Part shown: positions 1-64,000 of the stretch, one piece after another | Position numbering within the stretch: the first letter of the stretch is position 1 | Layout: each line of letters starts with the position of its first letter | Origin: Polyangiaceae bacterium | Lineage (GTDB): Bacteria > Myxococcota_A > Polyangia > Polyangiales > Polyangiaceae | Assembly: GCA_025937835.1 (NCBI GenBank) | Contig: JAICQO010000005.1 | Span: 62,001 to 126,000 of the forward strand | Reading direction: 5' to 3' | Length of the DNA stretch: 64,000 nucleotides | Program-made: the position numbers and the translations under genes | Notes under the pieces: generated by a model | What the model was told of the DNA's origin: nothing | Database searches by the model: none | Seen by the model: only the letters and a program-made list of their open reading frames with translations

Positions 1-1154
1 CACACGCCCACCAGCAGAAACAAAGTCGGATAGCTCGTCGCATTCGCGACCAGGCCGCCACCGAACAGGATCAGCCCGCCACCGAAATAGAACGCGCCAT
101 TCAGCAACGTCAGCATCGCGCCGCGCCGCGCCGGATCCGAGCGTTCCGCGGCGAGCGCGACGAGCGACGGATACAACAGGCCGTGAGCGATGCCGAACGC
201 GAAACCGAACAGCTCGAGGTAGCCCGGCACCAGGAAGGCTACGGAACAGACAACGAGCGCGTAAAATGCGAATGAATACCGCGCCACGAGCGCGCGACCG
301 AATCGGTCGGCGGCGTTTCCGAACAAGAGCCGCACCGCGACCGCCGCCACGGTATAGCCCACGAAGAACCCAGAGACGCGCAGCGAGCCCAGGTCGAGGG
401 CGTGGGGCGGCGTGAACGTGAAGAGCGTGGCGAAGCCGGCGCCGTTCAGCAGCGCTGCATAGGTGATGCGCTTGGCGCCGCGCTTCGGGATCGAGACCGT
501 GGCGCTGGCCTGCAGCCGCGGTGTTTCGGGGACGCCGAGGCCGATCGCGAAGGACAGCGCGGCCATAGCGGCCGCTGCGATGAACACCGCGCTCCAACCG
601 AACGTCAGCGCGGCCGACTCGGCGAGCGCCGGCGCCACCGCGTTCGAGACGAGCGACGCCGTGCCCAGCATGCCGATGGCTTCGCCGAGCCGCGCACCGC
701 TCGCAAGATCGGCGGTCGCCGCCGAGGCCGCGTTGAACACCAGCGCGAACCCGACCCCCTGAACGATGCGCACCGAGAACAGCGTGGCATCGACCGCGTG
801 CGCGAACGGCATCGCCAGCGACGACACACAGGTGATCACGCTGCCCAGCAACAGCGCCGGGCGGCGCCCGACCCGGTCGAGCATCGCCGCCACCAGCGGA
901 GTGGCCAACACGCTGGCCCACATCGCGCTCGCGCCCACGGCGCCGATCGCGGCCGCGCCAGCGTGGAGCTCGGTGGTCAAATACTTCGGAAGCAGGAAGT
1001 AAACGGAGAACGAAAGGCCGAAACAGAACTGGACCGCCAGCAGCCGCACGAAGGCTGCCGTGTACAGCGTCGGTGGTGGCTCCGGCACGGCCGGCAGGCC
1101 CGCGAGGCGCGGCTCGGCCGTGATAGGCAATGGAGTCGGACTTGGAGACGACAT
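1..1154 (-). CDS. MFS transporter, 3' end truncated by window edge
   Basis: Reverse-strand reading from ATG at 1154 gives MSSPSPTPLPITAEPRLAG...FCFGLSFSVYFLLPKYLTTELHAGAAAIGAVGA...LDRVGRRPALLLGS..., multi-TM with the MFS D-R-x-G-R-R loop; open to the window edge. Confidence 0.85.
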   Translation of the reverse strand, partial: MSSPSPTPLPITAEPRLAGLPAVPEPPPTLYTAAFVRLLAVQFCFGLSFSVYFLLPKYLTTELHAGAAAIGAVGASAMWASVLATPLVAAMLDRVGRRPALLLGSVITCVSSLAMPFAHAVDATLFSVRIVQGVGFALVFNAASAATADLASGARLGEAIGMLGTASLVSNAVAPALAESAALTFGWSAVFIAAAAMAALSFAIGLGVPETPRLQASATVSIPKRGAKRITYAALLNGAGFATLFTFTPPHALDLGSLRVSGFFVGYTVAAVAVRLLFGNAADRFGRALVARYSFAFYALVVCSVAFLVPGYLELFGFAFGIAHGLLYPSLVALAAERSDPARRGAMLTLLNGAFYFGGGLILFGGGLVANATSYPTLFLLVGV

Positions 1155-1489
1155 GTCGAGGTTTCCCTCGGCCGACAGAGCTCCAAAATCAGCGAACCCT
1201 CTCGGCCGTATCGGCGGAGAGGGTTTCGTTCAGACCTTGGCTAAGACCGAGGCACCCTCATCCGCCGCCAGGGCGAATGACCCACTTCTGGGCGGCAAGG
1301 TGCTTTCGACAAGCCATGGGCCGATTCAATAGTCTAACGAGAGCGTTTCGTCAATTCGCCGCACGCAGCAAACCCGCGCAAATCCAGTGAGCCCGTAGCG
1401 GAGCGCCACGCGCTTCCCGCCGCTGTCGCGGCAGCCGCCTGAATGATTGGCTCGACGAATGCCAATCACGTCGTTACGTTGGCCGAACG

Positions 1490-3442
1490 ATGCCGCCCGC
1501 CCTGGGGTCACGCCCGCCGCCTCCGCCGCCGGAAACGCGCCCTCCGCCTCAAAACCAAGTCCCCGAGCCCGGTAACGCTCGCCCGAGCTGGCGAGGCTGG
1601 ATCGTGCTCGGGCTCTTGCTCGCGACCTTCTACCTGTGGACCCGCTACGCCGCGAACGAAGAGGCGCAGCCTTCGATCGCGTACACCAGCTTCTACAAGG
1701 CGATCGAGGAGCAGAAGATCCAGTCGGTGACGATGAAGGGGCAGACCATCACCGGTCGCTTCCTCAAGCCGACACCCATCGAAGGCCGCACCCTCGATAC
1801 GTTCCGCACGCTCGTTCCGCTGCAGGAGGATCGCGACCTGATGCCGCTGCTCCGCGACAAGGGCGTGGTGGTGAACGTGAAGAGCGAGGAGCAGCCGTTC
1901 GGCGTTCAGGTGATCGTCTCGCTCTTGCCGTTCGCGCTGATCATCGGTGCCTGGGTGTGGCTGTCGCGCAGGGCGCAGAGCATGATGGGCCCCGGCGGTC
2001 CGCTCGGGATGCTGAAGGGCAAATCCCGCCGTTTCGAGAAAGAGGGCCAGGTCAACGTTCGCTTCGACGACGTGGCCGGTCTCAAGTCGGCCAAGCAGGA
2101 CCTGGTCGAGATCGTTCAGTTTTTGAAAGAGCCGGAGCGCTTCCGCAAGCTCGGCGGCAAGGTGCCGCGCGGCGTGTTGCTGGTCGGCCCTCCCGGTACG
2201 GGCAAGACGCTGTTGGCTCGCGCCGTGGCCGGGGAGGCCGGCGTGCCCTACTTCTCGATCAACGGCTCGGAGTTCATCGAGCTGTTCGTGGGCGTCGGCG
2301 CCTCGCGCGTGCGAGAGCTGTTCGAAGAGGCGAAGAAGGTGGCGCCGGCCATCATCTTCATCGACGAGATCGACGCCGTGGGTCGCTCGCGCGGCGCTGG
2401 GCTCGGCGGCGGCCACGACGAACGCGAACAGACGCTGAATCAGCTACTTTCCGAGATGGACGGCTTCGATCGCAACGATTTGACGATCGTGCTCGCCGCT
2501 ACCAACCGCCCCGACGTGCTCGATCCGGCGTTGCTGCGCCCCGGGCGCTTCGACCGGCGCGTGATCATCGATCGCCCCGAGCTCGGCGCACGCCGCGCGA
2601 TCCTCGAGGTGCACACCCGTGGCAAGCCGCTCGGTCCGGACGTCGACCTGCAGCAGATCGCCGGCAGCACGCCCGGCTTCTCGGGCGCCGATCTCGCGAA
2701 CCTGGTCAACGAGGCCGCGCTGAACGCCACGCGCCGCGGCGCGGAGGCGATCGAGAAGCGCGACTTCACTGCGGCGTACGACAAGATCGTGCTCGGGGAT
2801 TTGCGCGAAACCAAGCTCGATCCCCACGAGAAACGCCGGATCGCCGTGCACGAGTCCGGCCACGCCGTGGTCGCGCATTTCTCGCCGCACGCCGAGCCGC
2901 TCGAGCGCGTCACGATCATCCCGCGCGGCATGGCGCTCGGCGTCACGCAGTACGTTCCGGGGGCGGATCGCCACCTGATGACGGAGCCGCAGCTGCGCGA
3001 CAACCTGCGCATGATGCTGGGCGGCTACACCGCCGAGCGCTTGATCATCGGCAACATCTCGTCGGGCGCCGAGAACGACCTCAAGCGGGCGACCGAGCTC
3101 GCGTTCAAGATGGTGGCCCACTGGGGCATGAGCGAGCGCGTCGGGCCCGTCTATCACGAGCACAAGACCGAGCACCCGTTCCTCGGTCAGACGCTCGCGA
3201 CCGAGGGCGGCACCAGCGACGCGACGATTCACATCATCGAGGACGAGACGCGCAAGATCCTCGCGGCGGCGCTGTCGGGCGCCGAGCAGATCCTGCGCGA
3301 GCACCGACCCGAGATCGATCGCCTGGTCGCGGCCCTGCTGGAGCGCGAGACCGTCGAAAAGGACGAGCTCGGTAAGGTCCTCGGCCCGGGCCAGGCCGGC
3401 ACGGAGCGCGTTCCGGCCAGCATCGGGACCGCGACCGTTTGA
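1490..3442 (+). CDS. ftsH: ATP-dependent zinc metalloprotease FtsH
   Basis: AAA+ Walker A GPPGTGKT, Walker [12 protein letters not shown] region, HESGH zinc-protease motif. Confidence 0.97.
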
Positions 3443-3468
3443 GCCGCGTTCCGGTATAAAGTCGGCCC

Positions 3469-3888
3469 ATGCCGACCGGAACGTGGCTCGCCAAGAGCGA
3501 GCCGTTCAAATACTCCTGGACCCAGCTGGTTACGGACAAGCGGACCACCTGGGACGGCGTGCGCAACTTCGAGGCGCGGAACAACCTGCGCGCCATGAAG
3601 AAGGGCGATCGCGTGCTCTTTTACCACTCGAACGAGGGCAAAGAGGTGGTGGGCGTCGCCAAGGTCGTGGCCGAGGCCTACGCCGACCCGAGCGCGCCGG
3701 GAGAAGACTGGTCCGTCGTGGATCTCGCGCCGCTCAAGCCCCTGAAGGTCCCCGTCACCCTCGCGACGATCAAGGCCGACAAGAAGCTCGCGAACATGGC
3801 GCTCTTACGCCGCTCCCGCCTGAGCGTCGTCCCCGTCACGGCCGCGGAGTTCGAGCGCATCCTCGAACTGGCTCAAACCCGGCTTTGA
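3469..3888 (+). CDS. EVE domain-containing protein
   Basis: WLAKSEPFKYSW...W.GVRN..ARNNLR.MKKGDRVLFYHS, typical EVE/THYN1-like signature. Confidence 0.9.
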   Translation: MPTGTWLAKSEPFKYSWTQLVTDKRTTWDGVRNFEARNNLRAMKKGDRVLFYHSNEGKEVVGVAKVVAEAYADPSAPGEDWSVVDLAPLKPLKVPVTLATIKADKKLANMALLRRSRLSVVPVTAAEFERILELAQTRL

Positions 3889-3918
3889 AAAAACGCTGTG
3901 TGGCGTGATACGGGGGAT

Positions 3919-4086
3919 GCAACAGGAAGGTTGGAAGGCGGGAAGATCGGAATGGGATTTTGGGGAGCGAGCCTGCTGCGCTCGGGCTGCAGCGCCCTAG
4001 CGGCCGCACGTGCTCAGGCCGCGATGACGGCGCAGTCCCTCACCAAAAAAATCCCCTTCCTGTCTTCCCGGTCTTCCTGTTGCCCC
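3919..4086. repeat. Imperfect inverted repeat in convergent intergenic gap (copy A of a two-member family)
   Basis: Left arm GCAACAGGAAGGTTGGAAGGCGGGAAGATCGGAATGGGATTTT (3919-3961); right arm AAAAAAATCCCCTTCCTGTCTTCCCGGTCTTCCTGTTGCCCC (4045-4086) is its imperfect reverse complement. Confidence 0.75.
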
Positions 4087-4115
4087 ATCCGGGCGCGCCG
4101 CGACGCGATGGCCCG

Positions 4116-4337
4116 CTAGCCGGCGGGCTTGGGTTCGCGGCCCTCTTTGAGCTCGACGAGGGTGCTCAGGGCTTCGATCTCGCGCTTGGTTTGGATCTCG
4201 CGCTGGCGTAGCAGCTTGACCTCGGCTTCCATCTTGCGAAGCTCGGCTTCGATCTCGCGCAAGCCGTCCTTCAACGTGTCGCGTTCGGTCTTGAGCAGTT
4301 CGAGCTCGATCGGCAAGTGGTCCTCCGGGGTGGGCAC
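4116..4337 (-). CDS. Small coiled-coil hypothetical protein (73 aa)
   Basis: Charged heptad-like sequence ELELLKTERDTLKDGLREIEAELRKMEAEVKLLRQREIQTKREIEAL. Confidence 0.6.
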   Translation of the reverse strand: MPTPEDHLPIELELLKTERDTLKDGLREIEAELRKMEAEVKLLRQREIQTKREIEALSTLVELKEGREPKPAG

Positions 4338-4416
4338 CTTTCGTTAGCAAACTCCGGGCGCCCGGAAAACGCATTTGTTCGGGCCGGCCTCGGGCGGGCC
4401 GTCGGTCAGCGGTCGG

Positions 4417-5451
4417 TCAGCCCTCGGCGACGACGCGATTTCGGCCCTGGGCCTTGGCGAGGTACAGGCGCCGGTCCGCGATTCGGATCAGCTCTTCCGC
4501 GCTGGGCTTGTCGGTGCAGGTGATGGAGGCGCAGCCCACGCTGAACGTGACGGGAACCGCCTGCCCGTTGGCCATGATCGGGTGGGCCTCGATCGCCATG
4601 CGCAGGCGCTCCCCGAGCTTTCGGGCCCCGGCCAGGGTGATGCCGCGCAAAATCACCGCGAACTCCTCGCCCCCGAAGCGGGCGAAGACGTCCTCTGTCC
4701 GGAGCGAGCGCAGGGAGAGCTTGGCGACCTCGCTCAAGACCACGTCGCCCACTTGATGCCCGTACGTGTCGTTGACCCGCTTGAAGTGGTCGATGTCGAG
4801 CAGCGCCAGTGAGGTATCGGACGAGTGCCGGGCCGCGAACGCGACCTCGGCGCGCAGCCGCTCGTCGAAATGAAGGCGGTTGTACGCGCCCGTCAGCGCG
4901 TCGCGCGTGCTCGACTCGTAGAGCCGGCGAAACAGCCGCTCCTCTCGCAGGTCGGTCACGGTGAAGCGGAACGAGGCTTGTGCGCCGAAGCTGAGCCAGG
5001 CGCCGTCTTCGATCCGGCGCTTCTCGACGCGCTCGCTGGCGACGAATGTGCCGTTGCGCGAGCGCAGGTCCTCAACCCAGAAATAGCCCTGCTCGTCGCG
5101 CGAGATCCGCGCGTGGAAGCGGCTGATGCTCTCCTCGTCGATGCGGAGCGCATTGGTGGCGTGCCGCCCGATCGTGAACGGCAGCGTCTCGATCGCGATC
5201 ACGAGCCCCGCGTGGACGCCGTCCATGCGCAGCAAGAGCGCGCGCTCGGCTCCCAGGTTCGGGATGCCGGCGAACTCGCTGCGCAGCGAGACCTCGGTCG
5301 TGCGCGGCTCGTCGTCGAATTCCGACTCCGGCAAGCTCGGCAGCGGCGGGCGCATCGACTTGTCGGTCACGGCGGAGGAGGCCTTCGGTCGCGTCGGTTC
5401 CCCGGGTAACCAAGCCTGCCGCTGGTCGCGGTCCGGCGGTCGCGAGGTCAT
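4417..5451 (-). CDS. FHA domain-containing diguanylate cyclase (FHA-GGDEF)
   Basis: FHA core (TIGRHATNALRIDEESISRFHARI...DLRSRNGTFV) plus GGEEF active site with RTED-x5-GGEEF I-site; ATG chosen at 5451. Confidence 0.93.
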   Translation of the reverse strand: MTSRPPDRDQRQAWLPGEPTRPKASSAVTDKSMRPPLPSLPESEFDDEPRTTEVSLRSEFAGIPNLGAERALLLRMDGVHAGLVIAIETLPFTIGRHATNALRIDEESISRFHARISRDEQGYFWVEDLRSRNGTFVASERVEKRRIEDGAWLSFGAQASFRFTVTDLREERLFRRLYESSTRDALTGAYNRLHFDERLRAEVAFAARHSSDTSLALLDIDHFKRVNDTYGHQVGDVVLSEVAKLSLRSLRTEDVFARFGGEEFAVILRGITLAGARKLGERLRMAIEAHPIMANGQAVPVTFSVGCASITCTDKPSAEELIRIADRRLYLAKAQGRNRVVAEG

Positions 5452-5465
5452 GGTGGGCGTCCCTT

Positions 5466-6794
5466 TTACCACGTCACCTCCGGGAACGGACGACCGGGGC
5501 GCGCGAACAGAAAGCCTTGGAGTAGGTCGCAGCCGAGCTCGACCAGCGCATCGCGCTCCGCCCGGCATTCGACGCCTTCACCGACGACCATGCAGCCCAT
5601 GTCTTTGGCGAGCTGGGTCATCGAGCGGACGACCTTTTGTTTCGTCGAATTCTGATGAACGTCGCGGACCAGGCTCATGTCGAGCTTGACGATCTCGGGC
5701 TCGAGCAGCGTGAAGCTCGTGAGGCCGGCGTAGCCCGCTCCCAGGTCGTCCACGGCGATGCTGAAGCCGAGCTCTCGCAGCGCCGCTATTCGCGAGCGCA
5801 CGTCCTTGACCTCGTCGAGCGACGAACGCTCGGTGATCTCGAGCACGACGCGATCGGCGATCGGTGTGAGCGGCGAGCTCGGCGAGAGCAGCACCGGGTC
5901 GAGCAAGTCCGTGACGTGCAGGTTGACGAACAGCTTCGGCTCGTCCTTGAGCGCGACGAACGGCTGGGCGGCACGCGCGCGGATCATCCGGCCGAGCTCC
6001 TCGAGCCGGCCGAGCCGGGTGGCCGCGTCGAGCACGGCGCCCGGATGCGGCAGCGACGGCTCGTCCGTGCGCAGCAGCGCCTCGTAGCCGAACACGCGCT
6101 GCTCCCGCACATCCACGATCGGGTGATAGGCGACCCACAGCTGCTGCAGCGCGCGGTCGAAGCTGGCCTCGATGCCGGCGCGGTCCGCGCCGAGCGCGCT
6201 GTTGTTGCCGAACAGCTCGGCGGCTTGCTGCTTGACGCGCGCCAGGCGGTGAACGCGCACCGCCTTGTCGAGCACGCGCTCGAGCGCTTCGTTGTTGACC
6301 GGCTTCGTGAGGTAGTGGAACGCGCCGTACTCGAGCGCCTGGATCGCCGTGCTCACGGCTGGGTCGCCCGTGATCAGCACGACAGGGACGTTCAGATCGT
6401 GCTCGCGCACCTCGCGCAGGAGCTGGATGCCGTCCATACCCGGCATCCCGATGTCACTGAGGACGACGTCGAACGAACGGTGACGGATGGCGTGAACGGC
6501 GTGTTCGCCGTTCTGCGCCGTCGTCACGTCGTAGCCCCGAGCTTTCAGCGCGCGACCGACTGCGCGCAGCACGACCGGATCGTCATCGACGAGCAGAACG
6601 CTGCGAGTGCGCGCCCTGGTGTCGGGAACAGGAGTTTGATTCGCGGCCACTCGCACGTGCGTGCTGGACCCCTCGGTCGACTCCTTGTCGAGAGGGATAG
6701 GCGCGTGCTCTGCGGATCGGGCCATGTCGGAACGGAACGGACGAACGGACTCGTCCAATAGGGGGGGCGGAGGCGATCCGGAGTGACTACCCAA
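5466..6794 (-). CDS. Response regulator with EAL phosphodiesterase domain
   Basis: REC (VLLVDDDPVVLRAVGRAL...VVLSDIGMPGMDG...YLTKPVNN) then EAL (GYEALLR, EITERS, DDLGAGYAGL, GEGVE, QGFLFARP); start codon uncertain. Confidence 0.92.
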   Translation of the reverse strand: MGSHSGSPPPPLLDESVRPFRSDMARSAEHAPIPLDKESTEGSSTHVRVAANQTPVPDTRARTRSVLLVDDDPVVLRAVGRALKARGYDVTTAQNGEHAVHAIRHRSFDVVLSDIGMPGMDGIQLLREVREHDLNVPVVLITGDPAVSTAIQALEYGAFHYLTKPVNNEALERVLDKAVRVHRLARVKQQAAELFGNNSALGADRAGIEASFDRALQQLWVAYHPIVDVREQRVFGYEALLRTDEPSLPHPGAVLDAATRLGRLEELGRMIRARAAQPFVALKDEPKLFVNLHVTDLLDPVLLSPSSPLTPIADRVVLEITERSSLDEVKDVRSRIAALRELGFSIAVDDLGAGYAGLTSFTLLEPEIVKLDMSLVRDVHQNSTKQKVVRSMTQLAKDMGCMVVGEGVECRAERDALVELGCDLLQGFLFARPGRPFPEVTW

Positions 6795-6816
6795 ATTTCG
6801 CTGTCCTATCCGCGAA

Positions 6817-7275
6817 TCATCGCAATCGGCGAGGCTTGCGAGCCGCGCCAGAAGGGGCCTCGGTAGGAGCCGCCTCGTGCACGACCTGTCCCGCTCTGCC
6901 CACCGAGTATAGCCGTCGAATCGTCTTTTGGGGCGAGGAACGAGTCTTGGTCAGGTGTTCTAGCGGTGTGCGAATCAGCTCCTCTGGTCGCCGTTCGACA
7001 CACAACAAGCGCGTTCCCTCCGGCAGCTCGAGGCGAGTGTGGCGCCGCCAGACCACGCCCGGACCCGGGCCGCTTTCGAACTCTGTGGTTGCTCCGCCCA
7101 CCTTCGCCGCAGGCACCCAGCCATCTGCCACGCGCACGAACCAGTTGAGCGCGCAGGTGCCGCGATCGACCACGGTTTCCTGCTCGGTGAGGACGATCCC
7201 TGCGTACGCCAATGTGGGTTTCTCGCCGACGCGCCGGCGCTCCTCACTCGAAGCGGGTAACTCCGCCGAATGCAT
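6817..7275 (-). CDS. Hypothetical protein (152 aa), overlaps the upstream NUDIX gene end
   Basis: Open frame in plausible operon; no family recognised. Confidence 0.5.
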   Translation of the reverse strand: MHSAELPASSEERRRVGEKPTLAYAGIVLTEQETVVDRGTCALNWFVRVADGWVPAAKVGGATTEFESGPGPGVVWRRHTRLELPEGTRLLCVERRPEELIRTPLEHLTKTRSSPQKTIRRLYSVGRAGQVVHEAAPTEAPSGAARKPRRLR

Positions 7276-7717
7276 CCTCGAGCATGGCGGACATGTTGTG
7301 AGATAGCGGCTCGGGGAGCGCGCTCTGCTCGAACAGGCGCGCCTCCAGAATCTCCAGCGGGTTGACGGGCGGGCGAGTGGGCTCGCCGATTTCTGCCTCG
7401 ACGACCACGGTGACGGCGTGAAAACGCGGATCGCGATCGGGCCGCGAGTAAACTCCCACGAGCCGACCGAGACGCGCCTCCGTCACGCCCGCCTCCTCTT
7501 CGAGCTCGCGCCGAGCGCTCTCCACCAGCGTCTCTCCCCACTCGAGCGTGCCGCCCGGCAGCGCCCATCCGCCGCTGTCGCCGCGTCGGATCAGGAGCAC
7601 TCGTCCGTCCTTGGTCCGCGCGAACACGGCGCAGCCGACGACGGGGCGCCGCAGGAGGTGTCGAACGACCTCGCGGAAGATGGTCGAGGCTCCGAGTAGC
7701 CAGGCGCCGGGATTCAT
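7244..7717 (-). CDS. NUDIX hydrolase
   Basis: NUDIX box GGTLEWGETLVESARRELEEEAGV. Confidence 0.92.
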   Translation of the reverse strand: MNPGAWLLGASTIFREVVRHLLRRPVVGCAVFARTKDGRVLLIRRGDSGGWALPGGTLEWGETLVESARRELEEEAGVTEARLGRLVGVYSRPDRDPRFHAVTVVVEAEIGEPTRPPVNPLEILEARLFEQSALPEPLSHNMSAMLEDAFGGVTRFE

Positions 7718-7846
7718 GGCCTAGCAGGATGCCTCGGATCTTGCGCCCGCGGGGGGCGAAGCAGGGCACCACGGCCGGCCCAGAGCCCGATATCCACCCC
7801 GAGCGGGTTGCGAAGGCCCCGATCCAGGTGTTAGCGCGGGGGGCCC

Positions 7847-9361
7847 GTGCGCCTGCTTCCGTTCGCAACGTTCTCGATCCTGCTCGCCTGCTCGCGGCCC
7901 GACCCGCCGGGCGCGCTACGAGCGAAGGCGACCCAGCTGGTCGGCTCCCCGAGCTCGAGCGGTTCCGCCGCCGCCCGACCGGCTCCCAAGCTCGGGACGG
8001 CCGCGGACGCGCTGCCATTTTCCCCGACCGGTCGGCGACTGGTCAGCATCGCCTGGCGAACCTGGATCTACACGGACACCGAGGCGCGGCGCGAGCGCTA
8101 TGGGTACCTGCGCGCGGGCGCCGTGGTCGACGCACGCGACCCGCCGATCGTGAATGATTCCTGCGAGGGGGGCTGGTACCGCATCAATCCGCGCGGCTTC
8201 GTGTGCGTCGGGATGGGCGCCTCGCTCGACTTGAAGCATCCCGTGGCGGTCGCGTCCACGGTGCGGCCGGGTCGGGGTGCGGGGCTTCCGTACATCTATG
8301 GGATGGCCGAAGACGTGGCGCCGCTCCTTTACTTCCGCCTGCCGACTGCGGACGAGGCGAAGGACAGCGAAGGGCCCGGCTTCGAGGAGCGCGTGACGGC
8401 CTACAAGGATCGCATCACGCGCGAGGGGCTTTCGACGGTGTTGGGCGAGCTCGGCGCGCCGCCCGATTTTCTGTCGACTCGCCGCGCGCTCGAGAAGCCG
8501 TACGGCGCGGTTCAGGGGCTCCGCTATTCGGCGCACATGGGGCGTGCCGCTCCTGGCAGCGGCTTCGCCTTTTCACGCGCTTTCGAGTGGCAGGGGCGCT
8601 GGTACGGCCTCACCACCGAGCTCGACGTCGTGGGGCTCGAACGTACCCGACTGGTCAAGCCGAGCCTGCTCCGCGGCGTGGTGCTGCCGAGCGATGCGGG
8701 GCTCCCAGTCGCCTTCGTGACCTCGCGTTATAGCGTCCGCTATTCTCAGACGGCCACAGGGGAGTTCAAACCGAATGGCGCGTTCGGCTACCGGGAAGGG
8801 CTGCGTCTCACGGGCCGCGGCTCCCCCGGGGGCATGGTGGAGGCGAATGGCGGCGTGTGGGCTGCGGATGCGACGCTGCGCCGGATCGAGCCGCGCACGA
8901 ACTTCCCGAGCGTCGCGACCGGCGACCGCAAGTGGATCGACGTGTCGATCCAGGACCAGACGCTGGTCGCTTACGAGGGCCGGCGTCCGGTGTTCGCCAC
9001 GCTCGTCAGCACCGGCATCGGCGGCATGGGCGATCCCGCCACCACCAACGCGACCGTGCGCGGCACCTTCATGATTTATTCGAAGGAGGTGAGCTCCACG
9101 ATGGACGGCGACATCGTCCAGGCCACCGCCGACTCGTATGCGCTGCGCGACGTGCCGTTCGTTCAGTACTTTCACCAGGGTTACGCCTTACACGGCGCCT
9201 ATTGGCACGACGAGTTCGGCAAGGCCCGAAGCCACGGCTGCGTGAATCTCGCTCCCGCCGACGCCGCCTGGTTGTTCGAGTGGACGGACCCGGTGGTTCC
9301 GCCCGACTGGCACGGTGTCGTCAACAAGGAGCGAGGCACCGTCGTCCACGTGCGCCCGTAG
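7847..9361 (+). CDS. L,D-transpeptidase (YkuD family) lipoprotein
   Basis: GTG start, lipobox-like LLACS, catalytic motif SHGCVNL near C-terminus. Confidence 0.88.
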   Translation: MRLLPFATFSILLACSRPDPPGALRAKATQLVGSPSSSGSAAARPAPKLGTAADALPFSPTGRRLVSIAWRTWIYTDTEARRERYGYLRAGAVVDARDPPIVNDSCEGGWYRINPRGFVCVGMGASLDLKHPVAVASTVRPGRGAGLPYIYGMAEDVAPLLYFRLPTADEAKDSEGPGFEERVTAYKDRITREGLSTVLGELGAPPDFLSTRRALEKPYGAVQGLRYSAHMGRAAPGSGFAFSRAFEWQGRWYGLTTELDVVGLERTRLVKPSLLRGVVLPSDAGLPVAFVTSRYSVRYSQTATGEFKPNGAFGYREGLRLTGRGSPGGMVEANGGVWAADATLRRIEPRTNFPSVATGDRKWIDVSIQDQTLVAYEGRRPVFATLVSTGIGGMGDPATTNATVRGTFMIYSKEVSSTMDGDIVQATADSYALRDVPFVQYFHQGYALHGAYWHDEFGKARSHGCVNLAPADAAWLFEWTDPVVPPDWHGVVNKERGTVVHVRP

Positions 9362-9449
9362 CCGCGCACATTTTCCCACTCGCGTCGCCTCCGCCGCCTC
9401 CATTGAAGCGTGGATTTCGTGGTGCTCGTCGGAGATATTCGAGGTTCGG

Positions 9450-11075
9450 ATGAAGCTGACGCTCACGGACCTGCTCAAGCGCGCACTGGCCGTGGGTGCG
9501 CTCGAGGTGAAGCTCGTGCCCGGGCGCCGCACGATCGTCGTGCTCCCGCAGGGTGAGAGCGAAGTCAAAGGCGAGCCACAGACCCCGGAACGGATCCACG
9601 AGCTGCTCGCCCCGGTGATCACACCGGAGGCCAAGCGGGCGCTGAGCTCCGGCTGGGCAGAGTGGGAGTTCCAGCTCGAGGGGCGCGGCCCCGTGCGCGT
9701 GGGCGTCGAGGTGAAGCTCGGCCTGCCGCACGTCACGCTGTTCCTCGATCGCTGCGACACGCCGTCGGCGCCCACGCACGAGCCGGTGCGTGACGAGCCA
9801 CGGATCGCCGAGCCAGCGCGCCCGGAGCCGGCCGCGATCGCGCGGATCCAGCCCACCCAGCGCGCCGTCCCCGCAAACAGCCTGGCCGCCGAGGAAGCCG
9901 CGCGGGCTCGCTCGGTGCTCCCGACCCAGCCGTCGCTGCCGCCGAGCGAGCTCAAGTACGAGGCGCAGATGAGCGCGGGCTCGACCTCGGAGATCGATCG
10001 GCTGCTGCTCACGATGCTGTCGATGCGCGCCTCGGATCTGCACATCTCGACCGGCTCGCCGCCGATGGTGCGCGTGGACGGCGAGATGCGGGCCGTGCCC
10101 GGCTACGACGTGCAGACCGCCGAGTCCGTGCAGCGCATGCTGTTCCCGATCGTGCCGCCGCGGAACCGCGAGGAGTTCGCCAAGACCCACGACACGGACT
10201 TCGCCTACGAGCTCGAGGGCAAGGCCCGGTTTCGCGCGAATTTGTTCGTGGATCTGCGCGGCATGGGCGCGGTGATGCGCGTCATCCCGAGCAAGATCCT
10301 GAGCGTCGAGGATCTGAACATCCCGAAGGAGCTGCTCGCCCTTTGCCACCTGCCGAAGGGCCTCGTGCTCGTCACGGGCCCGACCGGTTCGGGCAAGTCC
10401 ACGACGCTCGCCGCCCTCATCGACTACATCAATCGCAACCGCAGCGATCACATCATCACCATCGAAGATCCGGTCGAGTTCGTTCACCCGAACAAGAAGT
10501 GCCTGATCAACCAGCGCCAGGTCGGCGAGCACACGGACTCCTTCAAGCGCGCTCTGCGAGCCGCGTTGCGCGAAGATCCGGACATCGTGCTGCTCGGCGA
10601 GATGCGCGATCTCGAGACGATCGCGATCGCGCTCGAGACCGCCGAGACCGGGCACCTGGTGTTCGGCACGCTGCACACGTCGTCGGCGCCGGGCACGGTC
10701 GACCGCATCATCGACCAGTACCCCGCCGAACAGCAGAACCAGATCCGCGTCATGCTCGCCAACAGCTTGAAGGGCGTGATCAGCCAGATGCTGTGCAAGA
10801 AGATCGGCGGAGGGCGCGTCGCGGCGCTCGAGGTGATGCTGGGCGTGCCGGCGATCAGCAACCTGATCCGCGAGTCCAAGATTTTCCAGATCCCGTCGGT
10901 GATGCAGACCGGCAGGAAAATCGGCATGTGCCTGATGAACGACAGCCTGTTCAAGCTCGTCAAGGACGGCCTCGTCACCCCCGAAGAAGCCGTCGCGCGC
11001 GCGAACGACAAGCCCGGGCTCATCTCGCTGTTTCAGCAGGCCGGCATCAAGTACGAAGTGCAGCCCGCCGCCTGA
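9450..11075 (+). CDS. PilT/PilU-type twitching ATPase with additional N-terminal domain
   Basis: ASDLHISTGSPPMVRVDGEM, Walker A GPTGSGKSTT, IVLLGEMRD, GHLVFGTLHT; ATG at 9450 gives about 175 extra N-terminal residues. Confidence 0.92.
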   Translation: MKLTLTDLLKRALAVGALEVKLVPGRRTIVVLPQGESEVKGEPQTPERIHELLAPVITPEAKRALSSGWAEWEFQLEGRGPVRVGVEVKLGLPHVTLFLDRCDTPSAPTHEPVRDEPRIAEPARPEPAAIARIQPTQRAVPANSLAAEEAARARSVLPTQPSLPPSELKYEAQMSAGSTSEIDRLLLTMLSMRASDLHISTGSPPMVRVDGEMRAVPGYDVQTAESVQRMLFPIVPPRNREEFAKTHDTDFAYELEGKARFRANLFVDLRGMGAVMRVIPSKILSVEDLNIPKELLALCHLPKGLVLVTGPTGSGKSTTLAALIDYINRNRSDHIITIEDPVEFVHPNKKCLINQRQVGEHTDSFKRALRAALREDPDIVLLGEMRDLETIAIALETAETGHLVFGTLHTSSAPGTVDRIIDQYPAEQQNQIRVMLANSLKGVISQMLCKKIGGGRVAALEVMLGVPAISNLIRESKIFQIPSVMQTGRKIGMCLMNDSLFKLVKDGLVTPEEAVARANDKPGLISLFQQAGIKYEVQPAA

Positions 11076-11093
11076 CCTCCGCACGAAAGCGGG

Positions 11094-12815
11094 TCAGCGC
11101 AGCAGATCCAGCCGATCCGCGATCCCCTCGTAGCGCTCGGGGTTCTCGGAGCCGACGTCGAGATCGAAGGCCACGCGGTGCCCCTCGTCCGGAGCGAGCT
11201 CGCCCGCGATCGGCTGTGCGGTTTCTACGAGCACCGTGGGCGGCGCCGCCACAGGGCGCGTCGGGTCGAGCGCGCGCTCGAGGCCGCGGATCTTGAGCCC
11301 GAGGTTCTTCTGCGTGACCTTCCCCGCGTTGAACACGCAGGCGCTGGCGCGGCGCCGCGCGCCGTTCCCCTCCACCTTGAGCTCGCAGACCCGAAGCTCG
11401 GATTGCGCCTGGATCAGCCGGGTCAGGTAAGGGGCTTCGTCGTCGCGCAGCGCCTCGCGCAGGGACAAGGTGCTCTCCCTCGCGCGCGGATCACCGAGGA
11501 AGCTCAGCAGCATGGCTCCGTGCAGGCGGACCGGGCGATTTCTGGCGGACAAGAGCTCGAACAGGCGCTGCGTGGGCGCTGCGTCTTCGCCGTTCGGTCC
11601 GATCGTGCCCTTCACCGAGTTCACGACCTCCGCCTCCGTGCCTTCGGCCTCGACGCTCCACTTGATGGCTTGCCCGGGGGCGAGCGTGCCTTCGTAGAAC
11701 AGCGAGCGATTCGAGACCTGAGTGCGGCGTGTGGAGGGCGGGGGATCGCGCTCGTAGAACAGCACCAGCAGCGAGACCTCGTCGATCGCGTCCTTCGAGT
11801 TGTTGATCACCGCGACCTCGAGCTCCAGGTACTGCTTCCGGGCGCTCTCGTCGGCGCCGCGGCCGCGCCGCACGCGCTCGGAGAAGGTGATGATCTGCAG
11901 CCTGGGTAGCGGATCGGACCAGAGCAGCGAGTCCGAGCGCGCGCAGCGGCAGTCCCCGGTCGCGACGGCTCCGGCGGGCGCTCTGGGCGTTTCCGCCGCG
12001 GTCGCGGTTGCGGCGACGGCGGCTCTCTGCGCGGGCGCCTGGGCCTTGGGTGGTGTGGCCTGGGTCGGCTGCAGAGAGGCGCTGCGCTCTTCCGAGCGGC
12101 GCTCCGCCACCTGGCTGGTCGTGACCCAGCGCGCGACCAAGAGCACGCTGAGCGCTCCGGCGCTGAGCGTGATCACGATCGCGAACGTGGTCTTCGGCAT
12201 CATGCCCTGCAGGCGCTCGATGTCGAAGGCGGCCTTGTTTCTGGGGGGCGGCGCGGGGAGCCGTACCAGCGTCGGCAGGTAGTGCCCGAGCTCCATGCTG
12301 AAATGAGCGAGCGCGAGCGCGTTGGGGTTGTCGTCGAAGCGGCGATCGACCAGAAAGCCCAGGCCGATCACCGACAGCGCGCTGATCGCAGAGATCAGGA
12401 TCGCGGCGAGCGCGCTGGTCTCGGGTGAGAGCCGCACCAGCGTGGCGCCGAGGATCAACGCGACCGACAGCGCCGCCGCGCCCGCTCCGAGCCGCACCAG
12501 CATCCGCCGCCGAGCGAGCTCGGGCGTGGGCGCGGCGCTGCCGCTCGCGAAGTTCATGAGCAGCATGCGGTTCAGCGGCGTCAGCTTCGGCTCGAGCGCG
12601 ATGAACACCCGCTCGCCCTCGAGCCGCGCCTCGTTGACGTTCGACCAGGGCACCGTCAGGCCCGTGCCCGAGGTCAGCGCCCCGGGCGCGTAGCCCTCGC
12701 GAAACGCGCCCACGCCGAGGTACGCCACGAACAACCCGTGGGGCGTGCATTCGACCTCTACGGCGCCAACGGCGTTGGAGCGCTCGTTGGCCACCGCCAC
12801 CGCGCGGTATCTCAT
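11094..12815 (-). CDS. Large hypothetical membrane protein (573 aa)
   Basis: Long ORF with several hydrophobic segments and an extended C-terminal soluble region; family not recognised. Confidence 0.7.
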   Translation of the reverse strand: MRYRAVAVANERSNAVGAVEVECTPHGLFVAYLGVGAFREGYAPGALTSGTGLTVPWSNVNEARLEGERVFIALEPKLTPLNRMLLMNFASGSAAPTPELARRRMLVRLGAGAAALSVALILGATLVRLSPETSALAAILISAISALSVIGLGFLVDRRFDDNPNALALAHFSMELGHYLPTLVRLPAPPPRNKAAFDIERLQGMMPKTTFAIVITLSAGALSVLLVARWVTTSQVAERRSEERSASLQPTQATPPKAQAPAQRAAVAATATAAETPRAPAGAVATGDCRCARSDSLLWSDPLPRLQIITFSERVRRGRGADESARKQYLELEVAVINNSKDAIDEVSLLVLFYERDPPPSTRRTQVSNRSLFYEGTLAPGQAIKWSVEAEGTEAEVVNSVKGTIGPNGEDAAPTQRLFELLSARNRPVRLHGAMLLSFLGDPRARESTLSLREALRDDEAPYLTRLIQAQSELRVCELKVEGNGARRRASACVFNAGKVTQKNLGLKIRGLERALDPTRPVAAPPTVLVETAQPIAGELAPDEGHRVAFDLDVGSENPERYEGIADRLDLLR

Positions 12816-12997
12816 CGGGGCGGCGGGAGCCTAGTACGAAGCGCGGAGCTTGCGAAACGCGCCCGCGACCGTCGACGAAAAATTCACTCGAAAGAGAACC
12901 GATACCCGACCGAAACTGGCGTCGCGCGAGTCTGCACCCTACAGCGACACGCGCGTTCTCCTGGCTCCGTGGCGGACGGGAGAACCGTGAAACGTTG

Positions 12998-13034
12998 CCG
13001 GCACCCCGGGTTTCCTGAGCACCCGGGGTGCCGG
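12998..13034. repeat. Perfect 14-bp inverted repeat, 9-nt loop
   Basis: CCGGCACCCCGGGT-ttcctgagc-ACCCGGGGTGCCGG. Confidence 0.85.
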
Positions 13035-13062
13035 GTAGTTTGAAGGAGATCGAGGCGCGCTC

Positions 13063-13199
13063 GGCACCGGAAACCAAAACCAGGTGGCCGACCCTAGAGC
13101 CGGCCGGCGCGGTCTGGCTAAAGGCAAGAGGAGCGCGCGGCGGGTCTGGCACCGAAACCCGAAAACCAAACTCAAGCACCGAAACCAGAAACAAAACCC
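13063..13199. repeat. Three degenerate copies of GCACCGRAAACC-type repeat
   Basis: GGCACCGGAAACCAAAACC (13063), GGCACCGAAACCCGAAAACCAAA (13148), GCACCGAAACCAGAAACAAAACCC (13176). Confidence 0.6.
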
Positions 13200-13969
13200 A
13201 CCACGTGCTGCTCGATCAGCTCGAGGTCGTAGTCGAGCGTCGCGACATGGAACGAGCGCTCGAGCACGAGCTCGGTCGTGGTCGCGGCCGTCAACAGGCC
13301 GAGCAACGCTCGCGAGTTTTCGGGATCCACACTGTGATCTTGGCGTGAGTAGACGACCAGCACCGGGCAACGCACGCGGGCGAGCCCTTCGCGGATCCGC
13401 GGCAGCTCGCGCGTGAACGAGTTGCCCGCGGCCGTCGGCATCCAGCCGTAGGCGTGTTCGCTCACGCCGGGTTTGGCGATGTCGTCTTTGCGCAACCCGG
13501 CGAGCGCGGCGGGTGCGCGCGGCAAGACGCGCTCGAGCACCGGACCGAGCTTCAGCGCCAGCCGTTGTCGATCCAGGATCTGCGCGTTGATCGAGACGAC
13601 GCCCGCGAGCTTCGGGTGCCGCTCCGAAGCCGCGATATCCAGCGAGATGGCGCCGCCCATCGACAGCCCCACCAGCACGACCCGATCGGCCTGGTTCGAG
13701 AGCCGTTCGACCGTGGCGTGCGCCGCCGAAAGCCAGTCGGAGTAGCGCGTGCGCGCCATGTCCTGCTCGCTGGTACCGTGGCCCGGAAGCCTCGGCAGCT
13801 CGAGCCGGAAGCCATGAGCCGCCAGGCGCTCTGCCAACGGGCGGAGCGAGATCGGGCTGCCGGTGATGCCGTGGATCAACGCCAGCGCCGTGCCGGCGCG
13901 CGCGCCCTCGCCCGGAGCGTAGAAAGCCTCGGCGCCGGGCAAGACCCGATGTTCGACGACCTGGTTCAT
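13172..13969 (-). CDS. Alpha/beta hydrolase (carboxylesterase/lipase-like)
   Basis: HGITGS, nucleophile elbow GLSMGG, catalytic-like D (YSRQDHSVD) and H (RSFHVATLDYD). Confidence 0.9.
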   Translation of the reverse strand: MNQVVEHRVLPGAEAFYAPGEGARAGTALALIHGITGSPISLRPLAERLAAHGFRLELPRLPGHGTSEQDMARTRYSDWLSAAHATVERLSNQADRVVLVGLSMGGAISLDIAASERHPKLAGVVSINAQILDRQRLALKLGPVLERVLPRAPAALAGLRKDDIAKPGVSEHAYGWMPTAAGNSFTRELPRIREGLARVRCPVLVVYSRQDHSVDPENSRALLGLLTAATTTELVLERSFHVATLDYDLELIEQHVVGFVSGFGA

Positions 13970-13976
13970 CGGGAGC

Positions 13977-15050
13977 TCAAAAGAGATTGCCCTGGCGCGT
14001 GTCGCCGCGCTCGCCCCGGTAATCGAGCCCGAGGTGCTCGTAGGCGCGACGCGTCGCGATGCGACCTCGCGGCGTGCGGCCGAGGAAGCCTTGTTGCAAG
14101 AGGTACGGCTCGTACACGTCTTCGATGGTATCGCGCGGCTCGGCGAGCGCCGCCGCCAGCGTCTCGACACCGACTGGCCCGCCCTCGTAGTGCTCGATCA
14201 GGATACCGAGCAGGCGCCGATCCATCTCGTCGAGCCCGCTCTTGTCGACGCCCAGCCGCTCGCAGGTCATCTCGACGATGTGCGCGTCCATCTTTCCGCT
14301 GCCCTTGACCTCGGCAAAGTCGCGAACGCGGCGCACCAGACGGTTGGCGACGCGGGGCGTGCCGCGCGCGCGGGATGCCAACATGCGCGCTCCCTCGCGA
14401 TCGCAGTCGAGACCGAGCAACAGCGCGCTGCGCTCGATGATGCGCTCGAGCTCCTCGGGCGGGTAAAAGTCGAGGCGGATCGACACGCCGAAGCGCTCTT
14501 GAAGCGGCTTCGTCAGGAGGCCCGTGCGGGTGGTGGCTCCGACCAACGTGAACGGCCGCAAATCCAGGGTGATGCTCTCGGCGAAGGCGCCGTCCCCGGT
14601 CGCGACGTCGATCCGAAAGTCCTCGATCGCCGGGTACAGGAACTCTTCGACCGCGGGATTCAGGCGGTGGATCTCGTCGATGAACAGGATGTCGCCGCGC
14701 TCGAGCCGGGTCAGGATGCCGGTCAGTACGCCCTTGTGCTCGATGGCCGGGCCGCTCGTCACGAACAGCTTCACGCCCATCTCCTTGGCCAGGATGTTGG
14801 CGAGCGTGGTCTTGCCGAGACCCGGAGGTCCGGACAGCAAGATGTGATCGAGCGGCTCCTTGCGCTTGCGCGCCGCCGCCACGTACACCCGTAGGTTGTC
14901 CTTGTGCTTTTCCTGGCCGACGAAGTCGTCGAGGCTGCCAGGACGGAAGATGCGATCGAAGCGCTCTTCGTCGCTCTGCGTCACGCCGCCCACGAGCCGC
15001 GCTTCGGAGCTCTCTTCGGGGGACTCGGAAGCGCCGGCTTTTTTGGCCAT
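13977..15050 (-). CDS. ruvB: Holliday junction branch migration helicase RuvB
   Basis: RPGSLDDFVGQEKHKDNL, GPPGLGKTTLANILAKEM, DEIHRLNPAVEE, GATTRTGLLTKPLQERFG. Confidence 0.98.
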   Translation of the reverse strand: MAKKAGASESPEESSEARLVGGVTQSDEERFDRIFRPGSLDDFVGQEKHKDNLRVYVAAARKRKEPLDHILLSGPPGLGKTTLANILAKEMGVKLFVTSGPAIEHKGVLTGILTRLERGDILFIDEIHRLNPAVEEFLYPAIEDFRIDVATGDGAFAESITLDLRPFTLVGATTRTGLLTKPLQERFGVSIRLDFYPPEELERIIERSALLLGLDCDREGARMLASRARGTPRVANRLVRRVRDFAEVKGSGKMDAHIVEMTCERLGVDKSGLDEMDRRLLGILIEHYEGGPVGVETLAAALAEPRDTIEDVYEPYLLQQGFLGRTPRGRIATRRAYEHLGLDYRGERGDTRQGNLF

Positions 15051-15099
15051 GGAGGGCGCGACTCTACCTCGTGTGCCGAGGTTTTTCGAGCACCTTGGC

Positions 15100-17007
15100 C
15101 TAGCCCGCCGTGGGACCAGGCGGCGGCCGCGTGCTGGTGCTGGACAACGGGGTGCCCTCGGGGATCGCGTGCAGCGTCACGCACAGCGCGCCGCCGCCAC
15201 CCTGATTTTTGCGGCGCACGACCTCGAGCTTGCCGTTGTGGAGCTCGGTGACGGCGCGCGCGAGGCGTAGCCCGAGCGCCAGCCCCCGGTGTTCGCCGGC
15301 TTCGGGATCGCGGTTCGGATCGAGCATGGCCTCGAGCCGCGACACCGTGAAGCGCCGCGACAGGATCTCGACCTCGATCCGCACTCGATCCTTCTCCGAG
15401 CTCGCGAGCAACCGCACCGTGGGAGACTCGGTGGTGCGCAGCGCGTGCGCGACGAAGGTGGCGAGCGCGCTCGGCATGCGCACGCGATCCACGCGCAGGA
15501 ACCGATTCGGACCGCTGATCTCGATGACCACGGGCGCATCGCGATCGGAGGCGAGCTCGCGGCCCTTTTGTGCGGCCTCGTTGAGCAGGCTCGCCACGTC
15601 CATCGGATCGAGCACGAGCGTGAGCTGGCCGGCCTCGACGCGCGCCGCGTCCAGGATCGTCTCGATCAGCACCAGCAGCTCCCGCCCGCGGCGCTCGATC
15701 AAATCCAGGCTCTCGACCTGGCCGGGCGTGACGTTCTCCATCTTGCGCGCGAGCTCGGTGAAGCCGAGGATCGCGTTGAGCGGCGCCTTGAGGTCGTGGC
15801 TCACGCTCGCGAAGAACAGACCGCGCATGCGAACCGCGCCCTTCCGGGCCTCGATAGCGCGCTCCTGGGCGATCGCGAACACGCGGAAGCGCTGCGCCAG
15901 GCGATCGATGGCGCGGCCGAGATCGGCCACCACGCGGAACCGCGCCGAGCGCAGGATGCGCGTGCTGCCGCTCAGCACGGCGTCGGTGCCGAGCTCGCGC
16001 ACGTTGCGGGTGGCGCCGCGCAGATCCCGCGCCAGCGTCGCGCCCAGCGCGGTGCCGAGGAAGCCCGCGATGCCGGTCGCGATCAGCGCCACGAACACCG
16101 CGAAGGAGCTCAGGAACCCGACCGTCGAGCCGCTGAAGCGGACCTCGGCGCTGCCCTGCTCGAGCGGTGCGCGGAGCACGACCACGCCGTCGTCGCTGCG
16201 CGTCACGGAATAGCCGACCTTCGACGGATCGAGGCGAGCCGTAAAGCCGCGGGCGCGACCGCGCTCGAGCGCGGCCGCGATGCCCGCGTTGCGAACGACG
16301 CCGGGACCCGATTCGAGGGCGGCGCGCGCGAACACCCGCGCCGTCTCCTCGCGGTCGCGCTCGTCGGCGCGGCGCACGTGGGCGTTCACGACCAGCGCCG
16401 CGCCGATCGCCAGGAACACGACGGGCATCGTCACCGCCGCCAGCATGCGCCGTGACAGCCGCTGCTCGATGCGCCCCTCGTGCTCGGCCTCTTCCACGAC
16501 CTCGCGCATGATCTCGTGCGGCGCGAGCTCCAGCGCCCCGAGGAAAGCAGCGCGCACGAGCACGTACAGCGGCAGCGAGGTGACCGAGATGATCACGAGC
16601 CCGAGCAGGCACAGCGTGATGCCGGCGGTCAGATCCAGGAGCGGCGGGCGGAGGAGCGTGGTCGATACCACGATGCCGACGATCGACGGCACGAGCCAGA
16701 ACGTCAGGGTGCGCTGGGGCTCGCTCGACAGCTCGCGGAGCTGGTGCGGCTCGATCGCCGCCGAGCCCACGGCCAGCGAGCGCAGCAGGTAGCGGTAGGG
16801 GATGAACCGAAACACCACGTACAGGCAGCCGACTACGCTGCCCGCGATCATGCCGATCGCGAGCGTGGCCGCGCCCTGGATCGCGATCGGGCCGCTCAGC
16901 AGCAGAAGGTGCGGCGCGAGCACGCCGACCACCGCGGCCGCGCCCAGCGAGAAGCCGAGCTCGATGCCGATCACGCGCGGGCGCAGGCGGGTGGCAGCGG
17001 CGCTCAT
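15100..17007 (-). CDS. Histidine-kinase-like membrane protein with degenerate ATPase domain
   Basis: HisKA-like SVSHDLKAPLNAILGFTEL; N-box and G1 box not recognisable, G2-like RGLALGLRLARAVTELHNG remains; start ATG 17007 overlaps upstream stop. Confidence 0.82.
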   Translation of the reverse strand: MSAAATRLRPRVIGIELGFSLGAAAVVGVLAPHLLLLSGPIAIQGAATLAIGMIAGSVVGCLYVVFRFIPYRYLLRSLAVGSAAIEPHQLRELSSEPQRTLTFWLVPSIVGIVVSTTLLRPPLLDLTAGITLCLLGLVIISVTSLPLYVLVRAAFLGALELAPHEIMREVVEEAEHEGRIEQRLSRRMLAAVTMPVVFLAIGAALVVNAHVRRADERDREETARVFARAALESGPGVVRNAGIAAALERGRARGFTARLDPSKVGYSVTRSDDGVVVLRAPLEQGSAEVRFSGSTVGFLSSFAVFVALIATGIAGFLGTALGATLARDLRGATRNVRELGTDAVLSGSTRILRSARFRVVADLGRAIDRLAQRFRVFAIAQERAIEARKGAVRMRGLFFASVSHDLKAPLNAILGFTELARKMENVTPGQVESLDLIERRGRELLVLIETILDAARVEAGQLTLVLDPMDVASLLNEAAQKGRELASDRDAPVVIEISGPNRFLRVDRVRMPSALATFVAHALRTTESPTVRLLASSEKDRVRIEVEILSRRFTVSRLEAMLDPNRDPEAGEHRGLALGLRLARAVTELHNGKLEVVRRKNQGGGGALCVTLHAIPEGTPLSSTSTRPPPGPTAG

Positions 17008-18494
17008 AGGCCGTCTCCGAGGTCCGACTCCGAAATGGCCGGCAAGCGCACGGAATCCATGGGCCGGCTCGGTGGGGGCGGCGGCTGCGACGGCAGGACC
17101 ACGCGGAACATCGAGCCCTTGCCGAGCTGGCTCTGCAGATCGATGAAGCCGCGGTGCATCTGCACCAGGCGGCGCGTGATCGCGAGGCCCAGGCCCGTCC
17201 CGACGCGCCGGCGCCGGGCGTCGCGCGACTGCCAGTACTCCTGGAAGATGGCCTCGTGCTCCGAGGGCGCGATCCCGGGTCCGGTGTCGATCACCGAGAT
17301 CGACGCGCCGCCGTCGCGCGGATCCACGCGCACGTGCACGCTGCCCTTGTCGGTGAACTTGACGGCGTTGCCCACCAAATTGCCGATGATCTGGCGCACG
17401 CGGCGCGGGTCGGCGAAGGCCGTGGCGGCGCCGCCCGCGACGTGGATGTCCAGCGACTTCGATTTGGCCGTGACCTCCGCCTCGCGCACGACCTCGACCG
17501 CGATCGGGTAAACGTCCACGGTGCGGCAATCGAGGCGCAGCTCTCCCGACTCCAGCGCCGAAAGATCGAGGATGTCGTCGATCAGCGCGCGCAGGTGGCC
17601 GCCGCTATTTCTGACCTGCTCCAGGTTCTCGCGCGCGTCCTCGGTGAGCGGGCCGTCGACCTCGCTCAGCAGCACGTCGGCGAAGCCCAGGATCGCGTTC
17701 AGCGGCGTGCGCAGCTCGTGGCTCAACGCCGCGAGGAACGCGCTGCGATCGCGATCGTAGGCGAGCGCGCCCATCAAGTCGTGTCGGTAGGCGTTCTCCG
17801 CCGCCATGAAGCGGTCGACCAGCACGTTGAAGGCGCTGGTCAGGACGCCGATCTGATCCACCGAGCGCACCGGGATGTGCTTGCCTGCGGGATCGGCGCC
17901 CTCGGCGGCGACCTCGACGATCCGATTCATCACGAAGCGCACGTCGGACTTCACGTCGCGGGCCAGCGCCAGCGCCACGAGCGCCGCGGCGCTCACGAGC
18001 AGCGCCGCGAGCGCGGCCACGGAGGCCACCAACGAACCGGTCGCGAACGGCGTCTCGGGGGCCGCAACCAGGGCGATCAGGCTCAGGTTCTGGTTGGGCG
18101 AGGCGAGCGGTGTGGCCGTGAAGCGCGCCGGCCCGAGCTCGGTGCGGGCCTCGCCCTCCACACGCACCAGCAGGTCGACCAGCTCTTTCTGCTGCGGCGC
18201 CCCGGACGACACGTCGGCGACGATCGCGCCGTCCTGTTGGACCAAGATGAGCTCCGCGCCGGAGCGGTCGGCGGCGCGTTCGACGAGCGGCTGGCGATCC
18301 TCCTCCGGCGTCGCGCTCAGGCGAGCGGCGAGCGTCTCGGAGAGCACCCGGCTGCGGAGCTGGGCGGAGGCGTCGCTCTGGGCGCGCAGGTGCGCGGTGC
18401 CGAGCGCCGCGATCGAAGCTGCAGTGGCGGTGCCCACCAGCACCACCACCGCGGGTGCGAGCACCAGGAACGGGAGCTTGATGCGACGTTTCAA
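17004..18494 (-). CDS. Membrane sensor histidine kinase
   Basis: LSHELRTPLNAILGFADVL, N-box IIGNLVGNAVKFTDKG, G1 DTGPGIAPSE, G2 GTGLGLAITRRLV. Confidence 0.93.
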   Translation of the reverse strand: MKRRIKLPFLVLAPAVVVLVGTATAASIAALGTAHLRAQSDASAQLRSRVLSETLAARLSATPEEDRQPLVERAADRSGAELILVQQDGAIVADVSSGAPQQKELVDLLVRVEGEARTELGPARFTATPLASPNQNLSLIALVAAPETPFATGSLVASVAALAALLVSAAALVALALARDVKSDVRFVMNRIVEVAAEGADPAGKHIPVRSVDQIGVLTSAFNVLVDRFMAAENAYRHDLMGALAYDRDRSAFLAALSHELRTPLNAILGFADVLLSEVDGPLTEDARENLEQVRNSGGHLRALIDDILDLSALESGELRLDCRTVDVYPIAVEVVREAEVTAKSKSLDIHVAGGAATAFADPRRVRQIIGNLVGNAVKFTDKGSVHVRVDPRDGGASISVIDTGPGIAPSEHEAIFQEYWQSRDARRRRVGTGLGLAITRRLVQMHRGFIDLQSQLGKGSMFRVVLPSQPPPPPSRPMDSVRLPAISESDLGDGL

Positions 18495-18510
18495 GACCGA
18501 CGCGCCCGGT

Positions 18511-19122
18511 TCAGCGCTCGTCCGTGGCCAGGCGCGCGAACAGAGCGTGGTCGAGCCAGCGCGAGCCGACCAGCTCGGCCTGGCGTGCGATGCCCTCGAA
18601 GTGGAAACCGAGCCGCTGGATCACGCGCAGGCTCGGCAGGTTGTCGGTCGCGGCCGCGCAGCGGATCCGGTGCAGACCGACCCGCGTGAAGCCGAATTGG
18701 AGCAAGCCGTTGGCCGCTTCCGTCATCAGCCCGCGCCCGACCGCGTCGCGGCGCAGCCAGTAGCCGAGCTCGCACGAGCGGTGCAGGTGCACGCAGGCGT
18801 CGAGTCCGACCACGCCCAGCAGGCCCTTGCTGGTCTTGTCGCGGATCGCGAAGCGCAGCGCGCGCCCCGCATCCCAGTCCACGGCGCACGCCTCGGCGTA
18901 ACGCAGGCTCGCTTCGGGGGTGTTGTTGTACGGGACCCACGGCAGCCAGCGCTCGAGGTGCCAGCGCGAGCCGTCGACCGCTTCCCACAACTCCTGGCCG
19001 TCCGGAGCGTCGATCGGCACCAGCAGGAGACGCGAGGTCTCGACCGGGGAGCGGCGCAGCCCCGTGCGCAGCGGGATCACGAGAGGCTGGGTCGCGGGAA
19101 CGGAGGCGGGGGCGCTCGGCAT
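18511..19122 (-). CDS. GNAT family N-acetyltransferase (RimJ/RimL-like)
   Basis: ETSRLLLVPID...LGYWLRRDAVGRGLMTEAANGLLQFGF...IRCAAATDNLPSLRVIQRLGFHFEG. Confidence 0.9.
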   Translation of the reverse strand: MPSAPASVPATQPLVIPLRTGLRRSPVETSRLLLVPIDAPDGQELWEAVDGSRWHLERWLPWVPYNNTPEASLRYAEACAVDWDAGRALRFAIRDKTSKGLLGVVGLDACVHLHRSCELGYWLRRDAVGRGLMTEAANGLLQFGFTRVGLHRIRCAAATDNLPSLRVIQRLGFHFEGIARQAELVGSRWLDHALFARLATDER

Positions 19123-19127
19123 TCTCG

Positions 19128-21692
19128 TCAACGGCACTCGGCTCGTAAGGTGAAGGCCTCGAGGTGGGCGGACTCGAAGTCGCGGTAAGCGATATACCAC
19201 TGCCCGGGGCGCTCTCCGGGGCTCAGATCCGGGTTCGGCTGAAACCCGCTGACCTTGCTGAGCGTGCTCGGCTTGCCGATGCCGTCGCGCGACATCGGCG
19301 CCAGACGGAGCCGCGAATCCTCGAACCAGGCCACGACGGCAGAGTGGTCGTCCTTGGAGACGCTGGGGCGTGAGCCCTTACGCGAGAACGCGCGGTGCCA
19401 GAGCGGACCCTTCTCGCGATCCACGTAGGCGGCGACAGCTCCGGCCTTCTCCTCCTCCCAGGCGATGAAGCAGCCCTGGTTCGTGCAGCTGATGTGCGGC
19501 TCGGCTTTCTTGCCGCTCGGCACGCTGACGGGTCGCAAGACGCCGAGGTACTCGTCTTCGGGTTCCTTTTCGCGCCGCTTGGCTTTGCGACGGGTCGCGG
19601 GCAGGCCCGCCGCGAGCAGGGGATCGTCGAGCGCCACGCTCTGGAGCATGATCTGCACGCGCTTCGGTGCGAGCGCCTTGGCGAACACGATCTGCAGCGC
19701 GCCGTGGGCCACGACCGCGTCCGGCGTGCGCGCCTCCGAGCTACCGCTGCGCGGCTGCAGCAAGCGCGTCAAACGCACCGCCTCACCGAGCGGCTCGAGC
19801 TCGGGCCCGAGACGGCGCGCCACGATATCGGCGCCGGCGTTCTCGAAGTCCTCTTCCCAGACCGCCCAGAGGTCACCGTTCGGCGCTGCAGTCAGCGTCG
19901 GATAGCCTGCCTTGCGCGCCGACGAGAGCTTGCGCGGCGGGCTTTGGATCTTGCCTTCGGAGTCGAGCAGCCGCACGTAGACGCCGGGATCTTTCCCGGT
20001 TTCGTCCCAAAATACCAGCACCAGGCGGTTGCCCACGCCGACCAGCTGCGGCTGCCGCACGTTGTGAGCTTCGGGCGTGACCGCGATCGGCAGCGACTTG
20101 CGCCGCATCGAGCGGTCGAGCAGCACCGTGAACGCTTGCCGCTCGCGCGGATCGAGGTGGTTATCCACCCAGGAGACCACCATGCCGCGCTCGGTGCGCG
20201 CTATCGTCGGCCGCGACGCGGGGGCTTCGAGCTGGAAGGGCCTCGGCCGGCCGAGACCCGTGACGCGGCAGGCTCCGCCGCCTTCCTCGACGGCGACCGA
20301 GGCGTGCGACAGCAGCGAACGCGCCGCCGGCATGCTGCCCTGACGGAACGCCGCCTGAAACGCGTCGAGCCCTTGCTTCGGGTCGCGCGCGAACAGCTCT
20401 TGCGCCTCGGCCAGCTTGAGCGCGTAGGGCTCGTTTTCTTCGGCGGTGATCGGCTGTTCTTGGCGTTGCTCGCGGCGAGCCGCCGACGACGGCGCCGGCG
20501 TCGCGGGTCTGGCGGAAGGCTCGGCACTCTTCGCGGGAGCGGCGGCGACACCGCGCTTGCCGGGCGGGTGCAGCACGTACAGCCACACGGCGTAAGCTCC
20601 GAGCGCCAGTGTCGCGAGCAGGAGCAGCGCGGAGATCGCCCGAGACGTGCCGCTGCGGGCGAGCGGCGGCTCCACCGAAATCGCCGACGGTGCGCGGGCG
20701 TCCGGCCGCGACGAGCTCGGCTCGGCCTCGGCCGGATCGGTCGTCCCATCCGTTCCGAGCAGCGGGTCGACCGGCGTGGGAGCCGCCTCCAGGCGCGGCT
20801 CCGAGTTCTTGCCAGCGAGCGCTTCGGTCAGCGCGTCCGACAGCTCGCGCGCGCTCTGGTAGCGCTTGCCCGGGTCACGATCGAGGGCCTTCGCGAACCA
20901 GGCATCGAAGCTCGCCGGCAGATCCGGACGCAGCTTCGAGGGACGCGGGATGGGGGAGTTGGCGATCTGCGCCAGGATCATCGCCACCCCCTGCTCGATG
21001 TTCCACACCGTCTGGCCCGTCAGGCATTCGTAGACGATGCAGCCGAGGGCCCACAGATCGGCGCGGTGGTCGACCTCGCCCTGGCCCTTGGCCTGCTCGG
21101 GGCTCATGTACGCGGGCGTCCCGAACAGCGCGCCCTCGCGCGTGATGCGCGGCGACTGCGCGTCGTCACCGGTCGGCTCGTAGAATTTGGCGAGCCCGAA
21201 ATCGACGATCTTGGCCAGCAGCTGGCCTTCCTCGTCCTTGGTGAGGAAGATGTTCTCGGGTTTGAGATCGCGGTGCACGACGTTGGACTCGTGCGCCTTG
21301 GTGAGCGCGCGCGCCGTGTGCGTGGCGATCCTCAACGTGGCTTCCACGTCGATCTTCCGCACCCGCGTCATCATGTCGTAGAGGCTCTCGCCCTCGAGCA
21401 GCTCCATCACGAGGAACGGGCGGTCCTCGAACATGCCGGAGTCGTAGACGTCGCAGATGTACGGGCTGCGGATCGCCGCGGCGGCGCGGGCTTCGCGCAG
21501 GAAGCGCTCGCGCACGATCCGCGAAGTGATCAGCTCCGCTGCGAGGAGCTTCACGGCGACGCGCTTGCCGATGTCGATATTTTCCGCTTCGTAGACCGCC
21601 GCCATCCCGCCGCGGCCGATCTCGCGGCTGATCCGAAACTTTCCCTCGAGGATGGTTCCGATCGGGACTTTGGAGCTGGTCATCGTCGCCAT
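19128..21692 (-). CDS. Receptor-type Ser/Thr protein kinase, single TM, large C-terminal sensor-like region
   Basis: Kinase motifs [60 protein letters not shown]; Trp-rich repeats downstream. Confidence 0.93.
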
Positions 21693-21845
21693 GCGGTCGG
21701 GGGCGAGGGGCGCCCCGCTCGCTCAAGCGCGGGCATAGGGCGCCAGGGCACTATATGGGCCCTGCCGCGGCGGCGCATCGGCGCGAATCGGCACGCTCAC
21801 GGTTGCCATCCCCCAGCTCTCCCGGGCGCCTCGAGGGGCGCGTGA

Positions 21846-22367
<522 letters not shown>

Positions 22368-22383
22368 CGGCGTGCTGTGGCGA

Positions 22384-22440
22384 GCGCTCGCAGGGGCTGT
22401 GTCCTGCGAGCGCGGCCGCGCGTCCGGGACATCCCGGACG
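22384..22440 (+). promoter_or_regulatory. Two consecutive perfect hairpins in the glnB-glnA intergenic region
   Basis: GCGCTCGCAGG-8nt-CCTGCGAGCGC (22384-22413) and CGTCCGGGA-ca-TCCCGGACG (22421-22440). Confidence 0.8.
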
Positions 22441-22609
22441 AACCCACGTACCCAGGGGGAAACGCTCGTGGCCGAGGCGGGCTGGCCGCGCAGCTGAGTC
22501 TTACGCAGCCCTCGGAGTTCCCCTACGCTCCTGCGACCCGCGGCGCTGTGCGCCCCGGCTACCGAGTGACGTCGATGCCCGTCGCGTCGTGACGAGGAGA
22601 CCAGAGAGC

Positions 22610-24022
22610 ATGGATCCGAAGCAGGCTATCGAACTAGGCAACGAGCACGGTGCCGTCATGGTCGATTTGAAGTTCATCGACCTCGTCGGCAAATGGCAGC
22701 ACACGTCGGTGCCGTTCCATCGTCTGTCGCCCGAGTCGTTCGACGAAGGGTTCGGCTTCGACGGCTCGTCGATCCGCGGATTTCAACCGATCAACCAGAG
22801 CGACATGCTGCTGATCCCGGATTCCGCCACGGCCGTGATGGATCCGTTCACGCGCCACCCCACGCTTTCGCTGCTGTGCACGGTTCAAGACACGATCACC
22901 CGCCAAAATTACTCGCGGGATCCGCGTAACATCGCGCGCAAGGCCGAGGCCTACCTGCGCTCGACCGGCATCGCCGACACCGTGTTCTTCGGACCCGAGG
23001 CCGAGTTTTTCATCTTCGACGACGTTCGCTTCCACGCGGGTAAGAACGAATCTTTCTACGCCATCGACTCGGTCGAGGCGGAGTGGAATACGGGGCGCGA
23101 CGAGGGGCCGAACCTAGGCCACAAGATCCGCCACAAGGAGGGCTATTTCCCGGTTCAGCCGCAGGACACGCAACAAGACCTGCGCACCGAGATCTGCCTC
23201 GAGATGGAGCAGGTCGGCATCGAGGTGGAGGTCAGCCATCACGAGGTCGCCACCGCCGGTCAGGGCGAGATCGACATGCGCTTCGACAGCATGGTGCGCA
23301 TGGCCGACAAGTTGATGTGGTTCAAGCACATCGTGAAGAACGTGTCGTTCCGCAACGGCAAGACGGCCACGTTCATGCCCAAGCCGATGTTCGGGGACAA
23401 CGGCAACGGCATGCACTGCCACCAGTCGCTCTGGAAGGACGGCAAGCCGTTGTTCGCCGGCGATGGTTACGCCGGGCTGAGCGACATGGCGCTCTACTAC
23501 ATCGGCGGCATCCTCAAGCACGCCCATGCTCTGGCCGCGTTCACCAACCCGACGACCAACAGCTACCGTCGCTTGGTCCCCGGCTACGAGGCACCGGTAA
23601 ACCTCGCCTACTCGAACCGCAATCGTTCGGCCGCGATCCGGATTTCCACGTATTCGCCGTCCCCGAAGGCGCGCCGGCTCGAGCTGCGCTTCCCCGACCC
23701 GTCGTGTAATCCCTACCTCGGGTTCACGGCCATGATGATGGCCGGGCTCGACGGCATCCAGAAGCGCATCGATCCCGGGGATCCGCTGGACAAGGACATC
23801 TATTCGCTCTCGCCCGAGGAGCTGAAGGACGTCCCGCGCATGCCCGCCTCGCTCGACCAATCGCTCGACGCGCTCGAACGGGACCACGAGTTCTTGCTGC
23901 GCGGTGACGTGTTCACGAAGGACGTGATCGAGATGTGGCTCGACTACAAACGCGAGCACGAGGTGCAGGCCAGCCGCTTGCGCCCGACCCCCTACGAGTT
24001 TTTCCTCTACTACGACATTTGA
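22610..24022 (+). CDS. glnA: Type I glutamine synthetase
   Basis: [76 protein letters not shown]. Confidence 0.98.
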
Positions 24023-24191
24023 TACGGCATCGGTGCTCTCCACCGCGACTCGGTCCGCAGAGACCACGGTGTAGGGTGCTCTCCTACCACGCTCGCCGAT
24101 TGCGCCGGCTCGCTCACCTTCGAAGGGCAGGCGCCCTCCAAACCCCTGGCGTCGGCGTGCCAGCCACGCCAAGGTAAACGAACTTTCGACC

Positions 24192-25094
24192 TTGTCGGAC
24201 GACGAGTATCTCGAATCGACCCTCGAGGTCACGATCTCGCGCGACATGCGGAGCGTGCTCAACAACGCCCCGCAGGAACAGGCGCTGCTCATCGTTCTGT
24301 CGGGGCCGCGTCTCGGCACGCGCTCGGTGCTCGGCGAAAAGCCCGTGGAAATCGGGCGTAGCCCGGCCTGCCACCTACAGCTCGACGCAGACTCGGTCAG
24401 CCGCCGGCATGCGCGCATCGAGTGGAACGGTCAGGCGCATCAGCTGCTCGATCTCGGGTCGACCAACGGAACGTTCTTGAACGGCGACAAGGTCAAGGAC
24501 GGCGTGCTCAAGGACGGCGATCGGGTAGGGATCGGCAAGCTCCAATTGAAGTACGTGGCCGGCGGCAACATCGAAGGCGCGTATCACGAAGAGATTCAGC
24601 GATTGATGCGCTTCGATCCCCTCACGGGTGTCTGCAACAAGCGCCACTTCGAAGAGAGCCTGAAGCTGGCGGTCAACAATGCCAAGGCGGCGCCCAAGCC
24701 GATCTCGTTGATCGTATTCGACCTCGACCACTTCAAGCGCATCAACGACGCCCACGGCCACCCGGCGGGAGACCAGGTGCTCTGCGAGCTCGCGAAGGTC
24801 GTGAAACAAGCTTCCGTGCCTGATCAGGTCTTTGGTCGGGTCGGCGGTGAAGAGTTCGCGGTGCTGTGGGAAGGGATGCGGCTGGAAGCGGCCGCGGCCC
24901 ACGCCGAGCAAATCCGCTTCAAGGTCGCGAATCACGCCTTCCGGGTCGAGCGCACCGTGCTGCCCGTCACGGTCAGCCTCGGCGTCGCCGAGCGCAGCGC
25001 CCACAGCGACGAATCCCCCGAGAGCCTCTACGAACGCGCCGATGCGCGCCTCTACGCCGCCAAAGCCGGCGGCCGCAACCGCGTCTGCTCGTAG
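24192..25094 (+). CDS. FHA domain-containing diguanylate cyclase (second FHA-GGDEF)
   Basis: FHA (EIGRSPACHLQLDADSVSRRHARI...DLGSTNGTFLNG) plus GGEEF; TTG start inferred. Confidence 0.9.
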   Translation: MSDDEYLESTLEVTISRDMRSVLNNAPQEQALLIVLSGPRLGTRSVLGEKPVEIGRSPACHLQLDADSVSRRHARIEWNGQAHQLLDLGSTNGTFLNGDKVKDGVLKDGDRVGIGKLQLKYVAGGNIEGAYHEEIQRLMRFDPLTGVCNKRHFEESLKLAVNNAKAAPKPISLIVFDLDHFKRINDAHGHPAGDQVLCELAKVVKQASVPDQVFGRVGGEEFAVLWEGMRLEAAAAHAEQIRFKVANHAFRVERTVLPVTVSLGVAERSAHSDESPESLYERADARLYAAKAGGRNRVCS

Positions 25095-25128
25095 CCCACT
25101 ACGCCGCGCTCGGCGCGCGGATTCAGTA

Positions 25129-25221
25129 AGAAGACCAGAAGGTCCAGGCAAAAGGAGGCTTCAGCTCCTCCCGCCAAAAAACCTTCCGATCTTCTTCCCT
25201 TCCAGTCCTCTCGTTGCCCGG
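25129..25221. repeat. Copy B of dispersed intergenic repeat, with small internal hairpins
   Basis: Reverse complement GCAACGAGAGGACTGGAAGGGAAGAAGATCGGAAGGTTTTTT aligns with copy A left arm at 3919-3961. Confidence 0.7.
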
Positions 25222-25236
25222 ATCTCGCTACGCCGC

Positions 25237-26505
25237 CTACGCCATAGCAGAGCCGCGCTTGCCGCCCTTGGCAGGCTTCGCAGCGGGCTTGGCGGCCTTG
25301 CCCTTGGCGGCGCCGTTGGACGACTTCGCCGGCTTCGACTTCATGGGGGTGCCGAGCAGGTCGAAGGCGATCTTTTCGGCGCGGTGCGTGCTCTCCCAGC
25401 TGAACTCGGAGCGCCCGAAGTGGCCGTATGCGGCGGTGGGGCGGTAGATCGGGCGCAGCAGATCGAGCTCCTCGATCAGCGCGCGCGGGCGCATGTCGAA
25501 GTTCTTGAGCACGTAGTCGCCGAGCACGTCGTCGGCGACCTTGCCGGTGCCGAAGGTGTGCACGTAGACGCCGGTCGGCTGAGCCACGCCGATCGCGTAG
25601 GCCACCTGCACCTCGCAGCGCGAGGCGACGCCTGCGGCCACGATGTTCTTCGCCACGTAGCGCGCGTAGTAGCAGGCCGAGCGATCCACCTTCGACGGAT
25701 CCTTGCCGCTGAAGGCGCCGCCGCCGTGACGGCCCATGCCGCCGTAGCTATCGACGATGATCTTGCGACCGGTGAGGCCGGCGTCGCCGAACGGGCCACC
25801 GATCACGAACCGACCCGTGGGGTTCACGAAATACTTGGTCTTCTTGTCGAGCAGGTGCGCGGGGAGAGCTTTCTTGATCACGAGCTCCATCACCGCGTCT
25901 TTCAGGTCCTTGTGCTTGACGTCGGGCGAGTGCTGGCTCGAAACCACGACCGTCTCGATCCGCTTCGGCACGCCGTCTTCGTACTCGAGGGTGACCTGGC
26001 TCTTGCCGTCGGGGCGGAGGAAGTCGACCTTCTTTTGCTTGCGCACCTGGGCGAGCTTGCTGGCGAGCGCGTGCGCGTAGACGATCGGGGCCGGCATCAG
26101 CTCGGGGGTCTCGTCCGAGGCGTAGCCGAACATCAGGCCCTGGTCGCCAGCGCCCTGCTCCTTGAACATGCCCTGACCCTCGGTGACGCCCTGCGAGATG
26201 TCGGCGGACTGCGGCTCGATGGCGGTGAGCACGCCGCAGGTCTCGTAGTCGAAGCCCATCGACGAGTCGGTGTAGCCGATGTCCTTGATCACGCTGCGCG
26301 CGAGCTTCCCGAAATCGATGCTGCTCTTGGTCGTGATCTCGCCGGCGACCACCACGAAGCCCGTCTTGCACAGCGTCTCGCAGGCCACGCGACTGTACTT
26401 GTCGCCGGCCAGCGCGGCGTCGAGAACGGCGTCGGAGACGGCGTCGCAAATCTTGTCGGGGTGGCCTTCGGTGACGGACTCGGAGGTGAAGAGGTAGCTG
26501 CTCAT
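25237..26505 (-). CDS. metK: S-adenosylmethionine synthetase
   Basis: [28 protein letters not shown]...[12 protein letters not shown]...[31 protein letters not shown]; start ATG at 26505. Confidence 0.98.
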
Positions 26506-26636
26506 CGCTGGTTCTCGCGCTCGGCTCGTAAGGGTTTTCCGGGCGCGACCCATCGCGCGCGGGCGGCGGACCCTAGCACGGAAACGGGGGCGGGCCGTGA
26601 GCCGTCAGCACCCGGGCGCGCGGATTCCAGCGTGCG

Positions 26637-27026
26637 CTACGGCGCTGGTTTTTCGTGATTTTTTCGGGGGCCGGGTGGCTCGCTGCGCTCGAGTCGGGCG
26701 CGGACCACCTGGTCGTCCCGGACCAACGTCAGTCTCACGGGCTCCCCCAACTCTCCCGAGAGCGCGCCGTGGACGGCCTCGGGGGTCATCTGCCGGGCGT
26801 CGCGGCCGTCGATCAGCAGCACCTCGTCGCCCTCCCGCACGCCCGCGCGGTCCGCCGCGAGCCCGGGCGGCACCTCGCGGACGAACAGCCGCCGATCGGC
26901 GTCCTGAGCCAGCATTGCGCCGATCGTCCCGCGGCTCGGACCGCACGCGACCGCCCAAAGCCCCGCGACTAGGGCGCAGCCCAACGCGCGTGCGGGGAGC
27001 CGCGCCACCGGAGCGTCCAGTCTCAC
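26637..27026 (-). CDS. PDZ domain lipoprotein
   Basis: GTG start overlapping argJ stop; lipobox-like AVACGPS; PDZ-like LFVREVPPGLAADRAGVREGDEVLLIDGRDA. Confidence 0.7.
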   Translation of the reverse strand: MRLDAPVARLPARALGCALVAGLWAVACGPSRGTIGAMLAQDADRRLFVREVPPGLAADRAGVREGDEVLLIDGRDARQMTPEAVHGALSGELGEPVRLTLVRDDQVVRARLERSEPPGPRKNHEKPAP

Positions 27027-28201
27027 GAACGGTAGTCCGCGTTGACGTCCACGTAGCCGTGCCCGAGATCGCTGGTCAGATAGCGGGCGCGTCCGGGCCC
27101 GGCGCCGAGCGAGATCTCGATTCGATACGTGGGTTGCTTCAGGATCTGAGCCGCGCGTGCCTCGGCGTCCGGGCCGAGCGTCATGCCACCGCGCACGAGC
27201 TCGACGTCCCCGATCCGCACGCCGGCGAGATCGGGGTCGAACGCGACCCCGGAGCGCCCGGCCGCCGCGAGCAGGCGTCCCCAGTTGGCGTCGCGGCCGT
27301 GGAGCGCCGTCTTCACGAGCAGCGAGCCGGCGACGGTGCGCGCGGCCTGCTTGGCTTCCTCGTCGCTGGCGAGACCCATGACCCAGATCTCGGCGGCGTG
27401 CTCGGCGCCTTCGCCGTCCGCCACCATCGAGCGCGCGATCTTGTCGCAAACCTCGAAAAAGCCGCGGACGAGCGCCTGCTCCGAGGCCACGCCGGCCTTA
27501 CCCGAGGCGAAGGCGAGCACGGTGTCGTTGGTGCTGGTGTCGCCGTCGACGCTGCACGAGTTGAAGGTGTCGTTGCTCGCCTCGTAGAGAGCGCGCGCGA
27601 GCACGGCCGAGTCGACCGCCGCGTCCGTGAACAGGAACACCAACATCGTCGCCTGCGGCGGTCCGACGTCGGGGTGAATCATGCCGGCGCCCTTGCCGAT
27701 CGCGAGCAGCGTCGCCGCACCGGAGCTGGTCTCGATCCGGGTGCTCTCGGCCTTTGGCCAGCGATCGGTGGTCAGGATCGCGCGCGAGAAAGCCTCGGCG
27801 CCGTCGGGCGACAGCCCGGCGACGAGCTCGCCCGCCTTTGCGCGGATCCGATCGGCGGGGAGCAGCGCGCCAATCACGCCGGTGGAGGCGGGAAGCACGG
27901 TCTCGGGATCGACGCCCAGCGCTTCGGCCACCGCGGCGCTCGACTCGCGCACCGCGCGCAGCCCAGGCTCGCCGGTGCAGGCGTTGGCACACCCGCTATT
28001 GACGAGTACCGCGCGGGCGCCGCCTCGGGCTAGCCGCTGCTCGGCGATCAGCACCGGCGCCGCGCGCACCAGGTTACGCGTGAACAGACCGGCCGACGTC
28101 GAGCCGGGCGCGGCCTCCGCCAGGGCGACATCGATGCGCCCGTCCTTGCGGATCCCCGCGGAAACTGCCGAAAATCGAAAACCAGGCACCGCCGGCAACA
28201 T
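27023..28201 (-). CDS. argJ: Bifunctional glutamate N-acetyltransferase / amino-acid acetyltransferase ArgJ
   Basis: LVNSGCANACTGEPG, TGVIG, KGAGMIHPDV..ATMLVFLFTDA, DGDTSTNDTVL, HGRDANWGR. Confidence 0.97.
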   Translation of the reverse strand: MLPAVPGFRFSAVSAGIRKDGRIDVALAEAAPGSTSAGLFTRNLVRAAPVLIAEQRLARGGARAVLVNSGCANACTGEPGLRAVRESSAAVAEALGVDPETVLPASTGVIGALLPADRIRAKAGELVAGLSPDGAEAFSRAILTTDRWPKAESTRIETSSGAATLLAIGKGAGMIHPDVGPPQATMLVFLFTDAAVDSAVLARALYEASNDTFNSCSVDGDTSTNDTVLAFASGKAGVASEQALVRGFFEVCDKIARSMVADGEGAEHAAEIWVMGLASDEEAKQAARTVAGSLLVKTALHGRDANWGRLLAAAGRSGVAFDPDLAGVRIGDVELVRGGMTLGPDAEARAAQILKQPTYRIEISLGAGPGRARYLTSDLGHGYVDVNADYRS

Positions 28202-28297
28202 GGCGAGTCCTCATATCACGTGTGCGCCGGGCGGCAATCCGAGCGCTCTCGAGATCGCCGCTGCGGAGACGCTTCCAACCAGGCTACCCTGCCGGAC

Positions 28298-29989
28298 ATG
28301 GTCCCTGTGATCCCGAGCACCGCGCCGGGTGCCGGCAGCGCCGAGCGCCGGGTTGCGCTCCTGCTCACGAGCATCGACAACGACTACGAATGGTCGGTGC
28401 GCGCCGGAGTCCAGGTCGCGGTCGCCGAGCGGCGAGCCGCGCTCGTCAGCGTGTTCGGCTCGGCCGTGCGCGACCCGAATCCGGAGCAGAGCGCGCGCAG
28501 CTTCAGCTTCGATTTGCTGAACGAGCGCTCGATCGACGCGATGCTCGCGCTGTCGGGCACGCTCGGGCGCTTCATCGGCCCGAGCGCGATGGGAGAATGG
28601 CTCGAGCGCTACCGCGTCCCCACCTGCAGCATCGGCGCGCTGGATCACGTCGCCAGTATCGTGATCCAGAACACCGAAGGCATCGCGCGCCTGGTCACGC
28701 ACCTGATCGCGGAGCATGGCTACCGACGCATCGCCTTCGTACGCGGTCCCGAGCAGAGCGCGGAGGCCCAGGCGCGGTACCTCGCCTACCGCGAAGTGCT
28801 GGCCGAAAACGAGATCGAGGAAGATCCGAAGTTGGTGCTCGAAGGCGACTTTACCCGCCCGTCGGGGGTGCGCGCCGCGCGCCGGCTGTTCGACGAGCAC
28901 CAGCTGACGGCCGACGACGTGGACGCGATCGTCGCAGCCAACGATCACATGGCGATCGGCGTGATCGAGGAGCTCGTCCACCGCGGCGTCACGGTGCCCG
29001 ACCGCATCGCCGTCGTGGGCTTCGACGATTGCGAATCGGCGCAGAGCATCCACCCCTCGCTCACGACCGTGCGCCAGCCTACCGAGCGTCTCGGCCGCGA
29101 GAGCGTGCGCTCGTTGTTCGCGCTGCTGGACGGCCAAGGGCACGTCCCCACGCGCTCGCTGCCGACCGAGCTGATCTTGCGCCGCTCCTGCGGCTGCACG
29201 CCGACCGACGGCCCGCCCACGCCCACGGGGTTGCCCGCCGATCTCGAGCGCATCGCGCGCCGTACCTATGCTTCCCGAGGCGACGGCTGGGACACGCAGC
29301 TGGTCGAGGCCTTGTTGCGCGAAACACGGGGTCGCGGGGGCGACTTCGGCCGCACACTCGAGCCGCTCCTGCAGCGGCTCTTGCACGCCCAGGCAAACCT
29401 GGCAGAGGTCCAGGATCTGCTCACGGTGCTGCGCGCCCGGGCGCTCGCCGACAGCATGCACGATCCGAGCTTGCCCGCGCGCATCGAAGACGCCGTACAC
29501 GCGGCGCGCATCACGGTCAGCCGCCTTCAGGCGCGAGCAGGGGTGCACGCTGCCGTGTCGGACGTGACGCGGATCAACGCGCTGTCGCACGCCCTCAACG
29601 CGCGCATGTTCGGGCCGCCGGCGCCGATCTCTGCCGCCCTCGTCGAGCATTTGCCGGCGCTCGGCTTCGACGGCTGCGTGGTCTCGGAGCTGATATCGAA
29701 GGGCCCCGACGGCGAGCTGGAGGTGGCGTTCGGCTTCCACGCGGAGGACGTTCAGCCGAAGGCCGTCCGCTACCCGGCGCACCAGCTGATCCCGCCGGAT
29801 TTCTCGGGCATGAAGCGGCAGTCCGTGGTCGTTCTGCCGCTCACGTACGGCCCCGAGCCGCTCGGGATCGCGATTCTGCCGGCGCGCTCGAGCGAGCGGC
29901 GCAGCTACGAGCTCCTGCGCGACGTGCTGGGCACCGCGCTGAAGGGAAGGATGCTCGCGCGGGCCGCGCAGCGCGCGCCGCGCGACTGA
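28298..29989 (+). CDS. LacI-type periplasmic-binding-like sensor protein without HTH, with C-terminal GAF-like region
   Basis: PBP1 features (AVVGFDDCESAQSIHPSLTTVRQPTERLGRESVRSLFALLDG) without N-terminal LacI HTH; about 250-aa C-terminal extension. Confidence 0.8.
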   Translation: MVPVIPSTAPGAGSAERRVALLLTSIDNDYEWSVRAGVQVAVAERRAALVSVFGSAVRDPNPEQSARSFSFDLLNERSIDAMLALSGTLGRFIGPSAMGEWLERYRVPTCSIGALDHVASIVIQNTEGIARLVTHLIAEHGYRRIAFVRGPEQSAEAQARYLAYREVLAENEIEEDPKLVLEGDFTRPSGVRAARRLFDEHQLTADDVDAIVAANDHMAIGVIEELVHRGVTVPDRIAVVGFDDCESAQSIHPSLTTVRQPTERLGRESVRSLFALLDGQGHVPTRSLPTELILRRSCGCTPTDGPPTPTGLPADLERIARRTYASRGDGWDTQLVEALLRETRGRGGDFGRTLEPLLQRLLHAQANLAEVQDLLTVLRARALADSMHDPSLPARIEDAVHAARITVSRLQARAGVHAAVSDVTRINALSHALNARMFGPPAPISAALVEHLPALGFDGCVVSELISKGPDGELEVAFGFHAEDVQPKAVRYPAHQLIPPDFSGMKRQSVVVLPLTYGPEPLGIAILPARSSERRSYELLRDVLGTALKGRMLARAAQRAPRD

Positions 29990-29991
29990 CT

Positions 29992-30786
29992 TCAGCTCCC
30001 TGAAAAACCGAGCTCGGCGAGCGCGGTCTCGAGCGCTCGGCCCACGCGCTCGGCCCATTGTCGCTGCCCTCGCTCGTCGACCAGCAGGTCCTGACGCATC
30101 TCGAGCTCCACGTAGAGGAGCCCACGGCGCTCCGCGTGCTGCACCACGCCGTAGTCCGTGAGCTCGCTCACGAAATAGGGCTCGTTGTCACCCACCTCGA
30201 GCCCCGGCTCCCGCCGCAACACGCCGAGCAGCGCCTTCGCGAGCCGTCCGTCTTTTCCGTACAACACCCCCGCGTGCCAGCGTCGGTCTTTCCCGAGATA
30301 GCGCGGAGTGAAGCTGTGTACGGCCACGTACACGCTCGGCATCTGCGCGAGCCTTCGCCGCTCGAGCTCCTGCTCGATACGCTGGTGATACGGGTAAAAG
30401 ATCGCCTCGGTGCGCGCCTGCCTGTCCGCCTCGGAGAGCTGCTGATTACCGGGGATCGGCGTGTCTTCGCTGAGCTTCGCGATCGAGCTGTCGACCGCGG
30501 GCGGCCGATTGCAGTCGATCACGAGCCGCGAGTACGTCTGCCAGATCGCGAACGCGCCGAGGTCTCTGGCGAGCAGCTCGGCCACGCCCGCAGCTCCGAT
30601 ATCCCAAGCGATGTGCCGCTCGAGGTCCGCCGCCGAGAGCCCGAGGTCACCGAGCGCTCGAGGCAAGCGTTTTCCGGCGTGGTCGCAGGTCACGACGAAC
30701 GGCGAGCGCGGCTCGCCTTCGAGCACTCGGAACGGGGGAGGGTCTTCAGGGCCGAGCAGCGGTGAGGGCAGAGCGATACCGGTCAC
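29992..30786 (-). CDS. N-formylglutamate amidohydrolase family protein
   Basis: VTCDHAGKRLPRALGDLGL...HIAWDIGAAGVAELLARDLGA...QTYSRLVIDCNRP...VHSFTPRYLG; GTG start at 30786. Confidence 0.88.
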   Translation of the reverse strand: MTGIALPSPLLGPEDPPPFRVLEGEPRSPFVVTCDHAGKRLPRALGDLGLSAADLERHIAWDIGAAGVAELLARDLGAFAIWQTYSRLVIDCNRPPAVDSSIAKLSEDTPIPGNQQLSEADRQARTEAIFYPYHQRIEQELERRRLAQMPSVYVAVHSFTPRYLGKDRRWHAGVLYGKDGRLAKALLGVLRREPGLEVGDNEPYFVSELTDYGVVQHAERRGLLYVELEMRQDLLVDERGQRQWAERVGRALETALAELGFSGS

Positions 30787-30844
30787 GGCCGCAGTTTGAG
30801 CCGGATCCTTGCCGCAATCCAAGGATCGGCGCACGCTTTCCGCC

Positions 30845-31267
30845 GTGCGAGCCGTGATCCGGAACCTTGCGCTGTGCGCGCTGCTTTCGTCGGCGACGCG
30901 CGGCGCCTCTGCCGAAGACCCGGCGCCGCGGCCGCCACACCCCGAGCCGCGCGGGATCGTTTCGGTGGTGTCTCTCGCCGGCCCCCACGAGCGCGACCAG
31001 GTCGAGCGCCATGCGCGCCTGGCCTGGGGCAAGATCGTGCGCTGCTACAAAGCCATCGACCGCTCGGCGCGGGGCAGCGTTACCGTCGAGCTCGCCGTTC
31101 GCGGCAGCGGAACGTCCAGCGGCGCACGCCGGCTCGGCGCGACCTTGAAGAACCCCGCGCTCAGCGCCTGCCTCACGCGCATCCTCAACGGCTTGAAAAT
31201 GCCCAAGGCTGCTCGCACCTCGTTCGCCAAGATCGAGATCCGCGTGGCCCCGGGCGATCCCTCGTGA
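30845..31267 (+). CDS. AgmX/PglI C-terminal domain-like secreted protein
   Basis: Signal-like N-terminus; RCYKAI...GSVTVELAVRGSGTSSGARRLGATLKNPALSACLTRILNGLKMP pattern. Confidence 0.7.
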   Translation: MRAVIRNLALCALLSSATRGASAEDPAPRPPHPEPRGIVSVVSLAGPHERDQVERHARLAWGKIVRCYKAIDRSARGSVTVELAVRGSGTSSGARRLGATLKNPALSACLTRILNGLKMPKAARTSFAKIEIRVAPGDPS

Positions 31268-31308
31268 AACCAAAACGGGCGACTCGTGCGAGTCACCCGT
31301 CGATTCGG

Positions 31309-31380
<72 letters not shown>

Positions 31381-31482
31381 CAGGGGGCGCGGACAGTACC
31401 AGCAATCTTGCGAGATTCAACCCGCAAGAAAAGCGGCGATCGTGCGCCCTCCGGCCCGCGGTTCCGGACGTGCCCTTGGGGC

Positions 31483-31716
31483 TCAGCTCGGCGGGGTAGT
31501 GCTCCAATCGCGCATGGCTTGGTCGCCCGGACGGTCGACGTGCACCTTGTCGTCCACCGCTGTGACCCAGCTGAGCGGGATGTAGTGATGGAGCCCGCTG
31601 CGGTCCTTGGCGAGCTTGATGGCGTTCGTGCCCTCCAGGTGATCGACGACGGCGAACTGCCTCTCGTTCGAGCAAACGACGGGCATGTGCGGTTGGATCT
31701 GCGCGATGTCGATCAT
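31483..31716 (-). CDS. DUF2171 domain-containing protein
   Basis: 77 aa ..VVDHLEGTNAIKLAKDRSGLHHYIPLSWVTAVDDKVHVDRPGDQA. Confidence 0.8.
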   Translation of the reverse strand: MIDIAQIQPHMPVVCSNERQFAVVDHLEGTNAIKLAKDRSGLHHYIPLSWVTAVDDKVHVDRPGDQAMRDWSTTPPS

Positions 31717-32858
31717 GACGTCTCCTTTCGGTTCGAGGTCAAGAGGCGCGCCAGCGGCTTCTGGACCGCCGCGCCCGCGCGGGTGTTCAGCACGCTGGCC
31801 ATGACCGCTGCCGAGACATCCCCGAGCGCCGAGCGAGCGCGACGCGATGCGGGACCGACGGTGCTGGGCGGCGTCGGCTCGGTGAGGTCGGCGGGCTCCT
31901 CGTTGCGCGGAGGAGCGGAGCTCAGAGTACGGTGAATTCGTGGAAGCGCTTCGCGCGCGGCAACGCTGCCGTAAGGCGCAAGCGCCGCAGCCAGCTCGGC
32001 CACGTCGGCGTAACGCTTGTCCGGTTCCTTCGAGAGGCAGCGATTCACGATCTGCGCCAGGCCCGCGGGCAGCGTCGGCACGAGTTGCGTCAGAGAAATG
32101 GGCTCTCGCGCCAGCACCTGAGCGCAGATCGACATCGCGCTGTCACCCTCGAACGGCGGCTCGCCGCTCAAGAGCTCGAACAGCACCACCCCGACCGACC
32201 AGATATCGATGCGGTGGTCGCTCGCGTCGGGCGACGAAATTTGTTCGGGCGCCATGTAATGCGGCGAGCCGATGCCGTAGTCCTCCCCGAACTTTCGCTC
32301 GCTTGCGCCCTTCACGTTGGGAGCCGAGCAAATCCCGAAGTCGAGCAGCTTGACGCTGTCGCCGCTCGGCGTGCGCGCCAGCACCAGGTTCTCGGGCTTG
32401 ACGTCGCGGTGGACGATCCCGAGGGAGTGCGCCTCCGCGAGCGCCTCCAGCAGGCTCATCATCCAATCCACTGCGCGCGCCGGCTCGATGCGCTTCTCGC
32501 GATTCAGCAGGACTCGCAGGTCCGTCCCGTCGAGGTACTCGAGCACCAGGTAAGGTGCGCCGTCTTCCAGCCGGCCGGCATCGAAGATGCGGCACACGTG
32601 GTCGTTCTGGAAGCGACTCAACACGCACGCTTCGGTGAGCAGCTTTTCGGCGGCGTCGGGATGCGCGAGCAGCTCCGGCCGCACGACCTTGAGTGCCACG
32701 CTCCGAGCGATCATCGGTTGGCTGGCGCGGAAAACGAGCCCCATTCCGCCGCGCGCGATGAGCTTCTCGATCCGATATTTGCCGGCGACCAGGACGCCCT
32801 CACGTAAATCTCGGGAACCGACGCGGGGCGCTGCGAACGCCAATGACGACTGCTGCAT
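31713..32858 (-). CDS. Ser/Thr protein kinase (soluble)
   Basis: ARGGMGLVFRA, IVHRDVKPENLVLA, LLDFGIC, GSPHYMAPEQ. Confidence 0.93.
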   Translation of the reverse strand: MQQSSLAFAAPRVGSRDLREGVLVAGKYRIEKLIARGGMGLVFRASQPMIARSVALKVVRPELLAHPDAAEKLLTEACVLSRFQNDHVCRIFDAGRLEDGAPYLVLEYLDGTDLRVLLNREKRIEPARAVDWMMSLLEALAEAHSLGIVHRDVKPENLVLARTPSGDSVKLLDFGICSAPNVKGASERKFGEDYGIGSPHYMAPEQISSPDASDHRIDIWSVGVVLFELLSGEPPFEGDSAMSICAQVLAREPISLTQLVPTLPAGLAQIVNRCLSKEPDKRYADVAELAAALAPYGSVAAREALPRIHRTLSSAPPRNEEPADLTEPTPPSTVGPASRRARSALGDVSAAVMASVLNTRAGAAVQKPLARLLTSNRKETS

Positions 32859-33040
32859 GGTGTGGATTCGTGGCTGGAGAGGCGCGAGGTCCAGTGGCGC
32901 CTAGCCCCCACTGCTGCACCCGACGTGCCAGGTTAGCCCTCACCCGCGCAGCACTGCAAACGCTCTCTGTTGGGTAAGATCACCCAGCCCTGGCGCGGCG
33001 CTTTGCACCCGTTGTGGCGGCGCTGCGTGGCGCAAAACGA

Positions 33041-33110
33041 GGGGTGAGTGGTTCCCGCTCGCAATGCTCCAATCGCTCTCGGTGGCCTAGGGCTTGCAGC
33101 CACTCACCCC
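33041..33110 (+). promoter_or_regulatory. Long hairpin in leader of downstream gene
   Basis: Perfect 11-bp arms GGGGTGAGTGG (33041-33051) and CCACTCACCCC (33100-33110), followed by AAGGAG and TTG start. Confidence 0.6.
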
Positions 33111-33124
33111 CAAGGAGTCGGATT

Positions 33125-33595
33125 TTGGCGTTCAAAGTACTGATGATGCCGTTAGCGACCGGTGGAGCACTCGCGCTCGGCTTCGTGGTCTACGCGAACC
33201 TGCGGCGCTGGCTCGATGCTCGCACTCTCGAGAGTGAAGCGTGGCGCCGTCTGCGTGACGCGCGCTCGCCAGAGCGAGAGCGCGATCCGGTAGGTCCCCC
33301 CGACAGCCGTCCCTCGCGTCCGAGCCATCCGCTCCGCGTGACGACCGAAGCCGAGGTGGCAGCTGTGATCGGCGCCGAGTGGCCGCTCCCGCCCGTGCCC
33401 GACGCGTTGATCATGGATCACGCCGCTCGGAACGCCGAAGTTGCCAGCGCCGAAATCGACGCGTGGCTCACGGACTCCGAGTTCCCCGACGAAGAGACCG
33501 CGCCCACGCAGCCAGGGATGCGTTTCGAACACGACGCGCTCGAACCCGCGAAAGAGGGCTTGCCCTCCTCCCGCGGCTCGTCGAGCGACGGCTGA
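33125..33595 (+). CDS. Hypothetical single-TM protein (156 aa)
   Basis: TTG start preceded by AAGGAG; MAFKVLMMPLATGGALALGFVVYANLRRWLD, one N-terminal TM. Confidence 0.6.
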   Translation: MAFKVLMMPLATGGALALGFVVYANLRRWLDARTLESEAWRRLRDARSPERERDPVGPPDSRPSRPSHPLRVTTEAEVAAVIGAEWPLPPVPDALIMDHAARNAEVASAEIDAWLTDSEFPDEETAPTQPGMRFEHDALEPAKEGLPSSRGSSSDG

Positions 33596-33767
33596 GCCCG
33601 CGCGCCCGGCAGCTCGAAGGTGGGAGTCGAACGCCACCGTCTAGCTGCGCGTGATTGATGCGGCTCGAGCGGATTTGGTGCCAGATTTAAGAAGCGAATC
33701 GCTGGTTCGAGACGCTTTTTCGCCGACCCTTTTGCAGCGCTGGGGGTTACCTTAATCGGCGAACATC

Positions 33768-35531
33768 GTGGCTGCAGATCTGCGAGTAACCGTGGGGCGG
33801 CCGAGCGTCGGCTGGCTGTTGTCGGTGCTGTGCCTCGGCGCCGCCTGCACCGGAGAGATCGGCTCTACCGGTTCCCCCTCAGTCGTGCCTTCCGCGATGT
33901 CTCCGACAGTGAGTGGCACGCCGACCGCTCCGGCTGCGGTGCCGTCCATGCCCGGTACGACGCCGCCGTCTCCGATGGGGCCCGCGCCCGGAGCTCTACC
34001 GTACGCGCCCCCAGCACCCGCGGCTGCCGAGCTTCCCGCTCGCGTTTGGCTCCTCACGCCAGAGGAGTATGGCCTCGCCGTTCGTAGTGTGACGGGCAAA
34101 GGCATCGACGTCAGCGACATCGATCCAATCCCCGACACCGGCGTTTACCCGAACATGTCGAGGAGCGGCGTGGTGCGCGTCACGCTCGCTCAACAGCTCG
34201 CCGAGAAGGCCGCGCTCGCCGTCGATGGCCTCACGACGCCAGAGCTCACGGCGCTCGTTCCCTGCGGAGCTCTGGAACGGAGCTGCCGCGACGACTTCGT
34301 CGCGAAGATGCTGAACCGTGCGTTCCGACGGCCTGCGACGGACGAAGACAAGGCGCGCTACGCCGAGATTTTCGAGCTGGGCGCCGAGGCCGAGCCCGAG
34401 CTCGGATTCCGCTCGGTGATCCGTGCGCTCCTGACCTCGCCGCATTTCCTGTATCGCACCGAGGTCGGCGCGGCCGCCGACGCTCAATCGCCCTCGTTCT
34501 CACTGACGAACCACGAGCTGGCGAGCCTGTTGTCGTTCAGCGTGACGGGCGCGCCGCCCTCAGCCTCGCTGCTCGCCGCGGCCGATCGCGGGGAGCTCGT
34601 GGAGCCGGCCAAGCTGCGCGAGCACCTCCAAGCGTTGATGGCAGAGCCGGCTGCGAGCGAGCGCGTCGCGGCCTTCCTGGTGCAGTGGCTCCGGCTTCAC
34701 CGCTTCCAAGACGAGGTGGAAAAATTCGAGGACGTGTTCCCGGGCTTCGACGCCGTGAAGATCGCGATGTTCGGCGAGACGACCGAGTTCCTCGAGACCT
34801 ACGGCACCATGAAGGGGACGCTGAGCGGTCTCTTGACCTCGCCCGTGCCGACCACGAGCACGACGCTGTCTTCCTTCTACCTCGCCGAGCCCTCGACGCC
34901 TGCATCGGGTTCGCGCATCGGCCTGTTGTCGCTCGGCGCGGTGCTTTCGAAGAACGCCAAGCAGTATCTGACTTCACCGACGCTGCGCGGTCTATTCGTG
35001 CGTGATCAGCTGCTCTGCCAACACATCAGCCTGCCGGAGAACTTCACCCCGCCGCCGATCGAGGTGGCCGAAGCCCAGGCAGCGCCGAAGACCACGCGAG
35101 AGCTCTACGAGCTCCACGCCAAAGATGCTGCCTGCGCTGGCTGTCACTCGTTGCTCGACTCGGTCGGCTTCCTGTTCGAGGGCTTCGATGGTGCGGGGCG
35201 CATGCGCACGACCGAGACCTACCGCAGCCCGACCTTCACGAACACGGCGCCGACGCCAGAGCCCATCGACTCGACCGGGGAGCTCCTCGGTACCGACGTG
35301 GACGGCAAGCTCACGTCGGTGGCGGACCTGGCTCAGGCTCTCGCCAAGAGCGACTGGGTACGAGAATGCGTGGCGCGCCAGGCCTTCCGCTTCTACTTCG
35401 GCGAGGTCGAGCCCGACCGCGGCGTGCCGCCCGTCGTCGCCGGTACCGCGGCGCTCAAAGGCTCCGGCGTGCTCGGTGACCTGGTGCAGGCGCTGCTCAC
35501 CACCGAGAGCACGACCCGAAGGGTCAGGTAG
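33768..35531 (+). CDS. DUF1592/DUF1588/DUF1595-type lipoprotein with CxxCH motif
   Basis: Lipobox LGAACTGEIG; Pro-rich linker; LTPEEYGLAVRSVTG, FVAKMLNRAFRRPATDED, CAGCHSLLDSVGFLFEGFDGAGRMR, ECVARQAFRFYFGE. Confidence 0.9.
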   Translation: MAADLRVTVGRPSVGWLLSVLCLGAACTGEIGSTGSPSVVPSAMSPTVSGTPTAPAAVPSMPGTTPPSPMGPAPGALPYAPPAPAAAELPARVWLLTPEEYGLAVRSVTGKGIDVSDIDPIPDTGVYPNMSRSGVVRVTLAQQLAEKAALAVDGLTTPELTALVPCGALERSCRDDFVAKMLNRAFRRPATDEDKARYAEIFELGAEAEPELGFRSVIRALLTSPHFLYRTEVGAAADAQSPSFSLTNHELASLLSFSVTGAPPSASLLAAADRGELVEPAKLREHLQALMAEPAASERVAAFLVQWLRLHRFQDEVEKFEDVFPGFDAVKIAMFGETTEFLETYGTMKGTLSGLLTSPVPTTSTTLSSFYLAEPSTPASGSRIGLLSLGAVLSKNAKQYLTSPTLRGLFVRDQLLCQHISLPENFTPPPIEVAEAQAAPKTTRELYELHAKDAACAGCHSLLDSVGFLFEGFDGAGRMRTTETYRSPTFTNTAPTPEPIDSTGELLGTDVDGKLTSVADLAQALAKSDWVRECVARQAFRFYFGEVEPDRGVPPVVAGTAALKGSGVLGDLVQALLTTESTTRRVR

Positions 35532-35550
35532 TCAGGAGCAGGGAGAGAGC

Positions 35551-36975
35551 ATGCCGAAACGCTTCGAAGTCACCCGCCGCGATCTGCTTCGCACGGCTCT
35601 CGGCGGCGTGTTGCTGGCTCCGTTCCTGCGCGAGCGCGAGCTCGAGGCGCAGACGGCGCTGCCGAAGCGTCTGGTCTTGATGTTCAACCCCGACTCCCAC
35701 CCGCCGGAGTGGTGGCCTTCGGGCAGCGGCGGCAGCTTCGTGCTGAACGAGCCGCTGGCCGACTTCAAGGGTCTCGAGAGCCAGCTGTTGTTCCTGAGAA
35801 GGCTCGATCACGCCTGGACCTTCGACAACCATCACGAAGCCGGGATGGCTCAGCTGTTCACCGGCGCCAAATTCTTCGACGAGGCCACGCATCAAGCCAA
35901 CGGCCCCTCGATCGACCAGATCCTGCTCAAGGAGTCGGACATTCGCGGGGGGACGCCGCTCGCGAGCATCCACCTCTGCGCCGCCGATCGGGGCCTGGCC
36001 GACAAGCGCCACATCCTCTCGTACAGCGGGCCCGGGCAACCGATGGTCCACGTCGCCGATCCGGCCAAGGCCTTCAAGCAGATCTTCGAAGGCGTGACGT
36101 TCGGCGTGGCTCCGGCCACGCCCCCCGCCACGACGCCGACCTCACCGCCCATGCCTGACGCGGCGGCCGAGGCCAGGCGCGCCGTCGATCAGCGCATTTT
36201 GCAGGTGAACACCGCCGAGCTGAAGTCGATCCAGCAGCTCCTCGGTCAGGTCGAGAAGGAGAAGCTCGAGCGGCACGTCGAAGCGCTGTTCGAGCTCGAG
36301 CAGCGCATCAACGCGGCACCGCTACCCACCGGCGGCGGAGGGGGCGTCGCACCGCCGGCCGCCGTGGGCGGTGCGTGCGAGAAGACCGACACCTCGGGCT
36401 TCAGCAACAGCCTCAACAACGCCACCACCATCACGCGCTGGGCACGGATCCAGGCCGACATGATCGTGAACGCGTTCACCTGTGACCGGACTCGCGTCGC
36501 CGACTACAGCTTCAGCTTCTCGGGCGGCCACCACGAGGGGCTGCTCGGGTTCTCGCAGAGCTGGCACGACATCGTCGCGCACGTGAGCAAGACGGACGAT
36601 TCGGTCACGGTCGACGGCAAGGCCATGACCACCCGCGAAGCGTTCATCAAATTCGACCGCTTCTGGGCGGGTCACATGGCCTACCTCGCGCGCCGCCTGT
36701 CCATGATTCAAGAGGGGAACGGCAGCATGCTCGACAACACGATCCTGATCTGGGGCGTCGAGAGCGGCACCAACCACAACCACAGCCCGCGGGACATGCA
36801 GTACCTGATCATCGGGGGCAAGAACCTCGGCGTGAACGTGGGCCAGTACGTCAACGGCTCCACGACCCAGAGCGCCAATCAGCTGCTGGTTTCGGTGATG
36901 AACGCCCTCGGCCACCCGGCAAAGGGCATCGGCATCGAGCCCGACTGCGGGCCGCTCCCCGGATTCTCGGTGTGA
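35551..36975 (+). CDS. DUF1552 domain-containing protein with Tat-like signal
   Basis: TRRDLLRTALGGVLLAPFLRE signal; LMFNPDSHPPEWWPSG..GGSFVLNEPLADFKGL; GLLGFSQSWHDIV; paralogue of 40248-41573. Confidence 0.9.
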   Translation: MPKRFEVTRRDLLRTALGGVLLAPFLRERELEAQTALPKRLVLMFNPDSHPPEWWPSGSGGSFVLNEPLADFKGLESQLLFLRRLDHAWTFDNHHEAGMAQLFTGAKFFDEATHQANGPSIDQILLKESDIRGGTPLASIHLCAADRGLADKRHILSYSGPGQPMVHVADPAKAFKQIFEGVTFGVAPATPPATTPTSPPMPDAAAEARRAVDQRILQVNTAELKSIQQLLGQVEKEKLERHVEALFELEQRINAAPLPTGGGGGVAPPAAVGGACEKTDTSGFSNSLNNATTITRWARIQADMIVNAFTCDRTRVADYSFSFSGGHHEGLLGFSQSWHDIVAHVSKTDDSVTVDGKAMTTREAFIKFDRFWAGHMAYLARRLSMIQEGNGSMLDNTILIWGVESGTNHNHSPRDMQYLIIGGKNLGVNVGQYVNGSTTQSANQLLVSVMNALGHPAKGIGIEPDCGPLPGFSV

Positions 36976-36991
36976 CGCCGAGCTCGCTCGG

Positions 36992-37843
36992 CTAGCGACG
37001 CTTGGGATCGAACAGGTAGCGGAACAGCTCGGAGTCGGACGACAGGAGCAATGTCGAGGACTCGTCGAGCGAGCGCTCGTAGGCGTCCAGGCTGCGCACG
37101 AACGAGTAGAACTCCGCGTCCTTGCCATAGGCTTCGGCGTAGATGCGCGTACTCTCGCCGTCGCCCTCGCCGCGCAGCTTTTGCGCGGTCTCGTAGGCCT
37201 TGGCGAGCAAGATGGTCTTTTCCTTGTCGGTCTCGGCGCGGATCTTGGCGGCTTCTTCCTCGCCCTCGGACCGGTACTGCTTGGCGACCCGGTCGCGCTC
37301 GGCGCGCATGCGCTGGAAGACGCTCTCTTGCACCTCGCGCGGCAGGTCTGCGCGCCGGATCCGCACGTCTATGACGTGGACGCCGAAATCCTTGGTCTGA
37401 ACGCGCACGCGCTCGGCCACCTCTTGCATCAACGGTTCGCGCGCGTGCCCGACGATCTCGTCGAAGTTGTGGCTGGCAAACTCGCGGCGAAGCTCGCTGT
37501 TGACGATGTCGTCGATCCGGGCCTTGGCTCCGTTCTGATCGTGCAGCTTGGTATAGAACCGCAGCGGGTCGGTGATCTTGTAGCGGCTGATTGGATCGGT
37601 CATCAGCCGCTTCTTGTCGAGCGTCAGGTACTCGGCGGGCGGCGTGTCGCTGGCCAGGATCCGCGCGTCCATCACCTGCACCGATTGGGTGAGCGGGATT
37701 TTGAAGTACAGACCCGGAGCGGTGACGCTGCGCTTGTACTCGCCGAACTGGGTGACGATGCCCATTTCGGTCTCGTCGATCTGAAAGGCGCTCGACAGGC
37801 CGACCAGCGCTGCCAGGACGAGGATGGCGATGACGCGCGTCAC
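36992..37843 (-). CDS. hflC: Protease modulator HflC (SPFH/band 7)
   Basis: ETEMGIVTQFGEYKRSVTAPGLYFKIP...IRRADLPREVQESVFQRMRAERDRVAKQYRSEGEEEAAKIRA. Confidence 0.95.
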   Translation of the reverse strand: MTRVIAILVLAALVGLSSAFQIDETEMGIVTQFGEYKRSVTAPGLYFKIPLTQSVQVMDARILASDTPPAEYLTLDKKRLMTDPISRYKITDPLRFYTKLHDQNGAKARIDDIVNSELRREFASHNFDEIVGHAREPLMQEVAERVRVQTKDFGVHVIDVRIRRADLPREVQESVFQRMRAERDRVAKQYRSEGEEEAAKIRAETDKEKTILLAKAYETAQKLRGEGDGESTRIYAEAYGKDAEFYSFVRSLDAYERSLDESSTLLLSSDSELFRYLFDPKRR

Positions 37844-38835
37844 TGCTTCTTCTCCGGGGTGGCTCCGCCGGGCGGGGAGGTGAGCAGCGGCAGCACCGCG
37901 CCCTTCAGGTTCTCGGGGATCAGCGTCTTCTTCTCTGCGCGCGCCAGCACGCGCTCCAGAGCTTCGAGGTGCAGGCGCCGGCGCGTGACGTCGGCCGCCT
38001 TCTGATACTCGGTGAGCTGCGCATCGAACTTGGCGGCGTCACCGCGGGCCCTGAGTACGCGCTCCTCCTTGTAGCCCTCGGCCTCTCGCTCGATCTGGCG
38101 GGCCTCGCCGCGAGCGCGGGGGATCAGATCCGCCTGGTAGCCCTTGGCCTGGTTGATGAGCTTCTCTTTCTCTTCGCGAGCGCGGACCACGTCGTGGAAC
38201 GCTTCCTTGACCTCGTCCGGCGCGTCCACGCGCTGCAGCTTGACCTCGGTGATCGAGATCCCGCTCTGGTATTCGTTCATCAGCTTTTGCAGCCAGTCGC
38301 GCGTCTCGGCCTGAACCGTCTCACGGCCGGTGGTGATCACGTCGTCGATCTTGGTGCGCCCGACGCTGCTGCGCAGCGCGACCTCGGCGGTGGCGCGTAG
38401 AGCTTCTTCCGGATCGCGCAGGCGGAACAGATACTTGGCGGAGTCGGAGATCTTGTACTGGATGATGATCTGCGCCTCGACGATGTTCTCGTCGCCGGTG
38501 AGCATCAGGGCTTCGCTGGGCACCGCCTTGTCCTCGCGGAAGCCGACCTCGATGCGCCGGATGTTCTCGATGTTCACGACGTCCACGTCCTGGACGATCG
38601 GGATCCGAAAGTGGGGGCCGGGACCGGCGTAGCCGCTGTGCTTGCCGAAGGTACGCAGCACGCCCTGTTCACCGGGGCCGACCACGAAGAAGCCGCTGAC
38701 GCCGAGCGCCACCAGCACCAACACCAGCACGATCGTCCCGAGCTTGCCGCCGAAGTAACGAAACGGGCTCAGCGTTCGCGAAAGCATGTCGGCGACCGAC
38801 TCGGATCGCGGATCTCTCTGTCCGGGTCTTGCCAT
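37840..38835 (-). CDS. hflK: FtsH protease activity modulator HflK
   Basis: GPGEQGVLRTFGKHSGYAGPGPHFRIPIVQDVDVVNIENIRRIEVGFR...; overlaps hflC start. Confidence 0.95.
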   Translation of the reverse strand: MARPGQRDPRSESVADMLSRTLSPFRYFGGKLGTIVLVLVLVALGVSGFFVVGPGEQGVLRTFGKHSGYAGPGPHFRIPIVQDVDVVNIENIRRIEVGFREDKAVPSEALMLTGDENIVEAQIIIQYKISDSAKYLFRLRDPEEALRATAEVALRSSVGRTKIDDVITTGRETVQAETRDWLQKLMNEYQSGISITEVKLQRVDAPDEVKEAFHDVVRAREEKEKLINQAKGYQADLIPRARGEARQIEREAEGYKEERVLRARGDAAKFDAQLTEYQKAADVTRRRLHLEALERVLARAEKKTLIPENLKGAVLPLLTSPPGGATPEKKQ

Positions 38836-38991
38836 GCTGATCTTTGCTGATTCGTGGGCGGTCTTCGCCCGACTCGGGCCGTGACCGACACCCGCTCGGC
38901 CGACTAGCTTTGAGCCGCGCACCGCCTGCTGTCAAGCGAAGCGCCCGCCAGTAAAGCCACGAGGCGATGCGCGTGGGATACTCTCGCGGCG

Positions 38992-40068
<1,077 letters not shown>

Positions 40069-40175
40069 GTGCCCCCGACGTCGGTGGTTCCACGAATCCC
40101 TTCGATGCGCTCCAAGGGTGATCGGAGCGAGAGTACTTCGACTCTCATCGAAGCGCAGAGCTCACCCCGAAAAAC

Positions 40176-40217
40176 CTGGCGCCCGTGGCGGTCCGTCTGG
40201 CGCCCGTGGCGGTTCCT
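40176..40217. repeat. Tandem duplication of a 21-bp unit
   Basis: ctggcgcccgtggcggtccgt then ctggcgcccgtggcggttcct. Confidence 0.85.
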
Positions 40218-40235
40218 CTGGAGCGTTCGAAGACT

Positions 40236-40247
40236 CCCCGCGCGGGG
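40236..40247 (-). terminator. Palindrome CCCCGCGCGGGG abutting the stop of the DUF1552 gene
   Basis: Self-complementary 12-mer at the 3' end of a minus-strand gene in a convergent gap; no T tract. Confidence 0.35.
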
Positions 40248-41573
40248 TTAGGCGCTGACGCCGGGCAAGGGCGTTCGGCCCATGGGATCACCGAAGCCGG
40301 CGTAGTTGGTGATGCCGATGGCTTCGAGGGCGCTGATGAGCGCCTGCTGGTGGAAAGCGCCGCCGCCGTCGAGGTAGCGGCCGTTGGCGCTCTTCTTGAG
40401 GTAGCCGCCGGCCCCGCCCGAGAACACGAAGCGCATGTTGCTGCCGTCGTGCTGGACGCCGTCGCCCATGTCACGCGCCCACAGCATGATCGTCTGGTCC
40501 CAGAGCGTGCCCGCGCCGTCCGGTGCCGGCAGCGACTTCAGCTTCTCGGCGGCCTTGACGAACTCCTTGCACAGCCACTTCTCGAGGTTCACGAGCCGCG
40601 TGCGCGGGTTGTCGCTGTGCATGAAGCCGTTGTGCCAGTCGCCGGCCATGCCGACTTCCGGAATGTTCACCTGCGTGTTCTGGTGGTGGCCGAACTGCAC
40701 GGCCGCGACGCGCGTGATGTCACAGCCGAACGCGCTGATCGCCATGTCGAGCAGCGCCGCGCTGTTCGGCAGCGGATCCATCGCGCCGCCCGGGGCTGCC
40801 GGCTTGCTGCAGTCCACCGGCATCACGACGCCACCGCCGCCCATGTCACCGCCGCCGGTTTGCTGAGCCAGGCGCTCCTCTAGCTGACGAATCGAGTCGG
40901 CGTGTACCTCGAGCTTCTGCCGCTCGAGCGAGCCCAGCGTCTGCGACAAGGCGGTGAGCTCGGCCTTCATCGTGTCGAGCACGCTCTTCCGGCGCCGCAG
41001 GCGGTTCTCCGCGTCCATCGCGGGCATGCTCGGAGAAGTGGGGTTCGACGGCGGAGGCAGCGCTCCACCGAAGATGGCCTGGTACGCCGAGCTCAGCGAC
41101 GAGATCGGCGTGAGCGCGCGGCTGTCCCGGTAGAACGTCGTCTGCTGCTCGCTCGGCACGCTGCCGAGGATCAGGTTCGGGATCTGGGTCCTGATGCCCG
41201 CGGCCTTCAGCTGATCGCCCGCGTACTGCTCGAGCGAGATCATGTTCTGCCCGCCGTAGTTGAAGCCAGTGAGACCGCCCGGCGCGCCGTGGCTCGAGGC
41301 CGTGCCGTTGCTCGTCAGCTTCTCGACCAGGATGATGTCGCTCTTGATCGGAGCCAGGTTCTCCGTCATCGGGCTGAACGAGATGCTGCTCTCGGACGAG
41401 CCCTTGGGGGACCAAGCGGCCACGTCGGTGCCGTTGGTGAAGAAGATCAAGAGGTACTTGGCCTTGCCGGCGGCGGCGCGCGCCGGCTGGGCCTCGATCA
41501 TCGACAGGAACGGAGAGAAGAGCGCGGCGAGACCGAGGTGTCTCGTGAAGTCGCGGCGAGTGTAGTTCTTCAT
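40248..41573 (-). CDS. DUF1552 domain-containing protein with Tat-like signal
   Basis: MKNYTRRDFTRHLGLAALFSPFLS signal; KYLLIFFTNGTDVAAWSPKGS; similar organisation to 35551-36975. Confidence 0.9.
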   Translation of the reverse strand: MKNYTRRDFTRHLGLAALFSPFLSMIEAQPARAAAGKAKYLLIFFTNGTDVAAWSPKGSSESSISFSPMTENLAPIKSDIILVEKLTSNGTASSHGAPGGLTGFNYGGQNMISLEQYAGDQLKAAGIRTQIPNLILGSVPSEQQTTFYRDSRALTPISSLSSAYQAIFGGALPPPSNPTSPSMPAMDAENRLRRRKSVLDTMKAELTALSQTLGSLERQKLEVHADSIRQLEERLAQQTGGGDMGGGGVVMPVDCSKPAAPGGAMDPLPNSAALLDMAISAFGCDITRVAAVQFGHHQNTQVNIPEVGMAGDWHNGFMHSDNPRTRLVNLEKWLCKEFVKAAEKLKSLPAPDGAGTLWDQTIMLWARDMGDGVQHDGSNMRFVFSGGAGGYLKKSANGRYLDGGGAFHQQALISALEAIGITNYAGFGDPMGRTPLPGVSA

Positions 41574-41576
41574 CGG

Positions 41577-43457
41577 CTATTGGTCCTTGACCCGAGTCGT
41601 GAAGGTGGGCGCGTGGATGATGCCGCCCAGGATACTGGTCAGCGTGTAGTTGCCGGCCGCGGCTTCCTTTCGAACCGCGTCGTGATTGCAGATGCGTTGC
41701 TCCCAGTCCATGCGCCCGTGCGCGTAGTACGACCAGTAGCGCACGAGGCAGGAGCGAACGGCTTCGTTCCCGACCAGGTATTTCGTCAGGCTCTCGGCGC
41801 CGTCGAGCGGCACCTCCGTGCCGTCGGGGGCCGAGTAGATCGTGCCGGTTGCGTCGATCGGCATGTTGCCTTCCGTGTCGCGGTAGCGCCCGAACGCATC
41901 GTAGTGCTCGAGCGCGAAGCCGACCGGGTCCATCATCCGGTGACAGCCGGCGCAGTTCGCGTTCTTGCTGTGCTCGGAGTACCGCTCGCGGTTGTTCTTG
42001 AACGAGGCGGGGCCCGCCAGGTTGGTGTCGAGGTCGGCGGGCACCTCGGGCAGGTCCTGGCACAGCAGTCGTTCACGGATCACTCGGCCGCGCTGCACGG
42101 GCGACGAGTTCTCCGGCTGCGCGTGAGCCGTCAGGAACGCGGCGTGTCCGAGCAGCCCCGGAGCGCGCGTGCCGGCAGGCAGATCGACTCGCTGCGAGGA
42201 GCCGTTCACGTTATTGATGCCGTAGAACTGCCCGAGCTCGCGGCTCACGAACGTGTAGTTGGCGCCGAACAGGTCATCGACCGTTCCCTGGCTCGAGAAC
42301 GCATTCAGGAAGAAGTCCGATGTCTCGTGGAGCATCGCCTCGCGCATCGCGTGGGTCAGGTCGTAGACCGACATCTCCTTCGCCTTCTCCGGCAGCTCGG
42401 TGAGCTCGAGCCAGCCGTAGACGAAGTTCTTCAGCGGTTCCTTCGCCTTCTGGTCGTTGAGCAGGCGGTTCTTGGCCTGATCGATGCCTTCCCGTGTGGC
42501 GAGCTTGCCGCTGGCCGCGTCGGCGAGCAGCTGCGCGTCGGGCGTCGTGTCGAGCAGCAGGTAAGACAGCTCGCTCGCGATCTCGTAGCCGGTGAGCTGG
42601 AAGACGCCGTTCTTCTCTTCGCCGAGCTCGCGTCGATAGAGCAGGTAGGGCGACTGGAGGAACGCCGTCAGCACGACCTCGAGGCCCGCGTCGAAGCTCT
42701 CTTCACCCGCAAAGAGCTTCTCGTACTCGCTGACGCGCGCATCGGGCAGCGGCTCGCGCTGCACCTTGGTGCCAAAGCTCTGGATCACCTGGCGCCAGCA
42801 CTGAGCGTCGTGGTTGTTGCAGTTGGCGATCTGCCCCTTCTTGTTCTGCACCGCCCACGAAGCGACGCTCTCCGCGTAGTTCATGAGCAGCTCGGCGGTC
42901 AGCGCCTCGACGACCGGGGCGTCCGCGTCGACGAAGAAACCGAGGATCGCCGGATCGGTGAGCGTCTCCGCTTCCGGAACGTTCGGGTCCTGGAACAGGT
43001 CGACGAGCGAGTTGCGGTACTGCGTCGCAGTCAGGCGGCGGATCAAGCGCGGGCCCGGCGTGGCGCAATCCTGCAGCGGTGCCGACGGCGGCGGATTCGG
43101 CGTCGTCGAAGTCGGAGTCGGGGTGGGCGTTCCCGGGGTGCCCGGAGTGCCTGGCGTGCCCGGAGTGCTCGGTGTTCCCGGTGTTCCGGGGGTGCTCGGC
43201 GAGCCGGGTGTTCCGGGGGTGCTCGGGGTTCCCGGCGTGCCCGGAGTGCTCGGTGTTCCCGGCGTTCCGGGGGTGCTCGGTGAGCCGGGCGTTCCCGGTG
43301 TCCCCGGTGTTCCCGGTGTTCCGGGCATGTCGCCCGGCTCTTGCGCAGTGATCTCGCCGGAGCATCCTGCCGCCAATGCCGCGAACAACGCGAGCCATGC
43401 GGCGCGCGCCGTTCGATTCACCAGCCGCGCGTTCGATCGTTCTTCGAGTCCGCTCAT
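41577..43457 (-). CDS. DUF1592/DUF1588/DUF1585-type lipoprotein with CxxCH motif and [10 protein letters not shown] repeat linker
   Basis: Lipobox LAAGCSGEI; linker ([10 protein letters not shown])n; [57 protein letters not shown]. Confidence 0.92.
43126..43329. repeat. 9-bp-based tandem repeat encoding the PGTP/PSTP/PGSP linker
   Basis: Repeated GTKCCCGGNGTKCCNGG units in frame with the lipoprotein. Confidence 0.85.
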
Positions 43458-44119
43458 TGCGTGTTTGCCTACTAGGGGTGCTCGCTGTTCCGACCGGACT
43501 GTCCGTAGCAGACAACCCGAGCTGCTTTGCCTGAACCGAGTCGACCAGCGGGGTGCGTGTGGCGTGCACCGCTCGCTGACTTCGTTCCTGTTTATAGCTC
43601 AGCGCACGGTTTTGCGAAACCGAGTTGGTGATCGAGAAGAGCCCGCTGAAAGTTTTCGTCGTGATGCGAACTACAGACGGCGAAACCCGCGTCTCATCAC
43701 TCACATGGGTGAGTGAGTGCTCGCTCTGCGCCGGATCGCGCACTCGGGATTTCCGTATATGCGTGGGGAGCGCTCAGCGCTGCTCCTCACGGGCCGAGGC
43801 GTTCGGCGGCTGACTGGAGCGGCGCCTCGAGCAACCGAGAAACGGAGCAGATTCTCGGAAAAAAACCGCTCACCTGCACGCAGGCACGCAAGCCGCGCGC
43901 GCTCACGCAAGAAACGTCAGTCGAGTTAACAAACTCGTGTCGGGTGTGATCACTGGGGAGAAGACCGGGAATATAAGAGTCGATAGTTACCGTGATTTAC
44001 TTTGTGCTCGAAAAGTTCAAAAGTGCAGTCCGCCTGCTGGAACGGCCTGGATCCGAGCGATCCGCGGCCGATTGGCCAGCAGGGACGCGCCACTTTTGTA
44101 CAGAGCTAAGGAGCGTCCC

Positions 44120-45340
44120 GTGACGGCATTGACGACGGCAGAGGCGGATTCCGGCAAAGGGGAAGAGGTGCTACCGGCCTGGCGCTCCAACGCCGAGGAG
44201 CTCGACTGGCAGAAGGCGGCCCGCCAGTCCGGAATGTCGAACCTCAAGGTTCGGGATCGCGATGCGGGCGGCGAAAGCGGGCGCCCGAGCGAGCCGCCGC
44301 AGCCGTATTCGCAGTTATTTACGCGACGGTCGGATTCCACTTCTCCGGAATCCAATCGCGGCACTTTCCTGGGCAGCACTACCCGCCGGTTGGTCCGCTG
44401 GCTCTCGGCAGCCAGCGAAGGCTCGGTGCCCTACGTGCCGGTCGAGAGCTCGCAGTGGCGGGGAGTGTTCTCGGTGCTCGCCGCGGTCGACGAGCTCGGC
44501 ACCTACTCGGACGTGGAAGCGATGCTGCGCCGCGCGGTGGAGATCGCCGTCGAGCGCTTCGGCCTCCAGCGTGTCGCGCTGTACGTTTCCGATCCACCGG
44601 CGGGCCGTCGCCACGTGCTGCGCGGGACGTGGAGCGCCGGCGTGAATCAGGAGCGCGCCGACGAGCGCGGCCTGTATCTGGAAATGACCGAAGCCGACTA
44701 CGCGCTCCTGCGCGGTCTGCGCGGAGACGGTCCGCGCTGGCTCTACTCTCAGTCCGCGAGCGCGACCGGTGGAGAGTGGCAGGTCGTGACTCCGCTGCTC
44801 TCCGGCGAAGAGCTGGTCGGTGTGCTGTTCAACGACGGCGGCACGGGGCGCGTCCCCATGGATGAAGGCCGCCAGGTGCAGACCATGTTGTTCTGTAGCC
44901 TGCTCGCGGGTTTGATCTTGCCGCGGCGCGGGGCTGCGGTCTGGCATGCGCTGCGCGGTGCGGCAGGGCACAGCCCGGTGGTGCAGCGCGTACTCGACGC
45001 GCTCGGCGAGCAGCCCAAGATCAGCGCGCAACGCCTGGCGCGCGATCTCGGGATTAGCTCCGGACATCTGGCGCGCCTGTTCCGCACGGAGATGGGCCTC
45101 TCGCTCGTCGAGTACCGCAACCGCTTGCGCATCGAGCGCTTCCTCAGCCTGGCCGACCGTAGCGGCGTGAACTTGCTCGACGCCGCGCTGGAGGCGGGCT
45201 TCGGCAGCTACGCGCAGTTCCACCGGGTGTTCCGCAAGCTGGTCGGGACCACCCCGCGCGAGTACGTCGCCGGTGTGCGTTTGCCGTCGTCTTTCCCCGA
45301 GCGGCGCCGCAGCCGGCCCCCCGCCGCGGCCGAGAGCTGA
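44120..45340 (+). CDS. GAF domain-containing AraC family transcriptional regulator
   Basis: GAF-like region plus C-terminal AraC HTH (ISAQRLARDLGISSGHLARLFRTEMGLSLVEYRNRLRIERFL...AALEAGFGSYAQFHRVFRKLVGTTPREY); GTG start preceded by AAGGAG. Confidence 0.88.
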   Translation: MTALTTAEADSGKGEEVLPAWRSNAEELDWQKAARQSGMSNLKVRDRDAGGESGRPSEPPQPYSQLFTRRSDSTSPESNRGTFLGSTTRRLVRWLSAASEGSVPYVPVESSQWRGVFSVLAAVDELGTYSDVEAMLRRAVEIAVERFGLQRVALYVSDPPAGRRHVLRGTWSAGVNQERADERGLYLEMTEADYALLRGLRGDGPRWLYSQSASATGGEWQVVTPLLSGEELVGVLFNDGGTGRVPMDEGRQVQTMLFCSLLAGLILPRRGAAVWHALRGAAGHSPVVQRVLDALGEQPKISAQRLARDLGISSGHLARLFRTEMGLSLVEYRNRLRIERFLSLADRSGVNLLDAALEAGFGSYAQFHRVFRKLVGTTPREYVAGVRLPSSFPERRRSRPPAAAES

Positions 45341-45347
45341 GCCTGTT

Positions 45348-45989
45348 CTAGAAGCGCAGCGTCGGAGGGGACTCGCCGTAGAGCTCGAGGTAGTCCTCCT
45401 GCGACGCTGCGATCACCTTCTGTGCGTGATCGCGGTCGTAGACCTGGCGCACGCTGACCTTGCCGGGGCTGCCCGGCACCAGCTTGTAGGTGGTGAAGTA
45501 GTGGCTCAGCCGCTCGATCAGCGCCCTGGGCAGCACCTCCATGCTGTCCGCTTCCCCCCAGAACAGATCGTTGTCGAGCACGGCCACGATCTTGTCGTCG
45601 GCCTCGCCGTCGTCGACCATCTGAAGCCCGCCCACGACGCGCCCGCTCAGCACGATCTCGGAGCGTGTGATCGGCCGCTCGCTGATCACGCAGATATCGA
45701 GCGGGTCCCCGTCGGCTCGCGAGACGTCTTCCGCGGACAGCTCAGCGACGCGCGGGCCGCAGAAGGTGCGCGGAATGAAGCCGTAGAGCGTGGGCGGCTG
45801 CGAAGAGCCGCGCTGGGGGCGATCGACGCGCAAATAGCCGGTGGTCTTGTCGATCTCGTACTTGATGGTGTCGAACGGCGTGATCTCGATGTAGGCGTTG
45901 ACGACGGCAGGAGCGTTCGGTCCGGCGTCGAGGCCATGCCAGGGATGCGGGCGGTGGCGGTAAAAAGGCGGGGGGAAGCTCGTCGACAT
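45348..45989 (-). CDS. ppa: Inorganic pyrophosphatase family protein
   Basis: [53 protein letters not shown]. Confidence 0.9.
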
Positions 45990-45999
45990 GCGACGCGCA

Positions 46000-47019
46000 T
46001 CATAGGCTGCTCTGTTCGGTTTTTTCGAGCCGATCCGTCGCGCGAGGCGATTCGTCGAGGCGTAACAGCTGAAGGTTGACGAGCGCGACGCGTTCGGCGG
46101 GCTCCGAAGCGCCGATCACGCGACGGAGCTCCTGGAAGTAAGCGATGTGCATTTCACGCAAGCGCTCCCAATCCTTCTCGGAAACCGTGAAGAGGTTGTA
46201 CGAGAACAAATCCTCGCCAGCCGGTTCGAGGCTCGGCAAGCGTTGCTCGGCCACGCGCGCCCAGTGACCCTTGAGCGCTCTGCCGGCGGCGGGGTTCTGG
46301 CGCGTGTCCACGGTGAGGACGCTGCTCACGGCGTAACGGCCCCGGCGCCGCACGATCAGCCGCGACTCGACCAGCGCTTCGAGACACGCACGCTCTTCTT
46401 TTTCCGAGATCCCGAGCCGCTGGGCGATGAAGCCGTGCTCGTGTTTCGGAAGCTTCCGGTAGTCGGCGAGCTCGAGCACCCGCAGCACGGCGTGGCTCCA
46501 CGGCAAGAGGTAGGCGACGCGGCGCTGCGCTTCGAGCCGCTCCCAGGCACCCCGCGCGGCGGGCAACTCTTGCGGCGGCGCGAACAGCGCGACGAAGTCG
46601 AGCAAGCGCAGCGAGCTCGCCTCGATCAAGCGCAAGAAGTCGGGCAGGCGCGGCTCGGCCTCGCCCTTGAGCCAGCGCCCGACGCTGACGCGGTTCTTGC
46701 CGACGCGCGCGGCGAGCTCCACGAGCGTCGTCCCTTCCCCGAGGTGCGTGAGCAGCGCGGCCACGCCTTCGCGCGAGGCGAAGCTCTGACCCTGTACCGG
46801 TTCCGGTAGCCCGCCGATGAACGTCGCGACCTGTGCGTCGATGTCGACGCCGACGCGTTTGGCGAGCTCCATGAAGCCCGCTGCGGTGGGGGCTCGAAGC
46901 CCGGCTTCCCAAGCGTAGAGCACGTTGCTGCGCCGCTTGAGCCGGCGGCTGAGCGCGACCTGGGAGCGACGGCCGCGCAGCGCGCGGATCAGCTCTTTTG
47001 CAAGGGCTTCGTGGTCCAT
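46000..47019 (-). CDS. TIGR02147/DUF4423-type regulator with N-terminal HTH regions
   Basis: Two HTH-like stretches ([56 protein letters not shown]), DUF4423-like C-terminal part. Confidence 0.75.
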
Positions 47020-47113
47020 ATCTAGCAGAATCGTACATAACGGACCGCTTCTGCGCCATGAAATGTTCGTTCCTGCTCTGGTGGTTCACGGGGCGCCGGC
47101 GCATAGTCGCGGC

Positions 47114-47983
47114 ATGCGCTTCCGGGAGCTTGCTGTCGTGCTTGCCGCTCTGTGCGTGGGCGGCTGTAGCAGCTCGACCGAGTCGAACGATTCGGGCGCT
47201 CCGCTGCAGCCTCCGCGCGAATCATTCTGGGGCGGTCAGACCGGATCTCTGACTCCGAAGTGCGGCCCCTCCGTGGCGGAGCCGGTACCCGAGGGCGCGT
47301 CCGGGATCGTGATCGACACGCGCGCCTGCGCTCGAACGCCGACAGACTCGGACGTACAGCTCACGAGCGAGGACGGTCAAACCATCGAGGCGGAGTGGAT
47401 CCCGCTCGGTGACGGGCGGTTCCTGGTCCGGCCCGCACAGTCGCTCGGCCGGGGAAAGTACCAGGTATCGGTCGCCGGCAACGCTCAGTCGATCCAGGTT
47501 GGCGCGTCTTCACCGAAGCCTGCGCGTCTCGGGACGCTGAGCTTGCTGCAGCCGAGCGGCTGCAACCTGAGCGCTGAGCTGAAGCTCGATGACTCGGTGT
47601 TGCCGTACGTGTCCTTGTTGCACGTCGAGGTCGAGCTGGACGGCGTGGCGCACGAGGTTGCCGGATATGGTGCGTTGTCGATGCAGAACATGGCGCTGCC
47701 CGTCAGCTGCACGAGTTGCCTGGTTTCCGGGCGCCACACGCTCGAAGCCTACGGAGAAATCGCGGGCGAACCGGGGATGCTGGTCGCGGAAACACTGGCG
47801 TTCGACGCGACGTGCAGCGACCAGCAAGCGTACCCCTCGCAGGGCTACGGACGAGATTCTGGCTCGGGCTGCGGCGTGACGCGCGTTCCGGGCTCGGGCG
47901 CTGGTGGAGCTTGGGGCGGGATGGTCTTGGGGCTGCTCGTGCTGCTCAGGCGGTTGCGAGCGAAGAAGTCGGGAGGTTCGTGA
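47114..47983 (+). CDS. Lipoprotein with MYXO-CTERM-like C-terminus
   Basis: Lipobox CVGGCSSS; C-terminus SGCGVTRVPGSGAGGAWGGMVLGLLVLLRRLRAKK. Confidence 0.7.
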   Translation: MRFRELAVVLAALCVGGCSSSTESNDSGAPLQPPRESFWGGQTGSLTPKCGPSVAEPVPEGASGIVIDTRACARTPTDSDVQLTSEDGQTIEAEWIPLGDGRFLVRPAQSLGRGKYQVSVAGNAQSIQVGASSPKPARLGTLSLLQPSGCNLSAELKLDDSVLPYVSLLHVEVELDGVAHEVAGYGALSMQNMALPVSCTSCLVSGRHTLEAYGEIAGEPGMLVAETLAFDATCSDQQAYPSQGYGRDSGSGCGVTRVPGSGAGGAWGGMVLGLLVLLRRLRAKKSGGS

Positions 47984-49611
47984 TGGTCAGTGGGTTGAAA
48001 CGAACGTTGGCGGTTTGGGGTTCGTTGGCGCTGGTCGGCGGCTGTCTCGGGTGCAGCAGCGGCATGGAATCGTCGGATGCGGCGTCGCTTCACGGGGGCG
48101 CGCCGCCGCCGGGGGCGACACCGTCACCGACGGGGACGAGCACGCCTCCAGCCGGGGGCAGCAACGTGAGTCTCGGGGGGTCCCAGGACGCGGGGTTCTT
48201 GCGGGAGCAATTGCAGGCTGGGTTGGTGCCGGCGCCGGCGGCGCTCGATGCGGCAGGGTTCTTCGCGGAACACTACATCGAGCTGCCGCCGGCGGCCTGC
48301 GGGGAGAAGCTGTGCTTGCAGCCGATGATGGCGGTAATGGGGAACCTGTTCGACGGCGGCAACTGCACGATGCTGCACATCGGGCTGAAGTCGCCGCTTG
48401 CGGCCGATCCGGGCGCGCGTCCACCGTTGTCGTTATCGGTAGTCGTGGATGTCTCCGGGTCGATGCAAGGGGAGAAGATCGCGCTCGTGCGCGAAGGGCT
48501 CGGTCTGCTGATCGACGGCATGCGCGACGAGGATCGGCTGTCTCTGATCTCGTACAGCGACGGGGTGAGCGTGCTGTCGCCGCTCACACCGGTCGAGACC
48601 GGGCGGGCCAGCCTGCGCCGCTTGGTGGGGGGTCTGATCGCGAACGGCGGGACGAATCTGGCTGCGGGGCTCGAGGCCGGATACCGCACGATTCAGGACG
48701 GCTACGAGCCCGGGCGGCAGCACCGCCTGATCTTGCTGAGTGACGGCGTTCCGACCGCGGGCGTGATCGATCCGAACGCGATCTTGGCAGCGAGCCGCGC
48801 CTACAACTCCGACGGGATCGGCCTGACCACGATCGGCCTGGGCAGCGACTTCAACGTGGCGCTGATGCGCGGGCTCGCGCAGCAGGCCGACGGCAATTTC
48901 TACTTCCTCGAAAACGTCGGCGCAGTGAAGGAGGTGTTCGAGGAGGAGCTGAGCTTCTTCCTGGTGCCGCTGGCGTTCGGCGTCTCGCTGAAGGTCGAAG
49001 CGGGCGACGATTACGACTTCGGTCGTTCGCTCGGGTCGCCGTTCTGGGCGAACACGGCTCGGGGCGGCCGGCTCGACGTACCCAGCGTGTTTCTCGCGCA
49101 TCGTGAAGCCGACGACGACGTGACCGAAGACGACGGCCGGCGCGGCGGCGGCTCGTCGCTCTTGGTCGAGCTGATGCCCCGGGCGAGTGTTTCGGGCGAA
49201 ACCGAGCCCGTGGTTGCCACGCTGGAGCTCAGCTTCCGCGATCCGGAGACCGACGAAATGGTCGAGGACCTCGTCACCGTGACCTATCCCCATCCCGCAG
49301 ACGTGCTCGAGTCCCGCGGCTACTTCGAGGCGCCAGAACCAGCGGCGATTCAAAAGAGCTTCGTGATGCTCAACATCTTCGTGGGCATGGAGCGGGCGAT
49401 CCTCGACTTTCACGCGCGCACCTTTTCCGCGCGCACGATCGCCGAGCTCGACAACCTGATCGCGGCGGTCTCCGACTACAACGAAGAGATCGAGGACAAG
49501 GACATCGAGCTCGACCTCGAGCTGCTGGACCGCTTGCGCGCCAACCTGGTTCGAAACGGCGTTCCGGACTCGCGGGCAGGCGTGCCGGCGAATCCGTGGC
49601 CGGCGGATTAG
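47983..49611 (+). CDS. von Willebrand factor type A domain lipoprotein
   Basis: MIDAS DVSGSMQGEKIALVREGLGLLI...SLISYSDGV...ANGGTNLAAGLEAGY...HRLILLSDGVPT; TGATG overlap with upstream gene. Confidence 0.92.
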   Translation: MVSGLKRTLAVWGSLALVGGCLGCSSGMESSDAASLHGGAPPPGATPSPTGTSTPPAGGSNVSLGGSQDAGFLREQLQAGLVPAPAALDAAGFFAEHYIELPPAACGEKLCLQPMMAVMGNLFDGGNCTMLHIGLKSPLAADPGARPPLSLSVVVDVSGSMQGEKIALVREGLGLLIDGMRDEDRLSLISYSDGVSVLSPLTPVETGRASLRRLVGGLIANGGTNLAAGLEAGYRTIQDGYEPGRQHRLILLSDGVPTAGVIDPNAILAASRAYNSDGIGLTTIGLGSDFNVALMRGLAQQADGNFYFLENVGAVKEVFEEELSFFLVPLAFGVSLKVEAGDDYDFGRSLGSPFWANTARGGRLDVPSVFLAHREADDDVTEDDGRRGGGSSLLVELMPRASVSGETEPVVATLELSFRDPETDEMVEDLVTVTYPHPADVLESRGYFEAPEPAAIQKSFVMLNIFVGMERAILDFHARTFSARTIAELDNLIAAVSDYNEEIEDKDIELDLELLDRLRANLVRNGVPDSRAGVPANPWPAD

Positions 49612-49668
49612 CCTCGATTCAAAACCGACTGGATGCGGCTCGGGGCGCGGCGGGTTAAGCTGCGCCCC

Positions 49669-50082
49669 ATGTTCCAGGACGCCCAGGCCGAGGCGGCGGT
49701 CTTTCTGGCCAACGAGAGCTTTTATCGCGCCTTCAGCGACGGGGATTACCAGGCGATGAGCAAGCTCTGGGCGCAGCACGTCCCGGTGGCTTGCTTTCAC
49801 CCCACCGCGCCCGCCTTGATCGGTCGGGAAGCGGTGCTGCAGAGCTTTCGTCAAATCTTGCGCGGAGCGCCGACCTTCGCGTTGCGCTGCGAAGCGGCGG
49901 TGGTCACGCTGGTGAACGATACGGCGATCCTCACTTGCTACGAGGGCGCAGGGGACGAGCCCGCACACCTCGCGGCGACCAACGTGTTCGTGGTCGAAGA
50001 CGGCAACTGGCGGATGGTGCACCACCACGCGGGCCCGTTGTCTCGACCGCTCCGGCGGTCCGCCCCGCCGATCGTTCACTGA
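49669..50082 (+). CDS. SnoaL-like/NTF2-like protein
   Basis: FLANESFYRAFSDGDYQAMSKLWA...IGREAVLQSFRQIL...FVVEDGNWRMVHHHAGPL. Confidence 0.88.
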   Translation: MFQDAQAEAAVFLANESFYRAFSDGDYQAMSKLWAQHVPVACFHPTAPALIGREAVLQSFRQILRGAPTFALRCEAAVVTLVNDTAILTCYEGAGDEPAHLAATNVFVVEDGNWRMVHHHAGPLSRPLRRSAPPIVH

Positions 50083-50103
50083 GCCAGGTGCGGCGACGCC
50101 GCC

Positions 50104-50261
50104 TGTCCGATCCGCGAGGTCGGCACGATCGTTGCTGCCGGACAGGCCGTGCTCACCCGTACGGACAGCAGCGGCTGGAAAATCGAGCCTTTGGCGCTCG
50201 GCGTGTCCGCCCGCGTGTCCGTGTCCGTGTCCGCTCACTCGGGTCGGCGGACACTTGTCCG
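50104..50261. promoter_or_regulatory. Cluster of nine TGTCCG/CGGACA hexamers upstream of a sigma factor gene
   Basis: Hexamers at 50104, 50139, 50162, 50204, 50216, 50222, 50228, 50248, 50256; palindrome GCGGACA-ct-TGTCCGC at 50247-50262. Confidence 0.7.
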
Positions 50262-50330
50262 CTCCGCTGCCTGCGAGTCGGCCCATCGGTCGCGGGCCCG
50301 TGATTCGAGCACGAAAGGTTCGCCGTCACC

Positions 50331-50894
50331 GTGAATCATCGCGAAGCTCTGGAAGAGGTCATGGTCCGCTATGCGCGCGGTGAGGACGCGGCGTTTGCCG
50401 AGCTCTTCCGGCAGCTCTCGCCGTTGCTCGCAGGCTATTTGAAGCGGCTGTGCGGCTCACGCGAGCTGGCCCGGGACCTCGTGCAGGAGACTTTTCTGTG
50501 CATCCACCGCGGGCGAGCGCAGTTCGAGAGCGGGCGCGGCGTCGAGCGCTGGGCGTACGCGATCGCGCGCAATTGCTTCGTCAGCCACCTCCGCCTTTCG
50601 CGGTCGCGCTTGGCGAGCGTCAGCCACCCGATCGACGAGCTGCCGCTCACATCGAGCCTCGATGGCGACGGAGAGGCCGTTCTGGCGGCGCGGGAAGCAG
50701 AGGAGCGTGCGGTGGTCGCTCTGCAAGGGATGCCGCGGTCGCAGCGGGAAGCGTTCGTTTTGCTGCGCCTGCAGGGCGCGAGCGTGCATGACGCGGCGGA
50801 GCGGCTCGGTATTTCGCAGAGTGCCGTGAAGCTCCGTGCGTTTCGCGCGGGCGAGTCGATGCGCGAGGCCTTCGGACAGCAAAGCGCGGCGTAG
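50331..50894 (+). CDS. RNA polymerase sigma factor, sigma-70/ECF-like
   Basis: Region 2 DLVQETFLCIHRGRAQF..GVERWAYAIARNCF; region 4 GASVHDAAERLGISQSAVKLRAFRAGESMR. Confidence 0.88.
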   Translation: MNHREALEEVMVRYARGEDAAFAELFRQLSPLLAGYLKRLCGSRELARDLVQETFLCIHRGRAQFESGRGVERWAYAIARNCFVSHLRLSRSRLASVSHPIDELPLTSSLDGDGEAVLAAREAEERAVVALQGMPRSQREAFVLLRLQGASVHDAAERLGISQSAVKLRAFRAGESMREAFGQQSAA

Positions 50895-50914
50895 CTCCGT
50901 CCGGAAAGAAGCGC

Positions 50915-51772
50915 TCAGCCGCCGGTTTCGAAGCCGGGGTACAGGGTCATTCCGCCGTCCACGTAGAGCGTGGCGCCCGTAATGTAGTCGGAGTCGTCGG
51001 AAGCGAGCCACACGGCGACGCGGCCGATTTCGCTGGGCTCTCCGATGCGCTTGTAGGGGATCAACGTCATCAGCGAGTTGTAGGCGTCGCGCGTGCCCCA
51101 GGCGTCCATGTTGATCGGCGTGCGGACGGCGCCCGGCGAGATCGCGTTCACGCGGATCCGGTGCGGCGCCATCTCCTGCGCGATGCTCTTCATCATCATC
51201 GACACCCCGCCCTTCGAGGTCGCGTAGTTGACGTGGCCGGCCCACGGGATCACGTCGTGCACCGAGCTGATGCACAGGATCTTCCCGGCGCTGACCGAGA
51301 CGTCGCGCCGGATCCCACGGCGCTTGAACTCGCGCACGGCAGCGCGCGAGCACAGGAACTGACCCTTCAGGTTGACGTTCATCACGAGCTCCCAGTCCGA
51401 CAGGCTGAGCTCGTCGAACGGCGCGTCCTTCTGCAGGCCGGCGTTGTTCACCAGGATATCGACGGTGCCGAGCTCCTCGATCATCGTGGCGAACAAGTGC
51501 TCGACGTCGGCCTCGGAGCTGACGTCGGCGCGGTGCGCGTAGGCGTTGGCGCCGCAGCGCCGCACCTCGGCGACGACCTTCTGCGCCTCCTCCTCGCGCG
51601 TCACGTAGTTGACCACCACGTCCGCGCCCGCGTGGCCGAGGGCGACCGCGATCGCCTTGCCGATCCCGGAGTTGGCGCCGGTGACCAGGGCTTTCTGGCC
51701 TTTCAGGCTCTTGACGATCGGACAGGCGGGGGCTTCGTCCGCTGCTCCCTGCTCGCTGAAATAGTCGCGCAT
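50915..51772 (-). CDS. SDR family oxidoreductase (glucose 1-dehydrogenase-like)
   Basis: VTGANSGIGKAIA, NNAG, YATSKGG, ISPGAVRTPIN, ITGATLYVDGGM. Confidence 0.93.
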   Translation of the reverse strand: MRDYFSEQGAADEAPACPIVKSLKGQKALVTGANSGIGKAIAVALGHAGADVVVNYVTREEEAQKVVAEVRRCGANAYAHRADVSSEADVEHLFATMIEELGTVDILVNNAGLQKDAPFDELSLSDWELVMNVNLKGQFLCSRAAVREFKRRGIRRDVSVSAGKILCISSVHDVIPWAGHVNYATSKGGVSMMMKSIAQEMAPHRIRVNAISPGAVRTPINMDAWGTRDAYNSLMTLIPYKRIGEPSEIGRVAVWLASDDSDYITGATLYVDGGMTLYPGFETGG

Positions 51773-51875
51773 CCTGGTCTCCTCGGCTCTCGTGACGCCA
51801 CGCCTTCCTGACGGTTACTCCGTAACCAGCTCCGCGCAACCGGGCTATGCAGGCCACGGCACACGACAACGAAGA

Positions 51876-52000
51876 CGCGGAGAGCCCGGCGCTTTTCCGA
51901 GGATGCCCCGCGCGAGAAGACCTGGAAGCGCTGGGGCGAAGACGGCCTGCTCGGCTTCAGCGATCGCCAGGCGCTGCTCTGCTTCTCGATCGCGATCTAA
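51876..52000 (+). pseudogene. Remnant of an MGH1-like glucosidase (internally deleted and truncated)
   Basis: In-frame RARRFSEDAPREKTWKRWGEDGLLGFSDRQALLCFSIAI* resembles (recalled) family motifs NWKRWG and YRWGEDGL.GFSD.RQ.LCFALA joined across a deletion. Confidence 0.5.
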
Positions 52001-52154
52001 AGCGAGGACGAGTTGTCCGGCCCTCGTCCGCTCGCCCGTCGTAGCGTTTGGGGCAGCCGCTCCACGGAGGTCGATAAGAATCATGAGGGAATTCCTATAC
52101 ATCTGTCGAGCCGGCGCGCATTCTCAGGCCCTGGACTAATCTCGCGCACTCGAC

Positions 52155-53759
52155 TTGGCTGGACGCGTCTCGATCGAAACCCGCGACGAGCTACTCGGCG
52201 TTACCGCGGCGCTCGGTGTGGCTGAAACGGGCGCGCTCTCGCCGGCCGAGCAGCGGCTGCTCTCGCGCGCGCCTCGGGTCGACCGAGCGCTGGCGGCGGC
52301 ATGCCGGCGTGCCATCGCCAGCGGCGAAGATCCGCTCGGGGAAGCGTTCGGGGTCGTCGCCTCGCGCGCGGAACGCCGGCCGCTCGGTGCGACGTACACG
52401 CCGCAGACGATCGTGCGGGCGATGCTGGACTCCAGTCGCTTGCGCACGCCTTCGCGCGTGGTCGATCCGGGAGCCGGTAGCGGGCGGTTCGTCGTCGCGG
52501 CGGGCCGCAAGTTTCCCGACGCGGAGCTCGTCGCCGTCGAAATCGATCCGCTCGCCAGCCTTTCGCTGCGCGCCCATCTCGCGGCCGCGGGGCTTTCGGC
52601 GCGCGCTCGGATCGTCACGGCCGATTACCGGTCTCTGCGGCTGCCATCGATCGCGGGACCGACCTTGTTCATCGGCAACCCGCCCTACGTCCGCCATCAC
52701 GACATCGAGCCGCGCTGGAAAGAGTGGCTGGTGAGCGAGGCGCGCGGCCTCGAGCTGACTGCCAGCCGACTCGCGGGGCTGCACGCGCACTTCTTTCTGC
52801 AAACGGCGCGTCTCGTGCGAGCGGGTGACGCTGGCGTGTTCATCACGGCGGCCGAGTGGCTCGACGTGAACTACGGCTCGCTGATCCGCCGCTTGTTCCT
52901 CGAGCGGCTCGGCGGATATGGCCTGGAGCTGCTCGACCCGCGCGTGCGCGCCTTCTCGGACGCGGACGCGACGGCCGTCGTCAGCGGTTTCGAGGTCGGC
53001 GCTCGGCCTGCGGCGGTGAGCGTGCGCCGCGTGCACTCGGTCGCAGAGTTGGGACGCTCGGGCACGGGGGGCCGCGTGCCGCGCGAGCGCTTGGAGCAGG
53101 CTCCGCGTTGGTCCGCGCTCACGCGTCGGGCTCGCACGCCCCCCACGGGCTTCGTGGAGCTCGGCGAGCTGTGCCGCGTGCATCGCGGGCAGGTGACCGG
53201 GGCCAACCGGGTCTGGATCGCCGACGCTTCGGTCGAGCTGCCGGAGCGCTGCCTGTTTCGCAGCGTGACTCGAGCCCGCGAGCTGTTCGCAGCGGGCGGC
53301 GCGCTTTCCGACTCCGCGGTCTTGCGTCACGTGATCGACCTGCCTCGCGAGCTGGACGAATTTTCTGCGCCGGAGCGCCGCCTGGTGGAGCGTTTTTTGC
53401 GCAAGGCCAAGCTCGCGGGAGCCGACCTCGGCTTCATCGCGCGGCATCGCAAGGCCTGGTGGTCCGTGGGGTTGCACGAGCCGGCACCGATTCTCGCGAC
53501 GTACATGGCTCGACGGCCTCCGGCCTTCGTGCGCAACCTGTGCGGGGCGCGCCACCTGAACATCGCGCACGGGCTGTACCCGCGCGAGCGGCTGTCGGCG
53601 CGGGTGCTCGACGCACTCGCGCAACATTTGTCGAGCGCGACCGAGCTCCGCGACGGTCGCACCTATGCCGGGGGGCTGACCAAGTTCGAGCCGAAGGAGA
53701 TGGAACGCCTGCTGGTCCCCGCGCCGGACCAGTTGCCGAACGGCGCCGACCAGCGTTAA
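52155..53759 (+). CDS. N6-adenine DNA methyltransferase-like protein (Eco57I/TaqI type)
   Basis: LGATYTPQTIVRAMLD, VVDPGAGSGRFVVAAG, FIGNPPYVRHHDIEPRWKEWL (NPPY); TaqI-type C-terminal region; TTG start inferred. Confidence 0.85.
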   Translation: MAGRVSIETRDELLGVTAALGVAETGALSPAEQRLLSRAPRVDRALAAACRRAIASGEDPLGEAFGVVASRAERRPLGATYTPQTIVRAMLDSSRLRTPSRVVDPGAGSGRFVVAAGRKFPDAELVAVEIDPLASLSLRAHLAAAGLSARARIVTADYRSLRLPSIAGPTLFIGNPPYVRHHDIEPRWKEWLVSEARGLELTASRLAGLHAHFFLQTARLVRAGDAGVFITAAEWLDVNYGSLIRRLFLERLGGYGLELLDPRVRAFSDADATAVVSGFEVGARPAAVSVRRVHSVAELGRSGTGGRVPRERLEQAPRWSALTRRARTPPTGFVELGELCRVHRGQVTGANRVWIADASVELPERCLFRSVTRARELFAAGGALSDSAVLRHVIDLPRELDEFSAPERRLVERFLRKAKLAGADLGFIARHRKAWWSVGLHEPAPILATYMARRPPAFVRNLCGARHLNIAHGLYPRERLSARVLDALAQHLSSATELRDGRTYAGGLTKFEPKEMERLLVPAPDQLPNGADQR

Positions 53760-53770
53760 CTTCCGAACGC

Positions 53771-54694
53771 ATGAAGATTGGCATCGTCGGCATGGGTTGG
53801 GTCGGCGCGAGCGTTGCCATCTCCGTGCTCCAGTCCGGCTTCGCAGAGGAGCTTCTGGTGTCGGACGTGAACCGCGACCTCGCCGACGGCGAGGCCATGG
53901 ATCTCTCGCACGGCGCGGCGTTCTATCCGGCAGCGCGCGTGCGCGCAGTCGACGTCGCCGAGCTCGCCACGGCGGACGCGGTGGTGATCGCCGCGGGCCG
54001 CGGCGGAAAGCCAGGAGAGTCGCGGCTGAACCTGCGCAAGGACAACGCCGCGATCGTGCGCGAAATCGCCAAACAGCTCTCCGCCCTGCGCGGGTTCCTG
54101 GTTCTGGTGACCAATCCCGTCGACGTGATGACCTACGTCGCGCAGCGCGCTTCCGGCCTGCCGCCGGAGCGCGTGCTGGGGACGGGCACCATGCTCGACA
54201 CCGCGCGCTTGCGTCAGGTGCTGGGGCGCGAATTATCACTCGAGCCTCGCAGCGTGCATGCGCAGGTCGTCGGCGAGCACGGTGACTCGGAGGTCGTGCT
54301 CTGGTCGAGCGCTCACATCGGAGGCGTCTCGCTGCGCCGCTGGCCAGGCTGGTCGGCGGAGCGGGAGCAGCGCGTCGCGAGCGAGGTGCGGCTTGCCGCC
54401 CAGGAGATTATCCGCCGGAAGGGCGCCACCAACCACGCGATCGGGCTCGTCACCGCGGCGCTGCTCAAGTGGGCGTTGCGCGGGGAGCGCCGCGTCCTCA
54501 CCGTGTCGCGGGTTCAAGACGGAGCCTGCGGCTTGCGCGACGTGGCGCTATCACTGCCGGCAGTGGTCGGGGCCCGCGGCGCAACCCACGTGCTCGAGCC
54601 GGAAATGGACGCCGCGGAGCTCGAGGGCTTGGCGCGTTCGGCGAATCTCTTGCGCCAGACACAGCTCGAGGTCGAAGCGGCGAGCAACGCATGA
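53771..54694 (+). CDS. Lactate/malate dehydrogenase family protein
   Basis: KIGIVGMGWVGASVAISVLQSG, VTNPVDVMTYVAQRASGLPPERVLGTGTMLDTARLR, VVGEHGDSEVVLWSSAHIGG. Confidence 0.92.
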   Translation: MKIGIVGMGWVGASVAISVLQSGFAEELLVSDVNRDLADGEAMDLSHGAAFYPAARVRAVDVAELATADAVVIAAGRGGKPGESRLNLRKDNAAIVREIAKQLSALRGFLVLVTNPVDVMTYVAQRASGLPPERVLGTGTMLDTARLRQVLGRELSLEPRSVHAQVVGEHGDSEVVLWSSAHIGGVSLRRWPGWSAEREQRVASEVRLAAQEIIRRKGATNHAIGLVTAALLKWALRGERRVLTVSRVQDGACGLRDVALSLPAVVGARGATHVLEPEMDAAELEGLARSANLLRQTQLEVEAASNA

Positions 54695-54872
54695 GCCGGC
54701 CGCGTCTGCCTCACCCGTAGCCTTGTGCCACGCGCACGCGGCGCGATGCGTTCGAGCGTTGTCGCGGGTTTCGCGTCGTGATCGCGCTCTTCGAAACGCG
54801 CTCGCGTGGCGAGAGTCCGGCGCGATTCCTGCACACACCTGCGCACAGGCACCGAGCTCCGAGGATCGAGCG

Positions 54873-56414
54873 ATGAACACTCCCGTCAGCGCTGGCGCCG
54901 TGATCGGCGGAAAGTATCGAATCGAGCGGATTTTGGGGTCCGGCGGGATGAGCGTCGTGGCGCTGGCCCGTCACCTCGATCTGGAGCTCGACGTGGCGAT
55001 CAAGTTTCTGAGCGCCGAGCTCGACCGGGCGGAGTGCGCCGAACGCTTCCGGCGGGAGGCCCGAGCGGCGGCCCGTATCCGCAGTCAACACGCGGCCAAG
55101 GTGCTGGACTTCGGCACGCTCGCCGATGACCAGCCCTTCCTGGTGATGGAATACCTCGAGGGTAACGATCTGGCGCAGGAGCTCGAGCGGCGCGGCACGC
55201 TGCCGGTGCGGGAGATCGTCGACTACGTCTTGCAGGCGATCGAGGCATTGTCGGAAGCGCACGCAGCCGGCATCGTCCACCGTGACATCAAGCCGGAAAA
55301 CCTGTTTCTGGCCCATTTGCCGGACCGCACCCGCTCGATCAAGGTCCTCGACTTCGGCATTTCGCGCTCGCTTCCCGGTGGCCCTGCCAACGACCTCTCC
55401 CTGACCCGTACCTCCGCGTTCATCGGCTCTCCGTCGTACATGTCGCCCGAGCAGATGAGGTCGCCGCGGCTCGTGGATCACCGCGCGGACATCTGGGCAA
55501 TTGGCGTGGTTCTGTACGAGGCCGTCAGCGGTCGGCTTCCGTACGTCGCGGACACGATCCCCGAGCTTTGCACGCGCGTCTTGCAAGAGCGGCCGCCGCC
55601 GCTGTCCGCGCTGTGCACGGATTTGCCGGACGGCTTCGAGCGAGTGGTATTCCGCTGCCTCGAAAAGGACCGCGACCAGCGCTATGCGAACCTTGCGGAG
55701 GTCGCCCGCGCGCTCTCGGCGTTCTGTCCGGGTTCCTCTGCCAGCGTCGAGCGCGCCTCGCGGATCCTGACGTTCTCCGGGAACCGACCCGCGCTGCAGG
55801 GCACCCTGCACGGGATCTCACCCGTCCCGAGCGAGGCGCTTCGAGCGGCCGAGCCTGCGCCCGCACGCCGTTCTCGCCTCAAGCCTCGGACCGAGCCGCG
55901 CCGAGCGCGCGCCACGGCGTCTTTCAAGCCATCGCGCACGCTCTCACCGGTGGGAAGGACCGCGCCGCCCGTTCGCGACGAACCCAAAAAGGTGCGACCC
56001 TGGGCGCTGGTGCTGTCGTTGCTCGGTGCCGCGGTCGTGGCTGCGCCGCTGTTCTCGCCGCAGGCCGCACCCGCGGCTGCGCCCGTCGCGGCAGCTGCTC
56101 CGGAGCCCAAACAGCACACGCCCGTCGTGCTGCCCGCGGGCATGGTGGCGGAACCCCTCGTCGCCAGTGCGCCGCCCGCCCAGGGCCCGCTCGCTCGCTG
56201 TCCGGAATCGAAGGCCGAGTCGGACGACTGCGCATCGGCCAGGCCGGAGCGCCGCGCGTCGTGGTTCCCGCCGAGCCCCGCCGTGCCTCCCAGTCCGCAA
56301 CGTGTCGCGCAATCCGCGCCGGTCGTCGAAACTGCGACGCCGCCACGGCCCGAGCCTCCGCCGGCCAAAAAGTTCAACCCGTGGGATCCATCGACGTTCG
56401 GCGGCCGCCAGTGA
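54873..56414 (+). CDS. Ser/Thr protein kinase with TM segment
   Basis: GSGGMSVVALA, IVHRDIKPENLFLA, VLDFGISRSL, GSPSYMSPEQMRSP; hydrophobic WALVLSLLGAAVVAAPLF. Confidence 0.93.
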   Translation: MNTPVSAGAVIGGKYRIERILGSGGMSVVALARHLDLELDVAIKFLSAELDRAECAERFRREARAAARIRSQHAAKVLDFGTLADDQPFLVMEYLEGNDLAQELERRGTLPVREIVDYVLQAIEALSEAHAAGIVHRDIKPENLFLAHLPDRTRSIKVLDFGISRSLPGGPANDLSLTRTSAFIGSPSYMSPEQMRSPRLVDHRADIWAIGVVLYEAVSGRLPYVADTIPELCTRVLQERPPPLSALCTDLPDGFERVVFRCLEKDRDQRYANLAEVARALSAFCPGSSASVERASRILTFSGNRPALQGTLHGISPVPSEALRAAEPAPARRSRLKPRTEPRRARATASFKPSRTLSPVGRTAPPVRDEPKKVRPWALVLSLLGAAVVAAPLFSPQAAPAAAPVAAAAPEPKQHTPVVLPAGMVAEPLVASAPPAQGPLARCPESKAESDDCASARPERRASWFPPSPAVPPSPQRVAQSAPVVETATPPRPEPPPAKKFNPWDPSTFGGRQ

Positions 56415-57397
56415 TGCGCGCCCGGTCTTTCTCGACGGTTCTCGGGGTTCTCGCGCCAATGCTGATCGCTCCGGCGCTCCACGCGCAGGTGACCGCTCAG
56501 AACAAGGCGATGGCCGAGGCGCTCTTTCGCGAAGCCACCGAGCTCGTCGCCCAGGGGCAACACGTTCAGGCCTGCGAGCGCTTCGAGGCCAGCCAGCGCG
56601 CGGAGCCTGCGCTCGGTACCATCCTGCACCTCGCTGACTGTTTCGACCGCATCGGCCGAACGGCGAGCGCCTGGGTGTGGTTCGTCGAAGCGCGAGAGCA
56701 AGCGCGGGCCGCGGGTCAGACCGAGCGCGAGCAGATCGCGAGCCGCAGAGCCTCGGACCTCGAGCGGCGCCTATCGACGATCCGCATCGAGGTGCCTCCG
56801 GCAGCGCGGTTGCCGGGGCTCGCGGTGGAGATGAACGGCACCCCGGTGCCGGCATCCTCGTTCGGCGTGCCCATCCCCGTCGATCCAGGCCGCTCTTACG
56901 TTCGGGCCGTTGCGCCCGGCTATTTCCAGTGGACTCAGGTGCTCTACCTCGAGCCCGGTCCCGATCGTCGCAGCGTGGAGCTCCCGTTGCTCTCGCGACA
57001 AGCTTCCGAGCCCGAGCCCACCCGAGCGAGCGAGTCAGCCCAACCGGGCCCGCCGCGCTGGGTCGGCTTCGTGCTGGGCGGCAGCGGCCTGTTCGGTCTG
57101 GGTGCAGCGACGGTGCTCGGCATTCGGGCGCACGAGCTCGACCGGCAATCGCGAGACGAGTGCCGCTCGGACGCCGGCAACGCCTGCAACGCCGAGGGCA
57201 AGTCTCTGCGGGACCGCGCGTTCGGCGCGGCCAACGCGGCGACGGTAGCGGCAATCGCGGGTGGCGCGCTGGTAGCGGCCGGCGTCACCTGGGTGGTGCT
57301 CGTACCTACCTCCTCATCGGAACAGCCGCGCACCGTCGAGCTCGGGGCGCGAGTCACGAACGGCGGCGCCAGGCTCGAGATCGGAGCCGCCCTGTGA
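56414..57397 (+). CDS. Exported TPR-like membrane protein
   Basis: Signal peptide; ALFREATELVAQGQHVQACERFEASQRAEPALGTILHLADCFDRIGRTASAWVWFVEA; two TMs near the C-terminus; TGATG overlap with kinase. Confidence 0.75.
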   Translation: MRARSFSTVLGVLAPMLIAPALHAQVTAQNKAMAEALFREATELVAQGQHVQACERFEASQRAEPALGTILHLADCFDRIGRTASAWVWFVEAREQARAAGQTEREQIASRRASDLERRLSTIRIEVPPAARLPGLAVEMNGTPVPASSFGVPIPVDPGRSYVRAVAPGYFQWTQVLYLEPGPDRRSVELPLLSRQASEPEPTRASESAQPGPPRWVGFVLGGSGLFGLGAATVLGIRAHELDRQSRDECRSDAGNACNAEGKSLRDRAFGAANAATVAAIAGGALVAAGVTWVVLVPTSSSEQPRTVELGARVTNGGARLEIGAAL

Positions 57398-57597
57398 AAG
57401 GACCCGTCGCCATCCTGCTCACCTGCGCTCTCTGCAGCGCCTGCTCGATGCTCCTCGGCCTCGACGAGGCCGAATTCGATCCCGGCTTCGAGAACGGCGG
57501 GAGCGGTGGCAGCCGGGGGGATGCAGCGGACGAGAGCGGCGGAAGCGGCGACGTCGTCGCAGGCGCAGCCGGCGCCGGGGGCGCGACCGATGAGTGA
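57394..57597 (+). CDS. Short lipoprotein with Gly/Ala-rich tail (67 aa)
   Basis: GTGA overlap with upstream stop; lipobox LCSACSMLLGLDEAEFDPG then GGSGGSRGDAADESGGSGDVVAGAAGAGGATDE. Confidence 0.6.
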   Translation: MKGPVAILLTCALCSACSMLLGLDEAEFDPGFENGGSGGSRGDAADESGGSGDVVAGAAGAGGATDE

Positions 57598-57601
57598 ACG
57601 C

Positions 57602-57955
57602 TCAGCGTTCGATGGCGCGGTTCTGTTCCGGCTCCGAGCCGTCGAGCCGCGCGCTCGCGGCGACCAACCGCAGCGGCCTCGGGATCGACGCGTCCAGCTG
57701 CCAGTCGCCGTTGTAGGCCGAGAACTGACCGCGCAGATTCGGAAACGTGCGCATCAAGCAAGCGGTCGTGTGCGCGAGCACGCCGCTCGGATCGTGCCGA
57801 CGCTGGTACTCGACGATCGCGTGCTCTCCGCGGATCCGCGTGTGTTCCGGCCGGTACACGCCCCGATCGACACCGGACAATCGATACACTTCGAGCTCCC
57901 AGCCGAACTCGTCGCGGCGAAGGCGTAGGGGCAGACTACCGTTGCTGAGGCACAA
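57602..57955 (-). CDS. Hypothetical protein (117 aa)
   Basis: Open frame with balanced composition; family not recognised. Confidence 0.45.
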   Translation of the reverse strand: MCLSNGSLPLRLRRDEFGWELEVYRLSGVDRGVYRPEHTRIRGEHAIVEYQRRHDPSGVLAHTTACLMRTFPNLRGQFSAYNGDWQLDASIPRPLRLVAASARLDGSEPEQNRAIER

Positions 57956-58118
57956 TCGTTTCTATCTCCTCGGGGTGCTCTACGGCCTCACGGGCGCCAG
58001 ACTTTAGCTTCTGCGCGCCGAACGCCCAGCCTCGCGTGCGGATTTGATTTCTGGGGTTTTTCGCGCCCGGATTTCGCCGTGCAGAGCGTGTTTCTGGTCA
58101 GCTGTCGAGCTGCGGGCT

Positions 58119-58615
58119 ATGCCGCAGTCGATGGCGGACTACCCGGTGACGATGGCGGTTCGCGTACTACGGCAGCACACCGTGCCGTTCGAGCCCTGCC
58201 TCTACACCTGGGAGCCGCGGGGCGGCACGCGCGTGTCGGCGCGTGAGCTCGGCGTCTCCGAGCACGAGGTGGTCAAGACGCTGATCTTCGAGGACGAAAA
58301 GAAGCAGCCGCTGTGCGTGCTCATGCATGGAGACCGCGAGGTCTCGGCCAAAAACCTGGCGCGTCAGCTGTCCAAGAAGAGCGTGGCGCCGTGCGTGCCC
58401 GAGGTCGCCGATCGGCACTCGGGCTATCAGGTTGGCGGTACCTCGCCCTTCGGCCTGAAGCGCCCGATGCCGATCTACGTCGAACGCTCGATCCTCGAGC
58501 TGCCGCGGATCTATATATCAACGGCGGGGCGCGCGGCTTTCTGGTCGCGATCGAGCCAAAGGCGCTCGTGTCCGTGCTGCGTGCGTCCGCCGTCGACGTG
58601 GCGATCGAGCGTTGA
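58119..58615 (+). pseudogene. YbaK/aminoacyl-tRNA deacylase-like gene with 2-bp frameshift
   Basis: First frame ...PIYVERSILELPRIY then shifts; second frame YINGGARGFLVAIEPKALVSVLRASAVDVAIER completes the domain; extra TA in ATCTATATATCAAC at about 58512-58518. Confidence 0.8.
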
Positions 58616-58634
58616 GCTCGACGCCTCTCGCGTC

Positions 58635-59402
58635 TCAGCGCAGCACGGCCGTCGGCATGCTCAAGATCTCGTAGCGGAAGCCGATGTTGGCCGAGACCGC
58701 CGGATCGCCGGCTTCTAAACGCCGGACGGCCGCCTCGCCGCCTTCGAGCTCGAGGATTCCCACACCCCAGGCGCCCTTCGGATCGGCGACCGGGCCGAAG
58801 GCGTGCGCCGTGCCCGCGGCGAGCAGGCCGCGCCAATACTTGGCGTGCTCGTTCATGATCCGCCGCTCCTCCTCGCTCATATCGACGATGAATGTCGGCC
58901 GCGGCGGCAGTAGTCGGACGAGGAAGAACGAGCGCCGCGACGGAGCGGCGAGGTGGTCTTTCAGCCATTCCAGAACGCGCATCCAACCGTTGCCGTGGCT
59001 CTGACACGATTCGCGCGACTCGAAGCCTTCGTGCCGGACCGTGACGCGCGTCCCACCCTCGATGCTCTCGAGCCGGTAGGTGACGCGAGTCGGCTGTCCT
59101 CCGCCCCAATCGGGCTCCCAGGTGTGCGACAAGAGTTTGGGTGCGTTCGTCTCGAGGTACTGGCCTTTCACCTCGAAATCCCGGCCGTCGGCGCCTCTGC
59201 CAATCACTCGCCAGCGCCCGCCGGGCCGCACGTCGCCCTCCCACTTCTGCGTGCGATACAGATCGTCCGAACCCCACCATTGGACGATCTCCTCGGAGGC
59301 CAGCGCTCGGTACACGCGCTCCGGCGGGGCGGCGATTTCGACCGTCGCGATGATAGTTCCTGCGGCCAAATCGGCGACTGAGCGGGCCTTGCTATCGACC
59401 AT
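58635..59402 (-). CDS. SRPBCC (AHSA1-like) domain fused to YCII-related domain
   Basis: VEIAAPPERVYRALASEEIVQWWGSDDLYRTQKWEGDVRPGGRWR then FFLVRLLPPRPTFIVDMSEEERRIMNEHAKYWRGLLAAGTAHAFGPVADPKGAWGVGILE. Confidence 0.9.
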   Translation of the reverse strand: MVDSKARSVADLAAGTIIATVEIAAPPERVYRALASEEIVQWWGSDDLYRTQKWEGDVRPGGRWRVIGRGADGRDFEVKGQYLETNAPKLLSHTWEPDWGGGQPTRVTYRLESIEGGTRVTVRHEGFESRESCQSHGNGWMRVLEWLKDHLAAPSRRSFFLVRLLPPRPTFIVDMSEEERRIMNEHAKYWRGLLAAGTAHAFGPVADPKGAWGVGILELEGGEAAVRRLEAGDPAVSANIGFRYEILSMPTAVLR

Positions 59403-59412
59403 GGGGATCCTC

Positions 59413-59733
59413 TCACTTTCCTTCTAGGTAACGCTTTAGGTTGGACAGGCTGACCTGCCAGAAGCTGCGGTAGCCCTCGACCCAGCCGGCCACGCGTTGC
59501 AGAGGCATCGGGTCCAGGGTGTAAACACGCTCGCGCCCGGCCCGCTGCTCACTGACGAGCCGCGCCTCGCGGAGCACGCGAAGGTGCTTGGAAATAGCCG
59601 GCCGGCTCTGTTTGAAGTCCGAGGCCAACGCGCCGGCGGGCGCGGGCCCGGCGCGGAGGCGATCGAGGATGGCTCGCCGCGTCGGATCGGCGATGGCTCG
59701 GAATACGTCCTCGTGGGCTTGGGCGCGCGCCAT
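59413..59733 (-). CDS. ArsR family winged-helix regulator
   Basis: FRAIADPTRRAILDRLRAGPAPAGALASDFKQSRPAISKHLRVLREARLVSEQRAGRERVYTLD. Confidence 0.93.
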   Translation of the reverse strand: MARAQAHEDVFRAIADPTRRAILDRLRAGPAPAGALASDFKQSRPAISKHLRVLREARLVSEQRAGRERVYTLDPMPLQRVAGWVEGYRSFWQVSLSNLKRYLEGK

Positions 59734-59815
59734 TGTGTAACTGATTGGTTACGTATCACGCGGCCCGAGTTCGGTCAAGACGCGCCGCCACGATCGGCTG
59801 TGTCATGCTCGGTGC

Positions 59816-60307
59816 GTGAGCCGCGCGTTCGTGAAAGAGGACCGGGCCGATGCGCCGCTGATCGTCCCGCGGGTCCCGCTCCCGGAGGGAACGCCGAACT
59901 ACGTGACCGCACGCGGTCTGTCGTTGCTGCGCGCGGAGCTTGCCTCGCTGGAGCTGGAACGCGCGAGGCACCTGTCGAGCGGAGAAGGGGACGCTGGTTT
60001 CGGCGAGCGCATCGCAGATCTCGAGGCGCGGATCGGAGCGGCCGTGCTCGTCGACCCGCGTGCGCTCTCGCAAGACGAGGTTCGCTTCTCGGCTCGAGTC
60101 ACGCTCCGCTCGGCCGCTGGCGTCGAGCGCCACTATCGCATCGTGGGCGTCGACGAGGCGGAGCCGAGCTCGGGGCGCATCGCGTTCATCGCGCCACTCG
60201 CGCGCTCCTTGCTGGGACGGCGACTGGGCGACGTCGTGCTGCTCAAGACCGCCGGGGTCGAAGACGAATTCGAGATCGCCGCGATCGACTACCAGCCCGA
60301 GAGCTAA
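59816..60307 (+). CDS. GreA/GreB family transcription elongation factor
   Basis: NYVTARGLSLLRAEL...RIADLEARI...RYRIVGVDEAEPSSGRIAFIAPLARSLLGRRLGDVV-type C-terminal domain. Confidence 0.85.
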   Translation: MSRAFVKEDRADAPLIVPRVPLPEGTPNYVTARGLSLLRAELASLELERARHLSSGEGDAGFGERIADLEARIGAAVLVDPRALSQDEVRFSARVTLRSAAGVERHYRIVGVDEAEPSSGRIAFIAPLARSLLGRRLGDVVLLKTAGVEDEFEIAAIDYQPES

Positions 60308-60382
60308 CGCAACCAGAGGGTGCGTGTTTTGCGCAAAGTTCTGGTGTGAGTGGCACTCACGGACGACTGGCGTGCAGCGTCA

Positions 60383-61876
60383 ATGCGTCATACTCAGGGC
60401 GCCGTGCGCCACCACCTGATCCTCTTGCTCGCATTGGTCCTGCCGAACTGCAGTGAAGGCGGCGGCGGTCCCTCCCAGTCCGGCAGCGGGGGCGCCTCAA
60501 CAGCCTCCGGCGGCGGCGCAGGCGTTGCCACGGGCGGCAGCACACTCGTGCCGAGCGGCGGCAAAGCTTCCGCAACCGGCGGCAGTGGCGGAAGCACGCC
60601 GACGGGCGGAAGCCGGGCGACCACGGGCGGTGGCACTTCGAGTGGCGGTGGGGGAGGCGCTGCCGTCACCGGCGGTGCCCCGAGTGGAGGCGGCGCGGGT
60701 CCCGTTGCGGGTAGCGCGAGCGGTGGTGCAGCCCAGGGCGGAGCGAGCGGCGGAGCCAGTGCGGGTGGTAGCGGCGGGGCGACGCCGAGCGGAGGCAGGG
60801 CCACCTGCACGCCCCCGGCCACGTATCGGAACCTGTTCTCGGAGCTCTTGCAGAAGAGCGACGCGGACAGCCAAGCCAAGATCGACACCGCGTTTCAGTC
60901 GCTGTTTCACGGCGGCAACGACAAGACCATCTACTACGAGTCGGGCGACACGGCTTACATCCTCGACGTCGCGAGCAACGACGTCCGCAGCGAGGGCATG
61001 TCGTACGGCATGATGGTCGCCGTTCAACTCGACAAGAAGGAAGAGTTCGACAAGCTCTGGCGCTGGGCGCGGCAATACATGCGGCAGCAGAACGGTCTGT
61101 TCGCCTGGCAAGCGAACACGAACGGCACGCTGCGCAGCACCGGTTCCGCGCCGGACGGCGAAGAGTACATCGCCACCGCGCTGATCTTCGCTGCCAAGCG
61201 CTGGGGAGACGGTGCGGCGCCGCTGAATTACTCGGTTCAGGCGCGGGACGTGCTCGACGCGCAGCTCACGGCCAACAACTTCCACCGCGAGAGCAAGCTC
61301 GTCCGCTTCGTCACCGGCTCAAACTACAGCGATCCGTCCTACGTGCTGCCGGCCTTTTACGAGGTCTGGGCCTGCTTCGACGAAAAGAACCGGGACTTCT
61401 GGGAGGACGCGGTGGTGGCCGGGCGCGCCTTCTTGCAAAAGACCACGCATCCGACGACCGGTCTCGGGCCCTACCTCGCGAACTTCGACGGCTCGAACTA
61501 CAACAACTCGACGTTCAACTCGGATGCTTGGCGCATCGTTGGCAACATCATGATGGACCACCATCTGTTCGCCGAAGATCCCTGGCAAACCACGTTCGCA
61601 GCGAAGTACGCTGCGTTCTTCGCGAAAGCGCCGCCGACCGCCGACGAGTTCCGGCTCGACGGCAGCGTGGTCCGAGAGTTCGCGAGCGGCGCGTCCAAGG
61701 GCCTCGTGTCGCAGAACGCGCTGGTCGCTTTCGGTGTCCCTGCCGCCGAGGGCACTCCGTTCCTCCAGACGTTGTGGGAGATGCCGGTGCCCACGGGTCA
61801 GTATCGCTATTACGACGGCCTGCTGCACCTGTTCGCGCTCCTGCACGCGAGCGGCAACTTCCGTCTGTGGTACTGA
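60383..61876 (+). CDS. GH8 family glycoside hydrolase lipoprotein (reducing-end xylose-releasing exo-oligoxylanase-like)
   Basis: Lipobox-like LVLPNCSEG, about 120-aa Gly/Ser linker, then SEGMSYGMMVAVQLDKKEEFDKLWRWARQYM...DGEEYIATALIFAAKRWG. Confidence 0.9.
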   Translation: MRHTQGAVRHHLILLLALVLPNCSEGGGGPSQSGSGGASTASGGGAGVATGGSTLVPSGGKASATGGSGGSTPTGGSRATTGGGTSSGGGGGAAVTGGAPSGGGAGPVAGSASGGAAQGGASGGASAGGSGGATPSGGRATCTPPATYRNLFSELLQKSDADSQAKIDTAFQSLFHGGNDKTIYYESGDTAYILDVASNDVRSEGMSYGMMVAVQLDKKEEFDKLWRWARQYMRQQNGLFAWQANTNGTLRSTGSAPDGEEYIATALIFAAKRWGDGAAPLNYSVQARDVLDAQLTANNFHRESKLVRFVTGSNYSDPSYVLPAFYEVWACFDEKNRDFWEDAVVAGRAFLQKTTHPTTGLGPYLANFDGSNYNNSTFNSDAWRIVGNIMMDHHLFAEDPWQTTFAAKYAAFFAKAPPTADEFRLDGSVVREFASGASKGLVSQNALVAFGVPAAEGTPFLQTLWEMPVPTGQYRYYDGLLHLFALLHASGNFRLWY

Positions 61877-61884
61877 CCACTCGC

Positions 61885-62724
61885 ATGCGCTGGTGGCTGC
61901 TCGCTGCGCTCTCGCTGCTCGGCTCGAGCTGCTCTCGGCGGGACACGGCTGCGGTGAGCGCGAGCTCGACGCCGCCCAGAGCGTCGAGCGCCGTGGCTCC
62001 CGCGCCGAGCGCTTCAGCCGCAGCTGTGGGTCTGACGCTCACGCCGCGCGAGCCGGGCTTTTCGACGGCGAAGGGGCGCCTCGGGCAACACGAGTGGCAC
62101 GTGGCACGCATCGATTTGCGTCGCGCACGGCTCGGGATCCGCGCGCTCGAAAGTCGGAAGCTCTCCGACTCGCTCGACGCTCCACGCCTGTCGATGGCGG
62201 TCAACGGCGGCTTCTTCGATCGCGATTTCTCCGCCTCCGGTTTGTTGCTCACCGGTGGAACCAAGCTGGCAGAGCCGCGGCGCGGCGGCGGCTCCGGGAT
62301 CCTGACCGTGCACGACTCACGCGCCGAGCTCTACGCGCGCGATGACGTGCTGCCGCCCAATCTAGACTTTGCGGTGCAATGTGGCCCCCGGCTGATCGAA
62401 CGCGACGGCAGCGTCGGCATTCACAGGAACGACGAGAAGCGCGCCGCGCGCACCGTCGCCTGCATCCGCGACGCTGGTCGAACACTCGATCTGCTCATCG
62501 TCTTCACGCCCGAGCTTCCCGGTGATGGACCGACGTTGTTCGAGCTCTCACGCCGCCTGTCGACGCCGCTCGTTGCAGGTGACGATTCCGGCTGCGGCTC
62601 CGCTCTGAATCTCGACGGTGGCCCCTCCACCGGGATGATCGTCCGCGCGGCGCCCGAGCTCCGCTACGACCCGGTCGGTCCCGTGCCGTTTGCGCTGGTG
62701 GTGGAGACCCAGGGCGGCGCTTGA
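61885..62724 (+). CDS. Phosphodiester glycosidase (NAGPA-like) family lipoprotein
   Basis: Lipobox LGSSCSRRD; SMAVNGGFFDRDFSASGLLL...CGPRLIERDG...GCGSALNLDGGPSTGMIVR. Confidence 0.9.
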   Translation: MRWWLLAALSLLGSSCSRRDTAAVSASSTPPRASSAVAPAPSASAAAVGLTLTPREPGFSTAKGRLGQHEWHVARIDLRRARLGIRALESRKLSDSLDAPRLSMAVNGGFFDRDFSASGLLLTGGTKLAEPRRGGGSGILTVHDSRAELYARDDVLPPNLDFAVQCGPRLIERDGSVGIHRNDEKRAARTVACIRDAGRTLDLLIVFTPELPGDGPTLFELSRRLSTPLVAGDDSGCGSALNLDGGPSTGMIVRAAPELRYDPVGPVPFALVVETQGGA

Positions 62725-62770
62725 GTCATAATCTGTGACACCAATTTATATTGGTGACAAAACTTATGAC
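62725..62770. promoter_or_regulatory. 46-bp imperfect palindrome, candidate TetR operator
   Basis: GTCATAA-N7-CACCAAT-tttata core-ATTGGTG-N7-TTATGAC, both arm pairs sharing centre 62747.5. Confidence 0.7.
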
Positions 62771-62798
62771 AGTTCAAAAAATTGCCTAATATCCTCGC

Positions 62799-63419
62799 GT
62801 GACTACAGGCCGCGCGTACCGCAGTCCCCTGCGTTCTCGGGCGAAAGAGGACACTCGAGCGCGGATCCTCGCGGCCATGGTGTCCGTGATCGTGGACGAG
62901 GGCCTGCACGCTTTCACGATGCAAAACGTCGCCGACCGCGCAGGGGTCGCGCACCGAACCGTCTATCGATATTACCCGTCGCGCGAGCAGCTGCTTCGCG
63001 GGTTGTCGGAGTCGCTGTCGCAGCGGCTTGCCGAGGCGGGGCTTCTGCCTCCACAAGAGCTCGACGCGTGGACTTCGTACGTCGCGCCGTTGTTCGAAGA
63101 GTTTCGCGAGCTGGGGCCCGCACTGCGGGCTTCGTTGATCGCCTCGGTGGCGCTCGCCGCGCAGACTGAGTCCGATGCCGCTCTGACTTCCGCGATCTTC
63201 GATGCGCTCGCGATCCGCTTTTCCTATCTGAGCGAGGAGCAGCTGCACGAGGCCGCCGGCGTGTTCCGTGCGCTCGTCGGTCGCTTCACTTGGTACGTGC
63301 TGTCCGTCGAGTTGAATCTGGAAACCGCTGAAGCGAGCCGCGGCGTAACCTGGGCGATCGGCGCTCTGCTCGACGATCTGGAGCGGCGGAACGATGCGGC
63401 GGCGACGAGCCCGACCTGA
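62799..63419 (+). CDS. TetR family transcriptional regulator
   Basis: TRARILAAMVSVIVDEGLHAFTMQNVADRAGVAHRTVYRYYPSREQLLRGL; GTG start. Confidence 0.93.
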   Translation: MTTGRAYRSPLRSRAKEDTRARILAAMVSVIVDEGLHAFTMQNVADRAGVAHRTVYRYYPSREQLLRGLSESLSQRLAEAGLLPPQELDAWTSYVAPLFEEFRELGPALRASLIASVALAAQTESDAALTSAIFDALAIRFSYLSEEQLHEAAGVFRALVGRFTWYVLSVELNLETAEASRGVTWAIGALLDDLERRNDAAATSPT

Positions 63420-63763
63420 CGCAGATTCTGGCGCTCGCCTCTCGCGCGAGCTCGAAGAGCGATTCGAGGGCTCGATGGACGACAAGGCATCTGAGTCGCC
63501 TCTTCTAGGCATGAAGAGCGTTTATCCATCCCCTCACTGTTGAGGGCCGAGACGACGAGCGACGCCGGCGGAAAGTTCAAGCCGGAAGCCGTCTAAAAAA
63601 TCTTCGAGATTCCGGGTTCTCTCCGCGGTTTAGCGCGGTATCTGATATTACACGGGGTGCGCTGCTCGGCCTCGAACGGACTTTTAGCGCCCGTTCTCAC
63701 AGGTAGTGCCTGGCGCCTAGCTCTCCTGACACTAGCTAGAGGTTATCTGCGAGAGGTGATGCG

Positions 63764-64000
63764 ATGAACACCTGGAGGATCGGCCTTGTCGTGGCGGCCA
63801 CGCTATCAGCGGGCTGCACCGGAGAAATTGAGGAAGGGGACGCCCAGATGCCGGGCGACCTGGACCCGTCGGCATCCCCGACCCCCGGCGGGACTGCAGG
63901 GCCGAGCGGCACGGCGGGTCCCGGTGGCACGGCGAGCCCCGGCGGCACAGCGGGTCCCGGTGGCACGGCGAGCCCCGGTGGCACGGCGGGCCCGGCCACT
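63764..64000 (+). CDS. N-terminus of a lipoprotein with repeat linker, probable third DUF1592-type lipoprotein (truncated by window)
   Basis: MNTWRIGLVVAATLSAGCTGEIEEGDAQMPGDLDPSASPTPGGTAGPSGTAGPGGTASPGG...; C-[T/S]-G-E-I start matches those at 33768 and 41577. Confidence 0.65.
   Translation, partial: MNTWRIGLVVAATLSAGCTGEIEEGDAQMPGDLDPSASPTPGGTAGPSGTAGPGGTASPGGTAGPGGTASPGGTAGPAT

Follow-up and report, generated by a model that had tools for sequence, protein, structure and literature searches.

Nine TGTCCG hexamers upstream of an ECF sigma factor gene as probable binding sites of an efflux-linked sigma-54 activator in a Polyangiaceae bacterium

The UAS of NifA and NtrC comprise symmetric short half-sites, which are read by a Fis-type HTH upstream of -24/-12 promoters and typically lie 50-200 bp upstream of the promoter. 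The arrays described here differ from them in the half-site as well as in the spacing. The placement of UAS upstream of -24/-12 promoters is documented (PMC7057263). Myxobacteria have a great many enhancer-binding proteins, and neither sites nor targets are known for most of them. For Nla28, a sigma-54 enhancer-binding protein of Myxococcus xanthus, 8-bp half-sites, often three to five, were described near promoters of the form TGGCACG-N4-TTGCW (PMC9765219). The arrays reported here likewise combine several short half-sites with a nearby sigma-54 promoter in a myxobacterium, whereas the half-site is CT(C/G)CG(C/G)AG for Nla28 and TGTCCG, with a preferred dyad of CGGACA-N2-TGTCCG, in the present case. 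The targets differ as well, with development for Nla28 compared to efflux, TonB and ECF genes here.

According to the description in PMC3707914, the kinase and the NtrC-type sigma-54 response regulator of CorSR in M. xanthus are encoded with the envelope and transport genes they control, and copA is controlled by sigma-54/CorR as well as by the ECF factor CorE. On the level of this description, CorSR resembles the system proposed below, in which kinase and regulator are also encoded with envelope and transport genes, but the CorSR operon is copper-specific. An ECF sigma gene that is read from a sigma-54 promoter under enhancer-binding proteins is described in PMC5263251 for the HrpRS-sigma-54-HrpL system of Pseudomonas syringae. 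As far as described there, this sigma-54-to-ECF cascade is similar to the one proposed for our locus, while activators and target programme are unrelated to those found here. A literature search for TGTCCG as a regulatory motif yielded nothing relevant. The HrpRS/HrpL system is not known to have a TGTCCG array.

The array and the predicted sigma-54 promoter in the window

The window is a stretch of 64,000 nucleotides (64 kb) from a 6.92-Mb draft genome, for which all genome-wide statements rest on pattern searches. A sequence-only reading of this DNA had reported nine TGTCCG/CGGACA hexamers upstream of a sigma factor gene, and all nine were found by direct count. The features of the locus are as follows (window coordinates).

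49633..50082, plus strand: SnoaL_3-domain gene, upstream; not an anti-sigma factor
50104..50261, unstranded: array of nine TGTCCG/CGGACA hexamers, candidate sites of a sigma-54 enhancer-binding protein
50104..50109, plus strand: TGTCCG hexamer, left part of a 9-bp inverted repeat; only hexamer upstream of the sigma-54 promoter
50121..50136, plus strand: predicted sigma-54 promoter CGGCACG-ATCG-TTGCT (CGGCACGATCGTTGCT); GG of the -24 element at 50122-50123, GC of the -12 element at 50134-50135
50139..50144, minus strand: hexamer, right part of the 9-bp inverted repeat, immediately downstream of the -12 element
50162..50167, minus strand: hexamer
50204..50209, plus strand: hexamer
50216..50233, plus strand: three tandem hexamers TGTCCGTGTCCGTGTCCG
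50248..50261, unstranded: perfect dyad CGGACA-CT-TGTCCG, of the type by which the genome-wide array family is defined
50331..50894, plus strand: ECF sigma factor gene, proposed target; Sigma70_r2 and Sigma70_r4_2, 187 aa, GTG start at 50331
50915..51772, minus strand: convergent oxidoreductase-like gene, downstream; presumably of the short-chain dehydrogenase family, as recognised by eye

The hexamers start at 50104, 50204, 50216, 50222, 50228 and 50256 on the plus strand and at 50139, 50162 and 50248 on the minus strand, and the whole array lies inside the intergenic stretch 50083-50330, between the SnoaL_3 gene and the ECF sigma gene. The three tandem hexamers and the 9-bp inverted repeat GCCTGTCCG/CGGACAGGC, with arms at 50101-50109 and 50139-50147, had been described exactly, while the inverted pair with the 2-bp spacer was confirmed in its presence but occupies 50248-50261 instead of 50247-50262. 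With 41 observed compared to 44.8 expected copies, TGTCCG is not over-represented in the window, so that it stands out solely by its clustering. The window array was the densest TGTCCG/CGGACA cluster in 1.68 Mb of scanned genome, where no other 160-bp stretch approached nine hexamers. Elsewhere in the window, positions 43125-43326 hold tandem repeats (periods 9, 18, 27 and 81 bp) that are probably repetitive coding sequence of low complexity.

The putative promoter CGGCACGATCGTTGCT, which the earlier reading had not recorded, was found by scanning both strands. It corresponds to the TGGCACG-N4-TTGCW pattern with the GG/GC spacing and is the sole zero-mismatch match to YGGCACGNNNNTTGCW in the 64-kb window. 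Based on a sigma-54 matrix that approximates the published consensus and on genes called by a simple script, its score of 15.2 ranks second among the sigma-54 sites of the window, and a site at least as good was present in 7 of the 287 intergenic regions that measure 150-400 bp (~2.4 %). The site is enclosed by the array and by the 9-bp inverted repeat, and it is oriented toward the ECF sigma gene. A transcript starting from it is predicted to begin near 50147, at the distance of ~12 bp from the GC element expected for sigma-54, with a leader of ~184 nt. The organism itself encodes sigma-54, since rpoN is present (Sigma54_DBD match with E = 5e-63, G000:C207).

Both neighbours of the ECF gene were checked, and the SnoaL_3 gene on one side and the convergent oxidoreductase-like gene on the other agree with the earlier claim that no anti-sigma gene adjoins it. 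The sequence-only reading had also named an absence of the array from orthologous loci as evidence against it. For this one locus such an absence was observed: the closest homologs of the ECF protein (47-51 % identical), which are not established as true orthologs, carry no array upstream.

The array family in the genome and in related Polyangiales

A genome scan for TGTCCG clusters, as proposed earlier, revealed that the window array belongs to a genome-wide family. Triple TGTCCG with short gaps gave 12 matches in the genome compared to none for the reversed pattern, and the CGGACA-N2-TGTCCG dyad was found in 14 copies at 12 loci, again compared to none for the reversed control. Among the 34 CGGACA..TGTCCG pairs with spacers of 0-30, exactly N2 was present in 14 (P about 2e-14), whereas TGTCCG..CGGACA pairs in the genome showed no comparable spacer peak. 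In the dyad flanks, with the dyads themselves excluded, the same hexamer was the most enriched one (16 compared to 1.7 expected, P = 6e-11). The dyad had been picked after inspection of the data; the promoter, co-occurrence and gammaproteobacterial tests played no part in this choice.

The dyad clusters are located in intergenic regions or at gene edges, mostly with extra hexamers, and their neighbour genes are diverse. The link to sigma genes implied by the earlier reading does not hold in general, as most arrays in the genome lie in front of genes for efflux, TonB/ExbB, transporters and lipoproteins. A regulation confined to sigma genes was ruled out, because many unrelated genes are flanked by arrays.

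On inspection, many arrays proved to have TGGCAC-N5-TTGC-like sites nearby in their intergenic regions. Scored with the approximate matrix, 9 of the 12 dyad loci of the genome had a strong outward sigma-54 site (P = 1e-8), while such a site was present at 40 of 607 intergenic points chosen at random, and related array loci gave 19 of 25 compared to 4 of 170 controls. For own and related palindromic loci, 28 of 33 carried a strong outward site compared to 8.5 % of the controls, which corresponds to the association of repeated symmetric sites with -24/-12 promoters known from UAS, while inward-pointing sites stayed near background. Since the array loci are partly non-independent, the P values overstate this association. 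On the sequence level, the outward promoters have the layout of enhancer-activated sigma-54 promoters with a classical upstream enhancer.

Some loci of the genome do not show this layout. The tandem-only clusters L079, L091, L095 and L096 have no sigma-54 site and may be due to chance. Both L089 and L105 depart from the array-promoter arrangement. At L105 (9986-10024), two perfect dyads 25 bp apart lie upstream of an rpoH-like gene, and no sigma-54 site was found within 250 bp on either side, so arrays without sigma-54 promoters exist. Conservation of this arrangement was ruled out, as orthologs of the rpoH-like gene carry no dyads; the arrays near second rpoH copies in genomes G005 and G006 belong to the adjoining gene. 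Independently of TGTCCG, L133 (G000:C25:1-20000) contains many TTGGCG/CGCCAA clusters at about 16-4590, several of them ~120 bp apart and without a gene call.

Among related Polyangiales, tandem TGTCCG clusters are mostly coding-like, with spacing in multiples of three, and the palindromic form was therefore used for relatives; dyads with AC or AT as spacer are often coding there as well. The specific pattern of an extra hexamer plus the dyad occurred in 18 of 184 genomes, with 42 matches compared to 3 for the control. The adjoining genes recur: divergent exbB/tonB in G000, G033 and G050, membrane-fusion, outer-membrane, RND or ABC efflux genes in G000, G001, G020, G027, G043, G117 and G118, and a response regulator gene in G145 and G117. 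In two related species (L064 and L067), a loose TGTCCG array precedes a lipoprotein gene at a matching intergenic position, and the shifted hexamer positions represent site turnover inside a kept array.

The candidate activator P0001 and its gammaproteobacterial relatives

G000:C160:31838-33244: gene of the putative activator P0001, an NtrC-type response regulator, sharing its operon with an outer-membrane efflux protein gene

P0001 comprises a receiver domain, an AAA+ domain with GAFTGA and HTH_8 (Pfam matches; GAFTGA read in the translation), i.e. the receiver, AAA+ sigma-54 domain and Fis-type HTH that characterise an NtrC-family sigma-54 response regulator. Compared to the named equivalogs AtoC, NtrC, NifA, ZraR and others, it scored below all cut-offs, far below in the case of NifA and NtrC, with AtoC as the best at 364.8 compared to a required 714. 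At L104, an array separates the P0001 operon, with its outer-membrane protein and NtrC-type response regulator, from a divergent operon that encodes a membrane-fusion protein, an AcrB-type RND pump and a histidine kinase. In G145, the regulator directly adjoining the array is 56 % identical to P0001.

Clear orthologs of P0001, called at 449 bits or more with the next proteins at 367.5 or less, were found in 27 of the 184 genomes. Among the 18 genomes that have the specific array, 16 carry an ortholog, compared to 11 of the 166 that lack it (P = 4e-14), and counted by genus the co-occurrence was 11 of 12 compared to 4 of 72 (P = 8e-10). In 13 of the 16 genomes, the ortholog gene lies no more than ~10 kb from an array. 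Looser arrays are held by G005, G006 and G009 among the 11 ortholog-bearing genomes without the specific array; no ortholog was found in G016 and G063, which both have the specific array. Based on this co-occurrence and adjacency, P0001 is named here as the presumed activator.

A search of named genomes revealed relatives of P0001 with ~49-59 % identity in Lysobacter, Pseudoalteromonas, Alteromonas, Glaciecola, Tahibacter and others. At 54 gammaproteobacterial activator loci, the 180 bp preceding strong sigma-54 sites were compared with background without use of the hexamer, and the top 7-mer was TGTCCGC/GCGGACA (24 compared to 0.8 expected). Three or more hexamers were present at 35 of the 54 loci, and a strong sigma-54 site lay beside them at 26 of these 35 array loci compared to 30 of 324 random positions. 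The dyads are mainly TGTCCG-N0/N3-CGGACA, together with CGGACA-N7-TGTCCG, while the exact CGGACA-N2-TGTCCG dyad is absent at the gammaproteobacterial activator loci. Since TGTCCG is enriched in both groups and the dyad spacing is different, the half-site is conserved but its geometry is not. At L294:226-7933, L314:955-8696 and similar loci, a conserved gammaproteobacterial operon encodes HlyD, an ABC ATPase, MacB/FtsX permeases, a sigma-54 response regulator and a kinase; TGTCCG arrays and a sigma-54 promoter precede it.

Proposed mechanism and alternative explanations

The nine hexamers of the window are very probably landing sites of one sigma-54 activator encoded beside drug-efflux pump genes. 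As a whole, we consider it probable that the half-site array with its dyad is bound by an NtrC-type sigma-54 activator which controls the ECF gene. The earlier suggestion of a repressor or activator was thus right in kind, and the evidence favours an activator of the sigma-54 enhancer-binding class. The DNA itself shows the arrays and the promoters, the activator gene occurring together with the arrays and next to them, and the recurrence of the hexamer at activator loci of another phylum; we infer the physical binding, the activation, its signal and the control of the ECF gene by the window promoter.

In the proposed mechanism, the efflux-linked histidine kinase, triggered plausibly by an envelope toxicant, would activate P0001, which would bind the TGTCCG arrays at about a dozen loci and open sigma-54 polymerase at the promoters of pump, TonB/ExbB and ECF sigma genes. 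In the window, transcription from the promoter at 50121-50136 would begin near 50147 and proceed through the remaining array into the ECF sigma gene, and the ECF factor would form a second regulatory tier under the sigma-54 activator. Such a probable two-tier circuit, with an ECF factor that has no adjacent anti-sigma gene, could explain the control of orphan ECF factors. Sequence alone would provide one activator family, in two phyla, with a candidate binding code in the form of TGTCCG arrays, with a protein and with a set of targets, namely RND and MacAB-type pumps, exbB/tonB, ECF sigma genes and lipoproteins. Taken jointly, two further statements are offered tentatively, at somewhat less than even confidence: that a sigma-54 promoter lying within the enhancer array that serves it, and upstream of most half-sites, puts the ECF factor under the efflux-pump sensor, and that the activator family retains TGTCCG in Polyangiales and Gammaproteobacteria alike but differs between them in the dyad spacing. 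If true, the regulons of this family would be readable directly from genome sequence.

The weak point of this explanation is the position of the half-sites. Only one hexamer lies upstream of the window promoter (12 bp away) and eight of the nine lie downstream, one of them overlapping the predicted start region, whereas at most other loci the sites are located upstream as in a UAS. Due to this arrangement, the window is unusual among the array loci, and its array is perhaps enhancer-like but not a standard UAS. Enhancer function from a downstream position is possible in principle. The mechanism is further weakened by the lack of an array at the closest ECF homologs, by the dyads of L105 without a sigma-54 site and by the difference in dyad spacing between Polyangiales and Gammaproteobacteria. 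Alternatively, the same activator could bind without switching on the ECF gene through the sigma-54 promoter; the downstream half-sites would act as a roadblock or titrating decoy, and another promoter would serve the gene. The departures of L089 and L105 from the rule fit this alternative as well. We regard it as rather unlikely, since the promoter embedded in the array is the only perfect consensus match in 64 kb and points toward the gene, and ECF sigma genes recur as array targets in G050 and G072 with array and sigma-54 promoter in the usual order.

A different DNA-binding protein on the hexamers, for example a repressor, with an indirect link to the activator, appears improbable. The short symmetric CGGACA-N2-TGTCCG dyad would presumably suit many repressors too, but the presence of the array tracks the activator gene across the 184 genomes, sigma-54 promoters adjoin the arrays, and in the other phylum the motif most enriched ahead of the sigma-54 sites of activator loci is this hexamer.

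There is very little to be said for a REP-like palindromic repeat dispersed in the genome, or for slippage as the origin of the array, in either case without a regulatory role. Tandem TGTCCG copies resemble slippage, and the arrays of L089 and L092 lie between convergent genes; by eye, however, the loci share nothing beyond hexamers and dyad spacing, and 14 dyads in 6.9 Mb do not match a REP/BIME-type repeat. The spacing fixed at N2, the strong outward promoters and the same gene types across genera point in the same direction.

Least probable of all is an RNA structure formed by complementary hexamers in the sigma mRNA leader, as an attenuator or riboregulator: the predicted transcript from 50147 holds the remaining array and folds better than shuffles (z = -2.7), but this moderate effect is expected since the hexamers are mutually complementary, the array region has no Rfam match, and most other arrays lie upstream of the promoter, outside the transcribed leader, so that the earlier suggestion of an RNA structure is not needed.

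Apart from the array, two strong sigma-54-like sites lie back to back in one intergenic region of the window (32915-33098), TGGCACGTCGGGTGCA on the minus strand at 32930 and TGGCCTAGGGCTTGCA on the plus strand at 33083. This region contains no TGTCCG hexamers, and the pair is probably the target of another activator.
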